A stretch of DNA of 59,474 nt, taken from assembly GCA_016867715.1 (NCBI GenBank), contig VGIW01000008.1, forward strand, positions 1 through 59,474, in the 5' to 3' direction. Of this stretch, positions 1 to 59,474 are shown in pieces. The translations under genes were made by a program, and so were the position numbers. Position 1 is the first letter of the stretch. Every line of letters starts with the position of its first letter. Under the pieces are notes generated by a model. It ran no database searches. It was given only the letters and a program-made list of their open reading frames with translations, and had not been told where the DNA came from. The DNA comes from Candidatus Eisenbacteria bacterium (GTDB lineage Bacteria > Orphanbacterota > Orphanbacteria > Orphanbacterales > Orphanbacteraceae).

Positions 1-94
1 CCGTACGGCGCACCTCGGCGAGGTGACGGTCACCGTCTGGCCGAAGCAGCTCAAGAAGATCTGCGCGAAGCGGAACATCCACGTTCTCGAATAG
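1..94 (+). CDS. C-terminal fragment of an unidentified protein
   Basis: The last 30 codons of a gene that begins before the window, ending at the TAG at 92-94. The fragment is basic (several Lys and Arg, two Cys-free beta-like stretches, ends HVLE). It is too short to assign to a family. A strong hairpin follows 27 bases after the stop, which supports this being a genuine gene end. Confidence 0.6.
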   Translation, partial: RTAHLGEVTVTVWPKQLKKICAKRNIHVLE

Positions 95-120
95 CGAAAG
101 ACTCCCGTAGCGTACCAAAG

Positions 121-157
121 AAACGCGCGCGCCTCCCGGCACGCGCGTTTCGCTTTT
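121..157 (+). terminator. intrinsic terminator of the leftmost gene
   Basis: Nine-base stem AAACGCGCG (121-129) pairs with CGCGCGTTT (142-150) across a 12-base loop and is followed by CGCTTTT. It lies between the end of the leftmost gene and the convergent M29 aminopeptidase gene, so it may serve both. Confidence 0.75.
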
Positions 158-179
158 GGAAGCCGCCCGGAGCTTCGGA

Positions 180-1289
180 TCAAACCTCAGCTAAGAACTT
201 CCCGTTCCTGAAGACGACCTTGCCGTCCGCATGGATCTCTCCGCCCTTCCGCATGTCCTTGATCATGTCCCAATGAAGGGTCGATTGGTTCATGCCTCCG
301 GATTCGGGGATCGAGCGCCCGACCGCCATGTGGATCGAGCCTCCGATCTTCTCGTCGAAGAGAATGCTCCGAGTGAAGCGCGTGATTCCGTAGTTCGTGC
401 CGACGGCCACTTCTCCGACGCGGCGCGCTCCTTCGTCCATGTCGAGGAGGCTCTTCAAGAGATCCTCCCCTTTCGCCGCCTCCGCTTTCACGACCTTCCC
501 CTTCCTGAAGGCGAGCCGGACATCGGTCACCTCGCGCCCCTGATAGATGGCGGGGTACGTGTAGCGGATCGTTCCTTCGACGGAGTCCTCGACCGGACCG
601 GTGAAGATCTCGCCGTCGGGAAGGTTGTGGTGGCCGTCACAATTGATCCACTTGCGTCCTTTCACGGACATGCGGATGTCCGTGTCCTCGCCGACGATCC
701 GAAGATCGCGGATATGGTTGAATCTGCGGACCAGCGCCGCTTGCCGCGCGGAGATCTTCTTCCACTCGGCGATCGGGTCCTTGCGGTCGACGAAGAGCGC
801 GCGATAGACGAAGTCCTCGTACTCCGAGAGCGCCATGTCCGCTTCCTGAGCCTCGGCTTCGACCGGGAACGGCGCGATCATGAAGGTCCATTCCTTCTTC
901 GCCATTCGGGAGAAATAGGTCTCCACGATTCGGCGACGCGCTCTTTGCGCGCGAGCGACCTTCTTCGGGTCAACGCCGCTGTTCCTTCTCGTGTTGCTCT
1001 TCGCCCACACGAGAATCCTCGCGCGCGTCATTTCCGCCTCGTGAAGCTCGGAAGGAGAGGTTTGATCGAGCTGGTGCGGGGCCGCCTCCCGAAAAAAGAT
1101 CTCCTCGGCCCAACCGGGTTGGATTCGCAGGATCGGATGACCGCCCGCCGAGAGAGTCTCCCGATAGAGCTCCTCCGCGAGAGGTTCCCCGACCGGCTCG
1201 TACGCGATCACGATCGCGTCTCCCTTCTTCACGCCGATCGAGTAGCGGCAGATGAGGCGGGCGAGGCGCTCCACGCGCGGGTCTTTCAT
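180..1289 (-). CDS. M29-family aminopeptidase (AmpS/aminopeptidase T-like)
   Basis: 369 residues, the usual size for metallopeptidase family M29. These cytoplasmic dimetal exopeptidases remove N-terminal residues from peptides. The C-terminal half keeps the family's spaced metal-ligand segments: a Glu in NLPDGEIF, a Glu in VGEVAVGTN, His in GGSIHMAVG, and His/Asp in the STLHWDMI segment. The ATG is preceded by AAGGAG at good spacing. The gene is convergent with the leftmost fragment and downstream of pckA on the same strand, but the hairpin behind pckA suggests separate transcription. Family assignment is firm; the substrate range cannot be read from sequence. Confidence 0.93.
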   Translation of the reverse strand: MKDPRVERLARLICRYSIGVKKGDAIVIAYEPVGEPLAEELYRETLSAGGHPILRIQPGWAEEIFFREAAPHQLDQTSPSELHEAEMTRARILVWAKSNTRRNSGVDPKKVARAQRARRRIVETYFSRMAKKEWTFMIAPFPVEAEAQEADMALSEYEDFVYRALFVDRKDPIAEWKKISARQAALVRRFNHIRDLRIVGEDTDIRMSVKGRKWINCDGHHNLPDGEIFTGPVEDSVEGTIRYTYPAIYQGREVTDVRLAFRKGKVVKAEAAKGEDLLKSLLDMDEGARRVGEVAVGTNYGITRFTRSILFDEKIGGSIHMAVGRSIPESGGMNQSTLHWDMIKDMRKGGEIHADGKVVFRNGKFLAEV

Positions 1290-1444
1290 TTCCTTCGTCT
1301 CCTTTCGTCGTACGCCCCCGGCTCCGGTCGCTCGGGGGCCGGCGGTTCCTCATCGGAGGGGAACAAGGCCGAGGTTGCGCGAGCCGGGACGGCTCCCGCG
1401 AAGAGAAAGCGCGCGCGGCCGGCCGCGAAGAGCGAATGCGAGAG

Positions 1445-1468
1445 AGCCCCGGAAAGAACTCCGGGGCT
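1445..1468 (-). terminator. terminator downstream of pckA
   Basis: Perfect 8-bp stem AGCCCCGG / CCGGGGCT with an 8-base loop, 31 bases beyond the pckA stop. There is no clear U-tract on the pckA strand, so the terminator role is inferred from position. The rest of the 1290-1498 gap shows no gene. Confidence 0.5.
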
Positions 1469-1498
1469 CCCATCGCTCTCTCCTCTCGAATCGACCCT

Positions 1499-3142
1499 CT
1501 ACTTCCCCGGGCACTGGGAAACGACGCGAGGGTCGATCCCCTTGTTGCCGTACGCCTTGTCGAAGGCCGCGCTGAACTCCTGGGCGAGCTTCCGCGCGCG
1601 CGCGTCGTAGGCGTCCTTGTCCTTCCATGTGTTCTTCGCGATGAGCAGCTCCTTCGGAACGCCGGGGACCTCCACCGGTACTTCGATGTGGAAAAGCGGA
1701 TCGCGTTCGCAGGAAACCTTCGCGAGCTTCCCGGAAAGGGCCGCGTCGACCAGCGCTCGGGTCAGCTTGATGTCCATGCGGGAGCCGACGCCGTACGGAC
1801 CGCCGCTCCACCCGGTATTGACCAAGTAGACCTGCGTGCCGTGGCGCGCGAGCCTCTCTCCCAGAAGGCGCGCGTAGACATCCGGGTTGCGCGGCATGAA
1901 GGGAGCCCCGAAGAAGCGGGAGAAGGTCGAGACCGGATCCTTCACCCCCGTCTCCGTCCCCGCGAGCTTGCTCGTGTATCCCATGAGGAACCAGAGCATC
2001 GCTTGGTCCTGGTCGAGTTTCGCGACCGGCGGCAGCACGCCGTTCGCGTCGGCCGCGAGAAAGAGAATCGTCTTCGGATGTCCGCTCACCGGGTTCTTCT
2101 TGTAGTTCGTGAGGAAGGTCCGCGGGTAGGAGACCCGGGAATTCGGCGTCAGCCGCTCATCGTCGACGTCGAAGACCCCGCCCGGGTACATCATGCAATT
2201 CTCGATCAGCGCTCCGTGCTTGAGCGGGTTCGCCTTGTGGAAAGTAGCCTTCCAGATCTCGGGCTCCTTCTCCTCGCGGAGGTTGATCAGCTTCGCGTAG
2301 CAGCCGTTCTCGAAGTTCGCGATTCCGCTGTCGCACCAACCGTGCTCGTCGTCGCCGAGAAGCGCGCGCCTCGGGTCCGCCGAGAGGGTCGTCTTCCCCG
2401 TGCCGGACAGACCGAGAAGGAGCGCCGAGTTCCCCTTCTTGTCTTCGTTCGCCGAACAATGCAAGGGAAGAACTTCGATACCCGGAAGCAGATAGTTCAT
2501 CACGGTGAAGATGAGCTTCTTGCAGCTTCCGCCGTACGCCGATCCGTAGACGAGCCCCACCCTCTTCTCGAAATCCATCGCGACGATCAGGTCCGAGGTC
2601 TTGCCGTCCGGGAGCTTGCGGAGCCGGCCCTCGTACTTCTTCGTCTGGATCTTGTCGTACGGAAGCACGAAGAGGAGGAACGGCGTCTTGGCGAACGGGC
2701 TCGAGCTCATCTCTTTGTGGAGGGGAAGGAACATGTTGTCCGTGAAGAGCACCGTGGATGCGAAATACGAAACGGTGCGGATGGGAAGCGCGTAGGAAGG
2801 ATCCGCGCCGACCACGCGGTCGGTGATGTAGATCTGTTTCTTCGCCGCCAGGACCTTGAGACCGTCCTTCCAGAGCATGTCGAAGGTTTCCGGATCGAGG
2901 GGAATGCAGTTCGGAGAATCCCAGTCGATATCCGCCTCGATGCCCGGCCGCCTCACGATCACCGTGTCCTTCGGCGCGCGCCCCGTCGACTCGGGCGGAG
3001 TCCACGTCGCTAGGGCGCCGTTGGCGGAGACGAGAGCCTCTTTGTTGTCGATGACATGCTGGATGATCTCGCTTCGCTTGAGGTTGCGGCGCACCTTCCT
3101 GTGCTTCGCGATTACCTGATTGAGCGTCTTCGCATGATCCAT
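1499..3142 (-). CDS. pckA: phosphoenolpyruvate carboxykinase (ATP)
   Basis: 547 residues, close to the roughly 540 of the ATP-dependent family. It catalyses oxaloacetate + ATP to PEP + CO2 + ADP, or the reverse anaplerotic direction in some anaerobes. Visible motifs are the phosphate-binding GLSGTGKTTLSADP loop, the LLGDDEHGW metal-binding segment and the substrate-site region around RTVSYFASTVLF. These are diagnostic of the ATP enzyme rather than the GTP enzyme. GAGGAG precedes the ATG. A good promoter lies about 100 bases upstream (see 3236-3264). Its divergent neighbour is the kor operon, so the two units together handle the 2-oxoglutarate/oxaloacetate part of central carbon flow. Confidence 0.97.
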   Translation of the reverse strand: MDHAKTLNQVIAKHRKVRRNLKRSEIIQHVIDNKEALVSANGALATWTPPESTGRAPKDTVIVRRPGIEADIDWDSPNCIPLDPETFDMLWKDGLKVLAAKKQIYITDRVVGADPSYALPIRTVSYFASTVLFTDNMFLPLHKEMSSSPFAKTPFLLFVLPYDKIQTKKYEGRLRKLPDGKTSDLIVAMDFEKRVGLVYGSAYGGSCKKLIFTVMNYLLPGIEVLPLHCSANEDKKGNSALLLGLSGTGKTTLSADPRRALLGDDEHGWCDSGIANFENGCYAKLINLREEKEPEIWKATFHKANPLKHGALIENCMMYPGGVFDVDDERLTPNSRVSYPRTFLTNYKKNPVSGHPKTILFLAADANGVLPPVAKLDQDQAMLWFLMGYTSKLAGTETGVKDPVSTFSRFFGAPFMPRNPDVYARLLGERLARHGTQVYLVNTGWSGGPYGVGSRMDIKLTRALVDAALSGKLAKVSCERDPLFHIEVPVEVPGVPKELLIAKNTWKDKDAYDARARKLAQEFSAAFDKAYGNKGIDPRVVSQCPGK

Positions 3143-3235
3143 AATCCGAGTCTCCTCTCCCGTCGTCGATGCCTCACGCCCGTGCGGATGAGCCGGTGAA
3201 CGGTTTGTGCCCGCCTCGATCGAATCGGAGACATT

Positions 3236-3264
3236 ATTCTAGAAGAGCGGGGCCCCGATGGCAA
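3236..3264 (-). promoter_or_regulatory. candidate sigma70-type promoter of pckA
   Basis: Read on the minus strand: TTGCCA (3264-3259), 17-base spacer, TAGAAT (3241-3236). The spacing is ideal and both hexamers match consensus at 4-5 of 6 positions. The predicted start lies near 3229, giving a leader of about 85 bases to the pckA ATG. Confidence 0.6.
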
Positions 3265-3522
3265 CGAAACCGAAAGGAGGTCCGCCCGGCCCCGAGGCCC
3301 TGAGACTCCCGCCCGCCGCGGGGGCGCTAACCGGTTGTGCTATCATTCATTAGGAGGTACGATCCGCACGGATTCGAAGGGGGCGGGGTAGGACGCGGCG
3401 GTGCCTCTCGGCTCCTCTTGCGTTCCGCCGCGTTCTGTGACATTGCTTTCACGTTCCGCGCGATTCTCCCCGCCGCTTCGTGTATGATTGAGCGACGGCG
3501 AGGTTGGGCGCAGCAAGGAGTG
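3265..3522. other. non-coding stretch between pckA and the kor operon
   Basis: No convincing gene. It contains an isolated AGGAGG at 3352-3357 with no usable start codon behind it, and a TATGAT at 3483-3488 that could be the -10 element of the kor operon, although no good -35 sits 16-18 bases upstream. Confidence 0.4.
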
Positions 3523-3745
3523 ATGATGGAAGAAGTCCGCCGAGCCCGATGCCCCCAAGAAAACTCCCGCAACGATCGCGATCCGGGAAGAGTGGTGCAA
3601 AGGGTGCGAGTTCTGCGTGAAGTACTGCCCTCGGGATGTGCTCGAGATGAACGGCGTTCTCGCCGTCGCGATTCATCCCGAGCAGTGCACGCGCTGCCAG
3701 ATCTGCGTATGGGTGTGTCCGGATTTCGCGATCAAGGTGACCTAG
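3523..3745 (+). CDS. korD: 2x[4Fe-4S] ferredoxin subunit of 2-oxoacid:ferredoxin oxidoreductase, frameshifted near its start
   Basis: The frame ending at TAG 3743-3745 encodes two complete CxxCxxCxxxCP clusters (WCKGCEFCVKYCP and CTRCQICVWVCP), the delta/ferredoxin subunit of KOR-type complexes that carries electrons to the soluble ferredoxin pool. That frame has no ATG, GTG or TTG between the in-frame stops at 3521-3526 and the first cluster. A good ribosome site (AAGGAG, 3515-3520) and tandem ATGs (3523, 3526) exist, but one frame off. Dropping a single base at about 3528-3529 would join them as Met-Met-Lys-Lys-Ser followed by the ferredoxin. So either one extra G is present (mutation or assembly error) or a +1 shift is used. 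korA starts 8 bases downstream. Confidence 0.8.
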
Positions 3746-3753
3746 GGGAGAAC

Positions 3754-4923
3754 ATGACAATCGTGTCGAAAGCGAATGCTGGACCCGCCAAGAGCGCGGT
3801 CCGAGTGATGACCGGTAACGAGGCGTGCGCCGAGGCGGCGATCGCGGCCGGCTGTCTGTTCTTCGGCGGCTACCCGATCACGCCTTCCTCAGAGATCGCC
3901 GAAGTCCTCTCGAAACTGCTCCCGCGCGTCGGCGGGAAGTTCATCCAGATGGAAGACGAAATCGGCGCGATGGGCGCCGTGATTGGAGCGTCGCTCGCGG
4001 GCGCCAAGGCGCTGACGGCGACCAGCGGACCCGGGTTCTCGCTCAAGCAGGAGAACATCGGCTACGCCTGCATGGCCGAGGTCCCATGCGTGATCGTGAA
4101 CGTCATGCGCGGAGGACCGAGCACGGGACTCCCCACGCTTCCGGCGCAATCGGACGTGATGCAGGCCCGCTGGGGAACGCATGGAGATCACCCGATCATC
4201 GCGCTCTGTCCCCGGGGCGTACGCGAGACGTACGATTTCACCGTTCGCTCGTTCAACCTCGCGGAGACGTACCGCACGCCGGTGATCCTCCTCCTCGACG
4301 AAATCATCGGCCACGTCAACGAGAAGGTGACTCTCCCCGATCGAATCCGCGTGGTGGAGCGCGTGAAGCCCGGGGCCGACGTGACGGAGTACTTGCCGTA
4401 TCCGGACACCGATACGGACGTACCGCCGATGGCGAGCTTCGGAGAGGGGCATCGTTTCCACGTGACGGGTCTCGTGCACGACGAAACCGGTTTTCCGACG
4501 AACAACCCGGAGAAGATCGAGCACATGCTCCGGCGCCTGAACCGGAAGATCGACCGTCATGCGGACCGGATCATCCAAGTGGAAGAAGATGCGAACGAGA
4601 ACGCGCGGATCGGCGTCGTCGCTTACGGCTCGACGGCTCGCTCCGCTTCCTACGCGGTCCGCCTCGCTCGCGAGGAGGGCATTCCCGTCTCCATCCTCTC
4701 GCTCCTCACGATCTGGCCGTTCCCGGAGAAGCCGATCCGCGAGATGGCGAACCGCGTTTCGGACATCGTGGTTCCCGAGATGAACCTCGGCCAGCTCGCC
4801 CATGAAGTGGAATGGGCGGCCTGCGGGAAAGCCCGTGTTCACAGAGTCAACCGCATCGACGGAGAACCGATCCATCCGCAGCACGTTCTTGACGCGATCC
4901 GCGCGGCAGCGAGGGGAAAGTGA
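3754..4923 (+). CDS. korA: 2-oxoacid (2-oxoglutarate-type):ferredoxin oxidoreductase, alpha subunit
   Basis: 389 residues. The subunit forms the pyrimidine-binding and transketolase-C-like part of the enzyme that oxidises 2-oxoglutarate and CoA to succinyl-CoA, reducing ferredoxin. Near the N-terminus it has the family signature GGYPITPSSEIAE and the MEDEIGAMGAVIGAS segment, with a C-terminal transketolase-like part (IGVVAYGSTARS). The ATG at 3754 is chosen because GGGGAG lies just upstream and the open frame further upstream overlaps the ferredoxin gene. It overlaps korB by 4 bases (GTGA). KorA-type sequence favours 2-oxoglutarate, but related enzymes use other 2-oxoacids. Confidence 0.94.
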   Translation: MTIVSKANAGPAKSAVRVMTGNEACAEAAIAAGCLFFGGYPITPSSEIAEVLSKLLPRVGGKFIQMEDEIGAMGAVIGASLAGAKALTATSGPGFSLKQENIGYACMAEVPCVIVNVMRGGPSTGLPTLPAQSDVMQARWGTHGDHPIIALCPRGVRETYDFTVRSFNLAETYRTPVILLLDEIIGHVNEKVTLPDRIRVVERVKPGADVTEYLPYPDTDTDVPPMASFGEGHRFHVTGLVHDETGFPTNNPEKIEHMLRRLNRKIDRHADRIIQVEEDANENARIGVVAYGSTARSASYAVRLAREEGIPVSILSLLTIWPFPEKPIREMANRVSDIVVPEMNLGQLAHEVEWAACGKARVHRVNRIDGEPIHPQHVLDAIRAAARGK

Positions 4924-5804
4924 TCGACTTCGAAAAATACCTGCGCATCAAGAAGTTCCCGCTGATCTGGTGCACCGGGTGCGGGAACGGAATCGTTCTC
5001 AAGGGAATGCTCGGCGCGATCGACCGGATCGGCCTCGACAAGAACAAGATCACGGTCGTCTCGGGCATCGGCTGCTCGAGCCGAGCGACCGGGTATGTCG
5101 ACTTCAACACGCTGCACACCACGCACGGCCGCGCGATCGCGTTCGCCACCGGGGTCAAGTTCGCGAACCCGGAGCTCACGGTGCTCGTCGTCACAGGCGA
5201 CGGCGACGCGACCGCAATCGGCGGGAATCACTTCATCCACGCTGCGCGGCGCAACATCGACATCACGGTGATTCTCTACAACAACTGGATCTACGGAATG
5301 ACCGGAGGACAGGTCTCGCCCACGACCCCGCACGGCATGCGGGCGACGACTGCCCCGTTCGGCAACCCGGAGGGCTCGTTCGACATCTCCCGCCTGGCGA
5401 TCGCCGCCGGCGCCTCGTTCGTCGCACGCGGCTCGGTGACGAGTCCCGTCAAGCTGAGCCAGTACATCGAAAAGGGGATCCGGAAGAAGGGATTCGCGCT
5501 GATCGAGGCGTTCACTCCGTGCCCCACAGCGTTCGGCCGGCAGAACAAGATGGGGAAGGCGATCGACAATCTTGAATGGATCGAGGAAAGAACGGTCGAC
5601 GTGAAGAAGGCGGCTGCGCTCAGCCCGGAAGAACTCGAGGACAAGCTGGTAACAGGCATTCTCGTCGACGTGGAAAAAGCGGAATACACGGAGCTCTACG
5701 ACAAGTTGGTCGAAAACGTGCGGGACAAACCAGTCGACCTGCACGTTCCCGAGCGTGAAGTCGTGCTCGCGAGCATCGCCGTCGCGGGAGGAGAGGAACT
5801 ATGA
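4920..5804 (+). CDS. korB: 2-oxoacid:ferredoxin oxidoreductase, beta (TPP-binding) subunit
   Basis: 294 residues, GTG start overlapping the korA stop. It binds thiamine pyrophosphate and a [4Fe-4S] cluster. Visible signatures: WCTGCGNG near residue 20, GIGCSSRATGYVDF, and the TPP/Mg motif VVTGDGDATAIGGNHF with the downstream NNWIYGMTGGQVSPTTPHG segment. Cysteines at WCTGC, GIGC and later FTPCP fit the cluster-binding pattern. Translationally coupled on both sides (4-base overlaps with korA and korC), so expected to be made in equal amounts with its partners. Confidence 0.95.
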   Translation: MIDFEKYLRIKKFPLIWCTGCGNGIVLKGMLGAIDRIGLDKNKITVVSGIGCSSRATGYVDFNTLHTTHGRAIAFATGVKFANPELTVLVVTGDGDATAIGGNHFIHAARRNIDITVILYNNWIYGMTGGQVSPTTPHGMRATTAPFGNPEGSFDISRLAIAAGASFVARGSVTSPVKLSQYIEKGIRKKGFALIEAFTPCPTAFGRQNKMGKAIDNLEWIEERTVDVKKAAALSPEELEDKLVTGILVDVEKAEYTELYDKLVENVRDKPVDLHVPEREVVLASIAVAGGEEL

Positions 5805-6376
5805 GCTTTCGCTGCGAGATGCGTCTGAGCGGCGAGGGGGGCCAAGGTCTCGTGCTCGCTGGGAAGATCCTCGCGGAGGCTGCCGCGATCTACCAGGGTA
5901 TCAACGCCACCCAGAGCCAGTCGTACGGTCCCGAGGCGCGCGGCGGGGCCAGCCGCTCCGAGATCATCCTGTCCGACGAGGACATCGACTACCCGAAAGC
6001 GGTACGGCTCGATCTTCTGCTCGCTCTCACGCAAGAGGCGTGCGACCGATACGTCGTGGACCTCAAACCGTCCGGCGTCCTTCTCGTCGATTCGGACGCG
6101 GTGAAGAAGGTGCCCGAAGGTCCGTTCAGGACGTACCGCGCGCCCGTCATCCGGGGGGCGCGGGAGACGATCGGGCGCGAAATAGTCGCGAACATCGTCG
6201 CGCTCGGCATCATCACGCGCATCGCCGACGTGATCGATGAAGAATCGGTTCGAGAGGCGATCCTCACGCGAGTGCCGAAGGGGACGGAGGAGATCAACCT
6301 GAAGGCGTTCGAGCTGGGGCTTTCCATGGCCGACCGGCTCATCGCCGAGGAAGCCGGAAAGCCCGGCGCGAACTAG
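5801..6376 (+). CDS. korC: 2-oxoacid:ferredoxin oxidoreductase, gamma subunit
   Basis: 191 residues, the typical length of the gamma subunit. It has the characteristic GEGGQGLVLAGKILAEA segment at the N-terminus and QSQSYGPEARGGASRSEI, which contacts CoA in related enzymes. Last gene of the korDABC unit, with an ATGA overlap with korB. The delta-alpha-beta-gamma order is common for KOR. No terminator is obvious between its stop and the next gene 103 bases on. Confidence 0.94.
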   Translation: MSFRCEMRLSGEGGQGLVLAGKILAEAAAIYQGINATQSQSYGPEARGGASRSEIILSDEDIDYPKAVRLDLLLALTQEACDRYVVDLKPSGVLLVDSDAVKKVPEGPFRTYRAPVIRGARETIGREIVANIVALGIITRIADVIDEESVREAILTRVPKGTEEINLKAFELGLSMADRLIAEEAGKPGAN

Positions 6377-6479
6377 CCGCCCGGAACGCGCGCTCTCCCT
6401 CCCAGACGACGCGGAGAGTGCGGCACACGCGCGGCTCACCCCAACACGCGGGCGTATCCCGCAGCCCGGACAAGCGGAT

Positions 6480-9400
6480 ATGCTGCGCTACTTCCGGCGG
6501 CTCGAGGAACGGTCCCAAGAGCTTGGGAACCACCGTCGCAAGCACGTCCACGCCGTCGACAAGCACGGCAGGCTTCTCATCGACCGTTTGGAGGAATCGG
6601 GCCTCTTCGATCGCGTTCACCTTCGCCAGCTCGCGCAGGATCCCATCGCCGAAATGGACGCGGTTCTCGAGGCGGGCCGCGACGCCGAGGAGAAGCTCGT
6701 CCTCCTCGGAACCTACTACTCGATTCAGTTTCTCCAGATGAACATCCGCTCGATCGACCTCCTGCGATTGGACGCGAGCGGGTCCGATGACCGCACAGGC
6801 GTTTGCCGCGACTTCATCCGCGGGGTCGGAGACGACTTCCTCAAGCTGATCAGCGGATACATGACGCGCGTTCTCGACCTCTCGTTCGGAGACGAGCCCC
6901 GCCCCGAGTTCATCGTTTGTTCGGTAGGAACGCGCATGCACCAGGACGATGTCGATCTGGGCATCATCGATGACGGAAGCAGGGCGCGCGTCAACCTGAA
7001 CCGCGCGATCGCGAGGACGGCCCGGGAGATGATGCGCTACGCGAGCGTGCCCGATTTCTATCTCTCCGAGCACGTCGGGGTAGAGAACTACACGGCCTCG
7101 ATCGACGAGTACCGCCGGCGCCTCGATAAGAAGATACTCGACTTCGTGAGCGTGACGGAGATCCTCTCCGTCTACCCGCTCGTCGGCAGCCAGGAGCTGT
7201 TCAACCGCTTCCGGAGACGGATCATCGGCCGGTACTACTACCGGCCTCGCGGCGAGAACCGAGAGCACGAGGGGTATCTCCGCGGGCTGCTGGGGGAGAT
7301 CGAATCGCTCTTACTCTGGCCGCACGAGCCCGAGCGGATTCACCCCAAGGAAGACCTCCTCCGCTTGGTCGGGGCGATCGTGAGCGCCTACCGATGCGTC
7401 TATCGGATCGAGGAGTCGGATCGATGGGAGGCGATGCGGCTTCTCGGGAAGAAGGTGCGCCGCCATCGGGAGGATCTTGCCGAGCTCGAAAAGAACTACA
7501 CCCACGTCGAGACCTTTCGCCATCTCTACCAGCTGTTCTCCGCGCAGGAGGAGGAGATCGATCTTACCAATCCGGTCGAGCAGAACACCCTCCAGCAGGT
7601 CGCTCTCACGATGGGATACGAAGACGTTGGGGTCATCCGCGCGCGCGAGCAGCTTCTCGTTCGGTATTTCCAGCATGTTCGGCGCGGCCGCCAGACCGTT
7701 CGATCGCTCGTGCCGCTCTTGTCCGAGCACATCCGGAAGACCTCCGTCTTTTCCACATGGATGCGACCGGACGCCCAGGATGAGGGGGCGGTTCCCAAGA
7801 GGAATCTTCCCGTCGGCTTTCTTCGCCACGTGCGCTACTTCCAGGGCATCAAGTATTGGAACGATCTCCTCGAGGCGCTTGAGAATGAACGAGGCGACCT
7901 GCTCGATCGGTTCCTTACCGACATGTTCGCTCTCGATGAGTCCCATCGCACGCAAGTCCTGAAGTACTACGCCTCCTGGGGATACGAGACGTTCTATACG
8001 CTCGAGCGCCTGCTGGTCGTGTTCGGACGAAATACGCGAAAGCGAGGCGCTCGCGAGGTGTTCGAGGGCTTGAACCGGGCCTTTCTGGACACAATCCAGG
8101 GAACGCCGGACGATATTCGGCGCCTCGCGACCGTCTTCGTTCATTACCCCTTCATGACCTACCGCTATCTGACCCTCATGGACGACCGTTCCCTGGCGGA
8201 GTTTCACTCCAAGCTCGGAGGGGAAGTCTGGGACGCGCAGGCGGGGCGTTGGCGAGATTGGCTCGTGCGTCTCTGCGAGATCCTCCGCCGATCGAGCCGG
8301 TTCTTCCGGAGATCGATCGACCGCGTGTGCGAGAATCATCCTGAGTATCTTCTCTACTTCGGCGACCTCAAGAAGCTCGACCGGATCACGAAGGGGATTC
8401 TCGCGGATCTTCTCCGCCTGCCTTCCCACGACCAGCAGAAGAAGGAACTCGGCGCCTACTACGACCTGCAGTTCCTTCGGATCGGTCTCGCCACGCTTCA
8501 AGGAATGCCTCTCTCCCAGCTTGACGCGGAATTCACCGAGTTCGCCGACTACTTCCTCGAAATCCTCTTCGATATTTGCAAGGCGGAAGTGGACGCCGAA
8601 CAGGGGCGGCGTCTTCACACACACGATTTGCTCGCTCTCTTCGTCGCCGGGGGTCATGCGCGCGAGCGGGCACACCAAGACGACTACGATCTCATTGTCC
8701 TCCTTAACTCCGATTCGGAAGACGTCCATGAGTACACGAACCAGATCATCACGCGTCTCAACCGGGAGATCAGCCGGAGAGGCATCATGCCGCAATACCA
8801 CCTGGCCGATCGATTCGGGAGTTTCGTGACGCGTTTCTCTGAACTCGAGAGCTTCCTGCGCGGCGAGGGGAAGACGTCTTACGTCGACATGTCCCAGCTT
8901 CTCGGCGCCCGCCAAATCGTCGGGAGCAGCCGCCTGGAAGCGGAATTCAACCGCCGGATCGTCGAAGGCTGCATCTACGAGAACAAAGACATCTACACGA
9001 TCTCGGTGATCGGTGAGATCGAGTCCCGGAGAAGCTTCATGGGCGAACAATGCGAGGGAACGGAGTTCGACATCAAGGAGTGCCGGGGCGGTCTCAGGGA
9101 CCTGGAAATGGGAATGCTCCTCTGGAAGGTGATGTACCGGATCCGGGAACCGATCGGAGGGCGCTTCTGGGACGTGCTCGCCGAGAAGTGCCCCGGACAG
9201 CGCTGGGAGTTCAAGGAGTTGAAGGAATCGTATCAGTTCCTGAATCGCCTTCGGGACGTCTACCGACTCTCGGTCGCCCCGGTCAACGTGCTGAACCCCG
9301 CCTTCATGGGGCGCCCGGCCGAGCTGCTCGGCTATCGTTCCTCCGACGGCCTCACCGCCGGCGAGAAGCTCCTCCGCGACCATGCGAAGCACTCCTCCCG

Positions 9401-9497
9401 GGTCGCCGAGAGCCTCGATCGGCTCATCCGGGACGCCGTCAAGTTCGAGGGAGGAACCTCTCCTCCAGAAGGCCGTGCCGAAGCCCTCGATCGCTGA
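6480..9497 (+). CDS. large protein with two GlnD/GlnE-like nucleotidyltransferase modules
   Basis: 1005 residues, no signal peptide or TM segment. Two regions resemble the pol-beta nucleotidyltransferase core of GlnD, GlnE and DUF294 proteins. The first is around residues 150-165 (VGTRMHQDDVDLGIID). The second is around 723-742 (GGHARERAHQDDYDLIVLL) and fits the G-G...DxD pattern better. Around 860-885 a segment TEFDIKECRGGLRDLEMGML resembles the conserved post-catalytic GlnD motif (KEGxGGLRDI). No HD, ACT or CBS domain is visible, so it is not a standard PII uridylyltransferase. It may nucleotidylate a protein, but target and nucleotide are unknown. The ribosome site is weak. The 3' end overlaps the opposing ppx-like gene by 59 bases. 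Confidence 0.75.
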   Translation: MLRYFRRLEERSQELGNHRRKHVHAVDKHGRLLIDRLEESGLFDRVHLRQLAQDPIAEMDAVLEAGRDAEEKLVLLGTYYSIQFLQMNIRSIDLLRLDASGSDDRTGVCRDFIRGVGDDFLKLISGYMTRVLDLSFGDEPRPEFIVCSVGTRMHQDDVDLGIIDDGSRARVNLNRAIARTAREMMRYASVPDFYLSEHVGVENYTASIDEYRRRLDKKILDFVSVTEILSVYPLVGSQELFNRFRRRIIGRYYYRPRGENREHEGYLRGLLGEIESLLLWPHEPERIHPKEDLLRLVGAIVSAYRCVYRIEESDRWEAMRLLGKKVRRHREDLAELEKNYTHVETFRHLYQLFSAQEEEIDLTNPVEQNTLQQVALTMGYEDVGVIRAREQLLVRYFQHVRRGRQTVRSLVPLLSEHIRKTSVFSTWMRPDAQDEGAVPKRNLPVGFLRHVRYFQGIKYWNDLLEALENERGDLLDRFLTDMFALDESHRTQVLKYYASWGYETFYTLERLLVVFGRNTRKRGAREVFEGLNRAFLDTIQGTPDDIRRLATVFVHYPFMTYRYLTLMDDRSLAEFHSKLGGEVWDAQAGRWRDWLVRLCEILRRSSRFFRRSIDRVCENHPEYLLYFGDLKKLDRITKGILADLLRLPSHDQQKKELGAYYDLQFLRIGLATLQGMPLSQLDAEFTEFADYFLEILFDICKAEVDAEQGRRLHTHDLLALFVAGGHARERAHQDDYDLIVLLNSDSEDVHEYTNQIITRLNREISRRGIMPQYHLADRFGSFVTRFSELESFLRGEGKTSYVDMSQLLGARQIVGSSRLEAEFNRRIVEGCIYENKDIYTISVIGEIESRRSFMGEQCEGTEFDIKECRGGLRDLEMGMLLWKVMYRIREPIGGRFWDVLAEKCPGQRWEFKELKESYQFLNRLRDVYRLSVAPVNVLNPAFMGRPAELLGYRSSDGLTAGEKLLRDHAKHSSRVAESLDRLIRDAVKFEGGTSPPEGRAEALDR

Positions 9498-10374
9498 CGA
9501 CGAACTTCGGCGCCCCCAGCTTCAGGAGCGCCGCGCGCGCCACCGCCGCTCCCGCGAGAATCACGTCGGCGCGTTCGGGCGGAAGACCCTTGATCTTCTT
9601 GCGTTCCTCGACCGAAAGGGGCCGCAAGAGATCGATCTGGCGTTCGAGCTCGACGAGAGCGACCTCGGCCCCTCTCGTACCCGCCGGATCGAAGGGCTCC
9701 GTCCGTCTCATGACCGCCGCGATCGTCGCAGCGGTTCCCCCGACGCCGATCGGCGCTTCCGCACAGAGAGGAAGACCAGAAAGAGCGCTTGTCACATGAA
9801 GCAAAAGCTCCTCGAGTTCCCGCGCGGCGACCGGATCCGAGCGGAGAAACCGATCGGTCAGAAACCGGACGCCGATCGGAAGGCTGACCGTTCTCTCGAT
9901 CCGATCGCCGCTGCCGCTCGCGAACTCGACGCTCCCGCCTCCTATGTCGAACACACATGTCTCCCCTTCGGCGCGGCCCAGGATCGAACGGGCTCCGCGG
10001 TAGGAGAGCCTCGCCTCTTCTTCGCCGGAGAGGATCTCGATCGAGACGCCGAGAGCGCGCGACCGAGCGAGAAACTCGTCCGCGTTCCCGGCCGTCCTCA
10101 GCCCCATCGTTCCGACGACCACGACGCCTCGCGCGCCCCGCTCTCGAGCGGCCTCGAGGAACTCCGCAAGGACACCGAGGGTTCTCTCCGCAGCTTCCTC
10201 CCCGATCCGGCCTCGCGCGTGAAGGTCCTTCCCGAGACGCGTGACGGCGACCCGTTCCTCGACGACCTCGATGCCGGCAAGAGAGACACTCGCGATGAGC
10301 AGCTTCACCGAGTTCGTCCCGATGTCGATCGCCGCCCGTGTTTCCGATCCGCGTCTCTTGCGGGATTCCTGCAT
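9439..10374 (-). CDS. Ppx/GppA-family phosphatase
   Basis: 311 residues, matching single-domain Ppx/GppA proteins that hydrolyse polyphosphate or pppGpp. ASKHA-fold phosphate motifs are clear: AAIDIGTNSVKLLIA near residues 14-28, VVVGTMGLRTAGN near 105, and FDIGGGSVEFASG near 145-157. There is no C-terminal HD domain. It is convergent with the nucleotidyltransferase-like gene (59-base tail-to-tail overlap) and lies 33 bases downstream of the spermine-synthase-like gene on the same strand, so co-transcription with that gene is likely. Sequence alone does not separate exopolyphosphatase from pppGpp phosphohydrolase. Confidence 0.92.
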   Translation of the reverse strand: MQESRKRRGSETRAAIDIGTNSVKLLIASVSLAGIEVVEERVAVTRLGKDLHARGRIGEEAAERTLGVLAEFLEAARERGARGVVVVGTMGLRTAGNADEFLARSRALGVSIEILSGEEEARLSYRGARSILGRAEGETCVFDIGGGSVEFASGSGDRIERTVSLPIGVRFLTDRFLRSDPVAARELEELLLHVTSALSGLPLCAEAPIGVGGTAATIAAVMRRTEPFDPAGTRGAEVALVELERQIDLLRPLSVEERKKIKGLPPERADVILAGAAVARAALLKLGAPKFVVSDRGLRHGLLEERFLPRT

Positions 10375-10407
10375 CCCTTCGTTCCCTCCGTTCCGCCCAA
10401 AGCGCGG

Positions 10408-12513
10408 TCAATCCGCAATCAACAAACCGATCAAGGCGGCCGCCGCCACCCAGAGAACTGCATAGTCCATCCCGAGCACCGGAAGGAAGAGAACGCTTCC
10501 GGCGAGCGCGCCGGCGCTCCCCCCGATGAGGTCCGCCGCGTAGAGCGTCTCGCCGGACGCACCTCTCCTTTCCGCTGCGCGGCAGAAGATCGCCCCCACG
10601 AGAAGAGCCCCGAGAAGAAGCCACGCAAAGAAGACCGGAACCGAACCCGCGACGCCCCATCGGAAGAAGGCGATCGTGAGGAGCGAGTGCGCGGCCAGCA
10701 AGAGAAGCAAGATTCGGCCGCCGCCCGGCGCGCGCGCGGCGAGCCTCCCCGCCCAAGGCGAGAGCGCCAGACCTCCCATGAACCCGGCGAGAAGAAGACC
10801 GACATCGCGATACAAGACCCCGCTCGCAGTCTGAAACCGAAGAAGGACCGCGAACTCGATCACAACCCCCGCGAAACCGGCAAGCGCGACGAGAAGCGCA
10901 TCGGCTCGGGGAGACCCGCCGCGCATCCGAAAGAAGACGGCGAAGAGCAAGACGAGAAACGCCCAGATCCAGGCTCCCCCGGGAAGATCGAGATCGGCGA
11001 AGGGCCTATGAAAGCGAGAGAGCCAGAGGAGAATCGTGAAGGAGTAGCAGATCGGCCGTCTGTCCGAGTTGACCGGCACGAGAAGCCCGCGCATCTTCTC
11101 GTCGATCGAAGCGAAGCGGTCATTCGTATAGAGATAGCGAACGTATGTATCGTTCACGAGTCGAGTTTCGATCGCTCGTTCTCGGAGACGGCGGCCGAGC
11201 GCGCCGTGGTCCCGATCGAGGGGCTCGTCGGAGGCGAGAAAGATGTTCGAGGCGCCGGGCAGAACGACGACATCCGAGAACGTCTCTCGCAGGGCTCGGT
11301 GGATGCTGGCGTTTCTTCGCGCGAGAAGCGGCGTCCAGAGTTGCTCCGCGGAGGCGAGCCGAAAGGCGAGCACACCCCCGGGCCGAAGGGCGCGCGCGGA
11401 ATCGCGGAAGAACTCGCGTGTGAAGAACCGGTTCGAAGCGCCTGCACCCGGATCAGGCCCGTCGATAAGAACGGCGTCGTAGCGGCTCGCGGCCCGCCGC
11501 ACTTCCCGCCTCGGATCGCCGACAAGAAGCCGAACGTCCGGCGCTCCTTCCGAAACTCGCCGATCCTCCGGCAGATGCTTCCGGCCGAGCTCCAATAGGG
11601 CGCGGTCCGTTTCCACTACGTCGATCCGATCGGGGCGATGCTTCCGAGCCTCGACCGCCGCGCCGGTCATCGAGCCCCCAACGAGAAGAACTTCTCTCGG
11701 AGATTCCCTCTGGATCAGCGCGAGATGGACGAGCTCCTCAGGATTCGTGCTCTCCGTGTCGAACGAGAGCGCGCCGTTTTCGAAGACCGCGATCTGTCCC
11801 CCCCTCTCCGTCAGCGTGATCCGGCCGTAGGGGGAGTCGCGGCTCGCGAGAAGCGATGGGAGTTGCCACCGCTGGGTCTTTCGGTCGACGTCGTCGCCCG
11901 CGAGAAGAAGCACTCCGAGGAGCGCGCTCCCGCCAACGCGGAAGAGAAGACGAGACGACGCGCCGAGGCGCGGGAAGAACGACGCGACGAAGAGAGCCGA
12001 AGACCCGAGGAGAAGCGCGACCGCCGAGGCGGGAGCTCCTGCGGCGAGAAGAAGAACGGACGCGATGCCCCCCGCCACCCCGCCGAGCGACTCGAGCCCA
12101 TACGCGACCCCGAAGCCTCCGCCGAGAGCGCGCGAGCGCCGCGCGGCTTGAACGAACGATAGCCCGAGGATGAATCCGGCGGGCGCGAGCACGATCGCCA
12201 GCACGACGACCTGCTGTTCCAGGGGGAGATAGGCTCCCGGCGTCGCGCGAAGGAGAAGACGCGCGCCCCTGGCGAGCGCGACGGTTGCGGGCAACGCGAG
12301 GCCGGCCAGCGCGAGGCACGGCGCCGGCTCCGCGCCGGTCCCGCCCCATCCCCTCCGTCCGGCGAAAGCCCCCGCGCCGGTGCCGATCATCCAGAAAGCG
12401 ATGGATAGAAGAACGACGAGCTCGCTCCCGAAGAACGCGACCGCCGATTCCCGAATGAGAACGACCTGGGCGAGAATCGAGAAGAACCCGATGAAGATCA
12501 GGACGAACTGCAT
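10408..12513 (-). CDS. membrane protein with an embedded spermine/spermidine-synthase-like domain
   Basis: 701 residues. The N-terminal third is hydrophobic, with several TM helices from residue 3. A Rossmann methyltransferase-like domain follows (VLLVGGSMTGAAVEA, then YDAVLIDGPDPGAGASNRFFTREFF and LRPGGVLAFRL). The C-terminus has several more TM helices. This layout is known for multipass proteins annotated as fused MFS/spermidine synthase. The canonical GGGDGG aminopropyl-transfer loop is replaced by VGGSMTG, so polyamine synthesis is doubtful and the substrate is unknown. The ppx-like gene follows after 33 bases. Confidence 0.85.
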   Translation of the reverse strand: MQFVLIFIGFFSILAQVVLIRESAVAFFGSELVVLLSIAFWMIGTGAGAFAGRRGWGGTGAEPAPCLALAGLALPATVALARGARLLLRATPGAYLPLEQQVVVLAIVLAPAGFILGLSFVQAARRSRALGGGFGVAYGLESLGGVAGGIASVLLLAAGAPASAVALLLGSSALFVASFFPRLGASSRLLFRVGGSALLGVLLLAGDDVDRKTQRWQLPSLLASRDSPYGRITLTERGGQIAVFENGALSFDTESTNPEELVHLALIQRESPREVLLVGGSMTGAAVEARKHRPDRIDVVETDRALLELGRKHLPEDRRVSEGAPDVRLLVGDPRREVRRAASRYDAVLIDGPDPGAGASNRFFTREFFRDSARALRPGGVLAFRLASAEQLWTPLLARRNASIHRALRETFSDVVVLPGASNIFLASDEPLDRDHGALGRRLRERAIETRLVNDTYVRYLYTNDRFASIDEKMRGLLVPVNSDRRPICYSFTILLWLSRFHRPFADLDLPGGAWIWAFLVLLFAVFFRMRGGSPRADALLVALAGFAGVVIEFAVLLRFQTASGVLYRDVGLLLAGFMGGLALSPWAGRLAARAPGGGRILLLLLAAHSLLTIAFFRWGVAGSVPVFFAWLLLGALLVGAIFCRAAERRGASGETLYAADLIGGSAGALAGSVLFLPVLGMDYAVLWVAAAALIGLLIAD

Positions 12514-12582
12514 CTCTAGTTATGATCCGGCAGAAACTCGACCGGTGTTTCTCGGCCGGTCGGTCCGGGCGCGGCGGATCGT

Positions 12583-14397
12583 TTATCGCACGACTTCTTC
12601 TTCGTGAAAGACATCCGCTTGAAACACGAAGAGTCGCGCTTCCTTCTTCCAACAGCCGCCCGGAAGACCCGCTTTCGCGCAGAGATGATCGAGCATCTCC
12701 TCGCGGCTCCATCCTTGTTCGGGCGCCACCTGCGGGAGAAAGATGGCGGACCTTCCGTCCTTTTCGATCACGACGCCGTCCCGGCCGACCACGATGTCTC
12801 CCGGCTTTGCGACTCTCCGCCTCGGCGTGAGAACCGAGATCTCGATTGCGATCTCGCCCCACTCCTCGAGCGTCAGGGGAGCGAAGCGGCGATCGCTGAA
12901 GGCCGACTTGAGAGCCGTCTCCGACACGACACGATAGAGAGGCCGATCCTCTCCCATGTGTCCGATGCACCCCCTCAGCTCTCCGTTCTTCTTCAGCGTG
13001 ACGAAGGCGCCCCTCGCGACGAGGAGCTCCGGATCGTCGGCGCGCGGAAGAGGCGCGGTGCGCGTCCGAAGGTACTGATCGATTGTGCACCGCGCGTGGC
13101 GAAGAAGAGCACGCTTCTGATCCGCGCGGAGCGGCGAGCCGTCCCCCTTCGCGCTCGGCCGGTCGAGGCCGGAGAAGTCGGGGGAGGTCACGCCGGTCCC
13201 AAACACGACCGCGCCGTACCCGACGACTCGCCCCGGATCTCCGATTGCGGCATCTCCGGAGTTCGCGTAGCTCACGGCGACCCCGTACGGCGCGCCTAGT
13301 CTTCTTGCCGCGCGCATGACCACGAGTATCGGCGCTTCGCCGCACGCGGCCGTGGAGAGCCCCGGGATGCCCCGGTTCATCTCGCGGCGGATCGTCGCCC
13401 GCACCGAGTCCGGATCGCCCGCGGCGATCGCCCGAAGAACCCTCCCGTCGGTCGTCGCCGCGTCGTCTTGCGCCGGATAGTGGGAGAGATCCGTGCTCGC
13501 GACGATCAGCGCTCCCCGATCCGCGGCCGCGTCGGCGAGCGCGTCGCCGAGAGCATCGCAGAGATCCGGATCGGCGCTCCCGACGACGACAGGCACGATC
13601 TTCGCCCTCGGGAAGAGCACCTGGATGAACGGAACCTGAACCTCGACCGAGTGCTCCCTCTCGTGCGCGTCCTTTCGCGAGACGAAGCGCCCGTCCGACC
13701 TCAGCAGCTTCTTCGCGAACTCCGCGTCGACGGGGACTTCTCCGAGCGGCGTGCGGAAGGAGCCTTCCGCCCAAACAGCGGCGCCCCGAAAGGCCGGGAC
13801 CGTATGGTTCGTTCCAATAATGATCACGGTCGAAGGATTGAGGTCCGCGGCTTGTTTGTAGGCGTCTGCCGCGATCTGCGCGGAATAGATGTAGCCGGCG
13901 TGCGGCGCGATGAGAGCCATCGGACCGGGGACCGGCCGGTCGACCGCGTCCTCGAGGTAGCAGTCGATCGCCCGGCGAAGCTCGGATGGATCCGCAGGAT
14001 AGAAACTCCCCGCAACCGCCTCGGGACGGGTTTCTCCGAGCGCCTCGCCCGGACCGGCGATGATGAGGGCAGTCAATATGAGAAAGACGAGCCCACCAAG
14101 CGGGACGGGTGAGCCGCTGTTGCCAGCCCGAGATCCCCGCCCGCAGTAGAAAACGCGGAGGGGAGGAAGGGAGATCCGTGTAGCCTGGGCTCCGCGCGCG
14201 TTTTCGTCGCGAGGGCGGGAAGCGCGCGGCGAGAGGCCGACCTGGACGAGCCGCTTCCGGAAGCGTAGCCCCGGCGCTACACTGAGGAAGCGGCGACGGA
14301 AGGGAGGCCTCGCAGCCCGAGATCCCCGCCCGCAGTAGAAAACGCGCGCGGAGCCCAGGCTACCAGAGGCCCGCGATCGCGGTGCCGCAAGCCTCAC
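12583..14397 (-). CDS. AmmeMemoRadiSam system: fused Memo (AmrB) and AMMECR1 (AmrA) protein, start uncertain
   Basis: The conserved part begins near residue 123 of the longest frame (ETRPEAVAGSFYPADP). The Memo domain comes first (IAPHAGYIYSAQIAADAY, GTNHTVP, SATDLSHY-like STDLSHYP, HSVEVQVPF), then from about residue 425 the AMMECR1 domain (ARGAFVTLKKNGELRGCIG, SAFSDRRFAPLT). A hydrophobic stretch at about 99-119 looks like a signal peptide, so the protein is probably exported. The start is a problem. The only normal start before the signal-like segment is a GTG at 14397, inside the amrS gene, and residues 18-90 are encoded by a repeat element. A TTG at about 14076 would cut the signal short. 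The start may have been displaced by the repeat. Partner gene amrS is immediately upstream. Confidence 0.85.
   Translation of the reverse strand: MRLAAPRSRASGSLGSARVFYCGRGSRAARPPFRRRFLSVAPGLRFRKRLVQVGLSPRASRPRDENARGAQATRISLPPLRVFYCGRGSRAGNSGSPVPLGGLVFLILTALIIAGPGEALGETRPEAVAGSFYPADPSELRRAIDCYLEDAVDRPVPGPMALIAPHAGYIYSAQIAADAYKQAADLNPSTVIIIGTNHTVPAFRGAAVWAEGSFRTPLGEVPVDAEFAKKLLRSDGRFVSRKDAHEREHSVEVQVPFIQVLFPRAKIVPVVVGSADPDLCDALGDALADAAADRGALIVASTDLSHYPAQDDAATTDGRVLRAIAAGDPDSVRATIRREMNRGIPGLSTAACGEAPILVVMRAARRLGAPYGVAVSYANSGDAAIGDPGRVVGYGAVVFGTGVTSPDFSGLDRPSAKGDGSPLRADQKRALLRHARCTIDQYLRTRTAPLPRADDPELLVARGAFVTLKKNGELRGCIGHMGEDRPLYRVVSETALKSAFSDRRFAPLTLEEWGEIAIEISVLTPRRRVAKPGDIVVGRDGVVIEKDGRSAIFLPQVAPEQGWSREEMLDHLCAKAGLPGGCWKKEARLFVFQADVFHEEEVVR
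14124..14363. repeat. compound repeat element between amrS and the Memo-AMMECR1 gene
   Basis: A 34-base sequence starting CAGCCCGAGATCCCC occurs twice in the same direction, at 14124-14157 and 14313-14346, with no mismatch. A 25-base sequence starting GTAGCCTGGGCTCC at 14180-14204 recurs as its exact reverse complement at 14339-14363. The centre holds further small palindromes (around CTTCCGGAAG and TAGCCCCGGCGCTA). The right edge includes the amrS stop codon. Read through in the Memo frame, the two direct copies encode the same peptide (ARVFYCGRGSRA) at residues 17-28 and 80-91. It looks like an interspersed palindromic element, not coding sequence. No transposase is present. Confidence 0.85.
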
Positions 14398-15625
14398 ACG
14401 CCCCTCCCTTCAGGCGCGCCGCGCGGACGGAGAAGCCCCTCCGTTCCACGACGATCTCCCCGCACCCAGGGCAGAAGGTATGGTTCCCCGGATGCCCGGG
14501 AACGTTGCCGACGTATGGATAGCGAAGACCCGCGGCGAGAGCGATCTCCCGCGCGCGTTCCAGCGTCGAGATTGGGGTCGGCGGAAGGTTCATCAATTGA
14601 TAATCCGGATGAAAACGAGTGAAGTGCACAGGGACGTCCGGCCCCGCCTCGCCGACTACCCATTCACAAAGACCCTTCAGGTCTTCTTCCGAATCATTGA
14701 GAGTGGGAACGACGAGGTTGACGATCTCCAGATGGACTCCTTTCGCCGCGATCGTCCGGATCGTGCGGAGAACGGGCGCGAGGTCCGCCCCGCATACGTT
14801 CCGATAGAAGTCCTCGCTATATCCCTTGAGATCGATCTTGATCGCGTCGAGTATCGTGCAGAACTCGGCGAGCGGCTCGGAATTCATGAAACCGCAACTG
14901 ACGAGGACATGACGGATTCCGCGAGGTTTCCCCTCGTTCACGATATCCCGTATGTACTCGAAGAAGACGGTCGGCTCGTTGTAGGTGAACGCGATCACGG
15001 GCGCCCCGTTGCGCTCCGCGCCCCGCACGATCGCAGCCGGAGTGATCTCGGGCGCGTTCAGATCCTCCGGGCTCGCCTGCGAAAGCTCCCAGTTCTGGCA
15101 GAACCTGCATCGAAGCGGACAGCCCGCCGTTCCGATCGAGTAGGCGAGAGACCCGGGGAGGAAATGATAGAAGGGCTTCTTCTCGATCGGATCGGTGTGG
15201 ACTGCCGCCGGACGGCCGTAGGAGAGCGTCCTGAGCGTACCGCCGACGTTCTCGCGCACGCGACACCGGCCGCGTTCGCCGCCCTGGATCGCACACTCGT
15301 GCGCGCAGAGAAAGCACTTCACAAGCCGGGGGTCGTGCTCGAAGGCGGGGTCGAGCGCATCGGCGTCCGCGTGGCAGCGCGCGCAGTTCCCGGCTGCTCC
15401 CGCGACGGAGGACCAATAAGAGGCCTCCGGGGCACCTTGCGCGAGGGGACTCGCTCCGCGGGCCGCCGCCTCGACGGACCGGCCGAAAAGCGCCTCCAGC
15501 CAGGGTGGGGCCGCCAAGAGGAGCGCCCCCCCGACCGCACCGGCGCGCCCGGTGCACGCGAGGAATCGGCGTCTCGTCAGTCCGCGTTCGGCCATCTCTT
15601 CCGCTCGCACGCTCGCCGCGTGCAT
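14360..15625 (-). CDS. amrS: AmmeMemoRadiSam system radical SAM protein (AmrS)
   Basis: 421 residues. It has a twin-arginine signal (LTRRRFLACTG followed by a hydrophobic stretch), a short Cys-containing segment with CARCH near residue 82, and then CFLCAHECAIQGGERGRC, typical of this family. The radical SAM CxxxCxxC motif is GCPLRCRFCQN, with FTYNEPTVF downstream, and two Cys pairs at the C-terminus (CPGCGE, CEACGT) look like a zinc ribbon. The family partners Memo and AMMECR1 proteins; its biochemical role is not established. The gene start could be 15625 or an internal ATG at 15595; neither has a strong ribosome site. The stop codon lies inside the repeat element. Confidence 0.9.
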   Translation of the reverse strand: MHAASVRAEEMAERGLTRRRFLACTGRAGAVGGALLLAAPPWLEALFGRSVEAAARGASPLAQGAPEASYWSSVAGAAGNCARCHADADALDPAFEHDPRLVKCFLCAHECAIQGGERGRCRVRENVGGTLRTLSYGRPAAVHTDPIEKKPFYHFLPGSLAYSIGTAGCPLRCRFCQNWELSQASPEDLNAPEITPAAIVRGAERNGAPVIAFTYNEPTVFFEYIRDIVNEGKPRGIRHVLVSCGFMNSEPLAEFCTILDAIKIDLKGYSEDFYRNVCGADLAPVLRTIRTIAAKGVHLEIVNLVVPTLNDSEEDLKGLCEWVVGEAGPDVPVHFTRFHPDYQLMNLPPTPISTLERAREIALAAGLRYPYVGNVPGHPGNHTFCPGCGEIVVERRGFSVRAARLKGGACEACGTAIAGLW

Positions 15626-15706
15626 CGGGGATTCGTTCTTATCTTCTCACATTTGTCGCGACGCGGCAATCCCCGAGCGGAGATGCGGCCCGACCGACCG
15701 AGGCGG

Positions 15707-15735
15707 TCGACTCAGGAGCTCGAACTCCTTACAAT
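15707..15735 (+). promoter_or_regulatory. possible promoter of the thioesterase gene
   Basis: TCGACT (15707-15712), 17-base spacer, TACAAT (15730-15735). The -10 is good and the -35 matches consensus at 4 of 6. Located in the divergent region between amrS and the thioesterase gene. Confidence 0.35.
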
Positions 15736-15770
15736 GAACCGAGAGCGAGGACGGGGAGGTGGACGAGCCG

Positions 15771-16175
15771 ATGCGTTTCGAAGACGACCGCTACTGCTAC
15801 CTTTGCGGACCGGCGAACCCGATCGGTCTTCGCGTCGAGCCGAACAAAGCGGACGGTCGATGCGAGATCCGGTGGATGCCGGAAAGGGAGTACCAAGGCT
15901 TCCGGAATATTCTTCATGGTGGAATCATTTCGGCCCTTCTCGACGAGGCGATGGCGCACGCGGTTCTCACGGTCGCCCCCGGCGCGGCGACCGCGGAGCT
16001 TTCGGTGACCTTTCGAAAACCCGCGCGGACCGATCGCGAGGTTCATGTCCGGGCGCGCGTCGAGGATCGGAGAGGACGCCTCGTGCGCGCGTCGGCGGTC
16101 CTCGTTCAGGAAGGGGAGGAACGAGCGTCGGCCGAGGCGAGGTTCGTCGTGCTCGCGAAGCCCGCCGCGGAATGA
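15771..16175 (+). CDS. PaaI/YigI-like hotdog-fold thioesterase
   Basis: 134 residues from the ATG at 15771, preferred over a GTG 12 bases earlier because GGGGAGG (15753-15759) would overlap that GTG but is correctly placed for the ATG. It has the hotdog thioesterase pattern: GFRNILHGGIISALLDEAMAHA (HGG plus Asp/Glu on the long helix), then a strand-rich half (AELSVTFRKPARTDREV). An N-terminal YCYLCGPANPIGL segment is typical of this subgroup. Such proteins hydrolyse acyl-CoA esters; the substrate is unknown. Apparently monocistronic. Confidence 0.88.
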   Translation: MRFEDDRYCYLCGPANPIGLRVEPNKADGRCEIRWMPEREYQGFRNILHGGIISALLDEAMAHAVLTVAPGAATAELSVTFRKPARTDREVHVRARVEDRRGRLVRASAVLVQEGEERASAEARFVVLAKPAAE

Positions 16176-16265
16176 CGCCCCGCAATCCGTTGTTTTCCAA
16201 TCGGTTGAACCGCTCGCTCGTAGGAGCAGCCTCGCGCGGCCCGCAAAGCGAGCCCGTGTTTCGCG

Positions 16266-16295
16266 TGGACTCGCCGCGCCGGCTCTTGGTAGAAT
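16266..16295 (+). promoter_or_regulatory. possible promoter of the ACT-domain gene
   Basis: TGGACT (16266-16271), 18-base spacer, TAGAAT (16290-16295), about 118 bases before the ATG. The rest of the 16176-16413 gap has no gene and no other recognisable element. Confidence 0.35.
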
Positions 16296-16413
16296 CGACG
16301 CGGGTTCGTTCGTCGATCCTCGGGATCCCGAAGCCCTCCGCGAGGTCCGCTCGCCGGTGCGGATGCGTGAGAGTCGGGCCCGGAGATCGTCTTCTTCGGC
16401 GGGAGGAACATGC

Positions 16414-16827
16414 ATGGAAACCAGGGTTCGCCGGATCGACTACTTCCACGCCACGGTCAAGGACCGACCGGGCGAGGCGTTCGAGATTCTGAGTCGCCTG
16501 CGCGCATCGGGAGTCAACCTCCTCGCGTTCAGCGCCGTTCCGTGCGGCCTCGGCAACACGCAGCTCGTCCTCTTCCCAGAAGACGTACAAAGCCTCGCGC
16601 GGGCGGCGGCCGACTCGGACATGGTTCTCATCGGACCGCACCGCGCGTTCCTCGTTCAGGGCGACGACAGGTTGGGAGCGATCTCGGAGATCCACCGGAA
16701 GCTCTTCGAGGCCAGCGTCAACGTCTACGCATCGAACGGGGTGACCGACGGCAAGGGCGGCTACGGCTACATCTTCTACGTGAAGCCGGAGGAGTTCGAG
16801 CGAGCCGCCCGCGCGCTCGGCGTCTAG
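16414..16827 (+). CDS. small tandem ACT-domain protein
   Basis: 137 residues from the ATG at 16414, with GGGAGGA upstream; the longer open frame before it lacks a ribosome site. Two ACT-like halves are visible. The first is RIDYFHATVKDRPGEAFEIL...GVNLLAFSAVP, with the alternating strand-helix pattern and DRPGEAF at the ligand-binding turn. The second is from about residue 70 (FLVQGDDRLGAISEIHRKL...NVYASNGV). Stand-alone ACT proteins sense amino acids. Position directly before the methionine/threonine-branch fusion gene suggests, without proof, a role in sensing aspartate-family amino acids. Confidence 0.75.
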   Translation: METRVRRIDYFHATVKDRPGEAFEILSRLRASGVNLLAFSAVPCGLGNTQLVLFPEDVQSLARAAADSDMVLIGPHRAFLVQGDDRLGAISEIHRKLFEASVNVYASNGVTDGKGGYGYIFYVKPEEFERAARALGV

Positions 16828-17016
16828 CCGCTCTCGGCGCCTGATCCCTTCGTGGATAAAGGATCGGGCACTGAGCCTCCCCCCGAACACGTATCGGGCA
16901 AGCCGGAGACTCTCGCTCCATTCCTTTGGAGACGGGACGGACGCCCGCTGCCTGCCGCGTGAATCAGGCGACCCTCGTCGGCGACCATCTCGCGCGACCG
17001 GCCGCCGCGGTGAAGA
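16828..17016 (+). other. non-coding, hairpin-rich leader before the MetX-Hom fusion gene
   Basis: 189 bases without a gene. Several local stems can be drawn: CCTGATCC with GGATCGGG, CCCGA with TCGGG, and CTCC/GGAG around a pyrimidine-rich loop. The first could terminate the ACT gene, but it lacks a U-run. I could not match the stretch to SAM-I, SAM-II or SAH riboswitch consensus features by eye, so no riboswitch is claimed. Confidence 0.35.
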
Positions 17017-19272
17017 ATGGACGAACACCGAGAACTCTGGTGGAAATCGCCGACGGTCGAACTCGCGAAAGTCGAGCACCTCCGTCTTCCCGACGGTTTC
17101 ACGACCGCTCGCGGCGCGTGCATCCCCTCGATCCAGGTGAGCTTCGAATCGTGGGGCGTTCTGAACGAGCGCAAGAACAACGCGGTCCTCATCGCGCATC
17201 CCCTGACGGCCGATTGTCACGCGACCGGATCGTTCGCGGGCGAGCCTCCCGGATGGTGGGAAGGGGTGATCGGTCCCGGAAACTCGATCGACACGAACCG
17301 GTACTTCGTCGTCTGCCCGAACCTCCTCGGCGGATGCTACGGCACGACCGGTCCGCGCTTCCCGGCGCCGGACGGCGGCCCTTACCTCGATCGTTTCCCG
17401 CTTCTGTCTCCGAGCGACATGATGCGGGTCCAAAGTCTCTTCGTGAAGCAGCTCGGGATCGAGCGGCTCCGCATGGTCGTTGGACCGAGCATGGGCGGAA
17501 TGATCGCGTGGGAATGGGCGATCGAGGCGGGAGAGGATCTGGACCTCGCGGTGATCGTCGCCGCGCCGCTCCGCACGACCGCGTACCAGATCGGATTGAA
17601 CTGGCTGCAGAGACGCGGGATCGAGCTCGATCTTCGAGAAGACCCGGCGATGGCGGATTGGGGGCGGATGGTGGCGCGCGGCGTCGGAATGCTGAGCTAT
17701 CGCTCTCCGGTCGGACTCGAGGAGAAGTTCGGCCGCGTGTGGTTCCGCGAGCCCGGCTCCGTGCTCGGGGAGCGCGGGATGTTCAACATCGAGTCGTGGC
17801 TCCGTCATCACGGAAAGCGGATCGTCCGCCGCTTCGATCCGTATACGTATCTTCTCTTCAGCCGCGCGATGGACCTCCACGATATCGGCGAGGGGCGGGG
17901 CGGGCTCATCGCGGCGCTCGACCGCGTGCGATGCCGCGTGCTCGTCGTCGGTGTGAGCAGCGACAACCTCTACCCGCCGGCCGAGGTCCATCAGGGGGCG
18001 GACGTTCTCCGTCATCTCGGGAAGCCGGTCGAGTACGCGGAGATCCGCTCGCCGCACGGGCACGACGCCGTGTTCATCGAAACACGGCCGATCGGAGCGT
18101 GCATCCGCGGGCTCCTCGAACGGGAACCGAGGATCGTGCCGACGCCGGCGGAGCGGGAAATCCGCGTCGTGCGAATCGGGATTCTCGGGGCGGGGCGCGT
18201 GGCTTCCTTGTTCGCGCGACTCCTCGCGGATCGGCACGAGGTAACCCGTCGCGAGTACGGGCTCGAGTTCGTCGTCGCCGCCGTCGCGGACACCGACCCG
18301 GAGAAGAGACCCGGGCCCGAGTTCGAGGGGGCTGATTTCGGACGCGACCCGGAGGCGCTCGTCCGAAGAAAGGACATCGACGCGCTCGTCGAGGCGACGA
18401 GCGGAACGGACGCCCATAGGATCATCGAACAGGCGATCGAGCGGCGGCTTCCGGTCGTCACACCGAACAAGTCCCTTGTTCACGAGCACGGCGCGCGACT
18501 CGAATCGCTCGCCCTCGAACGCGGCGTGCGGCTCGCCTATCAGAACGCGATCTCCGCCGGTTGGCCGCTCCTCTACGCGATCGAGCGCCCGCTCGGCGGC
18601 ATCGTTGTTTCGTCGATCGAGGCGATTCTTTCCTCCGCGGCCGGCGCCGCCCTCGAGCGGATCGAATCGGGAGCGACGTTCGACGAGGCGACCCGCTTTC
18701 TCCGCGAGGAAGGCTTCTCGGAGTTCGACCCGGAGCTCGACACGTCCGGCTGGGACTCCGCGCAGAAGCTCGCCGTTCTCCTCTCGCGCGCCGAGGAAGC
18801 GCGCATCACCGCTTCCGATCTGTTCGTGAAGGGAATCGAGACGATCGACCCGGTGCTCGCGCGGGCGGCAATCCCGCTCGGTCTTCGCGTGCGGCTCGTC
18901 GCGATCTATCGCTCTCTTGCGGAAGGACTCGAGGCCGGCGTTCTCCCGGCGGCAGTCCCCGCGGAAGGGCACCTCGGTTCGGTTCGAGCCGAAGATAACG
19001 TGGTGATCCTGCGGAGCGGCGAGGGGGGCGAAATGGTTTACATCGGAAAAGGACGCGGGAGTCTTCCCGTCGCAACGGCCGTCTTCAACGACCTCGTCGG
19101 CCTCTTTCACCCGAGCCGGAGCTGGACCGGGCAATTCCCCCGCCCGCCGAGAAAGCCGGCCCCGCCGCGCTTCGAACGGCATCTCGCCATGCGGGACGGA
19201 ACAGCGTTCTTTTCGGATGCTCCCGCGCCGGGTTCCGTCCCCGTTCTCGATTCGTTCTTGGCGAGCGGATGA
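17017..19272 (+). CDS. bifunctional homoserine O-acetyltransferase (MetX-like)-homoserine dehydrogenase fusion
   Basis: 751 residues. Residues about 20-370 are an alpha/beta-hydrolase of the MetX type, with nucleophile Ser158 in VVGPSMGGMIAW, acid Asp316 in VSSDNLYPP, His349 in SPHGHDAVF, and LLGGCYGTTGPR near 103-114. After a short linker, residues about 384-730 are a homoserine dehydrogenase: Rossmann RIGILGAGRVASL (386-398), VVTPNKSLV and a catalytic-domain core around EGFSEFDPELDTSGWDSAQKLAVL. There is no C-terminal ACT domain. The two activities are consecutive steps: aspartate semialdehyde to homoserine, then acetylation into methionine synthesis. The fusion would channel homoserine to methionine. 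Succinyl transfer instead of acetyl is possible. Confidence 0.9.
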   Translation: MDEHRELWWKSPTVELAKVEHLRLPDGFTTARGACIPSIQVSFESWGVLNERKNNAVLIAHPLTADCHATGSFAGEPPGWWEGVIGPGNSIDTNRYFVVCPNLLGGCYGTTGPRFPAPDGGPYLDRFPLLSPSDMMRVQSLFVKQLGIERLRMVVGPSMGGMIAWEWAIEAGEDLDLAVIVAAPLRTTAYQIGLNWLQRRGIELDLREDPAMADWGRMVARGVGMLSYRSPVGLEEKFGRVWFREPGSVLGERGMFNIESWLRHHGKRIVRRFDPYTYLLFSRAMDLHDIGEGRGGLIAALDRVRCRVLVVGVSSDNLYPPAEVHQGADVLRHLGKPVEYAEIRSPHGHDAVFIETRPIGACIRGLLEREPRIVPTPAEREIRVVRIGILGAGRVASLFARLLADRHEVTRREYGLEFVVAAVADTDPEKRPGPEFEGADFGRDPEALVRRKDIDALVEATSGTDAHRIIEQAIERRLPVVTPNKSLVHEHGARLESLALERGVRLAYQNAISAGWPLLYAIERPLGGIVVSSIEAILSSAAGAALERIESGATFDEATRFLREEGFSEFDPELDTSGWDSAQKLAVLLSRAEEARITASDLFVKGIETIDPVLARAAIPLGLRVRLVAIYRSLAEGLEAGVLPAAVPAEGHLGSVRAEDNVVILRSGEGGEMVYIGKGRGSLPVATAVFNDLVGLFHPSRSWTGQFPRPPRKPAPPRFERHLAMRDGTAFFSDAPAPGSVPVLDSFLASG

Positions 19273-19307
19273 GTTTCCGCATCGCGGAAACGCGAGTCGG
19301 ACTCGCG
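19273..19307. terminator. paired hairpins between convergent genes
   Basis: GTTTCCG (19273-19279) pairs with CGGAAAC (19285-19291), and CGCGAG (19291-19296) pairs with CTCGCG (19302-19307). No U-tract follows. Position right after the fusion-gene stop and ahead of the convergent RND gene end suggests a bidirectional transcription barrier. Confidence 0.4.
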
Positions 19308-19369
19308 AGCATGAAGAAACGGTTCCGCTCGATCGCGCGAGCATCCGCCAAGGAAGAACCGGCCCCGTC

Positions 19370-22300
19370 TCACCTCGGGCGAAAGCCGCGGCGAACCTTC
19401 CGCTGGAAACCCTCCATGTACAAATAAAAGACGGGCGTGACGAAGAGCGTCAGGAACTGCGAGAAGAGAAGCCCTCCCACGACCGCGAGGCCGAGGGGCT
19501 GTCTCGACTCCGCTCCCGCTCCGTATCCGACGGCGATCGGCAGAGTGCCCATCAGCGCGGACATGGTGGTCATCATGATCGGACGAAAACGGATGAGACA
19601 CGCCTGGAAGATCGCTTCCTCGGGGTTCTTCCCTTCCGTTCGCTCCGCCTCCAGCGCGAAGTCGATCATCATGATTCCGTTCTTCTTCACGAGGCCCACG
19701 AGCATGATGACGCCCACGAACGCATAGATGCTGAGCTCCACACGGAAAGCAAGGAGCGTGAGAAGGGCGCCGAAGCCCGCGAACGGGAGAGCCGAGAGGA
19801 TCGTGATCGGATGGATGAAGCTTTCGTAGAGGATTCCGAGCACGAGGTAGATGACAAGAACTGCGACGAGAAGGAGAATCCCGAGGCCTCGCACGGAGGA
19901 TTGAAAGGCCTGGGCGGTCCCCTGAAAGCTCGTCACGATCGTCGGCGGAAGGACGTCGCGCGCAAGCTCCTGCACGCGCCCCACCGCCTCTCCGAGGGCG
20001 ACGCCCGGTTCGAGATTGAACGAGATCGTCACGGCGGGGAGCTGGCCGAGATGGTTCACCGATGAAGGTCCGACCGACTCGGTGATGTCCGCCAGCGCGC
20101 CGAGCGGGACCAGACGCCCTTTCGAGGAACGAACGTACAGCGTCGAGAAGGTCGCCGGATCCAGGCGATATTCGGGAAGCAGCTCGAGAATCACCGCATA
20201 TTGGTTGTTCGGCGCGTAGATCGTCGAGATCTGGCCCGAAGCGAAAGCATTCCGGAGCGTCTCCTCCACCTGGCGGGCCGAAACCCCGAGGGCCGAGGCT
20301 CGATCTCGATCGATATCGATGTTCACCTGCGGGTTCCGGATTCTGAGATCGCTCGTGACGTCCGTGAGGCCCGGCAGATCGCGCATGCGCCTCTCGAGAT
20401 CGCCGGCGCTCGCGTACAACTCGTCGGTATCCGCCCCTTGAAGTGTGAATTGATATTGGCTCTTCGTGAGCTGTCCACCGATCCGAAGCGGCGGCGGATT
20501 CTGAAGGAACACTCGGATTCCCGGAATTCGGCCGAGCTTCGGCCGGAGCTTCTCGATGATCTCTTCCGGCGAAAGCGATCTCTCCGCGCGCGGCTTCAGG
20601 CGAACGAAGAAAACTCCCTGCGTGCTCGATCCGGTCGCTCTCCCTCCTCCCCCGACGTTCGACATGAACGCCTCGACGTTCGGGTCTTCGGCGAGGATGG
20701 CCGCCGCCGTCTTCTGGTACCGCACCATCGTCTCGAACGAGGTTCCTTCCTGAGATTCCGTAGCGCCGAAGAGCTGACCCGTATCCGCGTTCGGCATGAA
20801 GCCCTTCGGGATCGCCTGGAAGAGGAAGATGCTGAGAACGAGAACGAGCGCGGAGTAGGCGAGCGTGATCCGGCGATGACGAAGAGACCAGGCAAGTCCC
20901 CTTTCGTAGACGGCGAGCATCGCTTGGAAGGCGCGCTCGGAGGCGGCATAGAGCCGTCCGTGTCGGCTCTCTCCGGACGCCTTCAAGAAGCGGCTCGCCA
21001 TCATCGGCGTCAGCGTGAGCGACACGAAGCCGGAGATCAGGATCGCGACCGCGATCGTCACGGAGAACTCCTGGAACAGACGCCCGAGGATGCCGCCCAT
21101 GAAGAGGACCGGGATGAAGACGGCGACGAGGGAGAAGGTCATCGAGAGAATCGTGAACCCGACCTCGCGGGAACCGTTTCGAGCGGCCTCGAAAGGGGTT
21201 TCGCCCTTCTCCATGTGACGCACGATGTTTTCGAGCATGACGATCGCGTCGTCCACGACGAAACCGAGCGAAAGAGTGAGCGCCATCAGCGAGAGGTTGT
21301 CCAAACTGAAACCGAGCAGCCGCATCGCCGCGAAGGAACCGGCGATCGAGAGCGGAAGAGCCAGAGATGGGATGAGGGTGGCAGAAAGATTCCGAAGAAA
21401 GAGGAAGATCACGACGACGACGAGCACGAGCGTGAGGAGCAGTGTGAACTTCACGTCCCGCACCGATTCCTGGATCGACTCGGACCGGTCGAAGAGCACG
21501 TGCATCGAAACTGCGCCGGGGAGCTTCTCGCGGAAGCTCGGAAGGAGATCGCGCACGGCCCTCGTCACCTGCATGGTGTTCGTTCCCGGCTGGCGCTGCA
21601 CGGCGAGAACGATCGCGCGCTGATCGACATACCACGCGGCGATCTTGTCGTTCTGCACTCCGTCCAAGACGCGCCCGACATCCTCGAGGCGCACCGGACT
21701 GCCGTTCCGATAAGCCACGATGACCGGCCGGTAGGCTTCCGCTTCCATCAGGCGCCCGCTCGACTGGATCGTAAAGGCGGTCGCCCGCCCGTCGAGAAAG
21801 CCGGTGGGGAGGTTCACGTTTGCGGCGCGGATCGCGTTTTCCACCTCGTCGATTCCGATCCCCCGGCTCGCTAGCGCCGCCGGATCGAGCTGCACACGAA
21901 CCGCGTATTTCTGCGATCCGAAGACGAGAACTTGCGCCACCCCGTTCACCATCGAGATCCGCTCGGCGAGCATCGTCTCTCCGAACTCGTTGAGGGCGTA
22001 GAGCGGAAGGGTCGCGGACGTGAGCGAGATGTAAAGGATCGGTTGATCCGCCGGGTTCACCTTGCGGTACGACGGCGGTGCGGGCATGTCGGGCGGGAGT
22101 TGGCGCAGCGCGGCGGCGATCGCGGCCTGCACGTCCTGCGCCGCCGCGTCGAGATCTCGCCCAAGATCGAACTGGAGCGTGATCTGCGAGACGCCGAGCG
22201 AGTTGGTCGAGTTCATCGACTCGAGGCCGGCGATCGTGGAGAACTGCCGCTCGAGCGGGGTGGCGACCGAGGAGGCCATCGTCTCGGGGGAAGCGCCCGG

Positions 22301-22453
22301 AAGGGACGCTGAAACTTGAAGCGTTGGGAAATCGACGTTGGGAAGATCGCTCACCGGAAGCGATCGATATCCGACCGCGCCGAAGGCGAGGATGCCGAGC
22401 ATGACGAGAGTCGTCATCACCGGCCTTCGGATGAAGAGCTCGGAGAAGTTCAT
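19370..22453 (-). CDS. RND multidrug efflux pump, inner-membrane transporter (HAE1 family)
   Basis: 1027 residues, the standard AcrB/MdtB/MdtC length. N-terminal MNFSELFIRRPVMTTLVML is the typical TM1 entry. The proton-relay aspartates are in GFVVDDAIVMLENIVRHME (TM4), and the two repeated six-TM bundles are separated by large periplasmic porter loops (LPNVDFPTLQVSASLPGAS, PADQPILYISL). It exports hydrophobic compounds in exchange for protons, in a complex with the MFP and outer-membrane channel encoded just upstream. A 4-base overlap with the MFP gene indicates coupled translation. Sequence alone cannot name the substrate. No regulator gene is adjacent. Confidence 0.96.
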   Translation of the reverse strand: MNFSELFIRRPVMTTLVMLGILAFGAVGYRSLPVSDLPNVDFPTLQVSASLPGASPETMASSVATPLERQFSTIAGLESMNSTNSLGVSQITLQFDLGRDLDAAAQDVQAAIAAALRQLPPDMPAPPSYRKVNPADQPILYISLTSATLPLYALNEFGETMLAERISMVNGVAQVLVFGSQKYAVRVQLDPAALASRGIGIDEVENAIRAANVNLPTGFLDGRATAFTIQSSGRLMEAEAYRPVIVAYRNGSPVRLEDVGRVLDGVQNDKIAAWYVDQRAIVLAVQRQPGTNTMQVTRAVRDLLPSFREKLPGAVSMHVLFDRSESIQESVRDVKFTLLLTLVLVVVVIFLFLRNLSATLIPSLALPLSIAGSFAAMRLLGFSLDNLSLMALTLSLGFVVDDAIVMLENIVRHMEKGETPFEAARNGSREVGFTILSMTFSLVAVFIPVLFMGGILGRLFQEFSVTIAVAILISGFVSLTLTPMMASRFLKASGESRHGRLYAASERAFQAMLAVYERGLAWSLRHRRITLAYSALVLVLSIFLFQAIPKGFMPNADTGQLFGATESQEGTSFETMVRYQKTAAAILAEDPNVEAFMSNVGGGGRATGSSTQGVFFVRLKPRAERSLSPEEIIEKLRPKLGRIPGIRVFLQNPPPLRIGGQLTKSQYQFTLQGADTDELYASAGDLERRMRDLPGLTDVTSDLRIRNPQVNIDIDRDRASALGVSARQVEETLRNAFASGQISTIYAPNNQYAVILELLPEYRLDPATFSTLYVRSSKGRLVPLGALADITESVGPSSVNHLGQLPAVTISFNLEPGVALGEAVGRVQELARDVLPPTIVTSFQGTAQAFQSSVRGLGILLLVAVLVIYLVLGILYESFIHPITILSALPFAGFGALLTLLAFRVELSIYAFVGVIMLVGLVKKNGIMMIDFALEAERTEGKNPEEAIFQACLIRFRPIMMTTMSALMGTLPIAVGYGAGAESRQPLGLAVVGGLLFSQFLTLFVTPVFYLYMEGFQRKVRRGFRPR

Positions 22454-23652
22454 CGAACCGCCGCTCCGGCCGGTTCCGCTTCGGACTTCACGGCGACCTT
22501 CGCTCCGGGAAAGAGCCGGATCTGGCCTTCGGTGACGACCTTTTCGCCCGCGCGCACGCCCTCCTCGATGACGACTCCTCCGTTCCAGCGCGCCCCCGTC
22601 CGGACCGGGCGAAGCTCGGCCGTGTCGCCCGGCCCGACGATGAACACATAGCTCCCCTGTTGACCGGTCTGGATCGCTTCCTCGGGAAGGAGGACCGCGC
22701 CCTTCTCCGTCGCGAGCGTGAGCTTCACGTCGACGAACTGCCCCGGCCAGAGAGTGCGCTTCTCGTTCGGAAACGTCGCCTTGAGAAGGATCGTGCCGGT
22801 CGCCTCATCGGCGGCGTTGTCGAGAAACGTCAGCTCCCCCTCGCCCGCGGACGCAGTCTCGCCGGGGAGCGAAGCCTCCACGCGCAGCGTTCCCTCGTCC
22901 GCGTGCCGGCGGATCGCGGAGAGCCTTCGCTCGGGAACGGAGAAGCCCACGTAAACGGGCGTGATCTGATGGATCACGACGAGAGGGCTCTCGTCGTTCG
23001 CTCGGACCAAGTTGCCCGGGTGAACGAGGATGTCCCCCGCGCGGCCTCCGATCGGCGCGCGAATCGAGCAGAAGTCCAGATTGAGGCGCGCGGTTTCGAG
23101 GGCCGCCTCGTCCGCGCGCACGGCCGCCCTCCACGCTTCGGCGTCGGCGAGAGCCTCGTCGTATTGCTTCCTCGTGACGTAGCCTTTCTCGACGAGGTCC
23201 GCATAGCGCTGAGCGGTCGCCTCCGCGCTCGCCGCGCGCGCCGCGTCTCTCGCGGAATCGGCCTCCGCCTGCCGAAGCGCCGCCTCGAAAGGACGCCGAT
23301 CGACTACGAAGAGAAGATCTCCGCGCCGCACTTCCGCGCCCGGTTCGAAGACCGCGCGCTCGATCTCTCCCGCGATCCGCGGGCGAACCGAGACCGCGCG
23401 GTACGCCTCCACAGTCCCGATCGTTTTCACTTCAAGGGGAACGTCCGCACGCACCGCCTCGCGGACGACGACCGGAGCCGCCGGGCGCTCGTGCGGCGTC
23501 CCGGCTTCCCGGCCTTCTCCGCCTCCACACCCTTGAAACACGAATGAACAGACGATGAGCAACGGAAACAGCGCGTCGCCGCCGTGCCCGCGTTCGGATC
23601 GACGACCGCGGTTTTGCAGATCTTGCGGACGCGCGAATGGGAATCGACTCAT
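22450..23652 (-). CDS. RND efflux periplasmic adaptor (membrane fusion) lipoprotein
   Basis: 400 residues. The N-terminal hydrophobic stretch ends in a lipobox-like SFVFQGCGGG, so it is likely anchored as a lipoprotein. HlyD-type order is visible: barrel-sandwich half (GTVEAYRAVSVRPRIAGEI, FEPGAEVRRGDLLFVVD), an Ala/Glu-rich helical hairpin (about 130-200), the second lipoyl half (CSIRAPIGGRAGDILVHPG), beta-barrel and membrane-proximal domains. It bridges the RND pump and TolC-like channel. The gene starts 2 bases after the channel gene's stop. A long N-terminal run of Arg/Gln before the hydrophobic part may mean the true start is a little further in. Confidence 0.94.
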   Translation of the reverse strand: MSRFPFARPQDLQNRGRRSERGHGGDALFPLLIVCSFVFQGCGGGEGREAGTPHERPAAPVVVREAVRADVPLEVKTIGTVEAYRAVSVRPRIAGEIERAVFEPGAEVRRGDLLFVVDRRPFEAALRQAEADSARDAARAASAEATAQRYADLVEKGYVTRKQYDEALADAEAWRAAVRADEAALETARLNLDFCSIRAPIGGRAGDILVHPGNLVRANDESPLVVIHQITPVYVGFSVPERRLSAIRRHADEGTLRVEASLPGETASAGEGELTFLDNAADEATGTILLKATFPNEKRTLWPGQFVDVKLTLATEKGAVLLPEEAIQTGQQGSYVFIVGPGDTAELRPVRTGARWNGGVVIEEGVRAGEKVVTEGQIRLFPGAKVAVKSEAEPAGAAVR

Positions 23653-23654
23653 TT

Positions 23655-25148
23655 CTATTCGTCCTTCCCGGCGCCGGTTTCCTTCTCCATCCGCGCTCCC
23701 GCGGACGAGGAGATCGGCTCGCCGACGGCGCGTGTGAGCCGCGCGAGCGAGAGGAACCAGTCCGACCGCGCGCGGACACGCTCCGCGCGGGCGTTCTCGA
23801 GCGCGCTCTGGGCGGCCATAAGATCGAGCACGCTCCCCACTCCGGATCGATAGCGACCGAGAGCGACGTCGTGCGACTCCGAGGCGCTCTTCACGAGATC
23901 CTCGCTCGCCCGTACCCGCGTTCCGGCGGTCCTAAAGTCGTAGTAGCTCGTCCACACATCGAGAACGACGGCTTGCTCCGCCTCGCGGAGCCGCGCCTCC
24001 GCGGCCGCCGCGTCCGCCTCCGCCTCGAAGCGGGCGTACCGGTGCGAGAAGCCCGTGAAAAGCGGGAAACGAACCGAGAGAAGACCGCGGTAGATGTCGT
24101 CGTATTCGTCCGGATCTCCCGCGTAGCTTCGTTCCGCGCCGGCGGAGAGAGTCAATCTCGGGAGACCATCGGCTCGGACTTTGCGCGAATGAGCGCGCGC
24201 TTGGAGCGCACGGGCGCGCGCCGCCGCAAGGTCCGGCCGCGCGGCGAGCGCCTTCTCCAAGTAGCGATCGATCCCCTCGAGCACAGGATCGGACGGAAGC
24301 TCCTCGGGCGGGAGAGCGGCATCGAAATCGGTGTTCGCGGAGAGGCCCATCGCCGTCGCGAGCACGCCGCGCGTCGTCAAGGTTTCTCCCCGAAGCTCCT
24401 CGACGGCGAGCGCCGCCTGCGAGAGAGCGGTTCGCGCCTGGAGAACGTCGGCGATCGTCGCGAGTCCCGAGCGATGGCGCTCCTCAGCGGCCTCGAAGCC
24501 GACGCGCGCCTCCTCGAGCGTGGAGAGCTTCGCTTCGAGCAGCGCCTTCGCGGCCACGTAGCCGTAGTACGCTTGCTGCACGCGAAGCGCCGCGTCCTGA
24601 ATCGCCGCGTTGTGCATCCACCCCGCCGCCAAGAGCGCCTGCCGCGATTCGTCGATCGATGCCCCTCGCCCGCCGAAATCGTAAAGGAGATACGCGAGAT
24701 CAGCCGATGCGCCGTACGTCTCTCGATCGTTCTCGGATCCGTCCGAGGAGAAGGTTCTCGCGCGGGCGGCCTCCGCTCCAAGATGAACCGAAGGGTATCG
24801 ATCGGCGAGCGAGCCGCCGTACGCCGCCGCCGCCGAGCGCGCGTCTTCCCACGCCTCGCGCGTTTCGGCGCTGTTTCGAAGGGCGATGTCGACGATGTCG
24901 GCGAGCGTCCACTCCCGCGCGAGAGAGAGAAGCTCGGGCGGGATCTCCGGCGCTCGGGCGGCGAGGGAAGGCGCGGAAGCGCGCGGGGGCGTCCACGGAA
25001 TCTGAGGAGCGGGGGACGCGCCCGGAACCCCGCGAACCGACGGGGGGTGATGCGCGCACCCGAGAACGAAGGCGAAGAAGAGAAGAAGAGAAACGGCGAG
25101 AGCCGTTCGGTTCTCTCTTCCCCTCGCGTCGCTCGTCGTCTTTCTCAT
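23655..25148 (-). CDS. TolC-family outer-membrane efflux channel lipoprotein
   Basis: 497 residues from the ATG at 25148, selected because it opens a clear lipoprotein signal (LLLFFAFVLGCAHH). The open frame extends 158 codons further, but that part is Arg/Ser-rich antisense of the neighbouring gene. Two outer-membrane-factor repeats are present, each long and Ala/Leu/Glu/Arg-rich with the recurring pattern LADIVDIALRNSAETREAWED and RPDLAAARARALQARAH. First gene of a TolC-MFP-RND operon (2-base gap, then a 4-base overlap), so it forms the exit duct of the complex. Confidence 0.93.
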   Translation of the reverse strand: MRKTTSDARGRENRTALAVSLLLFFAFVLGCAHHPPSVRGVPGASPAPQIPWTPPRASAPSLAARAPEIPPELLSLAREWTLADIVDIALRNSAETREAWEDARSAAAAYGGSLADRYPSVHLGAEAARARTFSSDGSENDRETYGASADLAYLLYDFGGRGASIDESRQALLAAGWMHNAAIQDAALRVQQAYYGYVAAKALLEAKLSTLEEARVGFEAAEERHRSGLATIADVLQARTALSQAALAVEELRGETLTTRGVLATAMGLSANTDFDAALPPEELPSDPVLEGIDRYLEKALAARPDLAAARARALQARAHSRKVRADGLPRLTLSAGAERSYAGDPDEYDDIYRGLLSVRFPLFTGFSHRYARFEAEADAAAAEARLREAEQAVVLDVWTSYYDFRTAGTRVRASEDLVKSASESHDVALGRYRSGVGSVLDLMAAQSALENARAERVRARSDWFLSLARLTRAVGEPISSSAGARMEKETGAGKDE

Positions 25149-25278
25149 GATTCCCCGGGCCGCGCCGATCTTCGCGACGTTCCCCGGCTTCCGCCCGCTC
25201 CTTGCGGACAATGGCATCATGCTATGCCTCGACGGCGAGTCGCGCAACCGGGCTCGCACGTCCCGCGGCCGGCCGCGG

Positions 25279-26280
25279 CTACACCGCGCTTCGCAACGCG
25301 AGCTCCCGGGGATAAGGCGCGAGATACGCCTGCGCTTCCACCCATGCGTGCCCGAGCCGCCGGAGATGATGATTGAGCAGCGTGAGAGCCGTGATGAGGG
25401 GAACGTGTCCCGCCCGATACTCCCCGATGATATCGTGAAGCTCCGCCTTGTCCGCCGCGTCGAGCTCATCCTTGAGAAAGCCGGCCAGATGTTGAAGAAC
25501 GTTCGTGTGGCGCCCGGGAGAGGCAACCCGTTTGAGTCCGGCCATGAGGTCCGTTTCGTAGCGCGCGAGAAGCTCGTCGATCGGGAGGAGACCTGCCTCC
25601 GCGACAAGCTTCCCGAGGACACGGTAGTGCTCCGGACTATGCGCGAGAAGAAGGAGCTTGTGCGCGGTGTGAAACGCGATCACGTCGCGCGCCTTCGGCC
25701 CAGATGCTTTAAGATTCAACCAGCGATCGTAGGCGTAGATTCGCGCGATGAAGTTCTCGCGGAGTCTTGGATCGCGAAGGCGTCCCTCCTCCTCGACCGG
25801 GAGAAGCGGATTCCGCTCGAGCAGCGCTTCGGCGAACATCCCGACGCCGTCCTTCGACGGCACGTTGTTTGCGTCGTAGATCCGCACGCGCTCCATTCCG
25901 CACGACGGCGAGTCCTTCTTGAGCACGTACCCGCGAAGGTCCCAGCCGGTGATTTCAGCCGACTTGTCTCGCGCGTACTCTCTCATCTTTTCCGTATGGT
26001 CGGCTCCGGAGCGCACCCCCACGAGACGGATCTCGCCGGCTCGTCTCTCCAATTGAATCGATTCCCTCGGCGTGCCGAGCCCGATGTCGACTTCCGGGCA
26101 GACCCGGATCCACTCGACGTAATCCCCGAGGACGCGGACGAGAAAGTCGTCCTTCTTGTGTCCGCCGTCGAAGCGAACGAGGTCTCCGAGAAGACAGGAG
26201 CTGATTCCGAGACGGAGCTTCTGTTTCAACGGCGCGGCGTCGGAGCCGTCGGCGGCGGTTCGGTTCGCTGGTTGCGGCAT
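25279..26280 (-). CDS. DUF523 (TudS-like)-DUF1722 (YbgA-like) protein
   Basis: 333 residues. The N-terminal domain (about 20-165) is DUF523, the family of thiouracil desulfurase TudS, with three candidate iron-sulfur Cys in GISSCLLG, RVCPEV and DSPSCGMERV. The C-terminal domain (about 170-325) is DUF1722, the YbgA family, with AFHTAHKLLLLAHSPEHYR and a helical rest. In E. coli ybgA also sits beside the photolyase gene, and here the photolyase gene is directly upstream (39-base gap, same strand). The association suggests a link to damaged or modified nucleobases; that is inference. Confidence 0.88.
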   Translation of the reverse strand: MPQPANRTAADGSDAAPLKQKLRLGISSCLLGDLVRFDGGHKKDDFLVRVLGDYVEWIRVCPEVDIGLGTPRESIQLERRAGEIRLVGVRSGADHTEKMREYARDKSAEITGWDLRGYVLKKDSPSCGMERVRIYDANNVPSKDGVGMFAEALLERNPLLPVEEEGRLRDPRLRENFIARIYAYDRWLNLKASGPKARDVIAFHTAHKLLLLAHSPEHYRVLGKLVAEAGLLPIDELLARYETDLMAGLKRVASPGRHTNVLQHLAGFLKDELDAADKAELHDIIGEYRAGHVPLITALTLLNHHLRRLGHAWVEAQAYLAPYPRELALRSAV

Positions 26281-26319
26281 CGTTTTCCCCCGAGGATTTC
26301 GGAAGGAGCGTTCTCGGCT

Positions 26320-27777
26320 TCAGCGCTTCTTCGCGCTCGATTTCTTGATCGACCCGTACGCGGCGAGCGTTCGCTCCCGCGCCTCGCGGTGGTCCACGAT
26401 CGGGCGCGGGTACGTCTTCCCGAGCCGCACGCCGGCCGCGCGAAGGACCTCCTCAGGCGCCTTCCAAGGTTCATGGATGAAGCGATAGGGAAGCGCCGAG
26501 ATTTCCCGAACCCAGCGCCGGACGTACGCGCCCTCGGGATCGTAGCGGGCGCCCTGCGCGCTCGGATGAAAGACGCGGAAGTAGGGCGCCGCGTCGGCGC
26601 CGCAGCCCGCGGTCCACTGCCAGCCGAGCGTGTTGTTTGCGAGATCGGCGTCGACGAGCGTGTCCCAGAACCAGCGCGCCCCCTCTTGCCACGGGAGGAG
26701 CAGATCCTTCGTCAAGAAGGACGCGGCCACCATGCGGACCCGGTTGTGCATCCACCCGGTCGTCCAAAGCTCGCGCATGCCGGCATCCACGAATGGATAG
26801 CCGGTGAGGCCGCGCTGCCAAGCGACGAGCTCCTTGCGGCTCCGCCTCCACGGGAAACGGGCGAAGAGGTTCCGAAGCGGCTCCTCCGGCGTGCGCGGAA
26901 AGTGATGGAGAAGATGATAAGCGAACTCGCGCCAAGCAAGCTGGCGGAGAAAAGGGAGCGCGGCTCCGCTTTCACGCGTTCCCCTCTCCGCCGCCTCCTG
27001 CTTCCTCGCCTCGATCCAGATCCGCTTTGGCCCGATCTCCCCGAAGTGGAGGTGGGGGGAAAGGCGCGACGTACCGATCCGATCGGGACGGTCGCGGTCT
27101 TCTTCATACTCGCTGAACGCGTTTCGCAAGAAGCGCTCGAGCGCGCGGCGCGCTCCCTCCTCCCCCGGCGTCCACGCGTCGCGAAGCCCGTCCGCCCAAT
27201 CGACGGAGGGTAGAAGACCGAGATCGGCCACGCGCTTGGATCTCGGTCGGCGCGAAGGAGCGGCGAGCCGCTTCGGCGCCGGATCGGAGAAGTCCGGTTC
27301 CCGCGAGGCGAGGATCTTCCTCCAATAGGGAGTGAAGACTTGATACGGCTTTCCCTCCCCCGTCGCGATCTCCCAAGGCTCGAAGAGAAGAGAAGCGGCG
27401 AACGTCTCGACGAGAAGACCTTCGCGGCGGAGCGCCTGCTCGACCGCGAGGTCCCTTTCGCGCGAAGCCGGTTCGTACGCGCGGTTCCAGACCACCGATC
27501 GCGCGCCGGTCTCCTTCACTAGCACCTTCAGGACGGCGAGCGAACCGCCTTTCCGAACGACGAGCGGCGACCCGAGCCGCGCAAGCGCGCCTTCGAGCGA
27601 GAGGAGAGAGAAATGAAGCCACCAGCGCGCCGCCGCTCCCGGCGCCCACTTCCCTTCTTCCTCCGGAGCCCATACGAAGAGCGGAACAACCTCGCCGCGC
27701 GAGGCTCCCGCCCGAATCGCCGGGTTCTCCGCGATCCGCAAATCCCGCCGAAACCAAACGATCGTGGTGGAACTCAC
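26320..27777 (-). CDS. phrB: deoxyribodipyrimidine photolyase (CPD photolyase/cryptochrome family)
   Basis: 485 residues from a GTG at 27777. This start is chosen because AAGGAGG lies 11 bases upstream and translation opens with the family's usual TTIVWFRRDLR; an ATG 22 codons earlier lacks a ribosome site. It has an N-terminal Rossmann antenna domain and a C-terminal FAD domain with RLSPHLHFGEIGPKRIW, FLRQLAWREFAYHLL, WMHNRVRMVAASFLTKDLL and the Trp-rich WDTLVDADLANNTLGWQW. It repairs cyclobutane pyrimidine dimers using light. The C-terminus is Lys-rich. Probably the first gene of a two-gene unit with the TudS/YbgA-like gene. Divergent from lapA-corA. Confidence 0.95.
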   Translation of the reverse strand: MSSTTIVWFRRDLRIAENPAIRAGASRGEVVPLFVWAPEEEGKWAPGAAARWWLHFSLLSLEGALARLGSPLVVRKGGSLAVLKVLVKETGARSVVWNRAYEPASRERDLAVEQALRREGLLVETFAASLLFEPWEIATGEGKPYQVFTPYWRKILASREPDFSDPAPKRLAAPSRRPRSKRVADLGLLPSVDWADGLRDAWTPGEEGARRALERFLRNAFSEYEEDRDRPDRIGTSRLSPHLHFGEIGPKRIWIEARKQEAAERGTRESGAALPFLRQLAWREFAYHLLHHFPRTPEEPLRNLFARFPWRRSRKELVAWQRGLTGYPFVDAGMRELWTTGWMHNRVRMVAASFLTKDLLLPWQEGARWFWDTLVDADLANNTLGWQWTAGCGADAAPYFRVFHPSAQGARYDPEGAYVRRWVREISALPYRFIHEPWKAPEEVLRAAGVRLGKTYPRPIVDHREARERTLAAYGSIKKSSAKKR

Positions 27778-27897
27778 CTTGGGCGACGCCTCCTTCGAAG
27801 CAGTACCAAACGCCGTATGTTCATGATAACGTATCTTGGGCATTGTGAAACCCGGGACTGCGAAGAAGCTTCCCGGACTCTGGAATGGAGGCCATCG

Positions 27898-28089
27898 ATG
27901 CGCATGGTTCTCGTTGTCGCGCTTCTCATCCTCGCGGCAGTTCTTCTCATTCAAAACACGGGGATCGCCACGATCCATCTCCTCTTCTGGAAGCTCTCGA
28001 TGTCGCAAGCCGTTCTCGCCTTGATCCTCCTTCTCATCGGGTTTCTTGCCGGGCTTCTCGCGTCGAAGCTTCGGGGAAGATTGTTCTGA
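27898..28089 (+). CDS. LapA/DUF1049-family small membrane protein
   Basis: 63 residues with two TM helices (about 3-20 and 38-56) and the DUF1049 pattern of a conserved LIQNTGIATIHLLFW connector. E. coli LapA belongs to this family and works with LapB in lipopolysaccharide control. GGAGG (27887-27891) lies 6 bases before the ATG. The stop overlaps the corA start (TGATG), so the two are translationally coupled. No LapB gene is nearby, so a role in lipopolysaccharide control is only suggested by family. Confidence 0.88.
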   Translation: MRMVLVVALLILAAVLLIQNTGIATIHLLFWKLSMSQAVLALILLLIGFLAGLLASKLRGRLF

Positions 28090-29159
28090 TGTTGGTGCGC
28101 GGGCCATCTACAAGACGACGAAAGGAAGCGGGCCTCCCGCCGGGAACCGTCGAGTTCGCCGGGGAGAGGAGAGCGGAAAAGGTCCGCGTCTCGGTTCTCT
28201 CCTACGACGCGGAAGGGATCGAGGAGAAGGACCTCGAAGCCGCGACTGACTCATATCCCTATTTCGACTCCGGCCGCACGGTTTGGGTCAACGTCTCCGG
28301 TCTTCACGAACCGTCGGTTCTTCGAGCCTTCGGCGATAAGCCGGGTCTTCATCCTCTCGTGCTCGAGGATATCCTTCACACCCGGCAGAGGCCGAAGCTC
28401 GAGCACTACCCCGACCACCTGTTCATCGTACTTCGCATGATCGGCTACGACGAGGAGAACAGGCGGGTCTCAAACGAGCAGGTCAGCCTGGTCCTCGGAG
28501 CGAACTACGTTCTCTCGTTTCAGGAAATGGAGGGGGACGTGTTCGACCGGATCCGCGAGAGGATTCGGCAGGGCAGCGGCCGCATTCGGAAGGCGGGGGC
28601 CGACTACCTCGCCTACGCCCTGCTCGACGCGGTCGTGGACCATTACTTCGTCGCGCTCGAAAAGCTCGGGGACGACATCGAAGAGCTGGAAGATGAGCTG
28701 ACCGAACACCCCACGCCGAACACTCTGACCGTGATCCACACGCTGAAGCGGGAAATGATCGACGTTCGGAAGTCGGTCTTTCCGGTCCGCGAGGTCGTCG
28801 CGGGCCTCATGCGGGCCGAATCAACTCTCGTTCGCAAGGGGACGGAGATCTTTCTCCGCGATGTCTACGACCATACGATCCAGGTGATCGATTCCCTGGA
28901 GTCCTATCGGGACATCCTGTCCGGGCTTCAAGATCTTTATCTTTCGAGTATCGGCAACAAGATGAACGAGGTGATGAAGGTCCTCACGATCGCCGCCACG
29001 ATCTTCGTTCCGCTCACCTTTCTCGCGGGGGTCTACGGCATGAACTTCGAGCACATGCCGGAGCTCTCCTGGAAGTGGTCCTACCCGCTCTTCTGGACGG
29101 CGGCGGTCCTTCTCGCGCTCGGGATGCTCTTCTTCTTTCGAAGAAAGAAGTGGCTCTGA
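28089..29159 (+). CDS. corA: CorA-family magnesium/cobalt transporter
   Basis: 356 residues. A large soluble N-terminal funnel domain includes LHPLVLEDILHTRQRPKLEHY, a family signature, then a long stalk helix and two C-terminal TM segments (about 297-318 and 330-350). The YGMNFEHMPEL loop supplies the GMN selectivity motif. A basic C-terminal tail (RRKKWL) is typical. It forms a pentameric channel for Mg2+, and can pass Co2+ and Ni2+, which is relevant beside a nickel-uptake operon. The ATG at 28089 overlaps the lapA-like stop by one base. Confidence 0.95.
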   Translation: MLVRGPSTRRRKEAGLPPGTVEFAGERRAEKVRVSVLSYDAEGIEEKDLEAATDSYPYFDSGRTVWVNVSGLHEPSVLRAFGDKPGLHPLVLEDILHTRQRPKLEHYPDHLFIVLRMIGYDEENRRVSNEQVSLVLGANYVLSFQEMEGDVFDRIRERIRQGSGRIRKAGADYLAYALLDAVVDHYFVALEKLGDDIEELEDELTEHPTPNTLTVIHTLKREMIDVRKSVFPVREVVAGLMRAESTLVRKGTEIFLRDVYDHTIQVIDSLESYRDILSGLQDLYLSSIGNKMNEVMKVLTIAATIFVPLTFLAGVYGMNFEHMPELSWKWSYPLFWTAAVLLALGMLFFFRRKKWL

Positions 29160-29231
29160 TTAGCTTTGGAAGGCACCCCGGCTCATTATTCGCTCGCCCC
29201 CGAGCCGCCTCCGGCCCAGTGAAAAGACACG

Positions 29232-29288
29232 TTGACCGGCCGGCCGCCTCCCGCTAGAGTAGTATTACGGGTTGCAGATTCGTAATAA
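29232..29288 (+). promoter_or_regulatory. nickel operon promoter overlapped by a NikR-type operator
   Basis: TTGACC (29232-29237), 17-base spacer and TAGAGT (29255-29260) form a good sigma70-type promoter with a start near 29267. GTATTAC (29262-29268) and GTAATAA (29282-29288) form an inverted repeat with a 13-base spacer, matching 6 of 7 positions. NikR operators outside enterobacteria are known to be inverted repeats of this kind (GTGTTAC-type halves, 13-14 base spacing). The palindrome covers the predicted transcription start, so nickel-loaded NikR would block initiation. A nikR gene closes the same operon. GGAGG and the ATG follow at 29291 and 29302. Confidence 0.75.
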
Positions 29289-29301
29289 CAGGAGGCGCCC
29301 G

Positions 29302-30018
29302 ATGGTTGTTGTCGCGGTTTTCTCTGCCTGCCTGGTCTTCCTCCTAGGTGCCCCCGCTCCCGCCGAGGGACATCTCCTCTGGCTGCAGATGGAGGGATCG
29401 GGACTGACGATCTATCACGGCCATCCCCCGGGCCTCGGCCTCGACTCTTCCTCGCCCAAGGAAGTCCCGATCGAGAACGTTCTCCGCGCGTCCTGCTTCG
29501 AGGAGAGCGGGAACGGCGCCGCACTTGATTCGGTGGGCGCCTACCCGATCGATTTCGGCGGCCCTTGCGCCGCAGCCTCGGCGCTCGTCTCCTCCGGCTA
29601 CTGGACGAAGACGCCCTACGGAACGAAGAACGTTCCGAAGAACGAGGCGGAGAGCCCGATCTCGAGCTGGCTCTCCTACGAGAGCGTGAAGCATCTCGCG
29701 ACATGGAGCGATGCGTTCGCCGCGCCGCTCACCGGAGATCTCGAGATCGTTCCACTTCACGATCCCTTTTCGCTCGACGAGGGGGACAAGCTCCGTCTTC
29801 TCGTCACGATCGAGGGGAAGCCGGCGGCGGGAGCCATCGTCGTGTACGACGGGAAACCCCGAGGGGAGACCGACTCCGAGGGGCATGTGAACGTGAAGAT
29901 CCGCCGGTCGGGACTCCAGATGATCCTCGCGAGCCATCGGACGCCGCTTCAATCGGAGAAGGCGGACGAGATCGTGCGCACGGCGGTTCTCTCCTTCGCG
30001 CTCGAGGAGAAGCCGTGA
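29302..30018 (+). CDS. nikK: NikK-like periplasmic protein (DUF4198 family)
   Basis: 238 residues from the ATG with GGAGG six bases upstream. It has a signal peptide (hydrophobic 3-20, cleavage near APAEG), then a His near the mature N-terminus (GHLLWLQ), as is common in DUF4198 proteins. Late in the protein is an Ig-like half (LRLLVTIEGKPAAGAIVVYDG, ETDSEGHVNVKI). In NikMQO-type nickel importers lacking NikN, NikK and NikL are the usual extra components. The gene is first behind the NikR-type operator and overlaps nikL by 4 bases. Assigned by family plus context; the DUF4198 family also accompanies cobalt systems. Confidence 0.82.
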   Translation: MVVVAVFSACLVFLLGAPAPAEGHLLWLQMEGSGLTIYHGHPPGLGLDSSSPKEVPIENVLRASCFEESGNGAALDSVGAYPIDFGGPCAAASALVSSGYWTKTPYGTKNVPKNEAESPISSWLSYESVKHLATWSDAFAAPLTGDLEIVPLHDPFSLDEGDKLRLLVTIEGKPAAGAIVVYDGKPRGETDSEGHVNVKIRRSGLQMILASHRTPLQSEKADEIVRTAVLSFALEEKP

Positions 30019-30446
30019 CCCGCGCCCTCTACTCACTCGTGCTGATCGCGCTAGTCTTCTCCGGCGCGGCGGCGCACGATCTCGACCATACGCTCGGACA
30101 CGGGGAAGCCGTTGTCGTCCGCTTCCACTACGCGGACGGCCCGGTCTTCTCGTACGAAACTTACGAGGTCTACCGCCCCGGCGAGACGACGCCGTTCCAG
30201 GTCGGGCGCACCGACGCGCTTGGAAGGGTCGCGTTCGTTCCGGACGCCGGAGGCGAATGGAGGGTGCGCGCGTTTTCCGAGGACGGACACGGCGCCGACA
30301 TTCGCGTCGACGCAGAGGCTTCCCTCGCCTCGGCCGCCGTCCCGCGCGCGGCATCGGAGCGCGGCGTCCGCGTCCTTCTCGGGATCGCGATCATTCTCGG
30401 AATCTTCGGCGCATGGAGTCTCCATCGATCCAGGAGGAAAGGATGA
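30015..30446 (+). CDS. nikL: NikL-like membrane-anchored component
   Basis: 143 residues, GTG start inside the nikK stop. It has an N-terminal signal (YSLVLIALVFSGAAAHD) and a mature N-terminus rich in His/Asp (HDLDHTLGHGEAV) that could bind metal. An Ig-like region carries GRTDALGRVAFVPDAGGEWRVRAF, then one C-terminal TM helix (about 119-137) and a basic tail. Size, topology and position between NikK and the rest of a nickel ECF-type importer fit NikL. Overlaps the next gene by 4 bases. Confidence 0.75.
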   Translation: MTRALYSLVLIALVFSGAAAHDLDHTLGHGEAVVVRFHYADGPVFSYETYEVYRPGETTPFQVGRTDALGRVAFVPDAGGEWRVRAFSEDGHGADIRVDAEASLASAAVPRAASERGVRVLLGIAIILGIFGAWSLHRSRRKG

Positions 30447-31426
30447 TTCGAAAGGCTCTCTCGGCGATCGTTCTTCTCGCGCTTCCTTTCACCGCCGCCG
30501 CCCATCACGGCGTCGCCTCGCTCGGCGTCGCGGGTCTCGAAGGCCCGGGGGCTCCGATCGAGACGTCGAGCTCCGCCACGTTGCCGCAAGGGAAGTTCCT
30601 CGGCTACATGAAGCTGGATTACCCTCGATTCGAGAAGTACACCGAGGAGAGGGACGATGAGGGGGACTTCAACGCCTTCTGGATGTACGGACTCGGCTAC
30701 GGGGTCACGCCTTCGCTTTCGCTCTATCTCTTCGCGCCGTTCTACACGAAAAAGACCGAGGACAACTCGTTCAACACGTCCGGATTCGCCGATCTCTCCG
30801 CGATGGGTGTTTTCGGTTTCAAGTACGACGGCGGTCTTCGCCTCATCCCGCCGAAGGAGAGCCTCGACGACATGGAGGACTGGCATTTCACGCTCTACGG
30901 CGGGCTCACGCTCCCGACCGGCGACGCGAACATCCGGAACCAGGACGGCGCGATCGATCCCGGCATGTCGCTCGGCTTCGGGAAGCCTTCCTACTCGGGC
31001 GGCTTCACCGCGACCAATCAGTTCCTGAGCCGATGGACTTGGGTCTTCGACGCCTCCTTCATCCGATTTTCCGAGTACAAGTACGACGACGGCCAGCGAG
31101 TGCGTTTCGGCGACGAGGCGCGCGCGAACACCGCGCTCGCGGTGCGCCTTCTCACCGCGGAGAAGAGCGAGCTCCGCATTGACGCGAACCTCGAGGCGAA
31201 CTACCTCAAGCTCGGCCGCGACGAGGCGGAAGGCGTCGGGGAAGAGGCGACCGGCGGCTCGATGCTCCATGCCGTCCCCGGATTTCGTTTGTACATGAAG
31301 AACACGAGCGTCGGTCTCGGCGTGAAGCTCCCCGCTTGGACCGACCTCAACGAAGAAGACGACCAACAGGGCGCGGAAGGGAAAGAGAGTGTCCGCGCCC
31401 TCTTCACGTTCTCCGTTCTTCTGTAG
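30443..31426 (+). CDS. outer-membrane beta-barrel protein in the nickel operon
   Basis: 327 residues, signal peptide (LSAIVLLALPFTAAAHH) with a His pair right at the mature N-terminus. The body is made of alternating amphipathic strands with aromatic girdle residues (FNAFWMYGLGYGVTPSLSLYLFAPFY, MEDWHFTLYGGLTLPTG) and ends in FTFSVLL, a hydrophobic C-terminal strand expected of Bam substrates. AGGAGG precedes the ATG. It resembles the broad MetA-pathway/transporter barrel families. Location inside the NikR-controlled operon suggests a nickel-permeable porin; no TonB box was seen. Confidence 0.78.
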   Translation: MIRKALSAIVLLALPFTAAAHHGVASLGVAGLEGPGAPIETSSSATLPQGKFLGYMKLDYPRFEKYTEERDDEGDFNAFWMYGLGYGVTPSLSLYLFAPFYTKKTEDNSFNTSGFADLSAMGVFGFKYDGGLRLIPPKESLDDMEDWHFTLYGGLTLPTGDANIRNQDGAIDPGMSLGFGKPSYSGGFTATNQFLSRWTWVFDASFIRFSEYKYDDGQRVRFGDEARANTALAVRLLTAEKSELRIDANLEANYLKLGRDEAEGVGEEATGGSMLHAVPGFRLYMKNTSVGLGVKLPAWTDLNEEDDQQGAEGKESVRALFTFSVLL

Positions 31427-31434
31427 GAGACGCC

Positions 31435-32082
31435 GTGCACATACCGGACGGCTTCATCAGCCCGAAGGCTTACGTGCCCGCCTACGTCGCCGCGGCGGGT
31501 CTCTGGTCGTACGCCCTCGGCCGCGTTCGGAGGAATCTCGACGACGAGGCGATTCCGCGCGTCGCGGTCCTCACCGCGTTCAGCTTCGTCCTCATGATGA
31601 TCCTCCTCCCGCTCCCCGGGGGGACGTCCGTTCACGCGGCGGGCATCGGCGTCCTCGCCGTCCTCTTCGGCGTCTGGACCGCCTTTCTTTGCGTCTCCCT
31701 CGTTCTTCTCCTTCAGGCTCTTCTCTTCGGGAGCGGCGGCATCACGTCGCTCCCGGTGAACGCCCTCGCGATGGGCCTCATCGGGGGGACTGCGGCGGCC
31801 GCCTCGTACCGACTCCTTCGCCCGCTGCACGAGCGGGCCGCGCTCTTCGCCGCCGGATGGCTCTCGATCAACTTCGCCGCCCTCGTTCTCGCGATCGCGC
31901 TCGGCGTGCAACCTTCCCTCGCGCGCTCCCCCGATGGAACGCCTCTCTTCTTCCCCTTCGGGCTCTCTGTTACGATTCCCGCCGTGATGATTCCCCACGC
32001 GGTCATCGGCGTGGGCGAGGGGGCGCTTACCGTGATCGTGTGCGGGCTCTTCGCGAAGCTCGCGAAAGAACGTGGCTCATGA
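31435..32082 (+). CDS. nikM: nickel ECF-type importer, substrate-capture subunit (NikM/CbiM family)
   Basis: 215 residues from the GTG at 31435. This start gives the exact N-terminus Met-His-Ile-Pro-Asp-Gly; in this family the free N-terminal Met-His-Ile forms the metal site, so the start is well supported. Several TM helices follow, with the conserved PGGTSVHAAG, GGITSLPVNALAMGLIGG and VMIPHAVIGVGEGALT segments. Nickel rather than cobalt is inferred from NikR in the same operon and from NikK/NikL. It overlaps nikQ by 4 bases. Confidence 0.93.
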   Translation: MHIPDGFISPKAYVPAYVAAAGLWSYALGRVRRNLDDEAIPRVAVLTAFSFVLMMILLPLPGGTSVHAAGIGVLAVLFGVWTAFLCVSLVLLLQALLFGSGGITSLPVNALAMGLIGGTAAAASYRLLRPLHERAALFAAGWLSINFAALVLAIALGVQPSLARSPDGTPLFFPFGLSVTIPAVMIPHAVIGVGEGALTVIVCGLFAKLAKERGS

Positions 32083-32636
32083 GGGACAAGGCGGCGCTCT
32101 TTCTCTATGCCGCCACGGTGTTGTGCGTCACGCTCGTGCACGACATCCGTCTTCTCGCGGCGACGCTAGCGGTCGTTCTTCTCTTCTCGGGGAGGTCCGC
32201 CCCACGCCTCGCCGCGCGGGCGGGACGAGCGATTCTCGTCTTCAACGCGGCCGTTTCCGTCTCCTACGCCGCGCTCGCGCTTCTGCGCGGGACATTCCAG
32301 CCGGAGTTTCTTCTTCGCATGAACCTTCGCGTCTTCCTTCTCACCTATCTCGCGTTCCTCCTCGTCTCCCGGATCAACCCGTTTCGCGCGCTCTCTTTCT
32401 CGCCGGCCCTCCTCCATCTCTTCACGCTGGCCTACGGGCAGATCATCGTCTTTCGAAGACTCTTCGACGACTTCCGGCTCGCCCTCAAGAGCCGCTCCCC
32501 CGCGAGGATCGGAACACGCGATCTCTACCGCAACGCCGGAGCCGCCGGGTCGTTTTTTCTTGAGAAAGCACTTCACAGCTCAACCGAAATCACCGAGGCG
32601 ATGCGTTCCCGGGGGTTCTTCCGTGATCCGCGTTGA
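32079..32636 (+). CDS. nikQ: nickel ECF-type importer, transmembrane T component (NikQ/CbiQ family)
   Basis: 185 residues, shorter than the usual 220-260 but with the family features: several TM helices, then the coupling helices with the motif EITEAMRSRGF (the A-x-x-x-R-G type signature that contacts the ATPase) near the C-terminus. An upstream RINPFRALSFSP segment also fits. It energises NikM using ATP hydrolysis by NikO. The ATG overlaps the nikM stop, and the 3' end overlaps nikO by 14 bases. Confidence 0.88.
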   Translation: MRDKAALFLYAATVLCVTLVHDIRLLAATLAVVLLFSGRSAPRLAARAGRAILVFNAAVSVSYAALALLRGTFQPEFLLRMNLRVFLLTYLAFLLVSRINPFRALSFSPALLHLFTLAYGQIIVFRRLFDDFRLALKSRSPARIGTRDLYRNAGAAGSFFLEKALHSSTEITEAMRSRGFFRDPR

Positions 32637-33399
32637 GGGGGTCGCCCACGCGTACCGCGCCGACCGTCCTGTTCTCGAGGGCGTGACGTTCAAGATCTCG
32701 GGCGGCGAGAAGGTCGTCCTCCTCGGGTGCAACGGAAGCGGAAAGACGACGCTTCTCAGGATCCTCAACGGGCTCCTCTTCCCGGATGCCGGACACTACT
32801 TCTTCCGAGGGAAGAAGGTCGATCGGCGGACTCTGGCCGACGCGGAGTTTCATCGCGATTTCCGGCGGCGCGTCGCGTTTCTCTTCCAGAATCCGGACGC
32901 GATGATCTTCAACCCGACCGTGCGCGACGAGATCGCGTTCGGGCCGAGGCGGCTCGGGCTGGGCGGCGCGGACGATCGCGCCGAAACCTGGGCAAGGAAT
33001 CTCGGGATCGCGCCTCTTCTCGACCGGCCGCCCTTTCAGCTCTCGACCGGCGAGAAACAGAAGGTTTGCCTCGCCGCGCTCCTCGCGCTCGAGCCGGAAG
33101 TCCTTCTTCTCGACGAGCCGACGGGGAGCCTCGACCCGCGAACGACCGGATGGCTCGTCGACTTCCTCCAGGATCTCTCGGTGACCACGGTGACGACCAC
33201 GCACAACCTGAGCCTCGGAGCGGAGCTCGGAGAGCGCGCGCTCGTCCTCTCCGAGAAGCACACGCTTCTCTACGACGGACCGATCGAGGGGATTCTCGGG
33301 GACGAACGAAAGCTCCTCGAGGCGAACTTGGTCCATATTCATCGGCATCGACACGCCGGCGTGGAGCACAGGCATTTTCACGCGCACGATTGGGAGTGA
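32623..33399 (+). CDS. nikO: nickel importer ATPase with a His-rich tail (NikO/CbiO family)
   Basis: 258 residues, GTG start. Walker A is [11 protein letters not shown], the Q-loop is [15 protein letters not shown], the signature is [13 protein letters not shown] (LSTGE instead of LSGGQ, as is common in ECF ATPases), Walker B is [12 protein letters not shown] and the switch His is in TTTHNLSL. The last roughly 22 residues hold eight His ([19 protein letters not shown]), a likely metal-buffering tail not needed for ATPase function. The single ATPase presumably acts as a homodimer. Confidence 0.94.
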
Positions 33400-33404
33400 G
33401 AACG

Positions 33405-33827
33405 ATGACGAAGGAGCACGACACCGTCCGCTTCACCGTTTCCCTTCCGGAGGACCTCCTCGCGGAGCTCGACCGGCGCATGGTCGGCCAAGGATACGCG
33501 TCCCGGTCCGAGTTCGTCCGCGATCTCATCCGCGAGCGGATGGTGGCGGAGAAATGGGCGGACCGGCGGCGCGAGGTGGTCGGCGTCCTCACGATCGCGT
33601 ACGATCATCATCAGAGGGATCTTGCGGAGAAGCTCATCGAGATCCAACATCGGAAGTACGTGAACATCCTCTGCGCGACGCACGTCCACCTCGACCACGA
33701 CAACTGCCTCGAGGTGATCATCATCCGGGGCCGGCCGCCGGAGATCGAGAAGCTGAGCATCGAGATCGGAGGGCTTCGCGGCGTCCGCTTCTCCAAGCTG
33801 ACGGGCGCGTCCTCCGTCGAGAAATGA
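33405..33827 (+). CDS. nikR: nickel-responsive repressor NikR
   Basis: 140 residues. N-terminal ribbon-helix-helix domain ([32 protein letters not shown]) followed by the ACT-like nickel domain. The high-affinity nickel ligands are recognisable: His in YDHHQRDL, then [12 protein letters not shown] supplying two His and one Cys, as in E. coli NikR (HVHLNHDDC). It should repress the operon when nickel is plentiful through the palindrome at 29262-29288. Position at the operon end gives autoregulation. Confidence 0.96.
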
Positions 33828-33841
33828 TCCAGGAGGGACGA

Positions 33842-34516
33842 ATGCGGGAGAGAAGACGAACGGCGAGCGTTCTTGCCCGGTGCACGGCTGCGCTGGCCCT
33901 CGCGGCGCTCCTTTCGGGGTGTTCGACTCTCGGGCGCTCGCCGAAGAGCACGTTTCCGATCCGAGACGATGGCGACCTCCACACGCTCGCCTCATGGATG
34001 ACCGGCTCGTTCGGAAGTGCCGAACAGGCAGCCGGCGATTCATCCTTCTTCGACGTCCGGCTTCGTATGGAGAGGATCTGGCCGGCGCGCGAGGACGGCT
34101 TCTGGCTCTACGTGGAGCAAGCGCTCGCCGCTCAGGAACACCGCCCGTATCGGCAACGAGTGTATCGCCTGCATCGGCTTTCCGCCGATACGCTCGCGAG
34201 CGAAGTCTACACGCTTCCGAACGAGGAGCGATTCGTCGGCGCGTGGCGCGTTCCGGCCGCCTTCGACGCGCTCGCGCCCGACTCGCTCTCGATCCGCGAG
34301 GGGTGCGCGCTCTACCTGAGGCGCGAGGAACCGACGGTCTTTCGCGGGTCGACGCGAGGAACAGGATGCGTGAGCACGCTTCGCGGCGCGGCATACGCGA
34401 CCTCCGAGGCGACGATCTCACCGGACGGGCTCATCACGTGGGACCGCGGCTTCGATGCGGGCGGCGACCAAGTGTGGGGCTCGACCCGCGGCGGATACGT
34501 GTTCAAGCGTCTCTGA
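33842..34516 (+). CDS. CpeT/CpcT-family lipoprotein
   Basis: 224 residues. AGGAGG lies 5 bases before the ATG at 33842. Lipoprotein signal LALAALLSGCSTLG. The mature part has the CpeT/CpcT pattern: LASWMTGSFGSAEQAAGD, then VRLRMERIWPAREDGFWLYVEQA and YRQRVYRL, with conserved Trp/Arg/Glu. Cyanobacterial members attach bilins to phycobiliproteins; non-photosynthetic bacteria carry homologues of unknown function, so lyase activity is not claimed. It follows nikR closely and could be read through from the nickel operon, but a link to nickel is not evident. Confidence 0.85.
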   Translation: MRERRRTASVLARCTAALALAALLSGCSTLGRSPKSTFPIRDDGDLHTLASWMTGSFGSAEQAAGDSSFFDVRLRMERIWPAREDGFWLYVEQALAAQEHRPYRQRVYRLHRLSADTLASEVYTLPNEERFVGAWRVPAAFDALAPDSLSIREGCALYLRREEPTVFRGSTRGTGCVSTLRGAAYATSEATISPDGLITWDRGFDAGGDQVWGSTRGGYVFKRL

Positions 34517-34648
34517 TCCGGGCCGAATCGCCGGCTTCACTTGTCTCTGCTCCTCGCGGATGGCACCTTGGAGTCGATTTCCTCCTCGGCGCGCAGGCCA
34601 TCGCGCAGGATCGAGGGCGCTCGGTACGTTGAAACAGGAGGATCCGCC

Positions 34649-35995
34649 ATGAGAAGAATCGTCCTTGCGTGCATCTTCACTCCGATTCTCTTGTCGGTCG
34701 CCCAGCAGGCGAGCGCCGCTTCGGGAGGGGCCGCGCTCGGGGCGCATCCTTACGACAGCTACGAGACGCCGGAAGCGTGCGGGAGCTGCCACACCGATTT
34801 CTACGAACAGTGGAGGCAGGCGATGATGTCCCAGTGCTACACGCATCACTGGGACGAGATCGAGTACTTCCGTCTCGCCGTGCCGCACGCCGAGAAGGAC
34901 GAGAAGGTCGCCGAGGTCAAGGCGGGGTGCAACGGCTGCCACGCGCCGCTCTCGTTCGTCGCCGGAGACGTCCCTCCTCCGCGCCCCGAGAGAAACTCGC
35001 GCGCCAACGAATCGGTCTCCTGCGATTTCTGCCACACGATTTCGGGATTCGAGGGAGAGATTCCTTACAACTTCAACTGGATCACGAGTCCGGGACCCAA
35101 GAAGTTCGGACCGAAGCCGGGCCTCGAATCGCCGTACCACGGAACCGAAGAGAACGCGTTCATGCGCTCGGCGGAGTTCTGCGGAACCTGCCACAACGAG
35201 ATGAGCCCCTACGGCGCGTGGGTCAAGGCGACCCAGATCGAGTGGAAGGAAGGGCCGTACTCCGAGGAAGGCGTTCTTTGCCGGCACTGCCACATGCCGG
35301 CCGCCCGCGGCAAGAGCGCCGTGATGGCCGAGGAGGGGACGGTCGCGCAGCACCTCTTCCACGGGGCGCACGATCCGGGAAAGCTCGCGGGCGCTGTCGA
35401 GATCCGGATGCATCCCGAAACGCGCGAGGTCGACGTGCGCGACGCGGTCGTTCTCAAGGTGCAGCTCTTCAACGCGAAGGCCGGGCACAAGATCCCGACC
35501 GGATCGGTCGAGGACCGGATCGTTTGGCTCCATGTCGAGGCGATCGATTCGAAGGGCAAGGTCTACCACCTTCCGGTCGATCCGAAGAGCTTCGCCGGAG
35601 AGGAGTACACGATCGCTTCGGAGGTTCTCGCCTATCAAGACATGGGGATCGCGCTTGACATCCCGAATTTCAAGGGGGTCCCCCGAGACGGAATCCCCGT
35701 GGGCGACCGCATCTTTCGAATGCCGTACTTCGATCCTAAGGGCCGTATGACCATCCAGCAGTGGAACACCAAGTCGTTCGGCGTCGATTATCGGATCGGG
35801 CCGCGCGAAACGAAGATCGAAACCTTCACCTGGGAACCGCCCGAAGAGGTCGCGGTCGGTAAGGTGACCTTCCGCGCGGTCCTGAACTACCAGAAGCTCG
35901 TCGGGCCGGTCGCCGAGTTCCTCGGCGTTCCGCCCGAAGAGAGCGAGATCGTCCTCATCAACCAAGCGTCGACCTGGGTCGAGCTCTACGACTGA
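34649..35995 (+). CDS. periplasmic pentahaem c-type cytochrome
   Basis: 448 residues from the ATG at 34649 (AGGAGG upstream). Signal peptide to about residue 24. Five CxxCH haem sites at residues 44-48, 94-98, 125-129, 178-182 and 211-215, all in the N-terminal half; extra His residues (around YTHHWDE, AVPH, YHGT) could be distal ligands. The C-terminal half (about 225-448) has no haem site and is beta-rich, as in the cytochrome c554-like/multihaem family proteins that carry an Ig-like tail. It is expected to shuttle electrons in the periplasm. Followed 21 bases later by a haem-bearing beta-barrel gene, probably co-transcribed. Confidence 0.92.
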   Translation: MRRIVLACIFTPILLSVAQQASAASGGAALGAHPYDSYETPEACGSCHTDFYEQWRQAMMSQCYTHHWDEIEYFRLAVPHAEKDEKVAEVKAGCNGCHAPLSFVAGDVPPPRPERNSRANESVSCDFCHTISGFEGEIPYNFNWITSPGPKKFGPKPGLESPYHGTEENAFMRSAEFCGTCHNEMSPYGAWVKATQIEWKEGPYSEEGVLCRHCHMPAARGKSAVMAEEGTVAQHLFHGAHDPGKLAGAVEIRMHPETREVDVRDAVVLKVQLFNAKAGHKIPTGSVEDRIVWLHVEAIDSKGKVYHLPVDPKSFAGEEYTIASEVLAYQDMGIALDIPNFKGVPRDGIPVGDRIFRMPYFDPKGRMTIQQWNTKSFGVDYRIGPRETKIETFTWEPPEEVAVGKVTFRAVLNYQKLVGPVAEFLGVPPEESEIVLINQASTWVELYD

Positions 35996-36016
35996 CCCGG
36001 TCGAAGGGAGATCCTC

Positions 36017-37225
36017 ATGAACACGCCGGCGCGCATCGCGCATATCCCGCTTCTCTTCTTCGCCGCCCTCCTCGTCCTTCCCGATCCCGCCGCGGCGATC
36101 CCCGCCTTCGCGCGCCGCTACAAGATCTCGTGCAGCACATGCCACGCGCCGGCCCCGCGGCTTAACGACTACGGCGAGGAGTTCGCCGGAAACGGCTTCG
36201 TGATTCCGGAGGAAGAGAAGGCCCGCGACTACGTCTCGGAAGGGGACGAGTTGCTTTGGCTGAACCGCGACTTTCCGCTCGCCGTCCGCTTCGATGCGTA
36301 CGCGCTCTTCGACGAGGACCAACCGACCGAGAACGACCTCCAGATCCCTTGGGGCCTCAAGCTTCTTTCGGGGGGAGCGCTCTACAAGAACATCGGGTAC
36401 TACTTCTACTTCTACATGTCGGAGCGAGGAGAGGTGGCCGGCATCGAGGACGCGTACGTCCACTTCAACGACATCGGCGGGAGCGCGCTCGATCTCATGG
36501 TCGGCCAGTTCCAAACCTCCGACCCTCTCATGAAGAGGGAGCTTCGGCTCACGTTCGAGGATTACGAGATCTACCGGACGCGGATCGGCTTCTCGCGGAT
36601 CAACCTTACTTACGACCGCGGGATCCTGGCGACATACGGAATCGAGCGGACCGGAACCGACCTCGCGGCGATGATCGTGAACGGAAACGGCAGAGGCGAA
36701 GCGGACGAGAACAGGAAGTTCGATAACGACAAGCACAAGAACTTCGGGTTCCGCGCGCTTCAGAGCATCGGCGACCTCTTTTCGATCGGCCTCTTCGGGT
36801 ACTACGGCAAGGAGGAGTTCGCCGGCGATCGAACCGAAGGGACGGAATACGACGCGAACGAGGTCACGTACTGGGGACCCGACATCGGCATCGCCGCGGG
36901 ACCGCTCGCTCTCACCGGCCAATACCTCTTCCGCCGCGACACGAACCCATCGTTCGACGCTGCCTCTCCCGACGCTCTCCGCGATCTCGAGACCGAGGGG
37001 ATCGTCGCCGAGCTTGTCCTCGCCCCGTTCGGCGAGCGTTCGCGGACGCACTACACGGCGCTCTACAACCGGGTCGCCACCGATTGCTGTCACGGCGACT
37101 ACGAAACGGTCACCGGCGGCGCGACCTACCTTCTCGCCCGCAACCTCCGGCTCCTCGGCGAGTACGCGTACGATTTCGAGGAGGAGCGAAGCCGCACGGT
37201 CGTGGGGATCGTCTCGGCGTTCTGA
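36017..37225 (+). CDS. outer-membrane beta-barrel with an N-terminal c-type haem site
   Basis: 402 residues. Signal peptide cleaved near AAAIPAF, then FARRYKISCSTCHAP (one CxxCH at residues 39-43), then a long series of amphipathic beta strands with alternate aromatic residues, ending in VVGIVSAF with a terminal Phe. The barrel part resembles porin-like proteins of extracellular electron-transfer loci. A haem fused to the periplasmic end of a porin could pass electrons between the neighbouring pentahaem cytochrome and the outer face. No outer-surface cytochrome is encoded next to it, so the conduit role is inferred. GAAGGGAG precedes the ATG. Confidence 0.82.
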   Translation: MNTPARIAHIPLLFFAALLVLPDPAAAIPAFARRYKISCSTCHAPAPRLNDYGEEFAGNGFVIPEEEKARDYVSEGDELLWLNRDFPLAVRFDAYALFDEDQPTENDLQIPWGLKLLSGGALYKNIGYYFYFYMSERGEVAGIEDAYVHFNDIGGSALDLMVGQFQTSDPLMKRELRLTFEDYEIYRTRIGFSRINLTYDRGILATYGIERTGTDLAAMIVNGNGRGEADENRKFDNDKHKNFGFRALQSIGDLFSIGLFGYYGKEEFAGDRTEGTEYDANEVTYWGPDIGIAAGPLALTGQYLFRRDTNPSFDAASPDALRDLETEGIVAELVLAPFGERSRTHYTALYNRVATDCCHGDYETVTGGATYLLARNLRLLGEYAYDFEEERSRTVVGIVSAF

Positions 37226-37314
37226 CCCCGGCCAACGGTCCGAGACCGTGCTGTCTGATCGCTTTGAACGTTATAGCCTCGGCTCAGCTCCAGGCCCTGC
37301 ATCTCGTCAAGCAT

Positions 37315-37334
37315 TGCAACCTATTTAATTCAAC
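37315..37334 (+). other. AT-rich intergenic motif, copy 1 (TGCAAC-TATT-TCAAC)
   Basis: TGCAACCTATTTAATTCAAC at 37315-37334. A closely similar block occurs at 40748-40768 upstream of the OmpA lipoprotein gene. Both are preceded by a GCCC-T-TGCAT block about 15-25 bases upstream. They are among the few AT-rich stretches in this GC-rich window. Confidence 0.4.
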
Positions 37335-37370
37335 CTAGTTACACGCTACGCGCCCCCTGCCGTTTTCCCC

Positions 37371-37399
37371 TTGCGCGATTCTCCCTTCTTGAGTAGTAT
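37371..37399 (+). promoter_or_regulatory. candidate promoter of the DUF4397 lipoprotein gene
   Basis: TTGCGC (37371-37376), 17-base spacer, TAGTAT (37394-37399). A hairpin TCCCGAG/CTCGGGA (37449-37469) lies in the predicted leader before the ATG at 37489. The rest of the 37226-37488 gap holds no gene, only the AT-rich motif listed separately. Confidence 0.45.
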
Positions 37400-37488
37400 G
37401 AACGATATGCACGTTAATGCACTGCCCGCTTCGGTAAGAGGATCGAGCTCCCGAGAAGGAACCTCGGGAAGAGGAAAGGAAGGGTGAG

Positions 37489-38902
37489 ATGAGAAATCAG
37501 TGGATGGGAAGGATGGCGGTTTTCTTCTTGATGCCGGCAATCGCGCTTTTCGCGGCGGGTTGCGGGGATAACGACGACAACGGGACCGGACATGGGCGAG
37601 GGCGCCCTCCTCCGGGTCGTGCACGCCTCGCCCGACGCGCCGGGGGTGGATGTGTACGCCGAGGGGGTGGCGACACCCCTAGTGAGCGGGCTGACGTACG
37701 GAGAAGCGAGCACCTATCTCGCGATCGATCCGGGGACCTACAACATTCAGCTTCGGCCGGCCGGCGCGCCGTCCGGTTCGGCCTCCGTGTATCAAACCGG
37801 AAACCTGACCCTCTCCGATGGGGACACGATCACGGCGGTCGCCGTCGGGCTTCTCGCCCCCGGAAGCGCCGGCCAGGCGTTCCGCGTTCTCGCTCTCGGC
37901 GAGGGGTTCGCGAACCCGGGCTCGGGGAACGCCGCGGTGCGGATCGTCCACGGCTCCCCGGACGCCCCGACGGTCCCGATCGACGTCGGCGCCGACGGCA
38001 CTCCGGAGATCGCCGCGCTCGATCGGTTCGCCGACACGGGCGCGGCCGGGATCGCTCTTCCCGTCGGCCAGGCGATCCGCATCACCATCTGGGCGGGGAG
38101 CCCTCTTGCGCGGGTCACGTCGTTCACGACTCCGGCGCTTCCGGAGGGAGCAGAGCTCTTCGTGATCGCTACCGGTCTCTTGGCCGACCTGCCGCGCGAG
38201 GAGAACGCCTTCAGCCTGCTCGCGATCGGGCCGAGCGGCGCCATCGGCTTCATTCCCCAGGACCCGACGGTCTTCGCTTTGCACGCCTCGCCGGACGCGC
38301 CGACGGTCGACATCTACGCGGGCGGCGCTCTTCTCATCGACGACCTCTCGTTCGGGGACCTCTCCGGAGCCGTCCAGGTCCCGCCGGGAAGCTACAACCT
38401 CGAGTTCCGCGTCGCAACGAGCGGCCAGACGGCCGCCACCCTTTCCACCCCGGCCCTCGAGGCGGGGGAGCGGTATCTCGCGGTCGCGACCGGATTCGCG
38501 GGTCAGGGGAGCCTCACGCTTCTTCCGGCGCGGGACGACCTCCTGGAGACCGCTGGGGGAGCCCGCGTGGCCGTCGTTCACGCCTCGCCCGACGCGCCGG
38601 CCGTCGATGTCGGTGTCGTTTCCGGGTCGGCGTTCACCCCGATCGCCGACTTCACGGGGCTCGCGTACGGAGATGTTTCGCCGTCCCAGGGGACGTCGGT
38701 CCCGGCGGCGTCGCTCACGCTCGGCGTGGCCGCGACCGGTCAGCCCTCTCCGGTCGCTACGTTCGGTGTGACGACCTCCGCCGGCCTTCGGGCGTTTGCG
38801 GTCGCGGCCGGATCACTCGCGGGGTCCGGAGAATCCTTCCACCTCGTTCTCGTCGTCGCGAGCGTTTTCCCCTGGACGAGCGCGGAAGTCCTTCCGAACT
38901 AA
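37489..38902 (+). CDS. DUF4397-repeat lipoprotein, frameshifted after the signal peptide
   Basis: The ATG at 37489 (AAGGGTGAG upstream) opens a clear lipoprotein signal, VFFLMPAIALFAAGCGDNDD, but the domain frame begins one frame away at about 37592 and runs to the TAA at 38900-38902. The two would join if one G were removed in the CATGGGCGAG region. The body has four DUF4397 repeats, each opening with a variant of VVHASPDAPGVDVY (near 37613, 37940, 38280 and 38575), about 110 residues apart. Such repeats form cell-surface or periplasmic beta-sandwiches of unknown function. Either an assembly error, a pseudogene, or a protein made without its signal from the internal ATG. Confidence 0.82.
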
Positions 38903-38927
38903 ATCTTCATGTGTCTATCAATGAACA

Positions 38928-38957
38928 CGGGCCGGCGTCTTTCGGGGCGCCGGCCCG
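38928..38957. terminator. bidirectional intrinsic terminator
   Basis: Perfect 10-bp stem CGGGCCGGCG / CGCCGGCCCG with a 10-base loop, TTT on the plus-strand side. It sits between the end of the DUF4397 gene and the end of the convergent redoxin gene and can serve both. Confidence 0.85.
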
Positions 38958-38991
38958 TTTCGACAAGAAGACGCGGAGCATGCCCGGGCCG

Positions 38992-39651
38992 TTACTTGTG
39001 TTCTCCTGCCGCGTACTTGACGCTGCATCCGTACGGCTTCGTTTCGCGCACCGAGATCGTCCGATTTCCCATGCATTGCTCGAGGGCGACCCGGACATAG
39101 TTGATCGATCCGAGGGTTCCTACGCTCGGATCGTCGTCCAGGGCGCCCCGATAGATCAGCGTGCCGTCCAAACAGATCACGAACACATGGGGCGTCGTCT
39201 TTGCCTTGTAGAGCCGACCCACCTCGCCCGATTCGTCGATGAGGATCGGATACGGAAGCCCGAACTCCTCTTTCGCGCGGCGGTTCTTCTCGAGACCGTG
39301 CCCCTGCATCCCCGGCGCGCTCGAGTTGATCGCGAAGAAGAAGACATCGTCCTTCATCGCGTCGTACAGATCGTTCATCGTCTTGTTCGCCTGATGATGC
39401 TTCTTGATGAACGGGCATTCCGGATTGAACCACTCGAGCACGACCATCTTCTTGCCGATGGAATCGCTCAGGCGATGCTCGATGCCGTCCGTGTCCTTCA
39501 GGGTGAAGCCGGGCACCTTCGCGCCGAGCGCGATCGGCGCGGGCGGTTCCTTCACCTCCTTCTCCTTCGGCGAGCAGGCGAGGATCAAGACCGCCGCGAG
39601 CGCGGTCGCGAGCGTGAGCGATCCCGAGCGGGGCCATCTCCACCGGGACAT
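38992..39651 (-). CDS. redoxin (AhpC/TSA-like thioredoxin-fold) lipoprotein
   Basis: 219 residues with GGGAGG upstream of the ATG. Lipobox near LAAVLILACSPKEK. The thioredoxin-fold core shows ALGAKVPGFTLKDTDG, then VVLEWFNPECPFIKKHH with a single reactive-type Cys (CPF rather than CxxC), and TPHVFVICLDGTLIYRG with the cis-Pro loop. This ECPF(I/V)KKH subgroup of periplasmic redoxins is widespread and poorly characterised. Two further Cys sit near the C-terminus. Nineteen bases downstream of a DsbD-alpha-like lipoprotein gene, so the pair probably handles thiol redox outside the inner membrane. Confidence 0.88.
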   Translation of the reverse strand: MSRWRWPRSGSLTLATALAAVLILACSPKEKEVKEPPAPIALGAKVPGFTLKDTDGIEHRLSDSIGKKMVVLEWFNPECPFIKKHHQANKTMNDLYDAMKDDVFFFAINSSAPGMQGHGLEKNRRAKEEFGLPYPILIDESGEVGRLYKAKTTPHVFVICLDGTLIYRGALDDDPSVGTLGSINYVRVALEQCMGNRTISVRETKPYGCSVKYAAGEHK

Positions 39652-39670
39652 GAAAGCCGCCTCCCTTGCG

Positions 39671-40522
39671 TCAGTCTGAAGCCCCGTCTTCCGTGAGCGC
39701 GGAGTTCACTTCATAGAACGCCGCGGGGCTTCGAGCGTTGGTGCGAATCTCGATGACACCGCTTGCGGGACCGACTCCGCTCTCCGTTCGGCGAAAACGG
39801 AGCGCGAGCAGCCCTCGATCGGAAACAGCATCCGCGATCGGATCGGCGAGCTCGCCGCAATCCGCCGCGGGAAAGAACGCCACCCGGTCGTCCTCCCCGG
39901 CCCGAACGATGAACCGATCGTCCTCCCAGCGCGCGCGCACTCCGGGATGCGTGTCCGGGAGCGGAACGGGAATCGAGAGCCGCACTCGGCGGAAGAGACC
40001 CGCGTCCAAGGAGAGCGAAGCCTGCTCCCCGGCTCTCGACACGGGGAGAATGAGCGCGGCGGTATCCGTCCCGGCGACGCACGCCTCGCGGCAGGCAACC
40101 CACCTCGCCGTGCAGCGGAACTCCGCGAGATCTCTGGAAGAGAAGTCCTCGCGAACCCGGAACGGAACGATCACGAGAGCATCCTCGCGGTACACGTGAT
40201 CGAGAATCCCCCCGGGGGAGACGAGGCGCTCGGGAGCGGGCCAGAGCATCTCTCCGGCCTCGCACCCGTCGGGCGCATCCACGCGGATCTCGAGCGGGGC
40301 GCCCGAGTCGCTTCTCCCCTTCCAGTACACATGCCAACCCTCCGCCAAGTCGACGACGATCCCAAGGTGGAGCGTCCCTCCGGAAACGACGGACGACTCA
40401 TTCGCGACGAGGCGGATCCGGACGGGCGTCTCCTCGCCGTCGCGGACCCCCTCCCGACAAGAGGCGAAGGCAAGAATCGCGGCGACGAGAACGGCGCGGA
40501 GCATGCGGTACCGGACACCCAT
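39671..40522 (-). CDS. DsbD N-terminal (DsbC-like)-domain lipoprotein
   Basis: 283 residues from the ATG at 40522. Lipoprotein-type signal LVAAILAFASCREG. The mature part matches the DsbD-alpha/PF11412-type domain: SGGTLHLGIVVDLAEGWHVYWKG, PLEIRVDAPDGC, IVPFRVRED and the Cys-bearing WVACREACVAGTD (family pattern WxxCxxxC). DsbD's TM and C-terminal thioredoxin parts are absent, so this is a stand-alone periplasmic domain that may receive electrons from elsewhere or act with the redoxin encoded downstream. A short leader follows a good promoter. Confidence 0.85.
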   Translation of the reverse strand: MGVRYRMLRAVLVAAILAFASCREGVRDGEETPVRIRLVANESSVVSGGTLHLGIVVDLAEGWHVYWKGRSDSGAPLEIRVDAPDGCEAGEMLWPAPERLVSPGGILDHVYREDALVIVPFRVREDFSSRDLAEFRCTARWVACREACVAGTDTAALILPVSRAGEQASLSLDAGLFRRVRLSIPVPLPDTHPGVRARWEDDRFIVRAGEDDRVAFFPAADCGELADPIADAVSDRGLLALRFRRTESGVGPASGVIEIRTNARSPAAFYEVNSALTEDGASD

Positions 40523-40542
40523 GGGAACCCCCCGCTCCCACC

Positions 40543-40571
40543 ATTGTAATTGATTCTTCAAACTCGGTCCA
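40543..40571 (-). promoter_or_regulatory. candidate promoter of the DsbD-alpha-like/redoxin operon
   Basis: On the minus strand: TGGACC (40571-40566), 17-base spacer, TACAAT (40548-40543). The predicted start near 40536 gives a short leader to the ATG at 40522. Confidence 0.55.
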
Positions 40572-40747
40572 CCGAACTGCCCGGGGGGCTCTCGTCGGGC
40601 ACGGAGGAGGGGCCCCGCGAGGAGAGAAGCCCCCCGAGCGAGCGGAAGCGTTCTCGAAGCCGGCTTCTTCCCGCCTCGCGTTCCTCGTTTCCGCGCGCCG
40701 GGGCGAATGGTGGATCGGAAGCCGAGCGCCCTTGCATGGGGCGATAC

Positions 40748-40792
40748 TGCAACTTATTGATCATCAACGTGTTGTACTGGAAAACCCCCAGC
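40748..40792 (+). promoter_or_regulatory. AT-rich motif copy 2 and possible sigma54-type element before ompA-like gene
   Basis: The motif at 40748-40768 (TGCAACTTATTGATCATCAAC) repeats copy 1. Ten bases later TGG (40778-40780) and GC (40791-40792) are spaced exactly as the -24 GG and -12 GC of sigma54 promoters, although the intervening consensus is poor. The rest of 40572-40892 shows no gene. Confidence 0.3.
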
Positions 40793-40892
40793 GGAGAGAG
40801 GATCAATTGCGCCGCGGCGCTCCATGCGGTACATTCGGGAACCGAGCGGGAGGCCGAATGAGTCCCCCGTCCCCAACGAAGGAGGTTGAACT

Positions 40893-41561
40893 ATGAAGAA
40901 AGCGATCGTCGTGCTTCTGGCGGGAAGCCTGATCGTCGGCGCGTTCGGCTGCACGATGTCGAGAGCTCAGAAGGGCGCCGCGCTCGGCGGCACGACCGGC
41001 GCGGTGATCGGCGGGATCATCGGCAAGAGGGCCGGAAACACCGCGGCCGGCGCGATCGTCGGCGCCGCGGTCGGCGGCACGACCGGCGCCATCATCGGCA
41101 AGTACATGGACGAACAGGCGGCCGAGATGGAGAAGAACCTCGATGGCGTCAACGTCGAGCGGGTCGGCGAGGGGATTCTCCTCACCTTCGAATCGGGCAT
41201 TCTTTTCGACGTCAACAAAGCGGAACTCCGGCCGCTGGCGCAAGAGAACCTGAAGAAGATGGCGGGGATCCTGAACGAGTACGAGGACACGAACATCCGG
41301 ATCGAGGGGCACACGGACTCGGACGGAAGCGAGGAACACAACCAGAAGCTTTCCGAGCGGCGCGCGCAGTCGGTGGCGAATTACCTCACGGAACTCGGCG
41401 TCGCGCGCTCCCGGATGACGATCGTCGGCTACGGCGAGATGCGTCCCGTGTACGACAACTCGACCCCAGAGGGGAAGCAGGCGAACCGCCGCGTCGAGGT
41501 CGCGATCACCGCGAACGAGGAGCTGAAGCAAAGCGCAGAGTCGGAAGCCGGAAAGAGCTGA
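40893..41561 (+). CDS. OmpA-family peptidoglycan-binding lipoprotein with glycine-zipper region
   Basis: 222 residues, GGAGG before the ATG. Lipobox LIVGAFGCTM. Residues about 30-75 form a glycine-zipper (GGTTGAVIGGIIGKRAG repeated as GGTTGAIIGKYM), usual in YiaD-like proteins. The C-terminal OmpA domain (about 95-212) has FDVNKAELRP, IRIEGHTDSDGSEEHNQKLS, RRAQSVANYL and the Asp/Arg peptidoglycan-binding positions. It tethers the outer membrane to the cell wall. Monocistronic by appearance; the pullulanase gene starts 104 bases later. Confidence 0.95.
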   Translation: MKKAIVVLLAGSLIVGAFGCTMSRAQKGAALGGTTGAVIGGIIGKRAGNTAAGAIVGAAVGGTTGAIIGKYMDEQAAEMEKNLDGVNVERVGEGILLTFESGILFDVNKAELRPLAQENLKKMAGILNEYEDTNIRIEGHTDSDGSEEHNQKLSERRAQSVANYLTELGVARSRMTIVGYGEMRPVYDNSTPEGKQANRRVEVAITANEELKQSAESEAGKS

Positions 41562-41665
41562 TCGCCGCGCCGCAGCAGCGATCGAACCCGCATGCTTCCT
41601 TTCGGCCCGCCGTGCGGATCGCCGGCGGGCCGTTTCTCACCGAACCACAGAAAGGACCCGATGCC

Positions 41666-44600
41666 GTGTATCGTTTCCCCTTCCTCCAGGCGGCTCTTCT
41701 CGTGACCGCGCTCTTCGGAGCCGCGGGCGCGGAAGAGGTGACGTTTCGCTACGTTCCGTTCGATGGAGAGCAAGTGACGAGCGTTTCCTTGAGAGGTTCG
41801 ATGAATAACTGGGGGGAGACTCCCCTCGCCCGCGGGGCGGACGGAACCTGGTCCGTCACGATCGAGCTCGCGCCCGGAGAGCATGCGTACAAGTTCTTCA
41901 TCAACGGTCAATGGCCGAAGAATATGGAAACGGATCACGACGGAGAGCCGATCGACGCGGAAGCGGCGAGTTACGTCGACGACAGCTATGGGGGACAGAA
42001 CGCCGTGCGAGTCGTCGGGCGAGCTCCTGCGCCTGAGGCGCGCGCGCTTCCGTCCGCTCCGCCTCTCGAAGAGGGGAAGGCTCGAATCCGCTACCACCGC
42101 CCGGACCGATCGTACGGCGGATGGGGTCTTCACGTCTGGGAGGACGCGAGGGAGAGCGTGACCTGGGACTCCCCTCTCCCTCCGACCGGCGAGGATTCGT
42201 TCGGGCCCTACTGGGATGTTCGTCTTCAGCCGAACGCCGCGAAGGTCGGCTTCATCGTCCACAAGGGGGACCAGAAGGATCCGGGGCCGGACATGTTCCT
42301 CGTTCTTGCCGATCACGGGCGCGAGATCTGGCTCGTCTCCGGAAGCCCCATCCTTCACACGACCCCGCCGGATGTCGCCGGCCTCGCCTTCGGCGATCTC
42401 GGACGATCCCAAGCGCATTGGGTCTCGGCCCGCACGATCGTGTGGAAGGGATCCGGCAAGAGCGGCGAGAGCTACCGTCTTCACTACGCGGCGGACGGGA
42501 AGCTCGAGGTGACCGCCGGAGGAGTTCTCGGAGGCGAGTCGATCGCGCTCGTTCCCGATCCGGACGATCTCGCGCCCGAGATCCGCGAACGCTTCCCTCA
42601 TCTCGGGAGGCGCGGAGGGCTTCGGATCGCGGACACGGATCTTCCGAAGGTTCCGGAGATCTTGAAGTGCCGCGTCGCGATCTCGGTTTCCGGAACGGAT
42701 GGGAAGCTCCGCGACGCGACCGGCATCCAGATCCCCGGCGTCCTCGACGACCTCTTCCGCACCGACCGCCCCCTCGGCGTGATCTGGGAAGACGGCACCC
42801 CTTCGCTCGCGCTCTGGGCCCCGACGGCGCGCTCCGTGACGCTTCACCTGTACTCCTCGCCTCGAGGACCCCACGGAGAACGGACAATCCCGATGACAGC
42901 CGAGGGGGGCGTGTGGACCGCGGCCGGCGCGCCCGATTGGAAAGGCCTATACTATTTATATGAAGTGGACGTCTACGCGCCGGCGACGGGAAGAATCGAA
43001 CGCAATCTCGTCACCGACCCGTATTCGCGCAGCCTCTCGATGAACAGCACGCGCTCGCAGATCGTCGACATGAACGACCCGGCGCTCAAGCCCGAAGGAT
43101 GGGGAGAGCTCGCGAAGCCGCATCTCGCGGGTCCCGAGGAGATCGTCCTCTATGAGCTCCACGTGCGGGACTTCAGCGCGAGCGATCCGGCGGTCCTCGA
43201 CGAACACCGCGGGACGTTCCTCGCGTTCGCGGACGAATCGAACGGCACGAGGCATCTCCGCCTCCTCGCCGAGGCGGGGGTGACCCACGTCCACCTTCTC
43301 CCCGTCTTCGATCTCGCGACGATCAACGAAAACAAGAGCGAGTGGAAAAGCCCGGGCGATCTCTCCCTGTTCCCGCCCGACTCGGAGAAGCAGCAGGAGG
43401 CGATCTCCGCGATCAAGGACGCGGACGGCTACAACTGGGGCTACGATCCGCTCCATTTCGGCGTTCCCGAGGGGAGCTACTCGACCGACCCGGACGGACC
43501 CGCGCGCATCCTTGAGTTCCGCCGCATGGTGCAGGCCCTCGCGGGGATGGGGCTCCGCGTCGTGATGGACGTCGTGTACAACCACACGCACGCGAGCGGA
43601 CAGGACCCGCGCTCGGTCTTCGATCGGATCGTTCCCGGCTACTACCACAGGCTGAACGCCGACGGGCGCGTCGAGACGAGCACCTGCTGCGCGAACACCG
43701 CGAGCGAGCATTACATGATGGAGCGCTTCCTGATCGACGACCTCGTCCACTGGACGACGAACTATAAGATCGACGGGTTTCGTTTCGACCTCATGGGCCA
43801 TCACATGAGAAGCAACCTCGTGAAGGCGAACGAGCGCCTCGCGTCGCTCACGCCGGAGAAGGACGGCGTGGACGGATCGAAGATCTACATCTACGGCGAG
43901 GGATGGAACTTCGGCGAGGTCGCCGACGGAAAGCGGGGCGTGAACGCGACGCAAATGAACATGTACGGGACCGGCGTCGGGACGTTCAACGACCGAATGC
44001 GCGACGCGGTCCGAGGCGGGAGTCCGTTCGGGGACGCGCGCGACCAGGGATTCGCCACCGGGCTCTTCCTCGATCCGAACGGATGGAACGGCTCGGGGCC
44101 GGCCGAGCGGGAGAGGCTCCTCGACGCGGCGGATCGAATCCGGATCGGGCTCGCGGGGAACCTCAGGGACTATCGGTTCGCCGCGCATGACGGACGCGAG
44201 ACGCGAGGCGGCGACTATGCGTCCGTCGGGTACGCGAAGAACCCGATCGAGACGATCAACTACGTCTCCGCGCACGACAACCAGACTCTCTTCGACAAGA
44301 TCGTCGCGGCCGCTCCGCCGGGTGCGCCCGCCGCCGATCGCATCCGCATGCGGAACCTCGCGATCGATCTCGCCGCGCTTGGGCAGGGGATTCCCTTCTT
44401 CCACGCGGGAGTCGAGATCCTTCGCTCGAAGTCGTTCGACAACGACAGCTACAACTCGGGCGATTGGTTCAACCGTCTGGATTTCACGTATGAGACGAAC
44501 AACTTCGGCGCGGGACTCCCGCCCGCCGAGAAGAACCGCGACCGCTGGAACCTTATGCGTCCGCTGCTCGGGCGCGCGGACCTTCGGCCGAATCGCGAGG

Positions 44601-44995
44601 AGATCGCCGCGGCCTTCGAGCATTTCCGGCGGACGCTTCGCATTCGAAAGAGCTCGCCGCTCTTCCGCCTCCGTACGGGGGAGGAAGTCGCCGAGAGGAT
44701 CCGCTTCCACAACACCGGACCCCGGCAGACCCCGGGGCTCGTCGTGATGAGCCTCTCGGATACGGCGCCGGGAAAGACGATCGATCCCGCCTATCGGAGG
44801 ATCGTCGTCCTCTTCAACGCATCGAAGGAGAAGGAGAAGCACGCGGACGCGGAATGGAAGGGCGCCGCGTTCGTCCTCCATCCCGTGCAGGCGGAATCGC
44901 CGGATCCGGCGGAGCGCGCATGTTCGTTCGACGCGGGGACCGGGGAGTTCACGGTGGCGCCGCGGACGGCCGCGGTCTTCGTCGAGAAGAGGTAG
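41666..44995 (+). CDS. pulA: secreted type I pullulanase (GH13)
   Basis: 1109 residues from the GTG at 41666, selected because it opens a signal peptide (FLQAALLVTALFGAAGAEE). Modules in order: a glycogen-binding/CBM48-like domain at about 25-100 (SLRGSMNNWGETPL, HAYKFFINGQW), a CBM41-type starch-binding domain at about 125-230 (IRYHRPDRSYGGWGLHVWED), pullulanase N2 (ARTIVWKG), a second CBM48-like region (GTPSLALWAPTARSVTLHLY) and the GH13 barrel from about 490. Catalytic residues: Asp in GFRFDLMGH (about 706), Glu in IYGEGWNFGE (about 745) and Asp in VSAHDNQTLFD (about 870). It cleaves alpha-1,6 bonds in pullulan, starch or glycogen outside the cytoplasm. Confidence 0.95.
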   Translation: MYRFPFLQAALLVTALFGAAGAEEVTFRYVPFDGEQVTSVSLRGSMNNWGETPLARGADGTWSVTIELAPGEHAYKFFINGQWPKNMETDHDGEPIDAEAASYVDDSYGGQNAVRVVGRAPAPEARALPSAPPLEEGKARIRYHRPDRSYGGWGLHVWEDARESVTWDSPLPPTGEDSFGPYWDVRLQPNAAKVGFIVHKGDQKDPGPDMFLVLADHGREIWLVSGSPILHTTPPDVAGLAFGDLGRSQAHWVSARTIVWKGSGKSGESYRLHYAADGKLEVTAGGVLGGESIALVPDPDDLAPEIRERFPHLGRRGGLRIADTDLPKVPEILKCRVAISVSGTDGKLRDATGIQIPGVLDDLFRTDRPLGVIWEDGTPSLALWAPTARSVTLHLYSSPRGPHGERTIPMTAEGGVWTAAGAPDWKGLYYLYEVDVYAPATGRIERNLVTDPYSRSLSMNSTRSQIVDMNDPALKPEGWGELAKPHLAGPEEIVLYELHVRDFSASDPAVLDEHRGTFLAFADESNGTRHLRLLAEAGVTHVHLLPVFDLATINENKSEWKSPGDLSLFPPDSEKQQEAISAIKDADGYNWGYDPLHFGVPEGSYSTDPDGPARILEFRRMVQALAGMGLRVVMDVVYNHTHASGQDPRSVFDRIVPGYYHRLNADGRVETSTCCANTASEHYMMERFLIDDLVHWTTNYKIDGFRFDLMGHHMRSNLVKANERLASLTPEKDGVDGSKIYIYGEGWNFGEVADGKRGVNATQMNMYGTGVGTFNDRMRDAVRGGSPFGDARDQGFATGLFLDPNGWNGSGPAERERLLDAADRIRIGLAGNLRDYRFAAHDGRETRGGDYASVGYAKNPIETINYVSAHDNQTLFDKIVAAAPPGAPAADRIRMRNLAIDLAALGQGIPFFHAGVEILRSKSFDNDSYNSGDWFNRLDFTYETNNFGAGLPPAEKNRDRWNLMRPLLGRADLRPNREEIAAAFEHFRRTLRIRKSSPLFRLRTGEEVAERIRFHNTGPRQTPGLVVMSLSDTAPGKTIDPAYRRIVVLFNASKEKEKHADAEWKGAAFVLHPVQAESPDPAERACSFDAGTGEFTVAPRTAAVFVEKR

Positions 44996-45055
44996 CCGCG
45001 CGGGCGGAAGCGGGGCGCGCCGTCGGGGAGAACTTCGGCTCGCCCCCTTCCGCCG

Positions 45056-46099
45056 TCATCTCTCCCCGCGCCACGGCTTGCCCAGCACCTCCGCCTCTGC
45101 CCAATCCGCGCCGCCAATCTCTTGAAGCGTGAACGAAGCTTTCGCCTCCGAGAATCTCGAGCTCGCGGCGTTCCGCGCGTCGTCGACGCTCCGGAACCCA
45201 CGCTCGACAAGAATCGTCTGCGCCCTCTCGCCCCAGAAGAAAGCGATCAGCGAATCGACGACTTCCTTCTGCTCGGCCGTGACGTTCCGGCCGATCTTGA
45301 CGACGACCGGCTCGCTGACAATCGTCCGCGGGGGGACCACCAACTCCTCGCGCGCGCGCTCCGGGGCGAACCTTCGCAGGATGTCCGCCTCGTAGGTGAT
45401 CGTCGCGTCTCCCGCGCCCTCCTCGAACCGAGCGCGGAGAAGCCGAGCGGATGGCTCGACGGCCTCCGCGTTCCTCCAAACGCGCTGCAAGAGGTCCCTT
45501 GCCTTTTCCGGGTCGCCCGACGCGCGAAGCTCGGAACCGTGCACGGCGAGGAGCGTCCACTCGCCCGCCCCCGATGAGGCGGGATCGGCGAGCAAGAGCC
45601 GGAGGCCGTCACGCGCGAGATCCTCGAACCCGAGAATCCCGAGAGGATTCCCCTCGCGCACGCGGATCGCCATCGGTGAACGCGTGAAAACCCCCGCGTT
45701 CGGGGACATTCGCCACGTGGGGCCTGGGAGCACGCCCCTCCGGACCAACCTCATCGCGTCGATCTCCGAGGAGAGGACGGCGATCTCCGCGGGGAACTTC
45801 GCGATGATTCGATCGGTGAGCGCGGCCGAGCCCGCGAAGGTCGTGATGAACTCCACGCGCTCCCCTGTCCTCCGGCTCCACGCTTCTTGAAACGCGGGAA
45901 GGATTTCCTCCGTCATCACCTCCTCGAGGGCGCTGAAGCAGTAGACGTTGACCGTGCGGGGTCCGATCTCCCGGCGGAGCCTCCCGCCTTGCCACACGAT
46001 GAAGAGAAGAAACATCACGATGAGAACCGCGAGCACGAGCCGGCTCCCGGGCAACGTTCGGCCGGTTTCTTCTCTTCTTCCCGGTTTCTGCCACGACAT
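45056..46099 (-). CDS. membrane-anchored sulfate/thiosulfate-type solute-binding protein
   Basis: 347 residues. One N-terminal TM helix (about 19-38) without a lipobox, so likely an uncleaved anchor. The periplasmic-binding fold follows: VNVYCFSALEEVMTEEILPAF, FITTFAGSAALTDRI, AVLSSEIDAMRLVRRG, NPLGILGFEDLARDGLRLLLADPASSGAGEW. The order and spacing match the Sbp/CysP class (SxGSGxQ-like, then KGNPxGIxDWxDL). No permease or ATPase gene is adjacent, so it is an orphan; it may feed a transporter elsewhere or act as a sensor. Confidence 0.8.
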   Translation of the reverse strand: MSWQKPGRREETGRTLPGSRLVLAVLIVMFLLFIVWQGGRLRREIGPRTVNVYCFSALEEVMTEEILPAFQEAWSRRTGERVEFITTFAGSAALTDRIIAKFPAEIAVLSSEIDAMRLVRRGVLPGPTWRMSPNAGVFTRSPMAIRVREGNPLGILGFEDLARDGLRLLLADPASSGAGEWTLLAVHGSELRASGDPEKARDLLQRVWRNAEAVEPSARLLRARFEEGAGDATITYEADILRRFAPERAREELVVPPRTIVSEPVVVKIGRNVTAEQKEVVDSLIAFFWGERAQTILVERGFRSVDDARNAASSRFSEAKASFTLQEIGGADWAEAEVLGKPWRGER

Positions 46100-46126
46100 G
46101 TCCCGTCCTCCCGGAAGCCGCTTTCA

Positions 46127-46150
46127 ACCGTTAAAGGATAAAACAACGGT
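46127..46150. promoter_or_regulatory. inverted repeat upstream of the solute-binding protein gene
   Basis: ACCGTT (46127-46132) and AACGGT (46145-46150), exact inverted copies separated by an AT-rich 12-base spacer, 28 bases upstream of the ATG at 46099. Could be an operator or a short hairpin; no cognate regulator is encoded nearby. Confidence 0.3.
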
Positions 46151-46238
46151 AGAGCGTGCCCCGCCTCAGGCTACCACAGAGCCGCGGCCCGGTCGCGTGA
46201 ATCGGCGGGGATGGAGACGGCCGGCGGAATTGGCGCCC

Positions 46239-48200
46239 TCAACGAGAGGGCGCCTCCGCGCGAAAGGACTCGGGGGAGAACGGGGGAATCGGGCAGTCCA
46301 GCGAGGAGGAGAATGCGCGAACGAGCTCCGCCTCCTCGATCGTCACCGAACGGTCCGCGAGGGCGACGTGAACGGCCGCGTCGACCGTCTTCTCGCGCAC
46401 CGCGAACGATGCCTCCGCGAGGCGGTCGAGAGCTTTCTCGAGCGCGGCGAAGTCCGCCGGTTCTTCAGGCCGGAAAGGGAACGACGTCTTCGCGAGATCC
46501 TCGATCCTCGCGACCCCGCTCGCGAAGGCGGAGCGCGCGGCGTCTTCATCTCCCCCGCTCCCCGCGCGCGCGAGCGCGCCGAGAAGGACCCCGACATCCT
46601 TGAGCACCGGACCGAACGACCGGAAGCGGATTCGATCGACCGGACGTGCGGCGCGGAGGAGGCGGTGCGCGACCACTTGACGGAGCGCGAACTCGAAGAG
46701 CGTGATGCGGGCATCCGTGTTCACGAGCGCGTCGATCCTCACGAGGAGCTTCTCGCGTTCGAGCGGCAGGAGATCGCGGAGCGCCGGCGCCGCGAGATCG
46801 ACGAGCGGAAGACGCGCGCGAGGATCGAGACCGCGGAGCTTTTCGTGCGTCCGAACGATCGATTCGATCTCGCCGGAGGAAAGGTCTTTCCTGAGGATCT
46901 CGATCTGCTTCTCGCGAGCGTCGTCGGTCGAGTCGAGAAGAAGCGCGAGGATCGACCGCGCGGCCCCCTCGGGAGTCGACGCTCGCGAGCGAATCTCCTC
47001 CGGGATGAGACCAAGAAGCGCCGCGCCAAGCGCCGGATCGTTCGCGTTCGGGTTCCCGACGCGATCTCGGATCTTCCCCGGTTCGACCGCAAGGCCTCCT
47101 CCGAGAATGACGGGACCGAGAAGATCCTCGAGCCCGCGCGCGCGCTTCGCCGGCCGCTCCTCGTGCTCGGTCGATGACTCCTCTTCTACGCGCGGAAACA
47201 CGCCGTCGAACGAGGGCTCCAGCTTTCGGATCCGCTCGACGAGAGGCGGATGCGTGGCGAACGCCGCCGTGAGAAATCCTATTCCTCTTCCGGGCGAGAA
47301 GAAGAGATGGCTGGCCTGCTCCGCGTTGGGCGAGCGGATGCGCGAGCCCTCGGCCAAGCCCCCGATCTTCTTCAGCGCACCCGCGAGACCGGAAGGATCA
47401 CGTGTAAACTGAACGGAGGAAGAATCCGCGAGATGCTCGCGCTCTCTCGAGACGGCCGCCTGAATGAGGCGGCCCGCGATCGTCCCGATGTACCCGATGA
47501 GCACGAGGAGGAGGCCCGCGATCGCCGCGACCGGCGTTCCTCTTCTTGACCCGCCTCTCCGCGCGCCGCCGCCGATGCGAAGGAGAATCCTCCCGAGAAT
47601 GCTGAGGGCGAAGATGCCGAAGAGGATCCCGATGAGACGAACGTTGAGCCTCATGTCCCCGTTCAGGATGTGGCTGAACTCGTGGCCGATGACCCCCTGA
47701 AGCTCGTCCCGCTTGAGATGCCGGAGCGTTCCCCTCGTGACGGCGACGGCGGCGTCGCTCGGCGTGTGTCCCGCTGCGAAGGCGTTGATCCCCTCCTCGT
47801 TCTCGAGGACGTACACGGCCGGCACCGGAATGCCGGACGCGATCGCCATCTCCTCGACGACGTTGAGAAGACGCTTCTCCGCCGGGTCCTCCGTGAACGG
47901 CTGGACGCGCCGGCCCCCGAGCATCTCCGCCACCGCGCTCCCGCCCCCGCGAAGCGTCTGCATTTTCGTCAAGCTCGCGAGGCCGATGAAGAGAATCCCG
48001 CACACGGCGATGATCGCGAAGTCCCGCGGGTTCCACCACTCGTGCATTGTGGGGCCGGTCGAAGTTCCCGCGGCGTAGCGAAGGACGATCCGGCTCGCCG
48101 CGTAGAGCGCGACGATAATACCCGCGACGGCGAGCGAAAAGAGAAACACGAGCCGGCTCGTGTTTCTGCGCGCGCGATCCTGGTGCTCGAAGAAGTTCAT
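46239..48200 (-). CDS. M48 (HtpX-like) zinc metalloprotease with a long C-terminal extension
   Basis: 653 residues from the ATG at 48200 (MNFFEHQDRARRNTSRL, the usual opening of this subgroup). Two N-terminal TM helices; the zinc motif GVIGHEFSHILNGD near residue 175; another hydrophobic pair at about 190-250; third zinc-ligand Glu expected in VSREREHLADS. From about residue 330 a soluble helical extension follows, whose end (KTVDAAVHVALADRSVTIEEAELVRAF) resembles TerB-like domains. Membrane protease with its active site in the cytoplasm, probably in protein quality control. Downstream of lemA, with a 48-base gap, a pairing commonly seen. Confidence 0.92.
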   Translation of the reverse strand: MNFFEHQDRARRNTSRLVFLFSLAVAGIIVALYAASRIVLRYAAGTSTGPTMHEWWNPRDFAIIAVCGILFIGLASLTKMQTLRGGGSAVAEMLGGRRVQPFTEDPAEKRLLNVVEEMAIASGIPVPAVYVLENEEGINAFAAGHTPSDAAVAVTRGTLRHLKRDELQGVIGHEFSHILNGDMRLNVRLIGILFGIFALSILGRILLRIGGGARRGGSRRGTPVAAIAGLLLVLIGYIGTIAGRLIQAAVSREREHLADSSSVQFTRDPSGLAGALKKIGGLAEGSRIRSPNAEQASHLFFSPGRGIGFLTAAFATHPPLVERIRKLEPSFDGVFPRVEEESSTEHEERPAKRARGLEDLLGPVILGGGLAVEPGKIRDRVGNPNANDPALGAALLGLIPEEIRSRASTPEGAARSILALLLDSTDDAREKQIEILRKDLSSGEIESIVRTHEKLRGLDPRARLPLVDLAAPALRDLLPLEREKLLVRIDALVNTDARITLFEFALRQVVAHRLLRAARPVDRIRFRSFGPVLKDVGVLLGALARAGSGGDEDAARSAFASGVARIEDLAKTSFPFRPEEPADFAALEKALDRLAEASFAVREKTVDAAVHVALADRSVTIEEAELVRAFSSSLDCPIPPFSPESFRAEAPSR

Positions 48201-48248
48201 GTCGCCCGGCGGTCCGCTCCCGCGCAAAGGAGAGCGGGCCTATGATTT

Positions 48249-48839
48249 CTACGTAAACGAAACCTTCGGCGCCTTCCGCTCTTCCGCGGACTCGGTCGCC
48301 TGGAGAAGCTCCGCCTTCGTGAACCCGAACATCCCGGCGAGGATGTTGTTCGGGAACGTCTCTCGAAGGATGTTGAACTGCATGACCATGTCGTTGAACG
48401 CCTGGCGCGCGAACGAGACCTTGTTCTCGGTCGTCGTGAGCTCCTCCATCAGTTGGCTCATCGTCTGGTTCGCCTTGAGGTCGGGGTAGGCTTCCGCGAC
48501 CGCGAAGAGGCGGCCGAGCGCGCCGGAAAGCGCGCCTTCCGCTCCGGCGAGACCCTGCATCGCCTCGGGAGAGCCGGGCATCTTTGCGGCGAGCTCCGCC
48601 GCACTCGCGGCGATGTTCCTCGCCTTCACGACGTTCTCGAGAACCTCGCGCTCGTGCTTCAGGTACCCCTTCGCGGTCTCCACGAGGTTCGGGATGAGAT
48701 CGTAGCGACGCTTGAGCTGCACGTCGATCTGAGCGAACGCGTTCTGATACCGGTTTCTTCCGGCGACGAGCCGGTTGTAGATCCCGATTACGATCGCCAG
48801 AAGAGCGGCGACGACGAGAAGAAGGACGATCAGCGCCAT
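48249..48839 (-). CDS. lemA: LemA family protein
   Basis: 196 residues, AAAGGAGGG before the ATG. One N-terminal TM helix (about 3-20) then a long helical domain with the LemA hallmark YNRLVAGRNRYQNAFAQIDVQLKRRYDLIPNLVETAKGY and an AYPDLKANQTM segment. Function is unresolved in bacteria; the gene frequently accompanies M48 proteases, as here. Confidence 0.96.
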   Translation of the reverse strand: MALIVLLLVVAALLAIVIGIYNRLVAGRNRYQNAFAQIDVQLKRRYDLIPNLVETAKGYLKHEREVLENVVKARNIAASAAELAAKMPGSPEAMQGLAGAEGALSGALGRLFAVAEAYPDLKANQTMSQLMEELTTTENKVSFARQAFNDMVMQFNILRETFPNNILAGMFGFTKAELLQATESAEERKAPKVSFT

Positions 48840-49034
48840 GTGAACCCTCCTTTGAGCGACGCGCGCGCCTCGCGGAAGATCCGGCGACGCCCGCGCGAAT
48901 CGTTCCCGAACGAGTGGAGTTTCGCCCCGCGCCGGAGCGGCGTCAAGACGATCCTCGCCGCGCTTCCTCGCAACCGAATACGCGCGAAGACGCTCTCTTA
49001 TTTCACGCGAACCAGAGAAAGATCGCCCCTCCGG

Positions 49035-49488
49035 CTACTCGCTTCCCGAGCTTTCCCGGAGATGGAGAACCTCGCCTCCGAGAATGGTCGCCCAGACAAC
49101 CGTCCCCGGAATCTCCTCATCGGGAACGGCGAGGATGTCCCGAGAGAGAACAACGATGTCCGCCAGCTTCCCCGGCGCGATCGAGCCCTTGCTCTCTTCT
49201 TCGAAGGCGGCGTAGATCGAGAACGCGCGTCTCCTCCCCTCGAAAGTGGGCGATCTCCACATTCGTTCCGACGGCGAGAATCGTCTCGCCGCGAATCGCG
49301 ACGGCTTCCGCCTCGGGCGATGTCTCGTCCGTCGTCACGACACGCCCGCCGGTAAGAAGAAGCGTCGCCGGTTCTTCGCCTCCCCCGCACGCGAGAGCGA
49401 AGAGAACGGCGAGAAGCGGGGCGAGTGTCCCTGGAAGAAGAGAGCAATGAAGACACCGAACCGCGCGTTTTGAACTTGAAATGACCAT
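49035..49488 (-). pseudogene. amidohydrolase-3 (YtcJ-like) remnant with an internal deletion
   Basis: The 5' part (49488 to about 49213) encodes a lipoprotein signal (VLFALACGGG) and the N-terminal strand block TLLLTGGRVVTTDE...AIRGETILAVG...TRVLDL, where an intact enzyme would continue with the metal-binding HxH. Instead, at about 49213 and in another frame, the sequence resumes at the C-terminal end of the same family: YAAFEEESKGSIAPGKLADIVVLSRDI, then GTVVWATILGGEVLHL. The whole catalytic core, normally about 400 residues, is missing. This is a scar of one internal deletion; no product should be active. Confidence 0.88.
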
Positions 49489-49568
49489 TTCGCTATTGGC
49501 CGTTCGTCCCGTGTTCGCGGCGACCGGAATCGCGTTTCGCATGTCCGAGCAACCGTCGCCGCTCTCCG

Positions 49569-50975
49569 CTACTTCACCTCGCCTCCCGAACGCTCCCAGT
49601 GCGCCCCCTTGGTGAACCAATCCTTGAAGACGATCGCGAGGATGGGGCCGCCGAGCGCGAACGCTCCGAGGATGAGCCAGAGCGCGCTCGGCGAGTCCAT
49701 AAAAGCGACCGTCCCGGCGCGGAGCTGCTCCCCGATGTCGAGAGGCACCCATCGCGTGAGCATGTGCCCGGAGAGAAGGCTCACGACCGTCTTCGCGAGG
49801 AAGTACGGCACCATCGAGAGGCCCAGGTAGGTTCCCTCCTGCCCCTTCGGAGCGATCGCCGCGGTGTACTCGTAGAGGCGCGGCGACCAGATCACCTCGC
49901 CGACGGTGAGAACGACGAGCGCGATGATCGACGTGACGTAGGTCGCGTTCCCGAATGTCGGGATCGCGAGAACGAAGAGAGAGAGGGCGGAGATCATCCC
50001 GCCGTAGGTAAGCATCTTGTATACACTATATCGATGAAGAATCGGGATGAGCAGGATGAGGCCGATGATGACGAGAACCGGGTTCACCGCTTGGAGCGTC
50101 CCGATGGCCGCGTCCGGCCCGATCACGCGAAGCCAATACTTCGGCCAAAGGAGGTGCAGATAGAGAAAACACGCGCGGACGAAGATGATGAGCGAGGCGA
50201 GCACGAGAAATCGCCAGAAGATCGACTCGCGAAGGACCGCGACGGCGACCTCCCACGGTTTCTTCCGTTCCTTGACCTCCGGCTCGATCACCTCGTCCTC
50301 GTCGTGCGCCTGGTCCTCTCGGCGGATCCAGACGAGGGCGAGGACGAAGCAGACGACGTGCGCGAAAACAGCGAACGTGAAGATGTGTCCGTTCCCGACA
50401 CCGAGCGCGAGGCGGACGATGTCGATGAGAAAGCCGGCCGCTGCCGCGCCGATGTTCATGAAGAGATACCAGAGGTTGAACCCGGCCCCGCGCGAGCTCT
50501 TGGTCGTGAAACGCTTGTTCGCCGCCTGGAAGAACGTTTGCACCATCGCGACGAAGGGGGCCATCAGGAAGAAGGCAACCACCACGAGAACGCCGCGATA
50601 CTCGGGCAAGAGGTTCGGGTTCAGCGCAAGCACCATGATCGTCCCGCGCGTCAGGAACTGCCCGATCATCGCGACGAGAAACGATTTTCGGATGCCGAGC
50701 CAGTCGGTGATCATCCCCGAGAAGAAGAGGCAGATCGTCGTCGTGCTCCCGTAGAGCGTGACCGCGTAGCCGGCGTTTTCATCGCTGAAGCCGAAGTCGT
50801 CCGAGAGAAGAACGACCGCGATCGTGAGGATCGAGAAGAAGGTCGTCGAGTCGAGAAGGTTGATGATCTGGATGCCCCAGTACTCCGACCGGGTCCGCTT
50901 GAGGACGCCGAAATCGCGGAAGTACTTGGCGACGGCGCCGAGAGGACCTTTCGAGTCGGGCGCTTCTCTGCTCAT
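49569..50975 (-). CDS. MFS transporter (POT/peptide-transporter-like)
   Basis: 468 residues with about 11-12 TM helices and AAGGAGG upstream. N-terminal helices contain TTFFSILTIAVVLLSDDFGF and the loop GMITDWLGIRKSF, which corresponds to the MFS loop 2-3 motif (G-x-x-x-D-x-x-G-x-R-K). A charged cytoplasmic linker (RREDQAHDEDEVIEPEVKERKKPW) separates the halves. The second half has a PKGQEGTYLGLSMVPYF segment reminiscent of POT-family proteins. Substrate cannot be assigned; adjoining genes (nitroreductase, amidohydrolase remnant) give no clear clue. Confidence 0.88.
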   Translation of the reverse strand: MSREAPDSKGPLGAVAKYFRDFGVLKRTRSEYWGIQIINLLDSTTFFSILTIAVVLLSDDFGFSDENAGYAVTLYGSTTTICLFFSGMITDWLGIRKSFLVAMIGQFLTRGTIMVLALNPNLLPEYRGVLVVVAFFLMAPFVAMVQTFFQAANKRFTTKSSRGAGFNLWYLFMNIGAAAAGFLIDIVRLALGVGNGHIFTFAVFAHVVCFVLALVWIRREDQAHDEDEVIEPEVKERKKPWEVAVAVLRESIFWRFLVLASLIIFVRACFLYLHLLWPKYWLRVIGPDAAIGTLQAVNPVLVIIGLILLIPILHRYSVYKMLTYGGMISALSLFVLAIPTFGNATYVTSIIALVVLTVGEVIWSPRLYEYTAAIAPKGQEGTYLGLSMVPYFLAKTVVSLLSGHMLTRWVPLDIGEQLRAGTVAFMDSPSALWLILGAFALGGPILAIVFKDWFTKGAHWERSGGEVK

Positions 50976-51116
50976 CGATCCTCCTTAACCTAGAAGATAT
51001 GCTTGGAACAAGACATTACTGACGACGACGCAAGAAATGCAACGGCGCCCACCGACAGGAGCCGCGGCCACAGCCGCCGGAACGGGGTCCGGCCCATTGC
51101 ATTCTTTGGATCGGGC

Positions 51117-51730
51117 TCAATAGACGCCGAAAAGCCGCGATGGCTTTCCCCACTCTCCCTCGAAGACCGTATCCCGCGCGGGCCGTCGTTTCCGCGCGGC
51201 GAGATCGCGCGCGCGGAGCTTCTCGGGAAGATCGTCCGGATTTCCGAGAGATCCGATCGCGAGCGCCGTGACGACCTGCCAACCGTCGGGAATGCGGTAG
51301 ATCTCCCGCGCACGTTCGGGGAGAATCCCCCCCATCTGATGCACGAAGAGACCGCGCGCGGTCGCTTCGATCGTGAGCGTCGCCGACGCGAGCTCGAGAT
51401 CGTGAAGAGCGGTCGGGTTCGGAGATCCGTTCCGCGCGAACGAGAGACTGGTAACGCCGAGCGCGAGAACCGGCGCGTGCTTCGCCCACTCCCGGTTCGC
51501 TCCACGAGACACGAGAGAAGCCGCTCGAACTCCTCGGGATCGCTCTTCCGCGCGACGATGAAGCGCCACGGCTGCTCATTCATGGAGGACGCGGCCCACC
51601 GCGCCGCCTCGAAGATCGAGCGGAGATCGTCGTCGGGGACCGCCTTTCCGTCGAACGCGCACGGGCTCCATCTCCTCGCGATGAGATCGTGAATCGGACG
51701 ATCCGCCGCTGCCCGCTTGTCGATCGGCAT
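51117..51730 (-). pseudogene. nitroreductase-family protein split by a single-base frameshift
   Basis: From the ATG at 51730 (GGAGA upstream) the first frame encodes HDLIARRWSPCAFDGKAVPDD and AARWAASSMNEQPWRFIVARK, the FMN-binding start of nitroreductases. The match stops near 51505. The rest, ANREWAKHAPVLALGVTSL and LELASATLTIEATARGLFVHQMGG and the final segment, continues in a different frame to the stop at 51117. Together they give about 204 residues, normal for the family, so one base is missing near 51500-51510. True mutation or assembly error cannot be separated here. Confidence 0.85.
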
Positions 51731-52031
51731 TCGGTTCTCCTAGTCGCCGGTTTTCATGCACACCGATCCTACCATCGAGCGAGACTCGACGGAAGAGCCT
51801 ATCGCGAAGAGAAGCTGCGAGAAGGAGAACAGAAAAGGACCGCGGCGCTCGCCCGACGACTCGGGCTACGAGCCGCGTGCCTGATGTTCTCTTCGCCCGA
51901 GGATTTAGCTCGATGAACCGCGACATACGCGCGGCTCCACCCGTGCTCGTCCGCGGAGCCGGACGGGAACGTGGACGGCTCATGCCCGCACGGGCGATCC
52001 GTGGACCGCCCGCCACTCGCTTCAAGCCGTG
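51731..52031 (-). other. non-coding stretch beyond the DGR template repeat
   Basis: No gene supported. It lies 3' of the template repeat on the same strand and contains small GC-rich palindromes (around CGAGGATTTAGCTCG and CCCGCACGGG) that could fold in the template RNA or end its transcript. Nothing repeats the variable region. Confidence 0.4.
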
Positions 52032-52165
52032 CTCGCGAGACGAAAACCGAGGTTGTTGTTGCGGTTGTCCGGCGTGTTGTTGTTCCGATTCGCGGAGCGG
52101 CAGTTCTGGGCGTTGTTGTTCCAGCTGCCACCCCGTTTCACGCGGTTGGAGCCGGAGCCGGGACC
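52032..52165 (-). repeat. diversity-generating retroelement template repeat (TR)
   Basis: 134 bases that align without gaps to the variable repeat at 54337-54470. Nineteen positions differ and each is an A in the TR (minus strand); VR has T at 12, G at 6 and C at 1. TR has 34 adenines in total, so 19 have been changed. Read in the target frame it spells an Asn-rich peptide ([20 protein letters not shown] then [14 protein letters not shown]), the usual AAC-codon design of DGR templates. It starts 39 bases after the reverse transcriptase stop. Serves as RNA template for mutagenic reverse transcription. Confidence 0.97.
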
Positions 52166-52204
52166 GCGCATGCGGCCGGTTCGCGAGCACGTCCCGCGCG
52201 CAAC

Positions 52205-53338
52205 TCACCCTCGATCTTCTTTCGTTCCCGCCCGAAAGGAAGCCAGGACCCGCCTTCGAAAGCCGGGCGGACTCCAAGCCTCCACATGCGCGACCAAGGC
52301 ACCGAGGCTGCTTTGCAGGCGCAGTTCTTCCACCTGCCCGTCGTGCGATTCCTTCAGACGTCGCCGGAGCATTCGGCTGAATCGCTGAGCCTTCCGCCTC
52401 CGCACCCGCACGAGCCGCGGAAAGGTCCGAAGGCCGAGAAAAGGAATACCGACGACGGTTCGGGTAAGCAGCGTCGCGGCTTGATTCAGATCGAGAGAAA
52501 GCTCGCCCGCGAGATGGCGCCGAACGTCTCCCAGCATTCCCTTCAGGCGCCCACGATCGTCGTCGAACAGAATGAAGTCGTCCATGTACCGGAGGTAACC
52601 CCCGGGGCGCAGCTGCTCGAGCACGAAATGGTCGAAGCCGCATAGATAGAAGTTCGCAAAATGTTGGCTTGTGAGGTTTCCGATCGGAAGACCGCACGCC
52701 CGTTGCCTGCTCGTCGGCGGCCCGAGCGCCGCCGGCTCGACGAAAAGACAACCGCCGTGCGAGATCTGGTCCGACCCCGCGCCGGCGTCGACGATTGTGT
52801 CGCAAAGGCCCAGCACATGGCGGTCTTTGAGGACTCGCCGCAACCGCGTCTTCAACACGCCGTGATCCACGGTTGCGAAGAAGCGGTGGATGTCGCTCTT
52901 CAGAAAGAACGACCAGCGCCCTGCAAGACGCCGGCATTGTTCGACCGCCGCATGCGTCCCTTTCCCGACCCGGCACGCATACGAGTGATCGATCGCCCCG
53001 CGCTCCAATACAGGACCGATCGCCGCGCAAAGAGCGTGATGGACAACACGGTCCCGAAACGGCGCGGCAGTGATGACGCGTTCCTTGGGATCGCGGATCA
53101 GGAAGCGGTGGGGTTGCCCGGGCTTCCATGCTCCGGCGCGCAGTTCACTCTCCAGCGTGAACAGCTCTTCTTCGAGGTTCCAAAGGAAACGCGCCACCGA
53201 GAGACTTCGTTTCTTTCCGCGCGCGGCCAAACGGGCGGCCGCGTGGAGAGCCGGGAAGGAACAGACGGATTCGAAGAGCCCGCCTACCCGCCGCACGAAG
53301 CCGGCTCCTTGAGGTCGCGGTCGAGCGAGCGGAGTCAT
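52205..53338 (-). CDS. DGR-type reverse transcriptase
   Basis: 377 residues from the ATG at 53338, which overlaps the avd stop by 4 bases; the open frame upstream of it overlaps avd and is not used. RT fingers/palm motifs: RFLIRDPKERVITAAPFRDRVVHHAL (79-104), KSDIHRFFATVDH (147-159, first catalytic Asp), GLPIGNLTSQHFANFYL (216-232), whose IGNLTSQ is the hallmark of DGR reverse transcriptases, and the catalytic RYMDDFILF (251-254 YMDD). A basic C-terminal thumb follows. No maturase or endonuclease domain, unlike group II intron enzymes. It makes adenine-mutagenised cDNA from TR RNA. Confidence 0.97.
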   Translation of the reverse strand: MTPLARPRPQGAGFVRRVGGLFESVCSFPALHAAARLAARGKKRSLSVARFLWNLEEELFTLESELRAGAWKPGQPHRFLIRDPKERVITAAPFRDRVVHHALCAAIGPVLERGAIDHSYACRVGKGTHAAVEQCRRLAGRWSFFLKSDIHRFFATVDHGVLKTRLRRVLKDRHVLGLCDTIVDAGAGSDQISHGGCLFVEPAALGPPTSRQRACGLPIGNLTSQHFANFYLCGFDHFVLEQLRPGGYLRYMDDFILFDDDRGRLKGMLGDVRRHLAGELSLDLNQAATLLTRTVVGIPFLGLRTFPRLVRVRRRKAQRFSRMLRRRLKESHDGQVEELRLQSSLGALVAHVEAWSPPGFRRRVLASFRAGTKEDRG

Positions 53339-53655
53339 CCGCCGACCATCCGACCAGTTTCGGTGAGCTGCCGGAAACCGTGCTCGTAGCCATCGTGTGG
53401 AAGGAAGCCTCGCTGGTGACAGAGGCGAAGGAGAACACGCATCTTCTCCAGCCGGAGGTTCATCCGTTCGAGGACCGGCCGGCGCGCGCGTGTGTAGCGA
53501 GCTTCGACGATGTCCTCGAGCATGTCCAGCGCGAGGGACTCGAGACGGTTCGAGATGGAGAGGCGCACGCGCCGCGGGAACTTCTCCGTGCGGCCGAGGA
53601 GCCAGTCCAGGAACTCGGTCCACTGAAGGTAAAGAGGAAGCTCCTCTTCAGACAT
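53335..53655 (-). CDS. avd: DGR accessory variability determinant (Avd), four-helix bundle
   Basis: 106 residues, mostly helical and basic. PLYLQWTEFLDWLLGRTEKFP, RRVRLSISNRLESLALDMLE, RLEKMRVLLRLCHQRGFL and EHGFRQLTETGRMVGG follow the four-helix-bundle Avd pattern closely. In the Bordetella phage DGR, Avd is a pentameric ring that binds RT and the template RNA and is needed for cDNA synthesis. Start and stop overlap the HRDC gene (8 bases) and RT gene (4 bases), showing a tightly coupled cassette. Confidence 0.94.
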   Translation of the reverse strand: MSEEELPLYLQWTEFLDWLLGRTEKFPRRVRLSISNRLESLALDMLEDIVEARYTRARRPVLERMNLRLEKMRVLLRLCHQRGFLPHDGYEHGFRQLTETGRMVGG

Positions 53656-54190
53656 GCTCGGCTCCGGCGACGGATACGGGGTCTCCGAATCGACTCACGA
53701 GGTCGAGGACGGCCTGTCCGTGTTTTTCGAGGCGCCTTCTTCCCACGCCCGGGACAGACCCGAGTGATGCGATCGATGCCGGGCGGAGACGAGCGATCTC
53801 CGCGAGCTGCCGGTTCGTGAAGATGAGATAAACCGGGACGCCGAGCGAGTCGGCGACTTCGGAACGCCATGCACGAAGAGCCTGATAGAGCCCGGCATCC
53901 TGTTCGGAAACCGGCTCCCTCCAGCCGTAGCGCCCCCGGCGACGGGTCTCCCGGAACTCCTCGGGAGATGCTTCCCCTTCCGTCGCGCCCTCCGCGCCCT
54001 GTTCCCCCGGCGCTCGGCGCAACCGATGCGTGACGGCCAACGTCCAATAGGGCCGGCCGCCGTGCTCGAAGAACGCGGGGACCACATCGAGGATTTCGCA
54101 GCGTCTCTCGAGCGCTTCGATCGGATCCGCGTCGAAACCCTGCGCGGAAGGCAAGAAGGGGAGCGTGAGGATGGTAACGGAAACGCTCAC
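53648..54190 (-). CDS. HRDC-domain DGR accessory protein
   Basis: 180 residues from a GTG with GGAG upstream. The N-terminal part (about 1-60) is beta-rich (VTILTLPFLPSAQGFD, YWTLAVTHRLRR) and followed by a charged linker. Residues about 98-170 form an HRDC domain: YQALRAWRSEVADSLGVPVY, IFTNRQLAEIARLRP, LGSVPGVGRRRLEKHGQAVLDLV. HRDC domains bind nucleic acid in RecQ and RNase D. HRDC proteins have been noted next to some DGR reverse transcriptases; their role there is unproven. It lies between the target gene and avd. Confidence 0.9.
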   Translation of the reverse strand: MSVSVTILTLPFLPSAQGFDADPIEALERRCEILDVVPAFFEHGGRPYWTLAVTHRLRRAPGEQGAEGATEGEASPEEFRETRRRGRYGWREPVSEQDAGLYQALRAWRSEVADSLGVPVYLIFTNRQLAEIARLRPASIASLGSVPGVGRRRLEKHGQAVLDLVSRFGDPVSVAGAEHV

Positions 54191-54323
54191 GCCGAGATCT
54201 CCTCAAGCCTGTGGACAACCGCCCGGCCACGCGGCCTCGGCCGTCTCTCGGGCTTCGCCCTTCTCGCCGGCCTCGGCCTCGGAAAGAACCCCGCAAATCG
54301 TAAAATGGTAAAAGCGCAAAGCG

Positions 54324-56711
54324 TCATGAACCGTTCCTCGCGAGACGAAAACCGAGGTAGTAGTCGCGGTTGCCCGGCGCGTGGACGATCCGACTCGCGG
54401 AGCGGCAGAACTGGGCGCAGTTGAACCAGCTGCCACCCCGTAACACGCGGTAGGAGCCGGAGCCGGGACCCGTCGGGTCGGTCGCCGTACCCCCATACGA
54501 TCCGTACCAATCCCAACACCACTCCCACACGTTCCCGTGCATGTCGTACAGCCCCCAAGCGTTCGGGCTCTTCCCGCCGACTGCATGCGTCTGGCTCCCG
54601 GAATTCTGATCGTACCAACCGACCAAGTCCAGTTTGGAGTCGAAACCGGTCGCGCTCGTGATCGTCCCGTTGCAGAACGCGCTCCCGCTCCCCGCGCGAC
54701 ACGCGTGCTCCCACTCCGCCTCGGTCAAGAGACGATAGCCGTACGCATCCTTGTTCCACATCACCGTCGCCGACGTGATGTGATTCCCGGAATAAGCCGG
54801 CTGCAAGATCGTATACGCCGGTGTCAACCCCTCTCTCTCCGATCGCTTGTTGCAGTACATCACCGCATCGAACCAGGTCACGTTCTCCACTGGACGACTC
54901 GAACCCCGAAAACCCGACTCGTTCCAACCCATCACCGACTCCCACTCCGACTGCGTCACCTCGTACTTCGAGACGTAGAACGATCGCGTCAGCGTCACTT
55001 GATGCTGATCCTCGTTCGAGTCCCGGCCGAGCTCCCCCGACGGACTCCCCATCGTGAACGTGCCGGCGCGAACGAGGACCATGTCGCGTGGGGCCGTGAC
55101 CACGGCGGGTTGCGGGGGTGGAGGAGGTGGAGGAGGCGGGGGCGCGGGCTCCTTGCCGCTCCCCGCGCAGGTCACGTTGCTGCACGATGCGCCGGTCGAG
55201 ATCGTCACGCTCTTCGCTCCGGGACCGGAGGGGGAGAAACGGACCGCGACCGAGTGGACGGCGCCCGCGGCGAGATCGTACGCGCCGCCCCCCGCCGTGA
55301 TCTTGAAGTCCGTCCCGGCCGGAACGCTCACCGAGCCGGTCAGTCTTCCCCCACCCGCGTTCTGGATCGTAAAACGCTTCTCCGCCTGCGAGCCGACCTC
55401 CAGCGCGCCGAAATCGAGAGAGGAAGCGGAAAGGCGGCAGGAGGGGGGAGGATCCACGGGCGGCGGAGTCGACGGCGGGGGAGTGACAACCGTCTGTGGA
55501 GCAGGCGGAGGCGTAGACCTCTCCTGCCTGGGCGCCGGCGTCTCGCGTGGGGGAGAGAGCGGCTTCGGTGTCTCCCTTGTCGCGCTCTCGCGCGGTTGAA
55601 TGACCGCGATGCGCTCCTCTCTTTCTTTCTTTTCGGCAAGCTGGGGAATCGCGATCCAGACGAGCGCGACCGCCAAGGCGGCCGCTCCGGCCGCGAGAGC
55701 AGCGATTCTCCAGCCTCGCCGCGCTCGCCGTGCGGGCGCCCCCGCCGCCGGAACGCCCGTCCGATACCCCTCCACTCGCGAAGCCTCGGGACCGAGACCG
55801 CGAAGAACATCCTCCACGCTTGGGCGGCGAGAGGGATCCCGCTCCAGCATCGCCGCGAGCCGCGCGCGAAGCTCGGCCGGAGCGTGCGCGCGCACGCGCT
55901 CCCCTGCGAGACCCTCCCGATGCTGCTGCATCACGAGGAGAGGATTCTCGTCCTCGTACACGCGCCGCCCCGTCGCCATCTCGTACCAGAGCGCGCCGAG
56001 CGCATACACATCCGTCGCCGCGGTGATCGCCTCCCCCGCCCCGCACTGCTCCGGAGACATGTACGCCGCCGTCCCGTACCCGCCCACCGTCACGCTCCGC
56101 GCGTCGATCTTTTTCGCCACGCCGAAGTCGATCACGACCAGGCGGTCGAGACGCCCGTCGGCGAGAAGGAGATTCCCCGGTTTCAGATCCCGGTGTACCA
56201 CGCCCAATCGGTGCGCCACGCGAAGCGCCCGACCGATCTGCGCCACCACGATCTCGCACTCCGCGATCGTGAGCTTCCCCTTCTCCCGAAGCCAATCCCC
56301 GAGATGCGTGTGCCCGGGAATCCGCTCCATCTCGATGAAGGGAAGCTCCGCGAACCCGGTCGAGACGCTCCCCGTCCCATAAACAGTAGGAACCGGACAC
56401 AACGGATCCGCCTTCTTGAGCTGCTCCAGAATCTCCGCCTCGCGCCGAAACTTCCGCACCACGTCCGCGTCGCCGAGAAGCTCCTGCCGCAAGACCTTCA
56501 ACACGCAGGGCCGGTTCGACGCGCTGTTGTGGCCGGAGTAGATCCGGGCCATGCCGCCCTTGTCGGAGAGAAGAACGAGACGGCGATAGGGGCCGAGCGT
56601 CATCCCGCCGCTCGTCGAGGACGCCCCCCGATTCCTCCCGAGAAGGTAGAGAAGCGCGCCGAGACCGACGACGAGAAGGGTGGCGAGAACGCTGACGAGT
56701 GCGGTCTGCAT
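54324..56711 (-). CDS. DGR target: membrane Ser/Thr kinase with HYDIN/Ig-like and variable FGE/C-type-lectin domains
   Basis: 795 residues. TM1 at about 5-24. Kinase domain at about 40-305: Gly-rich LSDKGGMARIYSG, Lys72, HRDLKPGN (173-180), DFG (195-197) and MSPEQ (218-222), all catalytic residues present. TM2 at about 334-356, a Pro-rich stretch, a HYDIN/Ig-like domain at 424-516, ten consecutive Pro at about 524-533, then an FGE-sulfatase/C-type-lectin-fold domain at 541-793. Codons 748-792 are the variable repeat. Fourteen residues differ from what the template encodes (754, 757, 763, 765, 768, 773, 775-778, 780, 783-785). With the kinase cytoplasmic, TM2 places the lectin-fold domain outside, making a receptor kinase with a diversified sensor. 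A PP2C gene lies 13 bases upstream. Confidence 0.95.
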   Translation of the reverse strand: MQTALVSVLATLLVVGLGALLYLLGRNRGASSTSGGMTLGPYRRLVLLSDKGGMARIYSGHNSASNRPCVLKVLRQELLGDADVVRKFRREAEILEQLKKADPLCPVPTVYGTGSVSTGFAELPFIEMERIPGHTHLGDWLREKGKLTIAECEIVVAQIGRALRVAHRLGVVHRDLKPGNLLLADGRLDRLVVIDFGVAKKIDARSVTVGGYGTAAYMSPEQCGAGEAITAATDVYALGALWYEMATGRRVYEDENPLLVMQQHREGLAGERVRAHAPAELRARLAAMLERDPSRRPSVEDVLRGLGPEASRVEGYRTGVPAAGAPARRARRGWRIAALAAGAAALAVALVWIAIPQLAEKKEREERIAVIQPRESATRETPKPLSPPRETPAPRQERSTPPPAPQTVVTPPPSTPPPVDPPPSCRLSASSLDFGALEVGSQAEKRFTIQNAGGGRLTGSVSVPAGTDFKITAGGGAYDLAAGAVHSVAVRFSPSGPGAKSVTISTGASCSNVTCAGSGKEPAPPPPPPPPPPQPAVVTAPRDMVLVRAGTFTMGSPSGELGRDSNEDQHQVTLTRSFYVSKYEVTQSEWESVMGWNESGFRGSSRPVENVTWFDAVMYCNKRSEREGLTPAYTILQPAYSGNHITSATVMWNKDAYGYRLLTEAEWEHACRAGSGSAFCNGTITSATGFDSKLDLVGWYDQNSGSQTHAVGGKSPNAWGLYDMHGNVWEWCWDWYGSYGGTATDPTGPGSGSYRVLRGGSWFNCAQFCRSASRIVHAPGNRDYYLGFRLARNGS
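54337..54470 (-). repeat. diversity-generating retroelement variable repeat (VR)
   Basis: 134 bases at the 3' end of the kinase-lectin gene, gap-free with the TR. The last 22 bases on the coding strand (encoding LGFRLA) are identical to TR and lack variation, consistent with the initiation-of-mutagenic-homing site; beyond it the two copies diverge at once. The 5' edge coincides exactly with the first base of codon 748. The stop codon is 11 bases past the VR. Confidence 0.97.
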
Positions 56712-56724
56712 GACGATCGATGCC

Positions 56725-58320
56725 TCAAGGACCGGCCGAAACCCGCACGCGAAGCAAGTCTGATCGGACCGTATCGGAGTCGGTGACCAGAAGGATCTGG
56801 ATCTCGTAGTCGCCGGAATCGAGTGCCGCGATCTGTTTCACGACCCAGGGTTCTTGTTCCTTGGAGCAGACAAGCTTCCTCTGCTCGCTCCACGGCTTGT
56901 TCCGAGCGCGGTATCGAGCGACCCACTCCGTCCGCGCCGGCACCCGGCCGGCGACCTCGAAGGCGAGACTCTGATAGCGCCTGAGCCGGACGATCTCGCC
57001 GGGCCGCGCCGGTGTTCCTTTGACGTCCCCGCCCGGCTCGACCGGCCCCAGCCAACGGATCTCGATCGGTTCCGGAGACGGAGAGGGGACCGCGACCTCG
57101 CTCGGCGACACGGGCGTTTCCGGAGCAGGTGGCTCGACGGCGACCACTCGCTCCGGAGGGCGTTCGTCCCGAGTCCTCTCGGGCCGAACGTCGCGCGCCT
57201 CCCGATCGGCGTGCGCTTCCCGCTCCGCGCGGGGCGCCGTTGCGGACACGGGGGCCTGCGGCGGGTCGCCGCCGCGCTGGGTTCTCGGCGGAGAAAACGC
57301 CGTCGAATCCTCCACCGTCTCGGTCTCCGTCGTCTCGACCACGTCGTCGGGTACACGATCCGGCGGCCGCCTGAAGAGAAGCCATCCGATCCCGCCGATC
57401 CCCGCGACGAGGAAGAGAGAGAGGAGCGTCACCAAGACCCTCCGGCCGCGGCTCAAGCCTCGACCCGCGTTCCCCTCTCCCGCCACGCCTTCCTCCTTTC
57501 TCAACGCCTCCACGTCGGGGAGCCGTCCAACCGACGGCTTCGCCCTCGGGAGCCGTCCGGCCTCCACGACGCCGACCGTGATGTTGTCCGTGCTCCCTTT
57601 CGTGTAGGCGAGGCTAAGAAGATTGCGGAGCGCATCGGAGAGATCGCGGGTCCCCCGGAGATGCTGCACCAGCTCGTCCGGCGCGACGATCCCCTCGACG
57701 GGGTTCCCCGTGAGGCCGTCCGTGCAGGCCAGAACGAGTGAGTTCGGCGCGAGAGGAACTCTTCGAATATCCGGAGAGGGCTTCCCGCTCTCCCCGAGAT
57801 GGCGCGTGAGCGCGGAGGCGAGAGTCCGGACGACCGGGTTCGTCGCCGCTTCGGACGCGGTGTAGAGGCCGCGGTCGATCGCGTCCTGCACGGCGCTGTG
57901 GTCGGTCGTGAGCGGCTCGATCCGTCCCTCGGCGAGAAGGTACGCGCGGCTGTCGCCGACGTGCGCGACGACCCACTCGTCTTCCGTGGCGAAGACGACG
58001 ACGAGCGTCGTTCCCATCCCGCGGAGCGACGGATTCGCTTCGCTCTCCCGAAGAAGCGCTTCGTGCGCCTCTTCGAACGCGTCCCCCAGCCACGGCTCCA
58101 GCTCCTCGCGCCGCGGAGGCCGATCCCGGAGCCGATCGCGGAGGAGGAGGGCCGCGCGGCGGCTCGCATGCGCCCCGCCGAGCGCGCCCCCCATTCCGTC
58201 CGCGACGACGAGCGCGGCGTGCACGCATCCCTTCGCTGGAGAGAAAACCAGTCCCCAGCAAAAATCCTCGTTCTCCGGGCGACGCCCCTGCGTCGTCCGA
58301 AACTGAACCGTCCGCTTCAC
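56725..58320 (-). CDS. membrane PP2C-type Ser/Thr phosphatase with an extracytoplasmic domain
   Basis: 531 residues. PP2C domain at about 1-255 with all metal and phosphate motifs: NEDF (17-20), ADGMGG (40-45), HVGDSRAY (120-127), CTDGLTGN (199-206), TDNITV (244-249). One TM helix at about 295-316, then a Pro/Glu/Arg linker and a beta-rich C-terminal domain at about 410-531 (IEIRWLGPVEPGG, SLAFEVAGRV, GDYEIQILLV) expected outside the cell membrane. PP2C enzymes commonly oppose Hanks-type kinases; here the kinase gene follows after 13 bases, so the pair is probably co-translated and antagonistic. Confidence 0.95.
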   Translation of the reverse strand: MKRTVQFRTTQGRRPENEDFCWGLVFSPAKGCVHAALVVADGMGGALGGAHASRRAALLLRDRLRDRPPRREELEPWLGDAFEEAHEALLRESEANPSLRGMGTTLVVVFATEDEWVVAHVGDSRAYLLAEGRIEPLTTDHSAVQDAIDRGLYTASEAATNPVVRTLASALTRHLGESGKPSPDIRRVPLAPNSLVLACTDGLTGNPVEGIVAPDELVQHLRGTRDLSDALRNLLSLAYTKGSTDNITVGVVEAGRLPRAKPSVGRLPDVEALRKEEGVAGEGNAGRGLSRGRRVLVTLLSLFLVAGIGGIGWLLFRRPPDRVPDDVVETTETETVEDSTAFSPPRTQRGGDPPQAPVSATAPRAEREAHADREARDVRPERTRDERPPERVVAVEPPAPETPVSPSEVAVPSPSPEPIEIRWLGPVEPGGDVKGTPARPGEIVRLRRYQSLAFEVAGRVPARTEWVARYRARNKPWSEQRKLVCSKEQEPWVVKQIAALDSGDYEIQILLVTDSDTVRSDLLRVRVSAGP

Positions 58321-58382
58321 GGCCGCCTCATTACGGTCCGGATCATCGTCCGGAGCCGCCTACGCGATCTTCGGGCTCGCGC

Positions 58383-59474
58383 TCAGTCCTTGTGATAGAC
58401 GAGCTCCACCGTCCCCATCCGGATCACGTCCCCTTCCTTGAGGACGCGCGGCTCGTCCGCCTTCATCGCCGCGCCGTTCAAGAGCGTGGCGTTCCGATCG
58501 GGATCCGCCGGATCCGGGATGTTGATGAACGTGTAGCCCTCGCTTCCGTACTTCAGCCTCGCCTGGCGGCTCGAGACAGTCGGATCGGAAAGCTGAATGT
58601 GGCGCGTCGGGTCCCCCTGAAGGCGGCCGAAGGTGTACTCGATCTGGTGATCGCTCACGCCGCGCGGACGGACGAGGCGGATCTCCTTGAGATCGACGCC
58701 GCCCTTCACCTCGAAGCGTCCGGGCATCACCTTCACGGTCCCCGCCTGGATCGCCTCCTGGGTCGGAACGGCGGCCGTGATCTTCTGGGTCTTGTCGGTC
58801 ACCGTGACGATCCCGGCCCCGAAATCATCCGTGGCCGGCTCGCGGGAACTTCTCCGAAGAACGAGAACGAGCGCGGCCGCGACCACGACAACCGCCGCGA
58901 TGAGACCGAAGAGGAGCCAGCGAGGCTTCGCCCCTTCTTCGGCCTCGGCGAGGAGCGAACGCGCGACGGAAAGTCCGGCCGGGGGACGGGTCATCGACTG
59001 CCCCAAGGTGATCGCTTGCTGCAAGAGCGGGATCGCGGCCTTGAACTTGCGGTTCGAGAGGAGCGACTGCGCCTGGCCGAGAAGGTTGTCGAACTCCGCC
59101 TGGCGCGGATCGATCGGAGGAATGACCTCGCCCCCGCCGCCCCCGCCGTCGCCGTGCTCGGCGCGTTCGAGCTCGACGAGGGTGAGCTGGCCGCTCTGCG
59201 CGTCCTGGTTCACGATGCCGGTCACGCGATAGCGCGCCTCGGTCGGCGGAAGTCCTTTGTCCGTGATGACCGTGATCCCGTCGCCCCAATCGTCGCGGAG
59301 CTCGTACGCCCACGTGTTCCCCGAGGGGTCGGGGCGCCACTTGTCTATCCGCCCATAGATCTCGACCTTCGTGTTCGCCCCGATCGTTCCCTGGCGAATC
59401 TGGACGATCACCCGCTCGATGTCCTGGGCGAGGGCTTCGCCCAATGCCCCGAGGAGCGTGCCCAGCACGAGCAA
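58383..59474 (-). CDS. membrane FHA-domain protein, 5' end outside the window
   Basis: 363 residues visible; the frame is open to the right edge, so the true start may lie beyond. A signal-like hydrophobic start (residues 2-16) is followed by a periplasmic part with an OB-like region (VEIYGRIDKWRPD to LTLVELERAE), a Gly-rich linker and a TPR-like helical stretch (about 125-180). A TM helix sits at about 186-207, and a C-terminal cytoplasmic FHA domain at about 268-363 has HIQLSDPTVSSRQARL, and LLNG near 331. FHA domains bind phosphothreonine, so this is a likely partner of the kinase and phosphatase encoded downstream. Confidence 0.9.
   Translation of the reverse strand: MLVLGTLLGALGEALAQDIERVIVQIRQGTIGANTKVEIYGRIDKWRPDPSGNTWAYELRDDWGDGITVITDKGLPPTEARYRVTGIVNQDAQSGQLTLVELERAEHGDGGGGGGEVIPPIDPRQAEFDNLLGQAQSLLSNRKFKAAIPLLQQAITLGQSMTRPPAGLSVARSLLAEAEEGAKPRWLLFGLIAAVVVVAAALVLVLRRSSREPATDDFGAGIVTVTDKTQKITAAVPTQEAIQAGTVKVMPGRFEVKGGVDLKEIRLVRPRGVSDHQIEYTFGRLQGDPTRHIQLSDPTVSSRQARLKYGSEGYTFINIPDPADPDRNATLLNGAAMKADEPRVLKEGDVIRMGTVELVYHKD

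Follow-up and report, generated by a model that had tools for sequence, protein, structure and literature searches.

Homoserine dehydrogenase (HSD) is known both as a monofunctional enzyme and as the C-terminal part of a natural fusion, the aspartate kinase-homoserine dehydrogenase (ThrA/MetL). Its substrate loop usually reads NGTxN, a motif that is customary rather than strictly defining; the loop of the Pyrococcus enzyme departs from it, and the backbone N of Ala171 and Ser172 contacts homoserine there (PMC5893615). Here we analyzed a stretch of 59,474 nucleotides from a Candidatus Eisenbacteria bacterium (contig VGIW01000008.1 of assembly GCA_016867715.1, hereafter the window), in which an HSD again forms the C-terminal part of a longer chain, this time behind a MetX-type homoserine O-acyltransferase. 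Our literature search found no description of such a MetX::HSD fusion, although the architecture may well be catalogued in sequence databases already. We propose that the chain is probably a bifunctional HSD/homoserine acyltransferase of the methionine branch, predicted as such from its sequence and relatives, and that it was probably acquired laterally.

Results

The fusion gene is a single open frame of 751 codons without interruption (Table 1). The first-pass annotation had let it begin at 16828, a position that falls in the intergenic gap after the preceding ACT-like gene; homologues begin near 17017. Its description of MetX and HSD as one 751-residue chain with the acyltransferase first was confirmed by profile matches and by the chain of a sister species in the same genus, which has the same length and is identical at 697 of 751 residues (93%). 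A frameshift or missed stop between the domains, which could have produced an apparent fusion, was looked for and rejected, because there is one frame, the sister chain is equally long, chains of its own fusion group (class 1, 14 chains) align with it, and dN/dS is low. Between the window and the sister species, a single species pair from which all our dN/dS values come, the ratio was 0.13 for MetX and 0.21 for HSD (0.13 in the NAD(P)-binding and 0.22 in the catalytic domain), and 0.48 for the C-terminal 51-residue tail. Both halves are under purifying selection, which together with the identical length of the sister chain excludes a sequencing or annotation artefact; since the fusion is also conserved in several phyla, the two consecutive methionine-branch enzymes are truly fused, as had been claimed. 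An AlphaFold2 model of middling confidence (mean pLDDT 69, pTM 0.51, shallow alignment) recovered both folds, matching solved HSD and MetX structures; its placement of MetX and the HSD part (residues 385-700) relative to each other is tentative.

Table 1 Features of the fusion gene and its upstream neighbours in the window.
Feature	Position	Strand	Remarks
PaaI-type hotdog thioesterase	15759..16175	+	neighbour only; conserved partner of ACT gene in G004
Stand-alone 137-aa ACT-like protein	16414..16827	+	Pfam ACT 22.9 bits, below cut-off 27
MetX::HSD fusion gene	17017..19272	+	751 aa
MetX-type homoserine O-acyltransferase domain, residues 1-370	17017..18126	+	PRK00175; 2pl5
MetX nucleophile Ser158 (GPSMGG)	17488..17490	+	invariant in 14 class 1 fusions
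MetX triad Asp316, His349	17962-17964, 18061-18063	+	invariant in 14 class 1 fusions
Short linker, residues 371-384	18127..18168	+	alignment of chains, structure model
HSD NAD(P)-binding domain, residues 385-508, with Lys485 (18469-18471)	18169..18540	+	Pfam NAD_binding_3
HSD catalytic domain, residues 509-700, with Glu569, Asp575, Asp580, Lys584	18541..19116	+	Pfam Homoserine_dh
Altered HSD substrate loop, S539-S-A-A-G543	18631..18645	+	NGTxN in HSDs
C-terminal tail, 51 residues, not an ACT domain	19117..19269	+	SWTG motif kept in class 1

The MetX half matched NCBIfam PRK00175 with 340.1 bits (cut-off 331) over about residues 15-370, and the Leptospira MetX structure 2pl5 with an E value of 3e-70. 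Its S158, D316 and H349 correspond to Ser157, Asp320 and His350 of M. tuberculosis MetX, and R221, Y228, D350 and T64 to the mycobacterial Arg227, Tyr234, Asp351 and Thr61 (PMC6937278). Of these tunnel residues, all 14 class 1 chains share the first three, whereas T64, which the window has, is missing from some class 1 relatives. The score against the acetyltransferase equivalog TIGR01392 (320.4 bits) lies under the cut-off of 500, and we therefore do not assert the acyl-donor specificity. The pocket Ala of the HALT motif is replaced by Pro62 in the window, so that acceptor and donor of the MetX half are assigned only tentatively.

The HSD half matched Pfam NAD_binding_3 (residues 391-508, 50.1 bits, above the cut-off) and Homoserine_dh (residues 517-694, 104.2 bits, cut-off 22.9). 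By alignment and spacing, K485, E569, D575 and K584 match Lys102, Glu185, Asp191 and Lys200 of Sulfolobus HSD (PMC5893615). A loss of the dehydrogenase Lys/Asp residues was checked by alignment, and K485, D575, D580 and K584 are all kept, being invariant in the 14 class 1 chains (E569 nearly so). The first-pass statement that the catalytic residues of both halves are apparently complete thus stands for the Ser/Asp/His of MetX and the Lys/Asp set of HSD, but not for the HSD substrate loop: NGTxN reads SSTCN in most class 1 fusions and SSAAG in the window, and the GGIP motif reads AAGWP in most class 1 relatives and SAGWP in the window. The regulatory ACT tail of HSD is indeed absent, no Pfam ACT match being found after residue 694. 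The second HSD of the genome, with 345 residues, is also too short for such a tail, so the tail-less state of the fusion is not special.

That second enzyme is a canonical stand-alone HSD on contig C30, where it adjoins the one strong PF01053 gene of the genome, and its dN/dS is 0.08, compared with 0.21 for the HSD half of the fusion. This neighbourhood, the weaker selection and the SSAAG loop would fit a reading in which the dehydrogenase part has lost its HSD function in the window's genus and mainly serves MetX as an attached structural or ligand-sensing module, with the stand-alone enzyme supplying homoserine. We regard this as rather unlikely: all the Lys/Asp/Glu residues are kept, dN/dS in the catalytic domain is still 0.22, and the loop Thr is not strictly needed in HSDs. 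Because the Pyrococcus loop contacts homoserine through backbone N, the change of loop need not abolish HSD activity, although it is a genuine deviation that the first-pass annotation had missed. The HSD half is possibly redundant in this genus. No second MetX and no MetA were found in the genome, which leaves the fusion as the only MetX/MetA detected there, and its MetX half is very likely needed for methionine.

The first-pass annotation had also noted a separate ACT-domain gene directly upstream, and had thought substrate channelling plausible, with feedback control outsourced to the ACT protein. The gene is present, although its Pfam ACT match is weak; it lies 189 bp upstream of the fusion on the same strand, and likewise lies upstream in the sister species. 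However, ACT orthologues (56-58% identity) occur in two genomes without the fusion, G004 and G005, and the G004 orthologue is a neighbour of the PaaI-type thioesterase that also lies ahead of the ACT gene in the window. No ACT gene was found at the fusion loci examined outside the genus, those of a Gemmatimonadota group (class 3, below) having been labelled with the same query set. We therefore rejected the ACT gene as a dedicated partner of the fusion; linkage does not support feedback control by its product, and we judge neither the ACT-like gene nor the thioesterase to be part of the system. Further upstream, at 12583-15625 on the minus strand, the window holds an AmmeMemoRadiSam cassette in which B (Memo) and A (AMMECR1) form one 604-aa chain adjoining the radical SAM enzyme; in the frame of this chain the initial ~100 codons, where RVFYCGRGSRA recurs, probably do not code for protein.

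Channelling was further considered in five relatives (G041, G042, G043, G044 and G047), each of which has ThrC and no PF00742 match besides the fusion. The genomes of the relatives are mostly drafts or derived from metagenomes; unless these five are incomplete, threonine synthesis there must draw on homoserine released by the fusion, and the HSD half of class 1 works. Sharing of homoserine with threonine argues against obligate channelling in these five, and together with the distribution of the ACT gene it leaves channelling under outsourced ACT control with hardly any credence from us.

Class 1 chains with 48-62% identity to that of the window were found in Eisenbacteria, Gemmatimonadales, Polarisedimenticola and other Acidobacteriota, and Planctomycetota. 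Glycine C-acetyltransferase-like (KBL) and acetate--CoA ligase-like (ACS) genes accompany the fusion at five class 1 loci, including one broken copy, and at four of the five an acyl carrier protein (ACP) gene was also called. The order is ACP - KBL - fusion - ACS in L006, L007 and L140, and KBL - fusion - ACS in L011, with remnants of it in L012. Five class 1 genomes also hold a separate MetX, with two candidates scored per genome. These gene orders, the separate MetX and the clade-wide changes in the HSD loop, the GGIP motif and the MetX pocket raise the thought that the clade acts with these enzymes in another pathway, the substrates of both halves being altered. Such a role seems improbable, because the fusion is the sole HSD found in the five genomes with ThrC and so should make homoserine there, because the corresponding ACS, ACP and KBL genes of the window's genome lie together on another contig (C7, L057:4516-7802), and because ACS may do no more than recycle acetate set free in a MetY reaction. 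Of the same low probability, in our estimate, is a more specific version in which the class 1 fusion would be an enzyme of its own kind, its homoserine site remodelled, that works with a glycine C-acetyltransferase, an acetate ligase and an acyl carrier protein dedicated to it, acetyl groups being handled on the carrier and not as acetyl-CoA. Acetate recycling offers no explanation for the acyl carrier protein.

Two loci deserve separate mention. In L012 (6001-8678) the class 1 MetX ends after residue ~363 and is followed by an acetate ligase fragment, indicating a broken locus or an assembly error, and no HSD was found in that genome. A 1097-aa frame in L010 was considered as a trifunctional chain and rejected, as its extra 352 residues look like upstream read-through and homologues start at MetX.

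Beyond class 1, two further, deeply diverged MetX::HSD clades were found, class 2 in Acidobacteriota and class 3 in Gemmatimonadota. In class 2 the fusion precedes a PF01053 gene, with a 4-bp overlap in several loci. In class 3 the fusion lies downstream of a MetY-type gene that overlaps it by 4 bp in several loci; a SAM_alpha riboswitch precedes this pair, and in L129 it precedes the fusion alone. By context, classes 2 and 3 are methionine genes, and these neighbours and the riboswitch in related clades support a methionine role for the window's fusion. At the window and the other class 1 loci no riboswitch was found, and the class 1 loci read had no MetY-type neighbour. SAM_alpha, by its name an alpha-proteobacterial family, was detected here in Gemmatimonadota (L128, L129, L132, L134 and L136). 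MetY-type enzymes release acetate from O-acetylhomoserine. In L128, L130, L134 and others, the MetY-type gene and the fusion are preceded by a gene whose N-terminus, judged by eye, resembles acetate kinase; this gene in class 3, or the ligase in class 1, could recycle such acetate. A possible unfused counterpart was seen in Aquimarina (L017:5977-9366), where a MetX gene is followed after a 12 bp gap by an 804-aa protein with a C-terminal HSD, likely an aspartate kinase-HSD.

Each of the three classes is a fully supported clade in both domain trees. The three stay apart in the best trees, although a single clade is not rejected by AU tests (p 0.44 for HSD, 0.21 for MetX); three separate fusion events are thus not established, and one to three origins are possible. 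Within the window's small phylum (seven genomes compared) the class 1 fusion occurs in its own genus only, and the other genera of the family gave no MetX match and an HSD match in three of four. Because the fusion is confined to one genus of the phylum and widely scattered elsewhere, the genus probably gained it laterally.

Discussion

We favour the bifunctional reading, in which the C-terminal HSD would reduce aspartate semialdehyde to homoserine and the N-terminal MetX would acylate it to O-acylhomoserine, most likely from an acetyl donor; a separate Cys/Met-metabolism PLP enzyme, here presumably the product of the PF01053 gene on C30, would then convert O-acylhomoserine on the way to methionine. 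The fusion may keep the homoserine-making and homoserine-committing steps equal in amount and close together. The laterally gained chain would thereby supply the only detectable homoserine acyltransferase, while the older stand-alone HSD remains. The sequences establish the fusion, its conserved key residues, the purifying selection, the distribution and the single MetX of the genome; the two enzymatic activities, the nature of the acyl donor, acquisition by lateral transfer and any gain from proximity are inferred. Several observations count against it: the window's own clade has neither the riboswitch nor a MetY-type neighbour in the loci read, the loss of NGTxN is strongest in the window's genus, where selection on the HSD half is weaker than on the stand-alone HSD, and the MetX half carries Pro62 in its pocket and does not reach the TIGR01392 cut-off.

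Compared with MetX of Leptospira (2pl5) and mycobacteria, the window protein has the same alpha/beta-hydrolase fold and Ser-Asp-His triad and shares the tunnel Arg, Tyr and Asp, in the window also the Thr; it differs in carrying an HSD at its C-terminus, in the exchange of the pocket Ala for Pro62, and in reading GPSMGG instead of GGSMGG. With monofunctional HSDs (3mtj, 6dzs and Thermus 2ejw) it shares the NAD-binding and catalytic domains and the residues Lys485, Glu569, Asp575, Asp580 and Lys584, whereas it has MetX in front and lacks both the ACT tail and NGTxN. The class 2 fusions of Acidobacteriota (L094-L101) have the same domain order in one chain at about 30% identity, but possess a canonical NGT/NAT loop and are coupled to a downstream PF01053 gene. 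The deeply diverged class 3 fusions of Gemmatimonadota (L128 and relatives) likewise agree in domain order, and unlike the window they have a canonical NGTxN and stand behind a SAM_alpha riboswitch and a MetY-type gene. In each of three deeply diverged clades, one of them under a SAM riboswitch, HSD shares a chain with the enzyme that acts directly after it, where the threonine and methionine routes part, and the fusion offers a natural test of whether joining enzymes directs a branch-point intermediate. In ThrA/MetL, the known natural fusion with a C-terminal HSD, the partner is an enzyme earlier in the pathway, whereas in the window HSD is paired with the enzyme that follows it on the methionine branch.
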